Source of the DNA: a virus
Strand: one strand, 5' to 3'
IMG/VR virus record: IMGVR_UViG_3300047496_000120
Span: 1-34,937 of that record
DNA length: 34,937 bases
The notes under the pieces were generated by a model. It worked only from the letters and a program-made list of their open reading frames with translations. It did not search any database and had not been told where the DNA came from. How positions within the stretch are numbered: position 1 is the stretch's first letter; each line of letters begins with the position of its first letter. The translations under genes and the position numbers were made by a program. Positions 1-34,937 of this stretch are shown piece by piece.

Positions 1-127
1 GCATATTATGCCCTTTCGTAGTAATTGCTCCTGAGAGCAAGGTTAGTAATATCCTCTAACTACGTGCCTCGGCAGGTGGCTTCGCATCCTGTGCCGTATC
101 GCCCTTAAGGGCCTGTGCTATAGTTAC
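1..127. repeat. Terminal direct repeat, left copy (circular contig overlap)
   Basis: These 127 bases are identical to the last 127 bases of the window (34811-34937). A perfect repeat that cuts through the 3' end of the portal gene and the start of the next gene is best read as an assembly overlap on a circular or circularly permuted molecule. The length 127 is also a common maximum assembly k-mer, which supports an artefact of circularity. A real short terminal repeat in the packaged DNA cannot be excluded from sequence alone. Confidence 0.93.
25..40. other. Small intercistronic hairpin after the portal gene
   Basis: TTGCTC and GAGCAA form a 6-bp perfect stem with a CTGA loop. On the minus strand it lies between the portal stop codon and the ribosome-binding site of the next gene across the circle junction (34814). 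No U-tract follows, so it is more likely an mRNA end or processing structure than a full terminator. Confidence 0.4.
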
Positions 128-2068
128 TAATTTATGTAAATGTGTAAGATCAAGACCTTCAAGCTCTTTAAGTATCTTCACATAGTTCATTAATGCTTCT
201 TCTTCGTCTTTATTAGCTTGTGCGCGTCGTTCTTCTGCAAGTGCTTTATTTTCTTCTACACGGCTTAAACGTTCATACCCAAGTCCTTGATCTGCAACTG
301 CACGTGCATTGGCCAAGGCTGTTCGTGCTTGTGACTCTTCAATAGCAACTTGTGTTTGTTGTTGTTGTATTTGATCACGTTGTTCTGAAGCCTTTCGAAT
401 CGAATCGAGTAGTTCTTTTTTGTTCTGGATAGTAGCCGATTCAATGAGCACATCATCGGGTATCGGTACACCAACTTCACGCAAATGCAGATATTGTGCA
501 AATTGCATCTGTTTTTGTGTAGCAGTATTAAGACCGTCTTCTATCACAATATCGTAGATACCAAAGTTCTTATTATAAAACTCAGGACTTGGTTGATCTT
601 CAAGTATTCTATTTATCTTACCAGGCGTAAAGTTCTGTTGAACAATCTTTAAAATCTGTTTACCCAGTAACTTTTGTGTACGATCAAGTTGATCAAATAA
701 TCCTTCAAGCGTAGTAAGTCCAGCTCCTTGCCGTAACATCGAAAGTATGCCTGCTTTATCATCAACAGCAGAACCCATAAGCTCTTCATTCACGCCAGAC
801 AAGGTCATAATCTCTTTGCCGAGCGCTTCAGATAATGCAATCATGGATGGTGGCACGGATGGAGCCTGTATAGGTATAATATCAGTTATATTGGCATCTT
901 CTTTAAGAGCTACCCCTTTACCTTGTCCATGCAAAAATACATCAGCAGGATTCACTAGAGCATTCTCTTTATAGATATAGCCGCTGGTTATTTGTGATTC
1001 AAGAATATCTAATTCTATATTACGTCTACGTGAATAGAGGTATTGTGCATCGCGCAGATTAGTAACTACTGATTGTACACGTAACGGAAAATAAGGTATC
1101 TGTGGGTTATAATAGGCAAACATTGGTATAAACGGATAATCATCACCAGTTACGTTCGGGCCATGATAGATGACTTTACCTTGTACAACTATTGCTAATT
1201 TAACTGTCGGAACATCCTGCTCTATAACGGTAAGTTGCTTATGCATTCTTAGGAACTGACTCATAAGCTCTCTGTCTTCCGACTTCCATTCAAAGGTCTC
1301 ACCATTCGTTACATCAACTAACATTAATTGTTTGCGATAATCACGATAGTAAAATTCGTCATATGTTAATAGGTTCTGAAATGACAGATTGAACGATTCT
1401 GGCATGTATTGGAATTTACCGTCGCGTCCTGCTCCTGCCTTTGCAACCATACCAACTATTTCTTCAGCATGATCAGGTAATAAGCTTGCCGCTGCTGCTG
1501 GTGCCATAAATGAACGGCTCCAAATACCGTTACAATCAGACATATCATGTTTACGGAAATAGGGATCTACAATAATGGAGTTGTAATGTTTATTATCTAC
1601 CTTAATATCGCCAGATATTGGATCAGAACGATAGTCTACCCATACATGTAGAAAGTTAAGACCGGCAACACAGGCACCTTGAAAGGCATCTGATATCGTC
1701 TCTAAGATACCTTCCTTTTGCGTAAGCCATAATAATACCTTAGTAAACTGATCTGCCGTATGTGCATCAGCATTCTCTACGGGTGTACAGATCATTGATT
1801 TACGGTTACGACGTTGATGGCCAGTTATCATATTAACTATAGGCCGTATACGATTAAAATTAAACGTACGACGGCCCTGAAAGGGGAGATTACCATAAAA
1901 ATTGGAATAGATATCAGCATCGTTTGCTTCAAAGCGTGTATTAGTATCAGCTTCTGACCAATATGATTGATTGATCGTTATACAATCTTGATAAAACTGT
2001 TCCATTCTAGGAAGTACTGATTTATCTAAATTATCATAATATTGTGGAGCAAGGTTTGGAAATATCAA
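56..2068 (-). CDS. Portal protein (P22-like podovirus portal)
   Basis: 670 residues. The portal forms the dodecameric ring at one capsid vertex through which DNA enters and leaves and to which terminase and adaptor bind. The N-terminal part shows the pattern seen in podovirus portals: RRTFNFNRIRPIVNMITGHQ near residues 66-85, then QRRNRKSM, a helix-rich stretch and a VDPYF..HDMSDC segment near 167-178. The last ~120 residues are glutamine-, alanine- and glutamate-rich helix, as expected for the portal barrel or crown. The start codon is TTG, preceded by GGAGAG at good spacing, with no in-frame ATG until about residue 22. It lies downstream of the terminase on the same strand, the usual order. 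Family assignment is by pattern recognition; length is close to other podovirus portals. Confidence 0.88.
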   Translation of the reverse strand: MIFPNLAPQYYDNLDKSVLPRMEQFYQDCITINQSYWSEADTNTRFEANDADIYSNFYGNLPFQGRRTFNFNRIRPIVNMITGHQRRNRKSMICTPVENADAHTADQFTKVLLWLTQKEGILETISDAFQGACVAGLNFLHVWVDYRSDPISGDIKVDNKHYNSIIVDPYFRKHDMSDCNGIWSRSFMAPAAAASLLPDHAEEIVGMVAKAGAGRDGKFQYMPESFNLSFQNLLTYDEFYYRDYRKQLMLVDVTNGETFEWKSEDRELMSQFLRMHKQLTVIEQDVPTVKLAIVVQGKVIYHGPNVTGDDYPFIPMFAYYNPQIPYFPLRVQSVVTNLRDAQYLYSRRRNIELDILESQITSGYIYKENALVNPADVFLHGQGKGVALKEDANITDIIPIQAPSVPPSMIALSEALGKEIMTLSGVNEELMGSAVDDKAGILSMLRQGAGLTTLEGLFDQLDRTQKLLGKQILKIVQQNFTPGKINRILEDQPSPEFYNKNFGIYDIVIEDGLNTATQKQMQFAQYLHLREVGVPIPDDVLIESATIQNKKELLDSIRKASEQRDQIQQQQTQVAIEESQARTALANARAVADQGLGYERLSRVEENKALAEERRAQANKDEEEALMNYVKILKELEGLDLTHLHKLVTIAQALKGDTAQDAKPPAEARS

Positions 2069-2134
2069 AAGCTCTCCAAGGGGTTAGATTTTAACTGTTA
2101 GTCTAAAAGCCGACTCTTTGGTTTGCAAGTAAAT

Positions 2135-2383
2135 TTACTCTATATGTAATTGATATTCTGAATCAAGGGTAAGTTTATTGATTACATGGATACCAACATC
2201 TTCTGCTTGGTCCAATATAAACTCCATGCCATCTGTTTGGAAATCTTTAACGGTAATAGTAAAATAGTTATCATGATCGTTAATAATGTAACATACATCA
2301 CCCGGCTCCATATCAGGAATACGTGGTTGTTTAAGCGATTCAAAATATAATGATAACATAAGAATACAACAGAGCATTGTCAT
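2135..2383 (-). CDS. Small protein with hydrophobic N terminus, between terminase and portal
   Basis: 82 residues from the ATG at 2383. It begins with a short hydrophobic run (MTMLCCILMLSLYF), which could be a signal anchor, followed by an acidic soluble region with a GDVCYIINDHDNYFTI core that looks beta-rich. The reading frame stays open upstream to an ATG at 2470, but that start would overlap the terminase 3' end by 77 bases. The 2383 start lies just past the terminase stop, with a weak GGAT ahead of it. It is co-oriented with terminase and portal and probably co-transcribed. Function is not recognised. Confidence 0.6.
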   Translation of the reverse strand: MTMLCCILMLSLYFESLKQPRIPDMEPGDVCYIINDHDNYFTITVKDFQTDGMEFILDQAEDVGIHVINKLTLDSEYQLHIE

Positions 2384-2393
2384 ATTAATCCAA

Positions 2394-4820
2394 TCAGTAT
2401 GTAGGTTTTTGAAATACTGAAGCAAAGGTAGACGTTTGACCATACCGTGCTTCATTAAATCGTTGATCAAGTTCCTTAGAGCTTAGCCCATCTTTTGTCT
2501 TAGGTAAAGATACGCACAAATAACGAAAACTATCTGCAAAATGAGACGACCAATCATGTAGGGGAGTAGATTTGTAATTTTGTCTTTTTTGGTCGTATTC
2601 GTAGCGATAATTTTCAAGACACTTAATAAGCCTGGCACATTTCTTCTCATCTATCCAAACCTTTGGTAGTGTAGACCGACATGCTTCTATACCGTCCTGT
2701 AAACTGAAATCATCGGCTGTAGTAAACTTAAGCCCTAATTGCCGCGCTTTTTCTATACGTGTTATACCTGAACCAAACTCTTGAACTGCAATATCATGTG
2801 GTGCAATATGTTTACCATAGGTATATGGTTTAGATTGCAAAATATTCACGTAATGTTCAAGGCCTTCTCGGTTCTTTTCATAGCAATCTATTATGCGCAC
2901 AGACCCAGAAATATGCTGCCAAAAAATGATCGAAGTCATATCTGCAACGCCAATATCCCAACTGGTATGTACCTTATGTGCCGGCTCCCAATTAATCTGT
3001 CCTATTTGTCCATTAAGATTCATCTTATCTATATAGGACATATATACTGATCCAGTAACACCAAGATCCCAACTAGTCCAATATTCTTGTTGTGCCATTT
3101 CCCAGCTCATCTCGCCATTATCAATCTCTTCTTGGATCATCTGTGGATCAATATGCTGAGTATCATCAAGGGTTAGTTTTGAGGTATACCAACTTGGTGT
3201 ACGTTCAGCTATCTTAAACAGATCATAGAGATGGTTCTTGCCACGTGGTGTACTGCAAAATATACTCCATCCGCCGTTTGCTAATAACACGGGACGGAAG
3301 AACTGGTAACAAGCTGGATTCTGTAACGAGTACTCGCTGTAAATAATGCCCCGCGGATTTGTGCCTACAAGTGAATCGATATTTTCACTACCGCATATCT
3401 GGATAATGCTGGAGTTTTTAAGTCGTATTTTCATTTCTTGTGAATTGAGCGATTCGATCCATGACTTGGGAACATAATCCAGAAATCGATGTCCTTCAAT
3501 AGTAATGGAATCCCAGATACATTTCTTTCCCTGTGCATAGGTAGGAAATATATAGAAATAAACCCCCTTATGATTGATAGCTTGGTTAATCATTATGTTA
3601 AATGCACAAATATCCTTACCACTATTATGTACTAGATAGCCATTTGCTACAAAGTTGCCATAGGTAGTTGTTTCTAGATCATATAGTTCTTCATCGGGAT
3701 TGTCTTTTATGTCTACTTTGCTTCTAAAACAGCCTTTAACTATTTTGGTTGATCGTTTGCTTGCTTCTATTTTCGAATATGCAGATTGTTGAGCTTCTTG
3801 TTTACCATAAATTGGGCCACCATTTAATAACCGCTTAATAGCAGAGTTCTTGGATATCCTTATCTTCCAATTTGATGATTTTTCATTAAAGAGAACATGG
3901 GGAACTATACCCATCTTACGTAATAACCAATAATAATCCCAAGCCATATCGTATGATTGACCTACGCTTATAGTAATTTCAGTTGCCGGAGGTATTTTTC
4001 GTAAACCTCGTTTAGGATCAATCGTTTCGAATCCTTGTTTCTGCGAATATATATTACCATCTGATGAGATAACTGCAGCAAAGAACCTCAACAATGATAT
4101 TTCATCAAAGTCCCATATAATGGGATTTAATCTCCTCTTACTTTTGGGTTTATCTAAACCATCTTTCCCAAATAGATCTTTTATTTTATTTAAAATATAA
4201 CCACCATCTTTAGTGCCATTGATGAATTCCAGATCATAACCATTTCCTTTTGGTCGCCAAAGTAGAATATAACCAAATAACTTATGGGATAAAAAGGCTA
4301 CACGATCAAGTATTTCTTTATTGGTGTTCGTAAACTTAGGTTGTTGGTATCCTGAAACGTAACCATCACATATCATATATCCTAGAAATTCAGCTAGATC
4401 AGGACTGTGTTCTTTTCCTAGTGGGATTCCAGCATAATTAAGTAAATAGTTATACTCAGTTAATTCACTAACTTTTCTCCAATAAACAATATCACTATCA
4501 TAACGCATATAAGCAAATTGATGGTCATCTGAAGCAATAATGGGAAGATAGCCATTAGATTTAATATGTTTAGTTTGTTTAGTTTCAGTTTTCCAAACAT
4601 CTTTAACGATATCTACAACAAACTGATTCCCATTCCATGAAAGTATTTTATCGCCTGCTTGAATATCTTTTAATAGTTTATGTGAGCCATTTTCAAGCAA
4701 TATATGGGTATTACCAGATAAACATCGCCGCGGCCACACCGTGATGGCTTTGCGTATATTTCTCTGTTCAATTGCTTCGATCAAATCTACTTGATATGGT
4801 CGTGCTTCAAATGCTAACAT
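2394..4820 (-). CDS. terL: Terminase large subunit, interrupted by an intein
   Basis: 808-residue precursor. Removal of residues 33-399 (an intein) leaves a 441-residue terminase: an ATPase that drives DNA into the prohead plus a nuclease that cuts the concatemer. In the spliced protein the Walker A motif reads PRRSGKD (about residues 30-36), rebuilt exactly across the splice point. Downstream are a Walker B-like GIIYSEYS (about 123-130), a coupling motif FCSTPRGK (about 154-161), and nuclease-domain signatures SWDIGVADMTS and a C-terminal HDWSSHFADSFRY carrying the expected acidic residues. The start is 2 bases after the stop of the upstream RHH gene. Without splicing the P-loop is broken, so packaging should depend on intein excision. 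Confidence 0.93.
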   Translation of the reverse strand: MLAFEARPYQVDLIEAIEQRNIRKAITVWPRRCLSGNTHILLENGSHKLLKDIQAGDKILSWNGNQFVVDIVKDVWKTETKQTKHIKSNGYLPIIASDDHQFAYMRYDSDIVYWRKVSELTEYNYLLNYAGIPLGKEHSPDLAEFLGYMICDGYVSGYQQPKFTNTNKEILDRVAFLSHKLFGYILLWRPKGNGYDLEFINGTKDGGYILNKIKDLFGKDGLDKPKSKRRLNPIIWDFDEISLLRFFAAVISSDGNIYSQKQGFETIDPKRGLRKIPPATEITISVGQSYDMAWDYYWLLRKMGIVPHVLFNEKSSNWKIRISKNSAIKRLLNGGPIYGKQEAQQSAYSKIEASKRSTKIVKGCFRSKVDIKDNPDEELYDLETTTYGNFVANGYLVHNSGKDICAFNIMINQAINHKGVYFYIFPTYAQGKKCIWDSITIEGHRFLDYVPKSWIESLNSQEMKIRLKNSSIIQICGSENIDSLVGTNPRGIIYSEYSLQNPACYQFFRPVLLANGGWSIFCSTPRGKNHLYDLFKIAERTPSWYTSKLTLDDTQHIDPQMIQEEIDNGEMSWEMAQQEYWTSWDLGVTGSVYMSYIDKMNLNGQIGQINWEPAHKVHTSWDIGVADMTSIIFWQHISGSVRIIDCYEKNREGLEHYVNILQSKPYTYGKHIAPHDIAVQEFGSGITRIEKARQLGLKFTTADDFSLQDGIEACRSTLPKVWIDEKKCARLIKCLENYRYEYDQKRQNYKSTPLHDWSSHFADSFRYLCVSLPKTKDGLSSKELDQRFNEARYGQTSTFASVFQKPTY
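3624..4724 (-). mobile_element. LAGLIDADG intein in the Walker A motif of the terminase
   Basis: 367 residues in frame inside the terminase. The N-terminal splicing block is CLSGNTHILL (Cys1) followed by IQAGDKILSW. The C-terminal end is TTTYGNFVANGYLVHN, with the penultimate His and terminal Asn, and the first extein residue after it is Ser (SGKD). Two dodecapeptide motifs of a LAGLIDADG homing endonuclease lie between the splicing blocks: LAEFLGYMICDGYVSG (intein residues ~111-126) and LLRFFAAVISSDGNIY (~211-226). Both keep the acidic residue at the catalytic position (CDG, SDG), so the endonuclease looks intact. Insertion is after Arg32 and before SGKD, a P-loop site typical of inteins. 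Everything needed for splicing and homing appears present. Confidence 0.95.
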
Positions 4821-4822
4821 GT

Positions 4823-5020
4823 TTAATCTATCGAATGCATTAAGCAGGGTGGAAGGGAACTTTTTTCATACTTTACAATAAGATCGTCAATTGCTTCAGT
4901 TGCCAATGAACGAACGGAACAATCAATATCATCAGCAAGATGTTTTAGTTTACGATAACTCTCTCTTGGAACGCGTACATTACATATATTTTCTGGATGA
5001 TCTACTGGTCTCTCAGACAT
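4823..5020 (-). CDS. Ribbon-helix-helix (Arc/CopG-like) small protein
   Basis: 65 residues. The core NICNVRVPRESYRKLKHLAD followed by a second helix SVRSLATEAIDDLI has the strand-helix-helix pattern of ribbon-helix-helix DNA-binding proteins, which bind as dimers through the beta strand (VRVPRES here). A strong GGGAG precedes the ATG at 5020. The stop is 2 bases before the terminase start, so the two are probably translated together. It may be a transcriptional regulator of the packaging operon. Its position just ahead of the large terminase also allows a packaging-related DNA-binding role, though it is far shorter than usual small terminases. Confidence 0.7.
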   Translation of the reverse strand: MSERPVDHPENICNVRVPRESYRKLKHLADDIDCSVRSLATEAIDDLIVKYEKSSLPPCLMHSID

Positions 5021-5078
5021 ATATTACTCCCTTAAAAGCATGCATCTCCTCTAGGATATACTACCTAAAAAAATAGTG

Positions 5079-5261
5079 TTATTCTTTTGTATCATTCTGT
5101 ATGTCCGAGATAATATCATCTTGTAGTAATTCTATTTCAGATAATAGATCATCAAGAATAGTATTATCAATTCCAAAAAACTCGTCATCACGCTTGAAAA
5201 AGTTATACATCTCAACCAGTTCTTGTAAGTTCTGTAAATGAACAAATCTACCATGGTTCAC
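5079..5261 (-). CDS. Acidic small protein, unknown function
   Basis: 60 residues, strongly acidic in the C-terminal half (LLSEIELLQDDIISDI), predicted mostly helical. The start is GTG at 5261, preceded by AGGAAAC at good spacing; no in-frame ATG is available. It sits in the leftward run of small genes between the HTH gene at 6736 and the terminase. No family recognised. The amphipathic acidic helix would suit a protein-protein inhibitor, but that is a guess. Confidence 0.65.
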   Translation of the reverse strand: MNHGRFVHLQNLQELVEMYNFFKRDDEFFGIDNTILDDLLSEIELLQDDIISDIQNDTKE

Positions 5262-5339
5262 TTTGTTTCCTAGTAAGATAATGTGTTTAATTATGTCTTT
5301 TCATTCAGAACATGCCAATCAATGTATTCATCTTCAATC

Positions 5340-5609
5340 CTAGGGGTTATTACAGTTACAATGCTCAACAATCTTTTTTATTAGTAAAAAAATAGTTTTA
5401 CCATCTCCCGGAACTTTAGGATTGATAACAAACATATTATCAGCGGCATGTTTACAATCACATAGTGTATAATGCGATTCAATTGATAATCGTAAAAAAT
5501 CTGATAAAAATGAGCTTCGCGGTATGGCATATTTTATATATGCACAATCTTGTTTACATTCATCACATAATTGATAAGGATACCATGAACCCATTACTCC
5601 TCTTTCCAT
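5340..5609 (-). CDS. Cysteine-rich small protein (probable zinc-binding), copy B
   Basis: 89 residues with clustered cysteines: CDECKQDC near residues 15-22, CDCKH near 50-54 and HCNC near the C terminus, consistent with one or two metal sites. Its first residues (MERGVMGS) and the DNA around its start are nearly the same as in the gene immediately upstream (5609-5806), which also has a CxxCxxxC cluster followed by a CxC segment. The ATG overlaps the upstream stop by one base (TAATG), so translation is coupled. The pair looks like a tandem duplication that has diverged. Function unknown; small zinc-binding phage proteins often act on host enzymes, but nothing here shows that directly. Confidence 0.68.
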   Translation of the reverse strand: MERGVMGSWYPYQLCDECKQDCAYIKYAIPRSSFLSDFLRLSIESHYTLCDCKHAADNMFVINPKVPGDGKTIFLLIKKIVEHCNCNNP

Positions 5610-5806
5610 TATGCATCCTCATTAGCCAATAATGCATCATGTTTGGGTTTACATTTGCAAATGTTTTTATGATTAGATCGACTGGTTCGTATTAATTCTT
5701 CTTCTAGAACTGACATACATTTAGTAATTTGAGTATAGGAACAATTATCGTCACACATTAAACATTTAATAATCAGTTTCATTGAGTCCATTACTTCTCT
5801 TTCCAT
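5609..5806 (-). CDS. Cysteine-rich small protein (probable zinc-binding), copy A
   Basis: 65 residues with CLMCDDNC near residues 15-22 and CKCKPKH near 50-56, a spacing much like that of its neighbour at 5340-5609. It starts MEREVMDS, matching the neighbour's start, and is preceded by the same GAGGATGCATA leader, which supplies the ribosome-binding site. Its ATG overlaps the stop of the 29-residue ORF upstream by one base. Function unknown. Confidence 0.66.
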   Translation of the reverse strand: MEREVMDSMKLIIKCLMCDDNCSYTQITKCMSVLEEELIRTSRSNHKNICKCKPKHDALLANEDA

Positions 5807-5895
5807 TATGCATCCTCGTATTGTTCAAACTCTAACGATTCTAGTATAAGGTCAAGTTCGTTCTGTATCTCTTCAAAGTGATCCATATAGACCAT
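5806..5895 (-). CDS. 29-residue acidic microprotein
   Basis: A short ORF with 9 Glu/Asp residues, beginning MVYMDHFEEIQNELD. The ATG at 5895 has a strong GGAGTAACA ahead of it, and the stop codon overlaps the start of the next gene (TAATG). The last codons (EDA) and the following bases are also shared with the end of the next gene. The ribosome-binding site plus tight coupling on both sides argue for a real microprotein or a translated leader controlling the two cysteine-rich genes. Confidence 0.55.
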   Translation of the reverse strand: MVYMDHFEEIQNELDLILESLEFEQYEDA

Positions 5896-5926
5896 TGTTA
5901 CTCCTATTATGAGTTATAGGTTACCT

Positions 5927-6073
5927 TTAACTGAAATTACAAATTTTGACCACGCAGACTTTCTGGCACATAATAATCTTTATAACGGGATTTGCTTTTT
6001 TCATGCGTAACCAGAACATCTCTTTGGCTAATTCTGAACATTGTTCTTGTGAAAGATAGTTATATAATGACAT
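5927..6073 (-). CDS. Small ORF, possibly frameshifted at an A6 run
   Basis: 48 residues starting MSLYNYLSQEQCSELAKEMF, with AAAGGAATTTA before the ATG at 6073 and the stop of the upstream gene 10 bases away. After residue 24 the frame crosses six adenines (minus strand, around 6000). From there the -1 frame reads KSRYKDYYVPESLRGQNL and stop, which looks more protein-like than the annotated C terminus (VVKICNFS). Either the gene carries a natural or sequencing frameshift, or the alternative frame is its own 34-residue ORF (5937-6041). The N-terminal part is the better supported half. Confidence 0.45.
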   Translation of the reverse strand: MSLYNYLSQEQCSELAKEMFWLRMKKANPVIKIIMCQKVCVVKICNFS

Positions 6074-6083
6074 TAAATTCCTT

Positions 6084-6467
6084 TTAGTTTTTAACTGATA
6101 ATGCGTCTTCTAACTCAGCTGATACTGCTTTATAGTTTATTATTGCTTTTTCCATAGCATCATTATTATTTTCTTTAAAACTATCGCTAAATCCTTCAAC
6201 TAGAGCTTTTGCTAAAGCAAAAGTTCTTTCAATCATCTCATGAGCTACCTTTTCATCACAATCATTATCTTCAAAGGTAATATGCCTTTTTTCTAAAATG
6301 GATCGAAAAGGCAATAGAATATAATATAGTTCACAAACCTGCAAAGACAGCTGAAGCACTGTTCTTTTTTTGCCATCCATGTCCATGCATTCATCTATAT
6401 GCTTAATGTTTGCAATTAATGATCGAAACAGTGCATTAATTACTATATCAAATTTGTGGTTAAACAT
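6084..6467 (-). CDS. 127-residue helical protein, paralogue of 11895-12278
   Basis: The frame is open up to a GTG at 6533, but the ATG at 6467 has TTAGGGATAAAA directly ahead of it and gives a protein of exactly 127 residues, the same length as the product of 11895-12278. The two align end to end: FNHKFDIVINALFRSL against INQSYKFVVASLFQSL at the N terminus and LEDALSVKN against YDTLSVKS at the C terminus. Both look all-helical. Both genes are associated with an HTH gene: this one directly downstream of one in the same operon, the other divergent from one. Function unknown; the duplicated arrangement suggests a part of a regulatory or host-takeover cassette. Confidence 0.75.
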   Translation of the reverse strand: MFNHKFDIVINALFRSLIANIKHIDECMDMDGKKRTVLQLSLQVCELYYILLPFRSILEKRHITFEDNDCDEKVAHEMIERTFALAKALVEGFSDSFKENNNDAMEKAIINYKAVSAELEDALSVKN

Positions 6468-6535
6468 TTTTATCCCTAACTTCATTTTCCGGGCACTTAT
6501 ATATTTGATCGCTAATCCATACTTTAGCTTCACAT

Positions 6536-6736
6536 TTATGTGGTTTTTCCATCAGACTCCTTCTTATCTATCCAATTAGCTATCTTCAGCATTGTATACG
6601 GAAAAGGTCGCCGCCTGGTATGTAGAAACATATTAAGCGTAGCAAATGCTATACCAACCTCGTGCGCCACCGAACGAAACGATTGGGGCTTATTCTTTAA
6701 AATGGTTAATACTCTATCTCTTATCTCGTCATACAT
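6536..6736 (-). CDS. Helix-turn-helix (Cro/XRE-like) regulator 1
   Basis: 66 residues. SFRSVAHEVGIAFATLNMFL has the pattern of a helix-turn-helix (Ala at helix 2, Gly in the turn, then the recognition helix), followed by helix PYTMLKIANWI. It resembles the 74-residue product of 11312-11536, with a similar layout around the HTH. It is transcribed leftward from a control region shared with the rightward gene at 6885, so it probably represses one or both of those promoters. The ATG at 6736 is preceded by AAAGG at suitable spacing. Confidence 0.75.
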   Translation of the reverse strand: MYDEIRDRVLTILKNKPQSFRSVAHEVGIAFATLNMFLHTRRRPFPYTMLKIANWIDKKESDGKTT

Positions 6737-6778
6737 AATAGACCTTTATAATTGTGCTCATCTCCTTTAGGTAGATAT

Positions 6779-6806
6779 AGTATACCAGATGTATAAACTT
6801 GTGCAA
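6779..6806 (-). promoter_or_regulatory. Putative leftward sigma70-type promoter
   Basis: On the minus strand, TTGCAC (6801-6806), a 16-base spacer and TATACT (6779-6784). It would drive HTH regulator 1 and the downstream small genes, perhaps to the terminase. It lies back to back with a rightward promoter. Prediction from consensus only. Confidence 0.5.
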
Positions 6807-6820
6807 TGTATATCAATGTG

Positions 6821-6848
6821 TTGACTTTGCTCATAGTTGTGTTATATT
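6821..6848 (+). promoter_or_regulatory. Putative rightward sigma70-type promoter
   Basis: TTGACT (6821-6826), a 16-base spacer and TATATT (6843-6848), about 35 bases ahead of the gene at 6885. The sequence TTATATTGATA followed by ATGAAAACA recurs at the other divergent control region (11621-11639), suggesting a shared operator or promoter ancestry. Confidence 0.55.
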
Positions 6849-6884
6849 GATAATAGATGAAAACAAAACACTGAAAGGGATGCG

Positions 6885-7100
6885 ATGGAAACTGATATGG
6901 AACGGGTGGATGGACCTATCTTTGATAGAGAAGGTATGAAATTTGATATAAAGGTCTGTGCTGATATAAAAGATGCTAATGGGTTCTTTCATTGTCATGA
7001 TGAAGATGAGAACTGTAAGCCTATGCATTTGAAGCATTGTATGGAATGTCATGAAATAGAAGAAGATCATAACTGGTGCTATGCATGCGATTGGAGATAA
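6885..7100 (+). CDS. Cys/His-rich small protein (probable zinc ribbon)
   Basis: 71 residues. The C-terminal half is dense in potential metal ligands: FFHCHDEDENC, HLKHCMECH and NWCYAC, which could form one or two zinc sites. The N-terminal half is acidic. AAAGGG precedes the ATG by 5 bases. It is the first gene of the rightward operon from the promoter at 6821-6848. No family recognised; a small early protein acting on host machinery is plausible from its place but unproven. Confidence 0.7.
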   Translation: METDMERVDGPIFDREGMKFDIKVCADIKDANGFFHCHDEDENCKPMHLKHCMECHEIEEDHNWCYACDWR

Positions 7101-7111
7101 GTAAGAAGTTA

Positions 7112-7168
7112 ATGAATAAACATGCCAATTTAGATGATATGAAAATATCACATGAATATATGATTTAG
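7112..7168 (+). CDS. Possible 18-residue microORF
   Basis: ATG at 7112 to TAG at 7166-7168, encoding MNKHANLDDMKISHEYMI. Only a weak AGAAG lies upstream. The stop is next to the ribosome-binding site of the gene at 7178, so it could be a coupling leader. Weakly supported. Confidence 0.22.
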   Translation: MNKHANLDDMKISHEYMI

Positions 7169-7177
7169 GGATAAACC

Positions 7178-7513
7178 ATGATTAAATATAGAAAATACTT
7201 TTCATTAGGCAGTATTTCCCCAACAGAAAAACATATACCTAATAAGTTCGAACGATTTGTTATGGAACTTAAAGCAGATTTACGCAATAAACGAGTACAA
7301 TGGTCCAATGAATCACAAACATCCGATGAAGCAGTTAGAAAAGCTAGAGCGGTTCGTCAAGTCATACACGAAATTGATCTATCTATAGATAGGTTGTTAT
7401 GTTTATGTAATGCAGCGTCTCATGAATGTTCTGATGGGATTGCTTGTGGTGATAATCAGAATCCTGGGAAATGTGGGATAGAGTGTGAATGTTATAGAGA
7501 ATGGTATACATAA
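7178..7513 (+). CDS. Small protein with cysteine-rich C terminus, unknown function
   Basis: 111 residues. A basic helical N-terminal part (KFERFVMELKADLRNKRV) is followed by VRQVIHEIDLSIDRLLCLC and a C-terminal tail with seven cysteines including CxC pairs (LCLC, ECEC) and GKCGIEC. AGGGATAAACC precedes the ATG. The cysteine tail suggests metal binding. It is in the same operon as the Cys/His-rich gene at 6885, so this region is enriched for such proteins. Confidence 0.65.
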   Translation: MIKYRKYFSLGSISPTEKHIPNKFERFVMELKADLRNKRVQWSNESQTSDEAVRKARAVRQVIHEIDLSIDRLLCLCNAASHECSDGIACGDNQNPGKCGIECECYREWYT

Positions 7514-7532
7514 ATAATTAATAGGAATACCG

Positions 7533-8054
7533 ATTGAAATAACCACAATTGGAACATTTGAATATCAACGTTCTCTTAAACTATCATATCTAGCTGGCAT
7601 TATTGATAGTAATGGTGGTTTCTATATTCATTGCTATAAATATAAAAATAGAGGAGGCTATAACTTTAGAAATAATATAGAAGTTTCGTCTGCTCATAAT
7701 CCGAATATCATTAAATGGATGTACACACATTTTAATTCATCTTTTTATCGTTCAAAAAGACCAGAAAATCAATTAACTTATTTCAAAAGACCTATAGTTT
7801 ATAAATGGGTTCTAAACGGTAAAAATCTAGATGATGTATGTAATTTCATAGTTCCCTATTTGCATATCAAAAAACAACAGTGTGAAATTATGATTAAGTT
7901 TCGTAATACTTATAACAATGATTTGGTAAAAACAATGAGTAATAAAGAAAAGAAAGAACATGCCGCATCAGTTTATCAAGAGCGCATTAACTATATGAAT
8001 GAACTAAAATTACTTAATAAAGCGAACTATAAGGAACAACCATGCTCAGAATGA
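7533..8054 (+). CDS. Free-standing LAGLIDADG homing endonuclease with non-canonical start
   Basis: 173 residues if translation begins at ATT 7533. The sequence LSYLAGIIDSNGGFYI near residues 17-32 is a clear LAGLIDADG dodecapeptide with the catalytic Asp (IIDSNG). The length and single motif fit the homodimeric I-CreI-like class. The frame is open only from 7518 and has no ATG, GTG or TTG before an ATG at 7719, which would delete the catalytic motif. TAGGAA lies 6 bases upstream of ATT 7533. So either ATT is used, the start is by reinitiation after the gene ending at 7513, or the 5' end has decayed. The gene overlaps the next ORF start by 13 bases. It is not inside another gene, so it acts in trans if active. 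Confidence 0.8.
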   Translation: MEITTIGTFEYQRSLKLSYLAGIIDSNGGFYIHCYKYKNRGGYNFRNNIEVSSAHNPNIIKWMYTHFNSSFYRSKRPENQLTYFKRPIVYKWVLNGKNLDDVCNFIVPYLHIKKQQCEIMIKFRNTYNNDLVKTMSNKEKKEHAASVYQERINYMNELKLLNKANYKEQPCSE

Positions 8055-8371
8055 CTGATGAAGAATTTAATACTACCTTTGATACGTTGCGACTTGCGCT
8101 CAATGGCATTATGAAGCTGCAAAATCTCTTTAAGATGCCACAAAATGAATCGAGTAAGGTAATGGCTCAGATTATGGATTGCGTGATTGCTGATAAAGAA
8201 TTAACGCGTGAGATGGAATCTGCATTAGTTAACATTGAACTTATAACGCCTATGGATATGCATAAGCCGATGGCTTTAGCTGAAGAGCTTATCTTAAAAT
8301 CTATGATTACTTTGATACGTATTAAGACCCAGCATGAAGCAGATGAAGAACCGCCGCTTATTGTATGCTAA
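8042..8371 (+). CDS. Small helical protein, unknown function
   Basis: 109 residues, predicted mostly helical and acidic at both ends (MTDEEFNTTFDTLRLALNG; EADEEPPLIVC). AAGGA precedes ATG 8042 by 6 bases; an internal ATG at 8051 is an alternative. It begins inside the end of the homing endonuclease gene, and its stop overlaps tail to tail with the convergent gene at 8368. It is the last gene of this rightward operon. No family recognised. Confidence 0.62.
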   Translation: MLRMTDEEFNTTFDTLRLALNGIMKLQNLFKMPQNESSKVMAQIMDCVIADKELTREMESALVNIELITPMDMHKPMALAEELILKSMITLIRIKTQHEADEEPPLIVC

Positions 8372-8877
8372 TCTTTCTTCTTCATCTCTTTAGCTTTGGC
8401 TTGGTAATCTAAGAACATTTGATAGCCAAGTGATGAAGCATCCTCTTTATCTTGTTGTGCTTTTAGTTCTGCATGATACTTATTAGCTTCTGCCCATTGT
8501 GTATCATAGAGGTGATGTACATGCTTTAAAGCATTTTCTCGCATACCATACTTTTGGAATACCATACCGTTTGCTCTATTTTGAGCTAATCTCAGTATCG
8601 TAGTCTCGAGAGCATCTTTAATAATCTCATGTGTTTCTGCCCATCTATATAAAACCTGTGGCTTTATACCAAATGATAAACAAAAACCCTCAAGCCGAAT
8701 CGATTCTGGATCTTTTGACCATGTTACCAATGCGCTCGCTATTTTCTCTAGAATTGCAGGTGTAACTGGCCGCATTTGGAAATCATTTATATCACGATAT
8801 TGTTCAATCACGCAATGCTTGGGATCTATTGACGATGTGCTATTATTGGTAGACTCAATAACTTTTTTTTTGCTCAT
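8368..8877 (-). CDS. Putative terminase small subunit
   Basis: 169 residues. The middle contains a DNA-binding helix-turn-helix segment, LEGFCLSFGIKPQVLYRWAE (about residues 63-82), then a long helix (IIKDALETTILRLAQNRANG), then MVFQKYGM and HHLYDTQWAEANKYH, a pattern I associate with small terminase subunits of podo- and siphoviruses. Such proteins recognise the packaging site and recruit the large subunit. The ATG overlaps the stop of the upstream RusA-like gene (ATGA). It lies about 3.5 kb from the large terminase, an unusual separation. A general HTH regulator is the alternative. Confidence 0.52.
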   Translation of the reverse strand: MSKKKVIESTNNSTSSIDPKHCVIEQYRDINDFQMRPVTPAILEKIASALVTWSKDPESIRLEGFCLSFGIKPQVLYRWAETHEIIKDALETTILRLAQNRANGMVFQKYGMRENALKHVHHLYDTQWAEANKYHAELKAQQDKEDASSLGYQMFLDYQAKAKEMKKKD

Positions 8878-9386
8878 TTGTCAATTTCGTAGATTGATAG
8901 TTCAGTTCTTGGATCATTCGAATATAACTTAAAGGCTCGGCAAGATGCTATTAATGCATCATCACTAAATAGTATATCGGTTGCTACATCTTCTACAAAC
9001 TTAATCATGTTAGAAAGATCGGGTTTCTTGCTATGTATGGTATGTTCGGCTGCGAGCCTGCGTGTTTTAGATAAAGATTTAGCTATGGGCATATAGAAAA
9101 CCAACTCCATATGTAAGGGACCATCAAACTGCCATGAATGATTATGTTGTGCTTTAAGTTCAATAGCTTTAGCAAAGCGTAAGCTCTTTTGTGAATCATA
9201 CACAACAGTACCTGAAAAACGTGGTCGAGCTAAAGGTACAGGTATACCGGTTAAAACATAATGTCCATAACGTTTAGTGGTGAACTTAACAAGAAATTCT
9301 TCGGGAGAAAAGTCTTTGATAGTTTTGCCATAGCCTAATGAAGCGCCATGAGAATCTATTTTTCCAAAAATCGGTTGATTATTCAT
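8874..9386 (-). CDS. rusA: RusA-like Holliday junction resolvase
   Basis: 170 residues from the ATG at 9386. The pattern GIPVPLARPRFSGTVVYDSQ, KAIELKAQ, then HSKKPDLSNMIKFVEDVATD and LFSDDALIASCRAFKL matches the RusA family, dimeric nucleases that resolve branched DNA before packaging. The family usually has DxDN at the first acidic pair; here it is DLSN, so one carboxylate is replaced by Ser, while the later DD pair and the lysines are kept. The frame is open upstream to an ATG at 9581, but the extra 65 residues look non-coding and span two hairpins. It is followed by the putative small terminase with an ATGA overlap. Confidence 0.82.
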   Translation of the reverse strand: MNNQPIFGKIDSHGASLGYGKTIKDFSPEEFLVKFTTKRYGHYVLTGIPVPLARPRFSGTVVYDSQKSLRFAKAIELKAQHNHSWQFDGPLHMELVFYMPIAKSLSKTRRLAAEHTIHSKKPDLSNMIKFVEDVATDILFSDDALIASCRAFKLYSNDPRTELSIYEIDK

Positions 9387-9729
9387 AGGAATCTCTTTTT
9401 TTGGCTTATTATCTACATTGGATAATCTTAAAGGGACTGGGAAGATCTCGCCCCTAAAGGGCTTCATTCTACAAAAAGCAGATATACACATTGAACATAT
9501 CCCCTTATTTATTATGGGCCCAAATGGAGATTGGCATAACCATTGGGCCCCACGCCCGATATCAACGTATCGGAAATGCATCGCTAGTCATTCTTAGAAT
9601 ACCTGAAACAATAAAGAGTTGTAACCACGAAATGCGCATTGCATTTGCTTACTTGAATCTTTCATAAGAGAGAACAAATAACCACTTCCCATTTGTAGAT
9701 ATTTCAGTTGTCGACAGATTGTCGGCAGC
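9387..9729. other. Intergenic region with two adjacent hairpins
   Basis: About 340 bases without a convincing gene, between the resolvase and the winged-helix protein. GGGCCCAAATGG (9516-9527) pairs with CCATTGGGCCC (9540-9550) with one bulged base and a 12-base loop. Next to it CCGATA (9556-9561) pairs with TATCGG (9568-9573). A palindrome AATGCGCATT is at 9631-9640. Neither hairpin has a U-tract, so they are not standard terminators. Their place next to a candidate initiator gene leaves an origin or processing site open. Confidence 0.45.
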
Positions 9730-11106
9730 TCAGTTACCTACAACTGATTGAAGTGCTTGTAAACGATATTCAGCATTCTTAAGTTCTTCTTGCTTGTTAA
9801 GCTCCATATCCTCTAGCGTAATAGGCATGAAAATCCTCTCAGATCGAAGAAAACCATCCATGCCCATTAACTGCATCATTTTTAATCTGCTTGCAGCGTA
9901 GGTGGAATTTTGTCGTTTTATGCAGTTTTGTTCTAATTCGTGAGTAATCTCTGTTGGCGAGGGGAAATCTTCCCTACAAATGGGATAATATCTTTTGAAA
10001 TGCGCTTGTGTCTTATCATCGCTCCATCCATATTCTTTCTGGTAGACTCCATCAAGGTCTCTTCGCATCTTAGCGTTTTGTTGAAACTGTTGTTGTAAGC
10101 GATTCTCTTCTTCATTGTTACTTGCTTTGGATTGCTTGCTTGCTTCGTTAATAGCCGGAGGAGCAACAAGCATTGGGTTGTCAGGCATATTATATTTTGT
10201 AGCAAGCACCGCAACAATCAAGTTATTAACTTGTAAGTTGTGTTCGCGACAATAATCGTAACAAAGCTTAGTCATGTAAAGAAATGGCTCTTTTATATTT
10301 TTGCGAGCAAGCAATGTTTGGTAGCCATAATCTATAGCCGCATCGGGAAAGCACATTAACTTTATCTGTCCCCATCTGGTCAAATGAAGTTTGCTGCAGT
10401 TTAAAATGGATTGTTTAATCGGGTTATCGTTCATTATATTTCCTTTTTTAGGGAATGATTCGCTCGTATGGGTGTTTGTTTGCTCGCTTGCTTCGCTTTT
10501 AAAACTAAAGAGGCTTAAGAATTGCTCTTCTGAGAGCAATGGCATCGTTCGGGGGATGATATCCTTCTCGCTAAAGGCTATTTTCTTGGCGATCGATGAA
10601 TCGAAATGGTTTTCGGTTGAGAAAAAGTCTCTTTGATCTGTATTATTAATATTTAATAGTAGCTCACAATCTTCTTTGGCAATTATGTGTCTTTCAAAAT
10701 CATTAAGTTTTCTATTTGGATACAAAAACCATAGTGGAATGAATGCCAGGGCAGGCAATATATGAGCAAGCTTATTACGGATATCTACTTCCCTCAAAGC
10801 AGAATCAACAGAATATATAAGAGTTTCCATATATCTAAAATGGGTATAAAGCAGTTCAAGTTCTATAAGTTCATCTATTTTTCTTTTTATTGTGGAACTA
10901 GATATACCCAATTGCTTTGCTAACCATTCGTGACTGGGAGCAATTTTTAAGTATAAATTGTCCATAGAACAGATTAGGTTATATAGTCTAATAGAAATAT
11001 CATCTAATGTATCTAAGTTATCTGCGATCTTTTTCCAAGATAGTTTATTTTTTCTTGGAATCTTTTCTTGACGGGCGAGTTTTTTTATGTTACTATTCAT
11101 ATACAT
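9730..11106 (-). CDS. Winged-helix DNA-binding protein, candidate replication initiator
   Basis: 458 residues. Residues ~40-88 contain a winged-helix segment (HEWLAKQLGISSSTIKRKID followed by ELIELELLYTH), like the N-terminal domain of phage and plasmid replication proteins. Residues ~105-127 are hydrophobic (HILPALAFIPLWFLY). The C-terminal half contains a helical block (YGYQTLLARKNIKEPFLYMT) and a charged, glutamine-rich linker. I see no Walker motifs, so it is not a helicase loader ATPase. With no other replication gene in the genome, an origin-binding initiator is the best reading. It lies downstream of HTH regulator 2 and behind a structured leader. Confidence 0.5.
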   Translation of the reverse strand: MYMNSNIKKLARQEKIPRKNKLSWKKIADNLDTLDDISIRLYNLICSMDNLYLKIAPSHEWLAKQLGISSSTIKRKIDELIELELLYTHFRYMETLIYSVDSALREVDIRNKLAHILPALAFIPLWFLYPNRKLNDFERHIIAKEDCELLLNINNTDQRDFFSTENHFDSSIAKKIAFSEKDIIPRTMPLLSEEQFLSLFSFKSEASEQTNTHTSESFPKKGNIMNDNPIKQSILNCSKLHLTRWGQIKLMCFPDAAIDYGYQTLLARKNIKEPFLYMTKLCYDYCREHNLQVNNLIVAVLATKYNMPDNPMLVAPPAINEASKQSKASNNEEENRLQQQFQQNAKMRRDLDGVYQKEYGWSDDKTQAHFKRYYPICREDFPSPTEITHELEQNCIKRQNSTYAASRLKMMQLMGMDGFLRSERIFMPITLEDMELNKQEELKNAEYRLQALQSVVGN

Positions 11107-11311
11107 TTTTCGTGTTAGTGGTCAAAGAATCCCGGAAAAGAATGCTTTGGCCTTTTTTTTTATTTAATTTCAAATAATCCAAGTTTACTGCATTTAGCAA
11201 TAAATGCAAAACAAATGTGTTCCATGTGTTTCATTACATGTGGTTTACTATTATCCCCTGCGGTTTGATTCATTACCTTAACGCAGGGGAATTTTATTAA
11301 GAAACCATTTC
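11107..11311. promoter_or_regulatory. Structured intergenic leader with four hairpins
   Basis: Four inverted repeats lie in about 180 bases. GGTCAAAG (11120-11127) pairs with CTTTGGCC (11145-11152) with one G-T pair and is followed on the plus strand by nine T. TGCATTTA (11189-11196) and TAAATGCA (11201-11208) flank a GCAA loop. CATGT (11223-11227) and ACATG (11236-11240) form a weak stem. TCCCCTGCG (11254-11262) pairs perfectly with CGCAGGGGA (11282-11290), followed by ATTTTATT on the plus strand. On the minus strand this is the leader of the candidate initiator gene. It could be an attenuator, a pair of terminators for an antisense RNA, or an origin. Confidence 0.5.
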
Positions 11312-11536
11312 CTATTTAGTGTTTTCATCGATCTTATCTGCATTCTGGGTAATAAAGTTATTCAGCTTGCAGATAAGAGTAAAGCTTGTCGTATCATTTC
11401 CCTGAATAAACTTCTGTAACGCCTGTCGGTTTATACCAATCATTCTGCTGTAGTGGGCATATGACATCGGACTCTTCAGAATTATCTTTATTATTTGGGT
11501 GCGCATTTCATTTTGATTTAACAATAAGTCGTTCAT
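11312..11536 (-). CDS. Helix-turn-helix (Cro/XRE-like) regulator 2
   Basis: 74 residues. SYAHYSRMIGINRQALQKFI has the helix-turn-helix pattern, and the surrounding sequence resembles regulator 1 (6536-6736), including an N-terminal helix (TQIIKIILKSP against DRVLTILKNKP). AAGGAAAACACA precedes the ATG at 11536. It is divergent from the rightward operon starting at 11659, with overlapping promoters between them, so it likely regulates that switch and possibly the initiator gene downstream. Confidence 0.75.
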   Translation of the reverse strand: MNDLLLNQNEMRTQIIKIILKSPMSYAHYSRMIGINRQALQKFIQGNDTTSFTLICKLNNFITQNADKIDENTK

Positions 11537-11566
11537 TGTGTTTTCCTTGGTTATTAATGTATTAAT

Positions 11567-11595
11567 ATAATATCATATGATTAAATTATAATCAA
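11567..11595 (-). promoter_or_regulatory. Putative leftward promoter of HTH regulator 2
   Basis: On the minus strand, TTGATT (11590-11595), a 17-base spacer and TATTAT (11567-11572). Its -35 box abuts that of the rightward promoter, so the two cannot easily be occupied together. A perfect 10-base palindrome ATCATATGAT lies inside the spacer and is a candidate operator. Confidence 0.45.
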
Positions 11596-11624
11596 TTGAC
11601 ATGTTATGATATATATTGTATTAT
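11596..11624 (+). promoter_or_regulatory. Putative rightward promoter of the recombination operon
   Basis: TTGACA (11596-11601, perfect -35), a 17-base spacer and TATTAT (11619-11624), 34 bases before the ATG at 11659. It is followed by TTATATTGAT and ATGAAAACA, the same sequences found downstream of the promoter at 6821. Confidence 0.6.
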
Positions 11625-11658
11625 ATTGATATGAAAACAGTTTTACCTAGGGAGTGAA

Positions 11659-11898
11659 ATGCATATCGAAACATTTATCGTTAAAGAAGAATTGTTGGAT
11701 AATCTTACCAAGGTTATTGTTCGAGCTGAGCAATTGGATCTCATGAAAGATACATTTATGCGCTTGCATGCTCCCAATGAAACGGGATTATCTGCAAAGG
11801 CAGAATGTTTTGAAACAATCGATAATCTGTTGAAATCGATTCGTACGTTTGAAGATTCATTATGGAAATATATAAATATTATCGAGGAGAACAGATGA
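11659..11898 (+). CDS. Small helical protein, unknown function
   Basis: 79 residues, charged and predicted helical (LLDNLTKVIVRAEQLDLMKD; FETIDNLLKSIRTFEDSLW). GGGAGTGAA precedes the ATG. The stop overlaps the next start as ATGA, so it is translationally coupled to the 127-residue protein. First gene of the operon that also encodes the ERF protein. No family recognised. Confidence 0.68.
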   Translation: MHIETFIVKEELLDNLTKVIVRAEQLDLMKDTFMRLHAPNETGLSAKAECFETIDNLLKSIRTFEDSLWKYINIIEENR

Positions 11899-12278
11899 TT
11901 AACCAATCATACAAGTTTGTAGTGGCATCATTATTTCAATCGCTGGCAACTCATCTGGGCGTTATGCAAAACATGATTGCCGGAAAGATGGAATTTACGG
12001 AAGAATCTGGGCTTCATGAAGTACTGCAAGTAATGAAATATTATATTACCTGTGAAGTATTTAAAGATCATGTACAGCTCACGTCCATTACCGAGAAAGA
12101 ATTCTCTGATCATAATCCGGTTGAGAAGTTGTTATCTGATGGCAAAAAGGTCTATGATGAATTTCATGCGCAGTTTAAAGAAAAAAGCCCTGAAAAGTAT
12201 GAAGAGTTCATAGCAGATGCCCGTAAGGCACATGAAATAGCCCTTAATTTGTACGATACGCTTTCAGTAAAGAGCTAA
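11895..12278 (+). CDS. 127-residue helical protein, paralogue of 6084-6467
   Basis: The frame is open from an ATG at 11862, but ATG 11895 has GAGGAGAACAG directly upstream and overlaps the previous stop (ATGA). This start gives 127 residues, matching its paralogue in length and end-to-end alignment (NQSYKFVVASLFQSL; YDTLSVKS). Predicted all-helical, with a conserved aromatic segment in the middle (VMKYYITCEVF against VCELYYILLPF). Function unknown. Confidence 0.78.
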   Translation: MINQSYKFVVASLFQSLATHLGVMQNMIAGKMEFTEESGLHEVLQVMKYYITCEVFKDHVQLTSITEKEFSDHNPVEKLLSDGKKVYDEFHAQFKEKSPEKYEEFIADARKAHEIALNLYDTLSVKS

Positions 12279-12289
12279 TAAGGAATTAA

Positions 12290-12409
12290 ATGACCCAATC
12301 AAATGATGCATCTGCAAAAATAGCCTTTATTAAGTCATTTGTTGCCGCACAGAGTGAATTTAAAATAGTTGGCAAAGAACAAGAAGGACGCTTTAGATAT
12401 GCCAATTAG
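12290..12409 (+). CDS. 39-residue ORF, possible remnant of a recombination gene
   Basis: MTQSNDASAKIAFIKSFVAA begins the ORF, with AAGGAATTAA before the ATG. The C-terminal part (AAQSEFKIVGKEQEGRFRYAN) resembles the N-terminal segment of ERF-family proteins, where an Ala-Gln-rich helix leads into a YANL-like motif, as in the intact ERF protein just downstream. In-frame codons continue past the TAG for ten more residues (EVRALDQALS) to a TGA. It may be a decayed duplicate or a true small gene. Confidence 0.42.
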   Translation: MTQSNDASAKIAFIKSFVAAQSEFKIVGKEQEGRFRYAN

Positions 12410-12506
12410 GAGGTTCGAGCCCTCGATCAAGCATTATCCTGATCAAACAATTATTCAAGATGAAAAAATGATCTGTACCTTTTACAAATTCATAGAGAAA
12501 AAATAA
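12399..12506 (+). CDS. 35-residue ORF abutting the ERF gene
   Basis: MPIRRFEPSIKHYPDQTIIQ starts the ORF; it overlaps the preceding ORF and its stop directly abuts the ERF start (TAAATG). AAGGA lies about 10 bases upstream of the start, which is long but usable. The exact junction with the next gene suggests translational coupling. No function recognised. Confidence 0.4.
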   Translation: MPIRRFEPSIKHYPDQTIIQDEKMICTFYKFIEKK

Positions 12507-13190
12507 ATGGAAGACCTTAAAATACCTGATTTATATTTAAATAGTTTATTTTCACATTCTGAAAAACGAGGAAATCTTTTTAAGGCTCTTGCCCTTGCTC
12601 AATTAACTATGGAAGAAGCACAAAAAGAGTCCTCAAACTTTAGAAATAAATTTGCTAATTTAGCGGAAATAATACGCTCCACGCGCCCCTATCTTAATAA
12701 ACAGGGTCTTTCTGTTGTTCAAGAGGTGGTACGCATTAATGGTGATCCCGGTTATCTAATAACCACCCTTGGACATGAAAGTGATGAATGGATGCGTTCT
12801 ATATTTTGTCTTATACCTACTGATAATCCCAATTTACAACATGCAGAAGCAGGTGGTGTAACTTATTGGCGAAGATTTTGTTATTCATCTCTTATTGGTG
12901 CTATTTGTGATGAAGATACTGATGGCCAAGTTAAAAATAATGATAATAAAAAGAAATATAATCAAAAAGAAGAGCCAAAAATAGATCTTATTCCTCAATA
13001 TATAAAACATAATTCATCAAAAATAACCAAGGTGATGGTAGATATTCTTGAAAAAGAACTCCAAACTTGGGAAGGCCCTGAGGAAGTACGTAAACAGATT
13101 TATAATAACTTTGAAATCAAATCATTTGCTGATTGCAGTGAAAAACAATATAATGCCATTATTGATCTATTTGAGGAGTGGAAAAAATGA
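12507..13190 (+). CDS. erf: ERF-family single-strand annealing recombinase
   Basis: 227 residues. The N-terminal two thirds match the ERF pattern: ALALAQLTMEEAQKESSN, FRNKFANLAEIIRSTRPYLN, KQGLSVVQEVV, LITTLGHESDEWMRS, and then GGVTYWRRFCYSSLIGAICD with the acidic DEDTDG. P22 Erf and relatives form rings on single-stranded DNA and promote annealing, used for genome circularisation and recombination-dependent replication. The C-terminal part (after a lysine-rich linker near 150) is family-variable. It shares the genome with a RusA-like resolvase, a sensible pair. Confidence 0.87.
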   Translation: MEDLKIPDLYLNSLFSHSEKRGNLFKALALAQLTMEEAQKESSNFRNKFANLAEIIRSTRPYLNKQGLSVVQEVVRINGDPGYLITTLGHESDEWMRSIFCLIPTDNPNLQHAEAGGVTYWRRFCYSSLIGAICDEDTDGQVKNNDNKKKYNQKEEPKIDLIPQYIKHNSSKITKVMVDILEKELQTWEGPEEVRKQIYNNFEIKSFADCSEKQYNAIIDLFEEWKK

Positions 13191-13205
13191 AAATAAGGAA
13201 TTAAT

Positions 13206-13486
13206 ATGTCTTATATGAATGCAGAAATCTCCTATAAACACAGCTTTATATATCAATATTTTTTTGAAGGAAATAAGGGAAGTGAGCGTCATGCCCTCCA
13301 AACTATAAACTCAAAAATATTACTTAAATTCTTTGAAAATCGAACTATACAGGCCCATTTATAGAAAGCCATATTAAAGAGCTTATTGCTGCTGAATCAG
13401 ATCAATTCTTCAAAACAGAAAAGTTCCAAATTATTCTAGGAATGCTTTCTGAACAATGTAATGCTTCTGATAATGATTACGATTAA
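13206..13486 (+). pseudogene. Small gene with apparent single-base frameshift
   Basis: ATG 13206 opens MSYMNAEISYKHSFIYQYFF and reaches a TAG at 13362-13364 (52 residues). From 13337 the -1 frame continues as SNYTGPFIESHIKELIAAE to QCNASDNDYD and a stop at 13484-13486. Adding one adenine to the A4 run near 13336-13339 would join the halves smoothly (FFEKSNYTGPFIES), giving about 93 residues. AAGGAATTAAT precedes the start. This is either a true indel, a programmed shift without a canonical slippery site, or a sequencing error. It ends convergently with the last fibre gene. Function unknown. Confidence 0.6.
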
Positions 13487-14517
13487 GCTATACGGTATCC
13501 TTGTATCCAAGTAAAAAAGGTATTGCCGCCATCGTTACCAAGCACAAGTCTTCCGGGAGTATCAAAACCGGTCATAGTATTTTCAACTGTTACCGTAAAA
13601 TAATCACCCTTGGTCATTGTGGTTATAAATCCACAGTTTATCTCTTCTGGCATATTAGTACCCAATAGTGAGCCCATACCCAATACTGGAAGACCCGTAT
13701 CATAAAAACGAACAGGAAAATTTGAAGAATTTGATTGCTGAAATACAAAATTACATTGGGCGGCTTGGTGGCCTGATGGGACGGAGATAGTGGTTCCTGC
13801 TGATATATAATAAATACCATTTGCCGGTGCAGTTATAGTAAGTTTATTGTTTACACCGTCTCCTGGATAAACAACATTATCAATATCATATAATTTAACA
13901 AATGGATATCCTGCTGTGCCATATAACCAGAAATTAAATGGGAAAAATGCTGCTGGTGATAATGTTGTTGGCAAATATGCAAAGAACTGATTTGAGCCAA
14001 ATACGGCAGGGCTTGTACCATCTGATGACAAATCAATACCATTTTCAGTATCTAAAATACTAAAAGAACCATCTATCGAGGTAATATTTCTCCAAAGTGC
14101 TTGGGCACCAGCATTTGCTCCAATAAGTACTTGTCCATCAGATCCATTTGAAGTGAATAAATTATGTGAACTGTCTGTTTGAATAACACCATATGCATCA
14201 AAAGGTAGGACTTGTAAGCTTCCCGTATTTTGATTAAGAACTATTCCATGGCTTGATGATACATTGATTGACCCAGTTCCTGTAGTAATAAGATTTATTT
14301 CCCCTGTTGTATACGGATTAGTAACTAATACCAAACCGAAGGGATCAATTGCAATTTGTTGAAATGAGGGTACTGGGGCTGCACCTTCACCATTAATAGC
14401 AACAATTCTAAAAACATTCACTTCAGAATCAATACCTGCAGCATCACTTATGGTGCCATTATCTTGATAAATATAGATATCACCAAGAGCTGCTTGGAAT
14501 CCTTGTTTTTTGCTCAT
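13483..14517 (-). CDS. Fibre-like protein with C1q/jelly-roll-like C-terminal domain
   Basis: 344 residues. The N-terminal half has the repeating Gly/Ser/Thr-rich strands of phage fibres, and a module DGQVLIGANAGAQALWRNIT shared with neighbours. The C-terminal ~140 residues (ITAPANGIYYISAGTTISVP ... FFTWIQGYRIA) resemble a C1q/TNF-type jelly roll, a common trimeric host-binding tip. It is a clear paralogue of 14527-15528, with the same ITSIDxSxxIxDxxNxIDLS segment. Last gene of the fibre array; AAAGGAAT precedes the ATG. A receptor-binding role is inferred. Confidence 0.75.
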   Translation of the reverse strand: MSKKQGFQAALGDIYIYQDNGTISDAAGIDSEVNVFRIVAINGEGAAPVPSFQQIAIDPFGLVLVTNPYTTGEINLITTGTGSINVSSSHGIVLNQNTGSLQVLPFDAYGVIQTDSSHNLFTSNGSDGQVLIGANAGAQALWRNITSIDGSFSILDTENGIDLSSDGTSPAVFGSNQFFAYLPTTLSPAAFFPFNFWLYGTAGYPFVKLYDIDNVVYPGDGVNNKLTITAPANGIYYISAGTTISVPSGHQAAQCNFVFQQSNSSNFPVRFYDTGLPVLGMGSLLGTNMPEEINCGFITTMTKGDYFTVTVENTMTGFDTPGRLVLGNDGGNTFFTWIQGYRIA

Positions 14518-14526
14518 ATTATTCCT

Positions 14527-15528
14527 TTATGCTACTTGGAATCCATTAACCCACAAATCATACGCAATCACACCCACATCATTATGATAACCTAATAAAA
14601 ATGCCGGTGCAGCAGTATTGTAATTAAGAACAAATGTAGCTACATCACCCACGGTCATTTGCAATAAAGCGGTTACATTTGAAGATCGTGGTGAATAGGC
14701 ATAGTTTCCATTTGGACCAAATTGATAGGTACGTCCCGTTGATGTAGTAGTTACAATTTGAGCATTATATGCTGCAAACGGCATATTCGCATTTACGCTG
14801 CTTATCGTAGTTTGTAGCGTCAGCATATAAATACCTGTTCTAGGCGCAGTCCATGTGCACGGAGAGCTTCCACCATCGCCGCCATAAAAGCCGCCGCTAT
14901 TATCAAATAATGCAGATAATGTACCACCATTAGTTCCGAGCGTGTAGGTGTTCATACCAGCAGGTAATGCAACGGTCATTTGATTTGATTTACCCTGAAA
15001 GGAGTTAGATCCAGCCTTAGTACCACTCACCGATAGATCAATTGAATTAACTCCATCGGCTATGGTAACTGAATTATCTACCGAGGTAATATTTGCCCAA
15101 ACTGGTGGAACTCCTCCATCGCCAGCAATAAGTATTTGGCCGTTAGTTCCCGTAGTTGATTTAAGGACCCCTATGCTATTGGATTGCACCACACCAGTTG
15201 AAAAGGGAATAACCTGCAAATTACCGCCATCTTGATCCAGTACTATATCACCACCCGAGGTAAATATATTAACATCACCTGTACCGGTTGTTTCTAGTTG
15301 AACATCACCATTTACTATAGAGGTAATCGTTACATCACCGACCGGATCGATCGATATTTGTGGATTTCCACTAGATGGATTAGCGCCGGGTACATTAAGA
15401 ATATTAATATTAAATACATTACCGCTATAATCCAGGCCTATAGACGCAGAATAACCAGCTGAATTCTCTTGATAGGCAAATTCATCTAATGTTATACCTA
15501 ATGCTTTAAATCCTTGTCGTGTAGTCAT
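14527..15528 (-). CDS. Fibre-like protein with C1q/jelly-roll-like C-terminal domain
   Basis: 333 residues, paralogous to the downstream neighbour. It starts MTTRQGFKALGITLDEFAYQ; residues 130-170 carry NGQILIAGDGGVPPVWANIT; the C-terminal domain begins near CTWTAPRTGIYMLTLQTTIS and ends YDLWVNGFQVA, again jelly-roll-like. AGGAATTGT before the ATG sits just after the upstream stop codon, typical of coupled translation in this array. Inferred host-binding or tail-tip component. Confidence 0.75.
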   Translation of the reverse strand: MTTRQGFKALGITLDEFAYQENSAGYSASIGLDYSGNVFNINILNVPGANPSSGNPQISIDPVGDVTITSIVNGDVQLETTGTGDVNIFTSGGDIVLDQDGGNLQVIPFSTGVVQSNSIGVLKSTTGTNGQILIAGDGGVPPVWANITSVDNSVTIADGVNSIDLSVSGTKAGSNSFQGKSNQMTVALPAGMNTYTLGTNGGTLSALFDNSGGFYGGDGGSSPCTWTAPRTGIYMLTLQTTISSVNANMPFAAYNAQIVTTTSTGRTYQFGPNGNYAYSPRSSNVTALLQMTVGDVATFVLNYNTAAPAFLLGYHNDVGVIAYDLWVNGFQVA

Positions 15529-15535
15529 ACAATTC

Positions 15536-16393
15536 CTATGGTTGAGTTATAAGTGTTAATAGGCCCTTCCAATTATAGGTAGTTGCTACTTCTCCAACTA
15601 CTCGTACTCGTGCAAAATTGCCTGATACATCCATAAAGACCGTTGGTGATCCAGTAGTTGAATCATCTTCCTGATTGATTTGAGGAGCTCCTACAAGGAT
15701 AGCTCCACTCGATGATGATCTTCGTGCTCCACCTTGTACATTGGCAGATAGTGAGGCTGTGTAATCTGATTTAGCTGCGACAATGAGCATATTAATGGTT
15801 ATAGCTTGACTGGCGTTTATGGGAATGTTAACTAAAGTAGTTGGTGTTGCATCCGTAGTTTGTAGGGTATGAATACTCTCAAACGTATTACTTATAGTTA
15901 ATTTATTACTTCCAGGATTTTCGGTAACGGTAATTGGAGCTTCACCAACAATAGATATATTGTAATTATCATCGGGATATACAAATATGTCACTATTACC
16001 ACTCAATGATTGTAAGAATCCCTCACCAGTTGTAGAACCTATATAGAGAGTATGCGTAGATTCAACGCCGCTAGTAGTAATACCTGAACCTACTGCACCT
16101 TGAACGTTTACGTTGGCATTAATATCACCATATACTACATCACCGGTATTTGGCGTTAGAGATAATATTCCAACTGCATTACCAAATGGTATCCATGTAG
16201 CAATCCCTAATGCAAGGGATACTAATACCCACATCTCATTCAGTTCTTGATTTAACCAAAAATCACCGATACGAACATTTTGACTATCGTTTCCATTCGG
16301 TGCACGGTTGTGGCGAGTAAAATTTGGGGGCGTAGGAGCTTCTACACCAACATAATTAAGTTGACCACCACGACCCGAAATATTTATCGCCAT
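15536..16393 (-). CDS. Fibre-like or tail-tip protein
   Basis: 285 residues. The N terminus has RIGDFWLNQELNEMWVL followed by GIATWIPFG, a motif seen in many phage fibre N-terminal regions and also present in the large repeat protein of this array (LGTTWIN...GIATWLSS). The middle contains beta-rich repeats (VYGDINANVNVQGAVGSGIT). The C-terminal domain differs from the C1q-like ones in the neighbours. AAGGAAATTATT precedes the ATG. Function inferred from composition and context. Confidence 0.7.
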   Translation of the reverse strand: MAINISGRGGQLNYVGVEAPTPPNFTRHNRAPNGNDSQNVRIGDFWLNQELNEMWVLVSLALGIATWIPFGNAVGILSLTPNTGDVVYGDINANVNVQGAVGSGITTSGVESTHTLYIGSTTGEGFLQSLSGNSDIFVYPDDNYNISIVGEAPITVTENPGSNKLTISNTFESIHTLQTTDATPTTLVNIPINASQAITINMLIVAAKSDYTASLSANVQGGARRSSSSGAILVGAPQINQEDDSTTGSPTVFMDVSGNFARVRVVGEVATTYNWKGLLTLITQP

Positions 16394-16432
16394 AATAATT
16401 TCCTTTTTAATACTTACCCTATAGAGGAGTTA

Positions 16433-17614
16433 CTATTGATATTCAACAATAATAACTAATCCAGATGCACCATTACCACCAGCTCCTGAAGTGAACCCAT
16501 CTATTGCAGCACCCCCACCGCCGCCCGCGCCAGCTGGTAAACCACCATGACCGCCAGAACCGCCATTTCCTATTCCATTTCCACCACCGCCAGCACCACC
16601 TGAACCACCATTTATACGACCACCACTGGTATATAACCCAGTATTACCATTACCACCATTTATGGTTCCTCCTGCTATACCACCAGCACCACCAGCAACA
16701 ATTACAGAACCGCCAAAAAATCCAAGTATGTTTCCGCCGTTACCACCTGGTTGTGGACTGGCAATATTTGCTCCAGAACCACCACCACCGGCAGCCGCAG
16801 CCATACCATTAACGGTTAATACTGTTGGAGAAAAGTTATTCTGACTACTTACATCACCTGCTGGTGGATTACCAGCACCCGTTGAGCCTGACCCTCCATC
16901 AAATGCTCCTAAAAGAGTAACGTTTTGATCAACAAAGTTTAAAATCGGTGCAGCTGAACCTCCTACGCCATTACCTTGTCCGTAAGTACCATCAGAACCG
17001 CCATTACTTAGCTGCGGAACAAATAGATTTCCTAGACGAGTTATACCGCCATCAGATCCATTATTACCTGGTGAATCTATGGTGGACTGGCCTGCGCCAC
17101 CCGCACCTCCTGCTCCAATAGTTACTGTTTCTGTTGCTCCAAAAAAGTTCGGCGCTGCGCTATAGAATAAACTGGCTCCCGCTCCACCACCACCACCACC
17201 GGTAGCATTACCGTCAGTTCCTGTTGAACCACTTGCTCCTCCCGAGCCGCCATTCCACATATAGACTGAAACATAACTAGTATTTGCTCCCTTGGTCCAA
17301 GTACCTGAATTTGTAAATGTTGTTACTATTGGTGCTACCACGCCACCTCCTCCTGAAGCTTCTAAATTTAAAGAATGAGCGCCTGGTGTAAAAGTTACGG
17401 TACCACCAGTCGATGTTAAGCTCGCAAATGCAGGTGCAGCACCAGTTGCTGCAATAAGCACCTGTCCATTAGTTCCTGCCGCGGTTACTATTACCGGGGC
17501 TGTGCCATTACCAACCATTACACCATCTTGGGTTAATGTAGCATCTTGTGTGCCACCAAGTGGGACCTGGATGGGTATGTATGAATTGATTGAATTGTTT
17601 GTATTTGTAGACAT
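16433..17614 (-). CDS. Glycine-rich fibre/adhesin-like protein
   Basis: 393 residues. The N-terminal SYIPIQVPLGGTQDATLTQD and TNGQVLIAATGAAPAFASLT modules are shared with neighbours. From about residue 110 to the end the protein is extremely glycine-rich, with runs such as GGGGGGAGAS, GSGGAGGGGNGIGNGGSGGH and AGAGGGGGAA. A beta-strand opener (TFTNSGTWTKGANTSYVSVY) precedes the glycine-rich part and a hydrophobic strand (SGLVIIVEYQ) closes it. This layout is like glycine-rich tail-fibre adhesins whose polyglycine-II helices display variable loops. The antisense strand gives a spurious His/Pro-rich ORF. Host-recognition role inferred. Confidence 0.75.
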   Translation of the reverse strand: MSTNTNNSINSYIPIQVPLGGTQDATLTQDGVMVGNGTAPVIVTAAGTNGQVLIAATGAAPAFASLTSTGGTVTFTPGAHSLNLEASGGGGVVAPIVTTFTNSGTWTKGANTSYVSVYMWNGGSGGASGSTGTDGNATGGGGGGAGASLFYSAAPNFFGATETVTIGAGGAGGAGQSTIDSPGNNGSDGGITRLGNLFVPQLSNGGSDGTYGQGNGVGGSAAPILNFVDQNVTLLGAFDGGSGSTGAGNPPAGDVSSQNNFSPTVLTVNGMAAAAGGGGSGANIASPQPGGNGGNILGFFGGSVIVAGGAGGIAGGTINGGNGNTGLYTSGGRINGGSGGAGGGGNGIGNGGSGGHGGLPAGAGGGGGAAIDGFTSGAGGNGASGLVIIVEYQ

Positions 17615-17621
17615 TATTTTC

Positions 17622-18230
17622 CTAACCCACTAATTGACCAGTAAATACCGATGAGTTACTCGAAGTACCACTATTGATGCTAATTGATTTAGTACTACCA
17701 GAAACGGTAGTCGTTACATATGCTGTATCATTTAATGCCATAATGCATAAGCGTGAACCACTTACAGAAATATTATTTCCGGTTTGTAAATTAGCAGCAC
17801 TGGCTCTAAATAGTTCAAATTTATTCTGTGTTGTTTGTAGAGCAAGAACTAATGTGGTATACGAAGAGGTTACAGAACCATAAGAACAAGTAACGGTAAA
17901 TAAATAATGCCCAGCAATAGGTGCTGTAAAAATATAGGTGCTCGTATTGAAGCTGCTACTAATATTAAACCAGGTACTATTATATTGCACAGTATATGCT
18001 GTTCCATCACCCGTAACATTTGTTTGAGAAGCACTATTGTATGCCGCGAACATTGGTTGGCTTGGTGTCAATATATAACCACTTCCATTAATGGTGAGAT
18101 TGCTACTTGCAGTAATGCCACTTGTACCATTACCAACTAATACATCTCCACTGGCCAAGGTAGTTTGGCCGGTCCCTCCTTGAGAGACCGCTATTGGTAT
18201 ATTCGAATCGATCGCATTGATTGTAGCCAT
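17622..18230 (-). CDS. Fibre-tip protein with C1q-like domain
   Basis: 202 residues. The short N-terminal module (MATINAIDSNIPIAVSQGGT, then DVLVGNGTSGITAS) matches those of the neighbours at 16433 and 18240. The C-terminal ~140 residues begin MFAAYNSASQTNVTGDGTAY and include YIFTAPIAGHYLFTVTCSYG, the signature of a C1q-like jelly roll. GAGGTAATTA precedes the ATG. Likely a trimeric receptor-binding head. Confidence 0.78.
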   Translation of the reverse strand: MATINAIDSNIPIAVSQGGTGQTTLASGDVLVGNGTSGITASSNLTINGSGYILTPSQPMFAAYNSASQTNVTGDGTAYTVQYNSTWFNISSSFNTSTYIFTAPIAGHYLFTVTCSYGSVTSSYTTLVLALQTTQNKFELFRASAANLQTGNNISVSGSRLCIMALNDTAYVTTTVSGSTKSISINSGTSSNSSVFTGQLVG

Positions 18231-18239
18231 TAATTACCT

Positions 18240-18824
18240 CTAAACGTAGGTTATATTACCTATGGATGATATGACGTTGAAAGTTGTATTTGCAACTGAG
18301 CATACCATAGTAACGCAATCACCCTTATTAGAAGAAGATAAACTACCTGATGTTGTCGTAGTTGCTATAGATCCAAAGTTTATATTCTGTCCGGTATTTT
18401 CTACAATCGTCCAACCACCCGCACCAAGACCTGAAACGGATAGCACTGATCCAACTGCTGCTGTTGAGGGTAATGTAAAGGTTACCGTACCTGCATTATT
18501 AGAAAAATATCCATTATTAACGGCCATTGCCTGAGAAGTACCGGTAACTACTGTCCAGGTCATACCAAGACCAGAACCGTTTATAGTAATCGAACCAGCA
18601 CCATTAGATATACTTATACCGGTACCACCAGTTAATGTAGCCAGAACTGGATTAGTTCCTGTATCGCCTATGGGTATTTGTCCATTAGTAGCCTGGGCTA
18701 ATGCCTGGATTGCGCCAGTTCCATTACCATATAACAAACCGCCGGATGTTAGTGTTAAATCACCCGTTCCACCAAGTGCAACTTGTATTGGTATATTACT
18801 ATTAATACTATTAATCGTTGACAT
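18240..18824 (-). CDS. Fibre-like protein, short
   Basis: 194 residues. N-terminal module MSTINSINSNIPIQVALGGT and TNGQIPIGDTGTNPVLATLT are shared with its neighbours. The C-terminal ~95 residues (GWTIVENTGQNINFG ... CVTMVCSVANTTFNVISSIG) form a beta-rich domain closely resembling the C terminus of 18834-19481 (DAIELLCIISGTTFQVLSSQ). AAGGGATAATT precedes the ATG. Confidence 0.72.
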   Translation of the reverse strand: MSTINSINSNIPIQVALGGTGDLTLTSGGLLYGNGTGAIQALAQATNGQIPIGDTGTNPVLATLTGGTGISISNGAGSITINGSGLGMTWTVVTGTSQAMAVNNGYFSNNAGTVTFTLPSTAAVGSVLSVSGLGAGGWTIVENTGQNINFGSIATTTTSGSLSSSNKGDCVTMVCSVANTTFNVISSIGNITYV

Positions 18825-18833
18825 AATTATCCC

Positions 18834-19481
18834 TTAATTAAACATCCAATTACCTTGTGAACTTAATACCTGAAACGTTGTACCGGAAATAATGCATAAC
18901 AACTCAATTGCATCATATTGGTTTGTTGATTGTAAATAACCGAGTGCACCGGTTGTAGTTGTTTGCACACCAAACTTTATTACCTGGCCCGCGTTCTGGC
19001 CAATGCGTACATCGCCAGTTCCTTTTTGGGTAACACGGATAACGTCGCCATATGCTGGCGATACCGGCAATGTTAATATAATCCCGGCACCACTATCCGC
19101 GGTATAGCCCATATTAGATGCCATGGATGCTGATACAGTTTCATCGTTCCAAAAGAACCCTGCAAGGCCGGTATTAGTGATAGTTACCGTATTGCCAGAG
19201 CCCGAGGTGGTCACATTAGTGCCACCAACAATATTTAATATACCTGCAGCAGGAACCGCAGTTCCGGAATTAGTTACAAAAGCATCTGAGACACTGGAAC
19301 TTTCAGATATAGTTAATGTATTAGTGCCCGGATTACCAGTAACGGTAATGTTGCCAGTACCAACTACATTAATTACTCCACTACCATTTGGTCCAACTTC
19401 GCCACCAGAGTTTCCTTCGAGGAATTGTACATCTGGCGCTCCAGGAGTACCACCAATTGTATATTTTGTAATTTGAGACAT
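18834..19481 (-). CDS. Fibre-like protein
   Basis: 215 residues. Repeating strand-rich N-terminal half (GVINVVGTGNITVTGNPGTN; ILNIVGGTNVTTSGSGNTVT), then a C-terminal domain (GDVIRVTQKGTGDVRIGQNA ... GTTFQVLSSQGNWMFN) paralogous to that of 18240-18824. AAGGAG overlaps the upstream stop codon, so initiation is coupled. Host-binding or structural role inferred. Confidence 0.72.
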   Translation of the reverse strand: MSQITKYTIGGTPGAPDVQFLEGNSGGEVGPNGSGVINVVGTGNITVTGNPGTNTLTISESSSVSDAFVTNSGTAVPAAGILNIVGGTNVTTSGSGNTVTITNTGLAGFFWNDETVSASMASNMGYTADSGAGIILTLPVSPAYGDVIRVTQKGTGDVRIGQNAGQVIKFGVQTTTTGALGYLQSTNQYDAIELLCIISGTTFQVLSSQGNWMFN

Positions 19482-19490
19482 AGGAGCTCC

Positions 19491-19916
19491 TTAGTCTAAA
19501 CCATACCAACTGGAGAGATAGACTGCTCCGGTTGTTGGAGGTGATCCAGCCGCAGCTACTACAGCCCATGAATATCCAATTGGGTAGACAATCTGTGTGC
19601 CAAGATTGGTTCGGTTTGTAGTAACATCTTGTATATATAATCCCCCAGATGGCAATACAAATCGATCAGTAAAATCAGCATTAGTTGATGACCACCCACC
19701 ATTTCTCTGGATCGAGAAAAAGAGTAATACATCAGTCAGATTTTCAATTAATAATTGCCGTGAATTAAACTGCAATTCTTCCCCAACTGGTAATACCGGA
19801 TTTCCTCCGGTAAACGATTGGGCAATAGCTGTTGCTACTACCCCATTGGATGCTATATAAGCAGCTGGCGCTTTGCGCAACTGCTCACAAAATAGACTTG
19901 TTGATAATGAACTCAT
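19491..19916 (-). CDS. Small virion-type protein inside the fibre array
   Basis: 141 residues, without the Gly/Ser repeats of its neighbours. The middle (EELQFNSRQLLIENLTDVLL ... GGWSSTNADFTDRFVLPSGG) looks like a compact beta sandwich. It begins MSSLSTSLFCEQLRKAPAAY. AAGGAGATAG precedes the ATG. Its place between the long repeat fibre and the shorter fibres suggests an adaptor or fibre-attachment protein, but no family is recognised. Confidence 0.66.
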   Translation of the reverse strand: MSSLSTSLFCEQLRKAPAAYIASNGVVATAIAQSFTGGNPVLPVGEELQFNSRQLLIENLTDVLLFFSIQRNGGWSSTNADFTDRFVLPSGGLYIQDVTTNRTNLGTQIVYPIGYSWAVVAAAGSPPTTGAVYLSSWYGLD

Positions 19917-19925
19917 TCTATCTCC

Positions 19926-21887
19926 TTAAGCATGTAATACCCAGAAGCTGATAATAACGTTACCGTTTAATGCCGCACTGCCATTATTAGTAGTATTTAC
20001 CACAAATGATCCAGCTGCTGGTACTAATCCAGTTAACGTCATTAATGCTGCGTTAGTTCCTGTATTAGCAACCGTACATAAAATAGTAGATGTTGCAGTT
20101 ACAAGACTATTAGTAATCGTAAATGCTTGTGTACCGGTATTTACCGTAGTAAAGCCAGTAAATGTTGCAGCACCAATATAAGCGTTTATAGTTGCAGATG
20201 CGGTTGGACTTGCTGAAGTAGCTGTTGCTGGTGCAGCTCGCACTATACCCGCAGCAGATAATGAAATACCACCAGTACCAGATAATAAAGCAATACCACC
20301 AGCAGCATTTGAAGTATCTAAAACGATCGCTGAAGGGCTTGCAACGCCTGATATTAAAGATATACCACCAACTGTAGAGTTGATATTTACTGAAGCGCCT
20401 GAGGCATTACCATAAATATTAGTACCTTCAGTTGAAGAAATCGCTATAGTTTCAGCAGTTCCACCCGCAGTTAATAATTCAATAGCATTAGCAATATTAT
20501 CATCTGAACTAAGTAATATTATACCTGTTGAATTTATATCTGTTCCTCCGGTACCGGAATTAATTGCAATTCCTCCATTACCTGCAGAAGCAGTCAGACT
20601 TATAGCTGTATTAGAAGCTTGACTAGAGGTTATTGTTGTAGCTAATGCAGAATTAGTAACTATACCACCTGCTGAAGCGGTCAAAGTTAATGCAGTTGCT
20701 GAATTGGATGCGCCAGATATTAAAACACCACCCGCAACAGAGTTTATTTTAATAGAGTTAACAGCTGTACCCATCATAGAGGTAATATTTATCGTTGATG
20801 TAGTACCACCATTTTCTGATATTGCTACAGCTCCTGCGATATTATCAGTTGATTGGATTTTCATTATACCTGAAGAGGTAAGCGCAGATCCACCTGTTCC
20901 GGAAGTTGCTGTAATACCAGCAGCTCCTGTAGTAGCTATCAAACTAATGGCAGTCGCATCAGTATTTGTGGATGTTATTACTGTATCTTTTGCCGAAGTG
21001 ACCTTAATACCACCGGCAATTGAATGAATAAATACTGATCCGGCTCCTGTTCCAAGCGCTGATTCAATTTCTATAGTTTCAGAAGTTCCGCCCTCAGAAA
21101 GAAGATAAATTGATTGAGGTACGTTTGCTCCAGTTTCTACTGAAAAATCACCAGTAGAGGCATACGTAAATCCTCCAGTACCGGAAGTCATCGTTACACC
21201 ACCATTTATTCCAGTTGCTGATATCCCAATTGCATTAACAGCATTTTGAGTACTTTCAAGATCAACTGCTTCAGTGGCAGTTAGTTCAATCCCACCAGCA
21301 GTAGCATTAAGTTCAATTGAATTTTCTGTAGCCAATCCAGATGTTAATGCAATGCCTCCATGATCAGAAGTTAATGCTACTGAATTAGCAGAAGTGCCTA
21401 AAGTTGAATGTAGAAATATTTGTTCAGATGTTCCTCCCGCTGCTATTAATGCTATAGAAGGTGCAGCATTACGGGTAGATTCTAATATAATCTCACCAGC
21501 AGAGGTAAGATCCATACCACCGTTAAATGTAGCCAATCCACCAACTAAAAGTGTTCCAGCAATCGTAGCATTCCCTGCAACTACATCAAGATTACCTGCA
21601 GTAATAACAACATTACCTAGATCGGCGGTTATATTACCAGTTGTAGCTTCTAATGTATTAAATACTCCTGAACCACCCGCAGGAGATGAAAGCCATGTTG
21701 CTATACCATCTGCATTGCTCGCATTAATATAGACACCCATGGTAGCTACGTTAATCCATGTAGTACCCAACTCACAATAATCTGATTGTCCTGGATTACG
21801 TTGTGATATAACTGGTAATGGTGCTAATTGGACGAATGTTTCACCTATATCATATGCAAATCTTGCTTTTGTACGTTTGATACCCAT
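19926..21887 (-). CDS. Large repeat-containing fibre protein
   Basis: 653 residues from ATG 21887 (AAAGG 8 bases upstream); an upstream start at 21974 is open but unsupported. The N-terminal ~75 residues (RNPGQSDYCELGTTWINVAT, GIATWLSSPAG) look like a virion-attachment module. Residues ~130-545 are built from about four copies of a 94-115-residue unit: GGTSE/GGTxxT motifs near 151, 266, 360 and 475 alternate with SGTGG motifs near 235, 329, 444 and 536, each in an xIxLxA strand pattern. This predicts a beta-solenoid or triple-stranded fibre shaft. The end (NTNNGSAALNGNVIISFWVL) is a separate cap. Being first in the array, it probably forms the main shaft. Confidence 0.78.
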   Translation of the reverse strand: MGIKRTKARFAYDIGETFVQLAPLPVISQRNPGQSDYCELGTTWINVATMGVYINASNADGIATWLSSPAGGSGVFNTLEATTGNITADLGNVVITAGNLDVVAGNATIAGTLLVGGLATFNGGMDLTSAGEIILESTRNAAPSIALIAAGGTSEQIFLHSTLGTSANSVALTSDHGGIALTSGLATENSIELNATAGGIELTATEAVDLESTQNAVNAIGISATGINGGVTMTSGTGGFTYASTGDFSVETGANVPQSIYLLSEGGTSETIEIESALGTGAGSVFIHSIAGGIKVTSAKDTVITSTNTDATAISLIATTGAAGITATSGTGGSALTSSGIMKIQSTDNIAGAVAISENGGTTSTINITSMMGTAVNSIKINSVAGGVLISGASNSATALTLTASAGGIVTNSALATTITSSQASNTAISLTASAGNGGIAINSGTGGTDINSTGIILLSSDDNIANAIELLTAGGTAETIAISSTEGTNIYGNASGASVNINSTVGGISLISGVASPSAIVLDTSNAAGGIALLSGTGGISLSAAGIVRAAPATATSASPTASATINAYIGAATFTGFTTVNTGTQAFTITNSLVTATSTILCTVANTGTNAALMTLTGLVPAAGSFVVNTTNNGSAALNGNVIISFWVLHA

Positions 21888-21974
21888 AGTAAAAACCTTT
21901 CTTTTTAATTTATAAAGCTCATGCTTTAGCGTCAGTACAGCAGCCGAACCGACTAAAGTAAAACACATTTTCAA

Positions 21975-22003
21975 TTTACATTTGTAAAAACATACATTAT
22001 GCT
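21975..22003 (+). promoter_or_regulatory. Putative rightward promoter of the RHH gene
   Basis: TTTACA (21975-21980), a 17-base spacer and TATGCT (21998-22003). TTTACA and TGTAAA flank two bases here, giving a possible operator over the -35 box for the ribbon-helix-helix protein encoded just downstream. The promoter covers the upstream in-frame ATG at 21999, which argues for the start at 22035. Confidence 0.4.
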
Positions 22004-22034
22004 AAATGTAATAATAAATAAAAGGGATTATCAT

Positions 22035-22196
22035 ATGAAAAAAATGATTAAGCATGAAAAGAGATTGATAGTTGAAGTGAGTGCTGAATTGCATAAACGA
22101 GTAAAGATACGCGCTTTGAATAAAGAGATGACCACTAAAGAATGGCTATTAAATGCTATATCTCATTATATGCGCCTAGAAGATACGAAAGAATAA
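22035..22196 (+). CDS. Ribbon-helix-helix small protein
   Basis: 53 residues from the ATG at 22035, which has AAAGGG 8 bases upstream. The sequence RLIVEVSAELHKRVKIRALN, then TTKEWLLNAISHYM, has the strand-helix-helix pattern of CopG/Arc-type DNA-binding proteins. It lies on the plus strand between the leftward fibre array and the leftward ejection-type genes. Possibly a local regulator of the late genes or of its own promoter. Confidence 0.7.
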   Translation: MKKMIKHEKRLIVEVSAELHKRVKIRALNKEMTTKEWLLNAISHYMRLEDTKE

Positions 22197-22197
22197 A

Positions 22198-22329
22198 ATG
22201 ATAGGTGAAATAATAGCAGTTATTGTGATTATAGAAATAATTCATATCGCCAGCGATGTTCTCACACTTTTAGGCAATATTGTTAATGGAGTTTTTTCCG
22301 ATAACGAAGAAGAATATGATTCATATTAG
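22198..22329 (+). CDS. 43-residue small membrane protein
   Basis: MIGEIIAVIVIIEIIHIASD begins the ORF, followed by VLTLLGNIVNGVF and an acidic tail (SDNEEEYDSY). The hydrophobic N-terminal stretch could span the membrane once. The ATG follows the RHH stop by two bases with only a weak ribosome-binding site, so it is probably coupled. Its stop overlaps the convergent gene at 22326. Could be a holin-like or inhibitor microprotein; no evidence separates these. Confidence 0.5.
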   Translation: MIGEIIAVIVIIEIIHIASDVLTLLGNIVNGVFSDNEEEYDSY

Positions 22330-23873
22330 CTCTGTTTATTTTGTTGCTCATATTTATAAGCAATCGCATCAAGCTTACGTGCATCACGTGCAACACGAGC
22401 AGCATCTTGTTTAGCGCCAGCTTTCATAAGATCTAAATATATCTTGCGTGCTTCGGGACTTCTTTGTATTAATTCTACATATTTTATAGGAGCTGTTAGC
22501 TTTTCTGTACTTGGTCTTAATATATGACGCATAAACATACTTCTGAATCCTTTATCCCCTAATCTACGTTGAATAAATTTGGTAATATCAGATTCTTGTT
22601 TTAAATCTCGATAAATACGCTTCGCATCATCATATGTTTCTTTAAAACCAGGAATTTCTGAGCCACCTTCTTCAATGCTTTTAGCTATTATACTTTTACC
22701 ATCAAGCAATAAACGTTCTGCATCTTTTGCAATTTCTGGTTTTCTGATATTTATATTACGTAAATTTTTATTGATCGATTTTTCTAATCTTAAAGCGTCT
22801 GCCAAAGGAAGATTGCCATTATTTTTATTAAGTGCATCTTTCAGTGGATCTATTACAACATCTTTTAATAGTTTAGTTGCATCTGTTTTTTCTAAATCAA
22901 CTAAATGATCTAATCTATTAATATCTTTAGTAAGATGCTTTCCATTAGTTATTGTATCTTTTGCAGAAGCATCTAATGAATCATATTTTTGTTTGGCTAC
23001 ATCCTCTAACATCTTTCTACCCCCCAATCCAGATGCCAACATAAGACCGCCAAGTTTACCAGCAGTTCCAGCTATGGCTTGGCCTGTTTCACCAAATCCA
23101 GCAGATTTTGCAGCAGCTTTACCAAGTTTACCTGCACCAAATCCGATTGCAGCTTTCTTTAATGCGCTTGCTCCCTTTTGAAGTAATTTTCCTTTTTGAC
23201 CAATCGTTGGCAGAAATAAACTACCAGCAAGGCCAAATAATTCATCCGCATTCTCTTCTGTTTTGGAGCGTGGCTTTGTATAACCACCCGTTGCCTCTTC
23301 AGATATTTTCTGTAACTGTGAAGAGGTAGGCAATCCACCAAACGGCAACGATTCTTGTATCTTTTCATATGAGGGTATTTTGCCACCAGTTGCAGCGCTA
23401 CCGAGTCCTAAACCGAAACTGGCTATATCGGCTGGCAAACCTAGAACATTCTCACCTAGGCGCGATGCCGTTCGTGCTGCATGTCGTGGCAATGATTGCA
23501 AGAAACCTTCGTTACGATTCGATTGATATTCAGAACCTTGTTGACCATATTGTTGATCCCCCTGACCACGCGCATTAGCCAATAACTGTTCAACAGGAGT
23601 TTCAGCTCCAAATAATCCTGCTACTTGTTGTGTGAATCCCTTTGGTCGCAATGATTCTTTAATGATAGAATTTAATAATGGTTCGGGTAAATCAGCAAGT
23701 TGTTCAGGTAAACCAAGAGATTTTAATCCTTGTGCAGTCCTGGCTTTCTGTCTGCGTTGTTGCATATCCTGCATTTTGTCGGTAACAAGTGCTTGTAATC
23801 CTTGGCTAAGTCCAGTACCAAAATTATGACCAAGGCCAAGTCCCTTATTGGGATCGTTTAATATTTGTACCAT
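22326..23873 (-). CDS. Putative internal virion / DNA ejection protein
   Basis: 515 residues. N-terminal segment with glutamine- and arginine-rich helix (TDKMQDMQQRRQKARTAQGL), a long alanine/glycine-rich central region (KKAAIGFGAGKLGKAAAKSA ... GKLGGLMLASGLGG) that could insert in a membrane, and a helical, lysine-rich C-terminal third (KSINKNLRNINIRKPEIAKD). This composition and the position among tail genes fit podovirus pilot/ejection proteins that leave the capsid with the DNA. The start overlaps the upstream stop (TAATG). Function is inferred, not from a named domain. Confidence 0.55.
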   Translation of the reverse strand: MVQILNDPNKGLGLGHNFGTGLSQGLQALVTDKMQDMQQRRQKARTAQGLKSLGLPEQLADLPEPLLNSIIKESLRPKGFTQQVAGLFGAETPVEQLLANARGQGDQQYGQQGSEYQSNRNEGFLQSLPRHAARTASRLGENVLGLPADIASFGLGLGSAATGGKIPSYEKIQESLPFGGLPTSSQLQKISEEATGGYTKPRSKTEENADELFGLAGSLFLPTIGQKGKLLQKGASALKKAAIGFGAGKLGKAAAKSAGFGETGQAIAGTAGKLGGLMLASGLGGRKMLEDVAKQKYDSLDASAKDTITNGKHLTKDINRLDHLVDLEKTDATKLLKDVVIDPLKDALNKNNGNLPLADALRLEKSINKNLRNINIRKPEIAKDAERLLLDGKSIIAKSIEEGGSEIPGFKETYDDAKRIYRDLKQESDITKFIQRRLGDKGFRSMFMRHILRPSTEKLTAPIKYVELIQRSPEARKIYLDLMKAGAKQDAARVARDARKLDAIAYKYEQQNKQS

Positions 23874-24652
23874 TATAATATCCCTTTTAAGAGTTGTTTT
23901 TGTCGTTGTTGACCACCACCAGTTAACATTTGTAGATAATCAAGTAATGAAGTCCAACTTGGACTATTAGTATCAAAGCCACCTGCGGGAGGACGTGGAG
24001 CGGTTGGACTAAATAAGCTGGAAACTCCTTCGCTAAAGTTTGTACTAGGGTTTTGTGGAACTGAGAACCCTAGTGCTGTTGGAGCCGCCAAAGGAGCCGT
24101 AGCGGAACCCGATTGATTACCACCTGCCAATAAATTTTGTAACCAGCTAGATAAGCCGCCAAGTGCAGATGATATACCACTTCCAATTCCTAAGCTGCTT
24201 AAAGCTAAAGGTGCGGCAACTCCTAAACCACCACCAACTGCATTGCCAAACTGTCTTAATGCACCCGGTTGTTCTGGATAATAGACATTTTCTGGAGCAC
24301 CAGCACCTAAAAGATTAAATAGACCTTGTTGATCAAGTGCTTGTTGACGTTGGCCAAACTCAGCACCTTGTGCAGCAAGATTAGTATGGAGATTTGTGGC
24401 TGCATTATCTAAACCACGCATACGACCACTACTACTTTGTCCCGCACCATTAGCAGTAAATCGATTCATCAAAGCAGGTATCGTATCTTGCTTAAAACTT
24501 TGTATTTCACGATTTCTAATTGCATCAAAATCAGGTCTATTGTTTTGATATTGATTCAATCCCTGAGTAATATTTTGATCTAAAAGCCCCTGGATCTGGG
24601 GATTAAATCTATTCACTTGTTCCATGCGTGCTGGTTGGGTACGTAATGCCAT
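23873..24652 (-). CDS. Putative internal virion / ejection protein
   Basis: 259 residues. Glutamine-rich helical N terminus (QIQGLLDQNITQGLNQYQNN), a segment FTANGAGQSSSGRMRGLDNA typical of small ejection-type proteins I recognise in podovirus late operons, then a Gly/Ala hydrophobic region (NAVGGGLGVAAPLALSSLGI) and a Pro/Ser-rich tail. AAAGGAGATATT precedes the ATG. Coupled to the 515-residue gene downstream by a TAATG overlap, so the two probably act together. Confidence 0.55.
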   Translation of the reverse strand: MALRTQPARMEQVNRFNPQIQGLLDQNITQGLNQYQNNRPDFDAIRNREIQSFKQDTIPALMNRFTANGAGQSSSGRMRGLDNAATNLHTNLAAQGAEFGQRQQALDQQGLFNLLGAGAPENVYYPEQPGALRQFGNAVGGGLGVAAPLALSSLGIGSGISSALGGLSSWLQNLLAGGNQSGSATAPLAAPTALGFSVPQNPSTNFSEGVSSLFSPTAPRPPAGGFDTNSPSWTSLLDYLQMLTGGGQQRQKQLLKGIL

Positions 24653-24735
24653 AATATCTCCTTTAAAAGGTAGGTGACTAGTATTATTCTAATAAGCGAA
24701 GCTCTATTTTACCAATTTTATCTTTAAGGAAATAA

Positions 24736-25269
24736 ATGGCAGATGCAAAGGGTATTTATGTACCAAATAATTATGTATGGGATGTTGCTCAGGTTGGAGA
24801 AGTTGATGTTAATAGTGAAGAGTTTAAAGAACTTCTGGTTCGTATATATCAGAATATAAACAATATAACTATTGCATTAAATCTCAAGGAAACTGGTTAT
24901 TATATAGATGCAGAAACTATTAACAGCCAATTGTTTTATCCAAATCCAACTTTAACATCAAGTTATCAAGATTATTCAAAATTCAGAAACGTATTCCGTA
25001 AAGTAATTATATTTGGTTCTCTTCCAGCAGCAGGAACTAAATCAGTTGCTCATGGTATTCCAGTGAATGCAGCATATACCTTTACACGCATATATGGAGT
25101 AGCCAATAATCAATCGGGTATGTCTTATTTACCGTTACCTTATGCATCACCAACCCTAGCAAATAACATTGAATTGAATGCAGATGGAACCAATGTAAAT
25201 ATTACTGTTGGAACCAATCGATCTGCATATACGATCACTAATGTTATTTTAGAATATATGAAGAATTAA
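24736..25269 (+). CDS. Plus-strand structural-type protein within the late region
   Basis: 177 residues. Starts MADAKGIYVPNNYVWDVAQV; a helical region (EEFKELLVRIYQNINNITIA) is followed by DAETINSQLFYPNPTLTSSY and a beta-rich C-terminal half (GSLPAAGTKSVAHGIPVNAA ... NRSAYTITNVILEYMKN). The second half looks like a virion or fibre-associated beta domain. AAGGAAATAA precedes the ATG. It is the only sizeable rightward gene among the leftward virion genes, so it has its own promoter (none convincing seen in the 80-base gap). Function unknown. Confidence 0.7.
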   Translation: MADAKGIYVPNNYVWDVAQVGEVDVNSEEFKELLVRIYQNINNITIALNLKETGYYIDAETINSQLFYPNPTLTSSYQDYSKFRNVFRKVIIFGSLPAAGTKSVAHGIPVNAAYTFTRIYGVANNQSGMSYLPLPYASPTLANNIELNADGTNVNITVGTNRSAYTITNVILEYMKN

Positions 25270-25272
25270 TTA

Positions 25273-25296
25273 GTGGGGGTATTTGCAGGCCCCCAC
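25273..25296. terminator. Hairpin between convergent genes
   Basis: GTGGGGG (25273-25279) pairs perfectly with CCCCCAC (25290-25296) around a 10-base loop, 4 bases after the stop of the plus-strand gene and 25 bases from the stop of the large tail gene on the minus strand. On the plus strand an A-rich, not T-rich, tract follows. It probably serves as a bidirectional transcription or mRNA end. Confidence 0.5.
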
Positions 25297-25320
25297 CACA
25301 CAAAAAAACAAAAACAGAGA

Positions 25321-27519
25321 CTATTGTAATCTACTTGAAGTTCCACGAGCATATACTGTAAAAGCATGTAAAGTAAAATCGCTTTGCATAACATCAATAT
25401 TAAGCATTTGTTCATTATTAAGTACTAATTGTATTTGTATAACTTCACCTTCAGCATCAGTATAGACTGGATGCCATAATCTAGTTTGGCTAGCTTCGAT
25501 TGGATAAAGAGCATAGGGAGATGTCTCTAAAACTCCAGTACCTTGTAGTGAGCCAGATGCTAATCCAGCTTGGGTCATATTGATAGGTGATGTAGCATCA
25601 TAAAAGTTAACTTGTATCTGACCAAAGTCAGTAGCATCAACCATAAAGTCTACTTTTTGAATTGCCGCATTCTTGCCTTCTTTTGCATAGAAGTTAAATT
25701 CTTTAGTCTTTATTTCTATACGACTTACTGATGCAAGCGTACCACCACCAGTATAGGTGCCCGAATAATTACCAGAACTGATCACTTGAAAGGTATTAAC
25801 ATCAAGCACATACGCAATTTGAACAATCGTTTGATTAATCGTATCGCCGTTTAAGTTTAATGAACCTGTGAGATTTTCTATATAAACAAATTGACCGCCA
25901 TAAAAATTATGATTATATACGGTAAATGTCAGTGTTTGAATATTGGTTATAACAATATTTGTTATATTAAGCGCTGCTGCATTACGATTAACATTAGGTT
26001 CATATAAAAATGTATAACCTTGTTGGTTACCTGCTATTATATGATAACTCTGTGCTTGTTGCTGTCCAGAATCCCATGTAAATTCTGCTGATTCCCACGT
26101 CATGGTAGCATTAGCCCACGTCAATGCCGTTTGGACTTGATAATACCCAAAAAAGGTGATTGTATCATCAAAGAATGCCCATGAACCATTTTTGTAGTTA
26201 TAGACTAATACTTGATTAGGAAATACAATAGTTGCATTTGGTTCTAGGCTCGGAAATGTCCATAAAACCAACTCAGTATAATAATCCCGAATACCTACAA
26301 CACGCTGTACACCTTCATTATCATTATGAATATCAAAGACTGTATCAGGTATTTTATCGTCGATACGCTCAACGTTAGCACCATTACATGCATGAATACC
26401 ATTATTAGCAATCCCCAGGATTATCTTATCAAATGGCACAACCGAAAAGGTAGATTCTGCACCAAGTTCTGTATTAATCTTTTGCCATATTAACGGCAAT
26501 ATATAATTACCACCTTGATAAACCAATTCCCAAGTACTTCGTTCAAAATAGACAATAACTCGATCCTTAAGAAACTCGCAGGTTATAATTTTTTCTTGTG
26601 TTGATGCATCTTCAAAACCTGCCCCTTCTTTAAGGTCAACATTCCATGCAGTTGGATCAACAGGATTTCCCTCCCAAGTCCAGCGTGCTCTATAAGGAAA
26701 ATAAGTTAAGTCACCATTTATACGTTCAGTCGTGTTTAAGGCTACCAACATTCCCTTAAACGAAATGATCATTAACGCAGTTACTAAAGTATTACCGGCA
26801 TTATCAATTACTGGTGTAATTGTAGTCCAGGTAGAACCATCCCAATATTTAATAGCATCGGGTGGATTATTATTGGTAACATACAAAAGATTAGTTACTG
26901 GCTGGGTAGTTTGATCACGCCAACTATATCCCCAAAAAAACTGTGAATTATTACCAGTCCATAGTGCAGTTCCTAATCTGTCCCATCCACCATTATATTG
27001 ATACGCAAACTGCGTATCCCACGCATACGTAGGCTCATAATTAGTTTGCATAGTTTCATAGTTTATGAATGCCATTACTGGCTGACTAGGATAGAAATAA
27101 ATTTGGGTTAATGCAGGAGCACCAGTAAAGGTATATGCACCATTTGTAGTATTATAGGTTCCTGCGCCGGTTGATGCAGTTAGCATAGTAGAAAGTCCGG
27201 TTGTAGTTACTTGCCAAGTGAATGTACCAATAGAAAACAATTGACCGCGTTGGAATATACTACCTGGTACTGTACCTGCAGCATTACCGGAACCATCCGT
27301 CATGCCTATTCCTTCGCCGCCGCTTAATGCTATACGTAGTTGTGATAATAATGGATTACTACCACTTAAAAGGGTTGAACCGAATCGTTTTCTAATTCGT
27401 CCTCGAAATGAATAGGCATTAATAAGTTGAGAATATGCTTCATCAGCAATAAGCCAAGGCTTTACGTTTGTCTCTAAACCCTTATCAAGTGGAGCAATCA
27501 TAAACCTGTCGAGTGGCAT
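25321..27519 (-). CDS. Tail nozzle/stabilisation-type protein (beta-propeller-like)
   Basis: 732 residues. The N terminus (LDKGLETNVKPWLIADEAYS, NAYSFRGRIRKRFGS) matches the opening seen in podovirus tail tubular B / gp10-type stabilisation proteins, where a receptor-like loop defines the gene product. Repeated aromatic strands through the middle (TWEGNPVDPTAWNVDLKEGA; RVIVYFERSTWELVYQGGNY) fit a beta propeller. Around residues 529-592 sits an inserted module (YNHNFYGGQFVYIENLTGSL ... NTFQVISSGNYSGTYTGG), resembling the FCCH-type domain also present in two other virion proteins here. Likely forms the tail tube below the adaptor. Confidence 0.7.
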   Translation of the reverse strand: MPLDRFMIAPLDKGLETNVKPWLIADEAYSQLINAYSFRGRIRKRFGSTLLSGSNPLLSQLRIALSGGEGIGMTDGSGNAAGTVPGSIFQRGQLFSIGTFTWQVTTTGLSTMLTASTGAGTYNTTNGAYTFTGAPALTQIYFYPSQPVMAFINYETMQTNYEPTYAWDTQFAYQYNGGWDRLGTALWTGNNSQFFWGYSWRDQTTQPVTNLLYVTNNNPPDAIKYWDGSTWTTITPVIDNAGNTLVTALMIISFKGMLVALNTTERINGDLTYFPYRARWTWEGNPVDPTAWNVDLKEGAGFEDASTQEKIITCEFLKDRVIVYFERSTWELVYQGGNYILPLIWQKINTELGAESTFSVVPFDKIILGIANNGIHACNGANVERIDDKIPDTVFDIHNDNEGVQRVVGIRDYYTELVLWTFPSLEPNATIVFPNQVLVYNYKNGSWAFFDDTITFFGYYQVQTALTWANATMTWESAEFTWDSGQQQAQSYHIIAGNQQGYTFLYEPNVNRNAAALNITNIVITNIQTLTFTVYNHNFYGGQFVYIENLTGSLNLNGDTINQTIVQIAYVLDVNTFQVISSGNYSGTYTGGGTLASVSRIEIKTKEFNFYAKEGKNAAIQKVDFMVDATDFGQIQVNFYDATSPINMTQAGLASGSLQGTGVLETSPYALYPIEASQTRLWHPVYTDAEGEVIQIQLVLNNEQMLNIDVMQSDFTLHAFTVYARGTSSRLQ

Positions 27520-27520
27520 C

Positions 27521-28066
27521 TTAGGTCCCTATAGCAAAATATGATATCGTTCCCGCTTGCCCATTGCCCGTTAATCCATAATGATGCCCAGTAAACGTAG
27601 TAATTGTTTGTGAGTTGATTTCAGTTATTGTAGTCACATTTGCAACCGTGTTGGGAATAACCACAAATATGGCAGTAAATCGCGGTATAGTAACGTTTCC
27701 ATCATCCGGAAAGGTAATCGTAAAGGGTGATCCGGGAACTGCAACAGTGCCCCATTTCATGAGTATTCCTGAGGGTAAACGTGTCCATCCAGTAGCACTT
27801 GGATTATTAGCAGTCATCTCTATTGTAGGACCACCATTCTGTCGCTCAAAGGTTAATTCGGGTACATTGGTATATACACCATTCTCTACAAAAAGTGCAC
27901 CTTGATTTGCTCCCGTAACGGGTGCAGGAGGCACAATCTCATTAAACACTATTGCCGTATTATTAGGATTAATATAAGCACCTAACGCCTCAAAATTGCC
28001 TTGAATCTGTGGTTGGGTCAAGTTAATTGGTTGGGAACCCATCGGTATGTTTGCGATATATGCCAT
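27521..28066 (-). CDS. Tail fibre-type protein with gp53-like C-terminal domain
   Basis: 181 residues. The C-terminal half, TGWTRLPSGILMKWGTVAVP followed by FTITFPDDGNVTIPRF and VIPNT, has the pattern of the tail-fibre gp53-like C-terminal domain (W.RLPSG...WG). The N-terminal half (GSQPINLTQPQIQGNFEALG) resembles a fibre attachment region. The ATG abuts the stop of the 33-residue ORF upstream and uses AAGGATAAGTAA as ribosome-binding site. Likely a short fibre or baseplate component. Confidence 0.68.
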   Translation of the reverse strand: MAYIANIPMGSQPINLTQPQIQGNFEALGAYINPNNTAIVFNEIVPPAPVTGANQGALFVENGVYTNVPELTFERQNGGPTIEMTANNPSATGWTRLPSGILMKWGTVAVPGSPFTITFPDDGNVTIPRFTAIFVVIPNTVANVTTITEINSQTITTFTGHHYGLTGNGQAGTISYFAIGT

Positions 28067-28168
28067 TTACTTATCCTTTTTAAGGTAATAATGATCAATG
28101 AGAAACGATCCGATAATAGTACATGCTGCTGCAATCATGCCGATAAAAAGATATTTTAGATTTACCAC
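28067..28168 (-). CDS. 33-residue single-span membrane protein
   Basis: GTG start at 28168 overlapping the previous gene by 7 bases, with AGGA five bases upstream, and a stop that directly abuts the next ATG. The product is VNLKYLFIGMIAAACTIIGS, then FLIDHYYLKKDK: one transmembrane segment with a basic C terminus. Perfect nesting between two coupled virion genes supports reality. Size and topology would suit a holin-like or assembly accessory protein. Confidence 0.55.
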   Translation of the reverse strand: MVNLKYLFIGMIAAACTIIGSFLIDHYYLKKDK

Positions 28169-29169
28169 CAGCTTCCTGCTCCGTTAAAGATTCCAGGTCC
28201 AAAATTATTATTATTATTTTCACTGTAGATGGTTGGTGTACGATTCTTCGTTTGCTGTACGATCGTTGAACGTAATACTAAGAGTTCTTGTTTCTTAAAC
28301 TCAGGCATTATGAGTGCAACACTATCAAGATCTTGTTTATCTTCAAACACTTTCTTAGCAGCACCATACGCAATCCATTGCCACCATTGTTCAAGATGTG
28401 GCTCATCAGTATTCAACAACAACTCAGTTGGACGTATATAGACTTCCATCTGTATTTTATAAGCCTGATCAGGAACTGGCCTTAAAGTAAACTTATTATC
28501 ATAATACAGAATCGTTTGGGGTATCGATGCTATATAGGGATAGGTCTGTGCATTAACGTTTTGTTGTGGGGCTGGCGGAATAGGAAAAGTAAAAGCATAT
28601 TGTCCGGTTATATAGTTAATATAGCCCACCACATTTGGATTGTTAGGCACTATAAGATTACCTATTGCGGGTGTTGAATATACCGGTGCATCTATTACAA
28701 TGCATGAGTTATTATTAAAATCTATTGAATCAAATAAAACTTCCCCCTGTAAAATAGGTACATTATAGAGGAAACCGGTAAAGTAGGTAGTAGTTCCATC
28801 ACCCATTGCTATAGTTTCTAAAAATGTATTCTTGGGGTAAGTAGCATAAAAAGTTTCACGAGATTGCAATAATTGACGCTGATATCCCGCTACAAAAAAC
28901 GGGTTATGAACGCTAATATACTTATTCTTAAAGTTATATAATGGTGCATCAACATCAACGGGATCAGTGGAGTATTCTGCGACATTAGGAGTAGTATAAA
29001 AAGAAAATACCGTCTTCAGTGAAAACAACCGCAAATGTTCAGGTATATCATATAAAATGAATGTATTAATGTAATCGTCTATATTCTGATCAGAAAGCAA
29101 AGCAGGCGACGGAGTTCGCGTCAATCTGCGCACTTTAGTGCGAATGTTATCAAGAGTATAAAGAGCCAT
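28162..29169 (-). CDS. Head-tail adaptor / tail tubular A-type protein
   Basis: 335 residues from the second ATG (29169), chosen because AGGA touches the first ATG (29175) but is 6 bases from the second. The N terminus (LDNIRTKVRRLTRTPSPALL, SDQNIDDYINTFILYD) is the helical pattern of podovirus adaptor proteins that bind the portal, and the C terminus carries a helical EQWWQWIAYGAAKKVFED segment. Genomic position next to the nozzle-type protein supports the role. Confidence 0.66.
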   Translation of the reverse strand: MALYTLDNIRTKVRRLTRTPSPALLSDQNIDDYINTFILYDIPEHLRLFSLKTVFSFYTTPNVAEYSTDPVDVDAPLYNFKNKYISVHNPFFVAGYQRQLLQSRETFYATYPKNTFLETIAMGDGTTTYFTGFLYNVPILQGEVLFDSIDFNNNSCIVIDAPVYSTPAIGNLIVPNNPNVVGYINYITGQYAFTFPIPPAPQQNVNAQTYPYIASIPQTILYYDNKFTLRPVPDQAYKIQMEVYIRPTELLLNTDEPHLEQWWQWIAYGAAKKVFEDKQDLDSVALIMPEFKKQELLVLRSTIVQQTKNRTPTIYSENNNNNFGPGIFNGAGSWW

Positions 29170-29187
29170 ATACATTCCTTTTAATGG

Positions 29188-29568
29188 TTAAACCTGCAAA
29201 TAAGTACCTCGTGGTAATACATTCTGCGTGGCACCATTGAGCATATCATTCTTTTCTCCAATTGGTGTAATAAATCCTGGAGTATAATGATGTCCCGGGT
29301 TAAATGCAGGAATTACATAAGGATCAAAGTTGAGTGTATTAATATCAACTTGGAAGGTGTTTTCACCGGTAACTATAATATACTGAATAACCTGATTCAA
29401 TTGTTGCATACCAAACCCTAAAGGTATATTAAATCGCACGCTCATGCCCGTTAAATACTTATGTGGTATATCAGTAGTTACAACTGCTTGCACCGCATTG
29501 GTTATAGATGCTATCGTTCGCATTGCTGGCAGGTATGTAGGAAACGCAATATTATATTGTATTGCCAT
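29188..29568 (-). CDS. Small virion protein with FCCH-like module
   Basis: 126 residues. Residues ~15-70 (AVVTTDIPHKYLTGMSVRFN, FGMQQLNQVIQYIIVTGENT, FQVDINTLNFDPYV) form a module also found in 30034-31032 and, more distantly, in the large tail protein. It resembles the FCCH-type beta domain often inserted in phage structural proteins. The start overlaps the upstream stop by one base (TAATG). Confidence 0.65.
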   Translation of the reverse strand: MAIQYNIAFPTYLPAMRTIASITNAVQAVVTTDIPHKYLTGMSVRFNIPLGFGMQQLNQVIQYIIVTGENTFQVDINTLNFDPYVIPAFNPGHHYTPGFITPIGEKNDMLNGATQNVLPRGTYLQV

Positions 29569-29978
29569 TATAGTTTTTTGGTCGTACCTTCGGTGGTTAC
29601 TATACCCTTTTTAAGCGGTGGTGCAACTTCTTCCATAGCACCAAATTCTAATGGTACAAAACTGAATCGGTGTACCTTGCTTCGGAGCGATGTAACTCGT
29701 TTACCATCCTCATCTACAAGATTTTCATGTTCTGGATACCAACAATTCTGATTCAAATGTTTAGCAACTCCAAGCGGTATCGTAGCTTCTTTTCCACATT
29801 CAAGGTCATACATTGTAACTTCATCACCAGGATACTTTAAATAAGGGAAGCTAAGCTTCGTGCCTTGTTGCTCAAGATTACGAAATACACCTTTAACCAT
29901 TTGACGGTCTTTATCTCGTTCTCGTGCTAATTCAGGGGTTAGTTTATCTTTCATACTTGATGCTTTATAGCGTACCAT
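29568..29978 (-). CDS. Conserved-type small virion region protein, unknown
   Basis: 136 residues. Charged helical start (KLTPELARERDKDRQMVKGV), followed by a compact beta-rich section (DEVTMYDLECGKEATIPLGV, CWYPEHENLVDEDGKR). GGAGTAATC precedes the ATG. It is coupled to the FCCH-like protein downstream. Size and location after the capsid genes suggest a head-completion role, without a recognised family. Confidence 0.6.
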   Translation of the reverse strand: MVRYKASSMKDKLTPELARERDKDRQMVKGVFRNLEQQGTKLSFPYLKYPGDEVTMYDLECGKEATIPLGVAKHLNQNCWYPEHENLVDEDGKRVTSLRSKVHRFSFVPLEFGAMEEVAPPLKKGIVTTEGTTKKL

Positions 29979-29999
29979 GATTACTCCTAGTTTATGGGT

Positions 30000-30024
30000 G
30001 GGGAGAGATATTTATTCTCTCCCC
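30000..30024. other. Intercistronic hairpin after the virion gene 30034-31032
   Basis: GGGGAGAGA (30000-30008) and TCTCTCCCC (30016-30024) form a perfect 9-bp stem with a 7-base loop. On the minus strand it follows the stop at 30034 and precedes the ribosome-binding site of the next gene. No U-tract follows, so partial termination or mRNA protection is likelier than strong termination. Confidence 0.5.
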
Positions 30025-30033
30025 CAGTATATC

Positions 30034-31032
30034 TTAGTTATTTGTAACACTATAGGATTTTCCTGCAAGCCAATAGATGGTATCACCTACCGCTCCACCA
30101 GGATTATTAGCGCCACCACCTAATAGCATACCAATGTATGCAGTGTTATAGGTCGCATCACCAAGAATATCAACACCATAGGATAATGCAGTACCGGTAT
30201 CTTCACCAAAAGGAACTGCTTCAGGGAAGGTTGTTGCAAATGCAGCATTTCCTGCCCATACAAATGGAGTAAATCCAGTTGAATTAATATCAACTGTAAA
30301 AGTATTATTAGTTAAATTAACTGCAATAATTGAACCACTCAAACCATTAATTTGAGTCATGCCAAAATTTGAGTTAACCAAGAATCTAATATCTTGTCCT
30401 ACTGTGTAACCATGAGTTACTGAAGTAGTAACTACCGTAGTTGTACCAGTAACAATATTAACAATCGTACGTCTACGTGGATAATAGATTGGATCGTAAG
30501 GAATTATACGATACCCACCAGTAGCTGAAGCACCACCAACTCCAGGAGCATTTGCTAATGCATAGCGCATAGAAAAATTAGTGTTTGGTGTTACGGTACC
30601 AACTTCAAAATCAAAACCACCAAGATTTTGTCGTGAAGCCAAATTAAATACTCGTACAATAGTATTTGGAACTGTAGCAGTTGCATTTACCATACCTTGA
30701 GTATTAGTAGTAACAAATACTGGTTGAGTTACATTACTAGAACTACTAATTGCTACAAACGGTCCAGGAATATTAATTGAAGAGTTTACTAGAGTAAATC
30801 CACCAGTCATTTGCCAGGCAGTTGTCAAATTGCCACCACCACTGATTGATTGTTGAAATGCTGTTCCTGCAGCCATTCCACGATACCATCTCCATTGATA
30901 AGCATTTGCTGATTGATTCAAAACAACCGTTTGATCTTCAACGATCATCCAATCAAGATCAGAGCGTATTTGGAGAGTAATTGGGTTTCCGGTAGCAATA
31001 AAACTACCTTGTTGTGTATTAGTTAAATCCAT
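30034..31032 (-). CDS. Virion protein downstream of capsid, with FCCH-like module
   Basis: 332 residues. Beta-rich throughout. Residues ~190-250 (TTSVTHGYTVGQDIRFLVNS, FGMTQINGLSGSIIAV, NTFTVDINSTGFTPFVW) form the module shared with 29188-29568. The N-terminal part (NPITLQIRSDLDWMIVEDQT) and C terminus (YIGMLLGGGANNPGGAVGDT) look like a particle-surface protein. It is placed directly after the capsid gene, where head decoration or minor capsid proteins are often found. Function inferred from position. Confidence 0.65.
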   Translation of the reverse strand: MDLTNTQQGSFIATGNPITLQIRSDLDWMIVEDQTVVLNQSANAYQWRWYRGMAAGTAFQQSISGGGNLTTAWQMTGGFTLVNSSINIPGPFVAISSSSNVTQPVFVTTNTQGMVNATATVPNTIVRVFNLASRQNLGGFDFEVGTVTPNTNFSMRYALANAPGVGGASATGGYRIIPYDPIYYPRRRTIVNIVTGTTTVVTTSVTHGYTVGQDIRFLVNSNFGMTQINGLSGSIIAVNLTNNTFTVDINSTGFTPFVWAGNAAFATTFPEAVPFGEDTGTALSYGVDILGDATYNTAYIGMLLGGGANNPGGAVGDTIYWLAGKSYSVTNN

Positions 31033-31042
31033 TATTATCTCC

Positions 31043-32271
31043 TTAAGCTGATAGGGTTGCGCGAAGAGCTAATACCCAAGCATCATTCAAGATACGTGGA
31101 CAGTTCGCAGTTTTCCAACCAACAGACGCATTTTGGGCTAACTGATCATTGTATATAGCCGGACGATATATAAATTGTGCGCTATATTCGTTTTGCTCAA
31201 CATCAGCATACGCTTCAATACCAACGCAGAATATATTATAAACGGTATTGCCTAAGTTACTTGCGTTCATAATCATCGAACCGATTGATGATATTAAGAA
31301 GCGTAAGTTACCTATTGAACCCCATTCAGAACGAATGCTATTCATTGCTGGATATTGGTTTTTGTGGATAAAGGATGATACGTTTTCAAGGTCACGTGTC
31401 ATATCTGTATGACATAATGCAAAATATGCATCACGTACTGGAGCTGTACCGAATCGGTCTTCACCCTCGATGTTATCTAAAACAGTGTATGCGTTATTGC
31501 CAAGCAATGTAGCTACAATGTTTTGAACATCAAAAAGAGTTATTTCCGTTGGAACATCACCATTATCACCACCAGTACAGTTAATAAACCCTGCAGTTCC
31601 AGCAAGCATATTACGCATTAGAATGTCTTCTGTTTGACGTAATTGCATACCTAAAAGACGTGCAAAATGGTTTAAAACTGGATCTTGTGACTGTAGGGTA
31701 CAGTTAACTGTTACTTGTATGACCATTTCTGGCGGGAGGTCTTGTTAATCCCTCCTCCAAATGTCTCCATTTGGCTCGGACTATCGCTTAATTACCGTAG
31801 TAATTCCAGTGGACTTAGTCTCTCACGCTGTACATTTATTTAAATCAATAAACACTTGCGCCTTGTCACGCTCGTCTTTACGTTAGCGCTTCCAAGTCAA
31901 TCACCGCTGGTTTAAAGCAGGCTTTTTTCACAATCACAAGAAAATGTCAAAGAACAAAAAGTAAAACCTTAGTTAACCTGCTCATTAACACCAATCCATG
32001 ACCCGTAAAATGAAATCGTAGCATCGATATCAAATCTTTCTGGGATGGTTGGTGGAGGGGTTTGGCCACTATTTCCAAGAGGTACGATTGCTGGCGGTAA
32101 TTGTGCATATCTGCTCATACGAAGTGTTCTACCACCACGTGCAGGCATGTATTTACGTTCCGCAGGAATCTTATGGATATTATTAGGATATGGTGTGCTC
32201 AGGATCTTATAATCATACGATTGTTGTACCTGAGCGGGCAAATTAGTAGTAGTCGTTAGACCTGTTGCCAT
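31043..32271 (-). CDS. Major capsid protein, N4-gp56 family (spliced, two exons)
   Basis: Join of 32271-31976 (296 nt) and 31700-31043 (658 nt), giving 318 codons and a 317-residue protein. Exon 1 encodes LPAQVQQSYDYKILSTPYP and ISFYGSWIGVNEQ. Exon 2 encodes TLQSQDPVLNHFARLLGMQL, then LRQTEDILMRNMLAGTAGFI. Joined, YGSWIGVNEQVTLQSQDPVL gives the spacing expected in the N4-gp56 capsid family. Val99 is split between exons (GT|T). Unspliced translation stops after 100 residues, and the separate downstream ORF start (ATG 31726) lies inside the intron, so two independent genes are unlikely. AAGGAAAGCT precedes the ATG. Confidence 0.9.
31701..31975 (-). ncRNA. Group I self-splicing intron in the capsid gene
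   Basis: 275 nt, no ORF. The 5' exon ends GCAGGU and pairs fully with an internal guide GCCUGC (31922-31917), with the expected U-G wobble at the splice site (P1). The intron ends in G. Canonical elements follow in order: P3 CCAGCGG with CCACUGG (31910-31904; 31812-31806, one mismatch), P7 GACUA with UAGUC (31820-31816; 31783-31779), P8 hairpin AAUUAC/GUAAUU (31805-31790), P9 stem CCAAAUG/CAUUUGG capped by a GAGA tetraloop (31774-31757), and a GGAGGG/CCCUCC hairpin (31755-31734). Excision restores the capsid reading frame exactly. Confidence 0.92.
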
Positions 32272-32311
32272 AGCTTTCCTTAAAGTTTGTTGTTTGAATT
32301 ACACACTTTAA

Positions 32312-32377
32312 GCTGGACGAGAGCTTGTTTATACGTCCAAATGAGCTGAACGATGGCTCGAATATACGTTCAAATAT
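32312..32377 (-). promoter_or_regulatory. Tandem 33-bp repeat forming two covarying hairpins in the capsid leader
   Basis: Two adjacent 33-base copies (32312-32344, 32345-32377) match at 24 positions. On the minus strand each folds with a 6-bp stem: TGGACG/CGTCCA in one, TGAACG/CGTTCA in the other. The single stem difference is compensated on both sides, which suggests selection for structure. They lie about 40 bases upstream of the capsid start, between scaffold and capsid. Possible roles are a protein-binding RNA operator, mRNA processing, or a DNA site. Confidence 0.55.
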
Positions 32378-32380
32378 ATA

Positions 32381-32410
32381 GCCTTGCGAAGACTATTGTA
32401 TACGCAAGGC
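32381..32410. other. Intercistronic hairpin after the scaffold gene
   Basis: GCCTTGCG (32381-32388) pairs perfectly with CGCAAGGC (32403-32410), 14-base loop. On the minus strand it follows the scaffold stop (32446) and precedes the two covarying hairpins. The downstream bases are AT-rich (TATATATTTG) without a solid U-run. It may set capsid mRNA levels relative to scaffold. Confidence 0.5.
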
Positions 32411-32445
32411 CAGTATATTAACCGAACGCTAGGTTGTATAGCTCG

Positions 32446-33129
32446 TTATCTCTTAGCAGCAGCTCTATTCATCTCATCATTAAGTTGCTTCTTTAAAGCA
32501 TCAGTTAAACCATGTTGGAAGGCATTAGCTTGTGATAATGGTGATTGTCCTTGTTGAGGAGTAATGCTTGCCGAGTTCTTAGGTTTAGCTGCATTCTTTT
32601 GTGCGAGTTCTTTTTCTTCTTTATACATGTCTTGTCCTCCTATGCCTAGTTTTTTAATCATAGTATATGCCGCAACACCACCAGTATACATATCTTTTGA
32701 TGAATCAAGTGTATGTGCTATTTCAGGATATTCATCTCGTAAACGTGCAATATTTTCTTCATTAACAACAGAATAGAAATCTGGATGTTGTGCTTGCAAT
32801 CGTGCTTTAGTGGACATCATAGAAGTTTGCGTGTGATATTCTTTAACTTCAGATTTCAGTGATGCAATCTCTTGCTGTAATGACTTATAAATCTTTTCTT
32901 CTTGTGTCAAATGATCGTCATTGGGAACTATTTGCTTCGCTTGCAATTCACGCATTGCTCTTAATAGTTCAGCATTCTCACGTTCAGTTCGCTCTTTCTC
33001 TTCACGTAATCGCTTAAAATTATTGGCTTGATAGTTATTTTGTGGTTGTTGCAAGGGTTGTGCAACTTGTTCAACTACTTCTTGTGCAACGTCCTGAGTA
33101 TCTTGTACTACTTCTTCGGTATATTCCAT
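32446..33129 (-). CDS. Capsid scaffolding protein
   Basis: 227 residues, highly charged and helical: an acidic start (EYTEEVVQDTQDVAQEVVEQ), a coiled coil (NFKRLREEKERTERENAELL), a helical middle, and a basic C terminus (DALKKQLNDEMNRAAAKR), the usual capsid-contact end of scaffolds. Location immediately upstream of the capsid gene is the canonical position. AAAAGGAAACC precedes the ATG. Confidence 0.78.
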   Translation of the reverse strand: MEYTEEVVQDTQDVAQEVVEQVAQPLQQPQNNYQANNFKRLREEKERTERENAELLRAMRELQAKQIVPNDDHLTQEEKIYKSLQQEIASLKSEVKEYHTQTSMMSTKARLQAQHPDFYSVVNEENIARLRDEYPEIAHTLDSSKDMYTGGVAAYTMIKKLGIGGQDMYKEEKELAQKNAAKPKNSASITPQQGQSPLSQANAFQHGLTDALKKQLNDEMNRAAAKR

Positions 33130-33147
33130 GGTTTCCTTTTAACGGTA

Positions 33148-33645
33148 TTAATGAGTAAAAATGCCGCGTGGTCTGCTACGATCATCTGGTATCTCACCAT
33201 TCAATTGACGGCACCATTTATGTAATGTTCCATTACTAAAACGCATAACATCCATCACTAAATTACTTAAACTAGAATGCAAATTACCTAAATTTTTCAT
33301 CATAAAAATACACGTTGGCCTAGAGGGTATAGTCCATACTAATTCAAACATTCCCGCAGATCGGTGATATTTATATACTATCTGATCATAATTAGGACTT
33401 GGAGGGCTTTTACGTGCAAAAAAGAAAGTTCTAATAACTTTAGCTAGTTTCTCAGTCTTTTGAAGTCCTACTATAAAAAAGTCACCGATAAATCCTTTTT
33501 TTATGCCATCAATTGCAGCTCCTTTAAGGTCTTCATTAAAGGTTTTAGTCACTTGTTCGGTAACATCACGAACGTTATATTTACCATGATCTTGTTGATG
33601 TAATTTGGCAGATATCTGGCCTACTGTTTCTCTTTTTTCTATCAT
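33148..33645 (-). CDS. Unknown protein upstream of scaffold
   Basis: 165 residues from the ATG at 33645, which has AGAGAGACAC upstream; a GTG at 33690 is open but unsupported. The N-terminal part is charged (EKRETVGQISAKLHQQDHGK), then GAAIDGIKKGFIGDFFIVGL and VIRTFFFARKSPPSPNYDQI, and a C-terminal part with several aromatic and basic residues. No family recognised. In the late operon before scaffold. Confidence 0.6.
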   Translation of the reverse strand: MIEKRETVGQISAKLHQQDHGKYNVRDVTEQVTKTFNEDLKGAAIDGIKKGFIGDFFIVGLQKTEKLAKVIRTFFFARKSPPSPNYDQIVYKYHRSAGMFELVWTIPSRPTCIFMMKNLGNLHSSLSNLVMDVMRFSNGTLHKWCRQLNGEIPDDRSRPRGIFTH

Positions 33646-33720
33646 GTGTCTCTCTTGTTTAATGAGTGGCCTTACACAAGACCACTCCACCTAAGGATGC
33701 ATGAGAATTTCGAATCGGAC

Positions 33721-33798
33721 GGGATTTGTAAGAGTTGATAAGCTGGAGGGCAATACTACAACAAATACAAATCCCTGATAGTAGTGTACCAGGGATTT
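33721..33798 (-). promoter_or_regulatory. Mutually exclusive hairpins (attenuator-like element)
   Basis: Segment B, TACAAATCCCTG (33766-33777), can pair with segment A, GGGATTTGTA (33721-33730, 10 bp), or with segment C, CAGGGATTT (33790-33798, 9 bp). On the minus strand C is transcribed first, so the B-C hairpin forms first and A can compete for B later. The 129-base gap it occupies (33691-33819) contains no gene. Confidence 0.5.
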
Positions 33799-33819
33799 AA
33801 TGAAAGAGAGAATGAAAAT

Positions 33820-34026
33820 CTATTTCTTCTTTTTACTTTTGCATTTGCATTTAGCTTTAGGCATTTTATCGCCTTCTTTTTTAGCCTCAGAAATTGCTAT
33901 TGCTTCTGCTTGTTTCTTATTAGTTACTTTAGGTCCTTTTTTGCTACCAGAATGAAGTTTACCTTTTGAATATTCCTTCATAACTTTAGCAACTTTCTTT
34001 TGACCTTTAGATACTTTCTTTTTCAT
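33820..34026 (-). CDS. Basic small protein, DUF6496-like
   Basis: 68 residues, about one third lysine. KKVAKVMKEYSKGKLHSGSK followed by KGPKVTNKKQAEAIAISEAK matches the DUF6496-type pattern found in small phage and bacterial proteins. The tail is CKCKSKKKK. Its basic character suggests nucleic-acid contact, possibly with packaged DNA, as it is in the late operon near scaffold. AAGGATATCC precedes the ATG. Function of the family is not established. Confidence 0.7.
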   Translation of the reverse strand: MKKKVSKGQKKVAKVMKEYSKGKLHSGSKKGPKVTNKKQAEAIAISEAKKEGDKMPKAKCKCKSKKKK

Positions 34027-34043
34027 GGATATCCTTAATTAAA

Positions 34044-34075
34044 TCCGGCTGGATCAATGCCCCAAACCAGCCGGA
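34044..34075. other. Intercistronic hairpin
   Basis: TCCGGCTGG (34044-34052) and CCAGCCGGA (34067-34075) form a perfect 9-bp stem with a 14-base loop. On the minus strand it lies between the 52-residue gene and the DUF6496-like gene and is followed by TTTAATTAAGG, giving a weak U-rich tail. May act as a leaky terminator or mRNA end. Confidence 0.5.
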
Positions 34076-34090
34076 CGAGTAGAATGAATC

Positions 34091-34249
34091 TTAGTTAGCA
34101 CCATTATTAGTTTGAATCGTATAGGCAAACTGAAGACGTTTTTGTGCTTGTCTAGAGAAAGCAGGTCTGCTTCTAAAGTTTATAGGCACGCCAAGTATCT
34201 TATATGCAATTCTGCTTGCTTTGCCCCGTGGGCGTAACATAGCTGGCAT
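34091..34249 (-). CDS. Small basic protein, unknown
   Basis: 52 residues from ATG 34249, immediately after the stop of the upstream gene. Sequence MPAMLRPRGKASRIAYKILG continues into INFRSRPAFSRQAQKRLQFA; it is rich in Arg/Lys and may bind nucleic acid. The frame is open further upstream but only through the coding region of the previous gene. No good ribosome-binding site is seen, so it probably depends on coupling. Confidence 0.58.
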   Translation of the reverse strand: MPAMLRPRGKASRIAYKILGVPINFRSRPAFSRQAQKRLQFAYTIQTNNGAN

Positions 34250-34250
34250 A

Positions 34251-34814
34251 TTAGTACATACGTGGAAAGTTCTGTCCCATCTTACCATAACGTTGTGCTT
34301 CAGCTTCGTCAGTATCCATTTGGAAGTCAGCACCTTCAAGGCTATCACCTAAGCGACCATATGATGCATAGCGTGTATCAGGAAACGAACGTTGTACGGT
34401 TGCATATGGCATGCCAGAAAATCCTGGTCCATCAGGTATCATACCACCATCAAGTACTTCGTTATAACGTTGTGGATCACGACTCATTGCTTCACGCATT
34501 GGATAGTCTTTATTCTTCATAACGGAATTGGAGGTTGCTGGATTTGGCATCTGAGAGAATGGACGATCTTTAACGTTACCATAATAGCCATCTCGTGATC
34601 GTTCATTGCTTGAATATCTATCACCATCTTTAGCATAGCCATCTCGTCTCATGCCATCACGTGGTCCATATCCTTCAGGTGAAGCATTATAACGCGCGCT
34701 TTCTACACCTTTACGTGCAAATCCATCACGACCATTATTATAATCGTCACGTCTTTTGTTGTTATAATCTTCGCGCGTGCTATCGTAATAGCGTTTTTTG
34801 TTTTTTTTAGGCAT
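34251..34814 (-). CDS. Low-complexity Arg/Asp/Tyr-rich virion-region protein
   Basis: 187 residues starting MPKKNKKRYYDSTREDYNNK at ATG 34814, preceded by AAAGGGCATAAT; a TTG at 34850 is open but unsupported. The first ~95 residues are repeats of R/D/Y/G/N (RDDYNNGRDGFARKG; RDGMRRDGYAKDGDRY) and are likely disordered. The second half contains short structured-looking pieces (SFPDTRYASYGRLGD). The gene is the first after portal across the circle junction. No family recognised; a flexible internal head protein is one possibility. Confidence 0.62.
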   Translation of the reverse strand: MPKKNKKRYYDSTREDYNNKRRDDYNNGRDGFARKGVESARYNASPEGYGPRDGMRRDGYAKDGDRYSSNERSRDGYYGNVKDRPFSQMPNPATSNSVMKNKDYPMREAMSRDPQRYNEVLDGGMIPDGPGFSGMPYATVQRSFPDTRYASYGRLGDSLEGADFQMDTDEAEAQRYGKMGQNFPRMY

Positions 34815-34937
34815 ATTATGCCCTTTCGTAGTAATTGCTCCTGAGAGCAAGGTTAGTAATATCCTCTAACTACGTGCCTCGGCAGGTGGCTTCGCATCCT
34901 GTGCCGTATCGCCCTTAAGGGCCTGTGCTATAGTTAC
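34811..34937. repeat. Terminal direct repeat, right copy; includes partial portal gene
   Basis: Identical to 1-127. Bases 34866-34937 are the portal C terminus again on the minus strand (last 23 codons plus stop), truncated by the window end. It should not be counted as a second gene. The repeat shows the sequence is circular. Confidence 0.93.

Follow-up and report, generated by a model that had tools for sequence, protein, structure and literature searches.

A LAGLIDADG-bearing intein, probably a homing element, in the Walker A motif of a viral large terminase

Inteins in phage large terminases (TerL) have been characterized in mycobacteriophages: splicing was demonstrated in E. coli for five representatives, and two cleaved alleles that lack the intein (PMC5050341). 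Seven terminase insertion sites are listed in that study, all of them in the ATPase domain, and those in the P-loop lie at GK^T and one residue away. Like the intein described here, mycobacteriophage TerL1-a and TerL1-b are LAGLIDADG inteins within the Walker A motif of the large terminase (mBio 2016, PMC5050341), and TerL1-b was shown both to splice and to cut the inteinless allele. Another phage group, the crAss-like phages, also has TerL inteins, with two reported in one TerL (PMC7886860).

The locus studied here lies in an IMG/VR virus record of 34,937 bases, the whole of which is referred to as the window. Whereas TerL1-a sits between Lys and Thr (GK^T) and TerL1-b one residue away, the window intein is inserted at RR^SGKD in another TerL family, its junction preceding GK^T by three residues. 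It does not share the TerL1-a/b insertion position, as read directly from Baka and KLEB27-3. The Baka intein (GKG...HN^S), unlike that of the window, apparently lacks a Cys start. In the crAss-like TerL cr53_1 the junction follows ...VWGTGGDEG and is, in contrast to the window, outside the P-loop. The closest annotated phage intein by sequence, that in the TerL of Corynebacterium phage P1201 (21.6% over residues 1-325), is located in a P-loop, but in another TerL family, after the Lys and with Thr at +1 (KGSAK^C...HN^T). The same whole-chain architecture of a Hint domain and a LAGLIDADG endonuclease is found in the archaeal VMA inteins TliVMA and PhoVMA, in PI-PfuI and in PI-SceI (Z 25-30), although these share 16-23% identity with the window intein and reside in cellular genes, archaeal or from yeast. 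In openly accessible papers, we found no description of an intein at the RR^SGKD site. P-loop TerL inteins are already known; what is new here is the branch and the insertion position ahead of SGK, the latter absent from the accessible sources.

The intein occupies residues 33-399 of an 808-aa ORF, inserted at WPRR^SGKD. It begins with Cys1 in CLSGNTHILLENG and ends in FVANGYLVHN, with a final Val-His-Asn followed by Ser+1 (Table 1). Translation reproduced exactly the coordinates, insertion site, 367-aa length and 441-aa product size given in the original prediction. The insert is flanked by AITVWPRR and SGKDICAF, and the joined exteins form a protein of 441 aa, which matches the PHROG terminase large subunit phrog_2 (6.8e-23) and 1062 phage records, with a top identity of 42% over 92% of the protein. 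In Walker B and motif III the TerL family profile matches P74-26 TerL and T4 gp17, the nuclease Asp residues are kept, and the gene adjoining terL encodes a P22-like portal (1.1e-66). Judged by homology, the 441-aa product is the large terminase. A 65-aa ORF (4823-5020, minus strand), which stops just ahead of terL, is weakly similar to Arc-like repressors and to phrog_15913, and possibly encodes a ribbon-helix-helix regulator or a small terminase.

Table 1. Features of the terL locus, with positions counted from the first base of the window.
Feature	Position	Strand	Basis
TerL precursor ORF, 808 aa, extein-intein-extein	2394..4820	-	ORF listing and translation; extein matches PHROG terminase and many phage TerLs
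N-extein, 32 aa, C-terminal end ...VWPRR (first half of P-loop)	4725..4820	-	
C-extein, 409 aa plus stop, begins SGKD (second half of P-loop); Walker B, motif III, nuclease domain	2394..3623	-	
Ser+1 G K D, completes Walker A RRSGKD once spliced	3612..3623	-	Ser+1 in 33/33 carriers examined
Intein, 367 aa, Hint splicing domain and LAGLIDADG endonuclease	3624..4724	-	HMMs, model, shared insertion site in 20 distinct full-length homologues
Splicing block A with Cys1 (CLSGNTHILLENG)	4686..4724	-	Cys1 invariant in 21 full-length inteins; TIGR01445
Splicing block B, S-D-D-H, residues 65-68, TxxH equivalent	4521..4532	-	His68 invariant (n=21)
LAGLIDADG motif 1 (PDLAEFLGYMICDGY), catalytic Asp120	4359..4403	-	Asp in 20/21; model helix 108-120
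YQQPKFTN, just after LAGLIDADG motif 1	4326..4349	-	Invariant in 17-sequence alignment; model strand 130-133
LAGLIDADG motif 2 (LLRFFAAVISSDG), catalytic Asp222	4056..4094	-	Asp in 21/21; model helix 208-222
Splicing blocks F and G, ending GYLVHN; Asp349, His366 and Asn367 present	3624..3689	-	
Block-F His position, Gly356	3657-3659	-	

Pfam Intein_splicing (8.9e-13) and LAGLIDADG_3 (8.9e-7) each scored above the curated cut-off, as did the NCBIfam intein_Nterm and intein_Cterm models. Cys1, His68, Asp349, His366, Asn367 and Asp222 are invariant in the window and in 20 distinct full-length relatives. An AlphaFold model of the intein, built on a 17-row alignment of the window and locus proteins, reached a pLDDT of 91.2 and a pTM of 0.90, and both LAGLIDADG motifs are borne on helices of this model. 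Over the whole chain (residues 1-367) the structure matches TliVMA (Z 30.2, 3.7 A over 319 residues), PI-PfuI (Z 26.4) and PI-SceI (Z 24.9), while its splicing halves match the Ssp DnaB, Npu DnaB and Mtu RecA inteins with Z about 20, that is, the Hint fold. Its motifs and its modeled fold mark the segment as a class-1-type cis-splicing intein with a two-motif LAGLIDADG endonuclease, and the two acidic motifs of the endonuclease agree with the original prediction. We infer that YQQPKFTN forms a DNA-contact strand of the endonuclease, touching its target DNA, the fixed P-loop sequence.

The Walker A motif of the window terminase ends in Asp (GKD, 3612-3614, minus strand), where Ser or Thr is usual, and its Walker B has Ser (SE, 3333-3338, minus strand), where Asp is usual. 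GKD is paired with SE or TE in 101 of 103 aligned relatives, and one other is gapped. The sole GKT relative among the 103, Pelagibacter phage HTVC010P, pairs it with DE. The two combinations, GKD/SE and GKT/DE, amount to a reciprocal exchange of the residues presumed to bind Mg2+. No report of a terminase with a GKD Walker A was found in openly accessible literature.

Relatives of the intein were gathered by profile searches of viral contigs, representing metagenomic viruses. In the same TerL family, 20 distinct full-length relatives with 42-60% identity have an identical codon junction (R^SGKD). The full-length inteins measure 359-369 aa, with the exception of one of 544 aa (L034). Besides these, the R^SGKD site holds ten distinct mini-inteins of 138-162 aa without endonuclease, and one decayed copy of 295 aa whose endonuclease is broken (L039, L042). 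Among the 80 closest TerLs returned, the P-loop was empty in 68, filled in four, and unclassified or truncated in eight, and the comparison with intein-free relatives revealed homologous TerLs that cleanly lack the segment. The +1 residue is Ser in all 33 carriers, as required by the splicing chemistry; the intein-free TerLs of the tree set have Ala (50) or Ser (14) at this position. Ser codons of both the TCN and AGY sets are used, in carriers and empty alleles alike. Among the relatives gathered, the P-loop intein had no pair of near-identical alleles of which one is filled and the other empty. A plasmid collection gave no match, and genome contigs returned remote matches only, at 21-24% over long stretches or as short C-terminal pieces. 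Distantly related inteins were also seen at the homologous pre-SGK junction in distant terminase families with canonical GKT/GKS P-loops, namely in L038 (RQ^SGKT), L046 (RQ^SGKS) and L055 (RR^SGKS).

The intein and the terminase have different histories. Placing the intein label on the TerL tree takes 13 changes, and the pairwise identities of the inteins do not correlate with those of the exteins (Mantel r 0.08, p 0.30, n 21). For example, the TerLs of L015 and L018 are 79% identical and their inteins 49%, and the intein of L018 is sister to that of L032 (100/99). The intein nearest to that of the window is found in L003 (60% identity). Topology tests rejected an extein clade of the window and L003 (p 0.0004), as well as one of L018 and L032 (p 2e-6); holding the inteins of L015 and L018 together was weakly disfavored (AU test, p 0.08). 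Furthermore, the endonuclease is conserved above the splicing domain (mean pairwise identity 52.9% vs 46.7%), as expected if homing is under selection. Together, the uncoupled phylogenies and the more conserved endonuclease make an actively homing parasite likely, and the element looks like one that moves between phages. A dN/dS comparison of close pairs gave nothing to count, as the near-identical full-length inteins did not differ. HMMs, structure, exact empty-site alleles and phylogeny all support the original placement of an intein inside the Walker A motif of a terminase.

L004 (2826-4298) and L005 do not differ over the P-loop intein plus about 400 bp of flank, whereas the rest of the aligned stretch has diverged by 2.6%. 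This tract is only suggestive of co-conversion, which we do not claim because the aligned stretch holds a second mismatch-free tract of similar length.

We consider it very probable that the 367-aa insert is a cis-splicing intein of class-1 type with a monomeric two-motif LAGLIDADG homing endonuclease, a mobile invader of the terL P-loop codons. Once the precursor is translated, its Hint domain (Cys1, block-B His68, Asn367, Ser+1) would splice the intein out, and the 441-aa TerL would form as RR is ligated to SGKD. In the unspliced precursor, the ATP-binding loop would be broken and DNA could not be packaged. Since the P-loop is split by the intein, the ATPase activity of the terminase should depend on splicing, which is in line with the original prediction. 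During a co-infection, the conserved P-loop sequence of terL alleles without the intein would be the cutting site of the endonuclease, and repair of the cut allele would copy the intein in. We infer splicing and allele cleavage by the window intein from its anatomy and from the demonstrated behavior of the mycobacteriophage TerL inteins; the conserved catalytic residues and the phylogenetic mobility likewise point toward DNA cleavage.

Alternatively, the intein could be kept as a regulator of packaging: conditional splicing, controlled through Cys1 or Cys332 by redox, temperature or metal, would delay TerL activity until late infection. The insertion in the catalytic P-loop, the nucleophilic Cys1 and the presence of Cys332 in 19 of the 21 full-length relatives would fit such a role, and a regulatory role of inteins has been proposed (PMC5050341). 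However, the close TerLs are mostly intein-free, the intein and host gene histories are uncoupled, several mini-inteins lack Cys332, and parasitism accounts for all observations without regulation, so that we regard a regulator as unlikely. The sensitivity of packaging to environmental conditions via splicing, which had been suggested originally, is possible but unsupported. Because of the sporadic distribution of the intein among the closest TerLs and the tree incongruence, a selfish homing element seems to us more likely than a regulator that the phage requires.

The block-F Asp and His are common in class 1 inteins, without being an absolute requirement. The block-F His, located before N-F, is present in 30 of 32 related inteins, and is replaced by Gly only in the window, L003 and L034. 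The original statement that all splicing signatures are present was thus slightly overstated: Cys1, His-Asn and Ser+1 are there, but the block-F His is replaced by Gly356. With Gly at this position, the Asn-cyclisation step may be slower. It could be argued from this rare replacement that the window copy is a decaying intein and a poor splicer, in which slowed C-terminal cleavage results in less TerL. Every other splicing residue is kept though, L003 shares the Gly and its intein is otherwise intact, and TerL is essential, so selection should purge a poor splicer; a decaying copy is, in our view, quite improbable. That the 367 residues are instead an unspliced domain of the mature terminase, as the uninterrupted reading frame would allow, is hardly conceivable for a Hint fold with Cys1, His-Asn and Ser+1 that splits the RR/SGKD of a motif intact in empty relatives and whose homologues at the same site vary from 369 to 138 aa, and this reading was rejected on the clean empty-site TerL relatives.

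In addition to the P-loop, four other sites in the terminase family carry inteins. Extra inteins were found upstream of Walker B (D^S[L/I]VG, in L039 and L049), in motif III (S^TPRG, in L003, L034, L041, L042 and L050), near the start of the nuclease domain (EY^CSF, in L017 and L028), and beside the last conserved nuclease Asp (SH..^[C/S]DA, in L028, L031 and L032). In L050, an intein starts at this last site and then the DNA ends. The NCBIfam intein domain models detected additional inteins above the cut-off in L028, L042 and L050, and below it in L032 and L017, and L049 was matched by models of intein-containing proteins only. Both L028 and L050 seem to have a TerL with three inteins, in the P-loop, at motif III or EY^CSF, and at SH^CDA. 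A clean presence/absence of the D^S[I/L]VG intein separates L039 (3886-5255) from L042 (936-1325), whose TerLs are 97.6-99% identical. At the P-loop +1 position of intein-free phages, Ser can be regarded as permissive and Ala as non-permissive. We tentatively raise the possibility that this terminase family is an intein sink, with five independent sites at or near catalytic motifs and up to three inteins per TerL, and with Ala at +1 possibly marking resistance alleles under intein pressure.

These inteins form a large branch of terminase inteins outside the actinophages, in which a single site is seen filled, decayed, reduced to a mini-intein or empty. The homing cycle, as well as the cost of and the resistance to P-loop invasion, thereby become testable within one gene family. 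For the window itself, the annotation is corrected, the functional terminase being the 441-aa spliced product. Moreover, the relatives with multiple inteins suggest that an essential packaging motor can rely on several splicing events.
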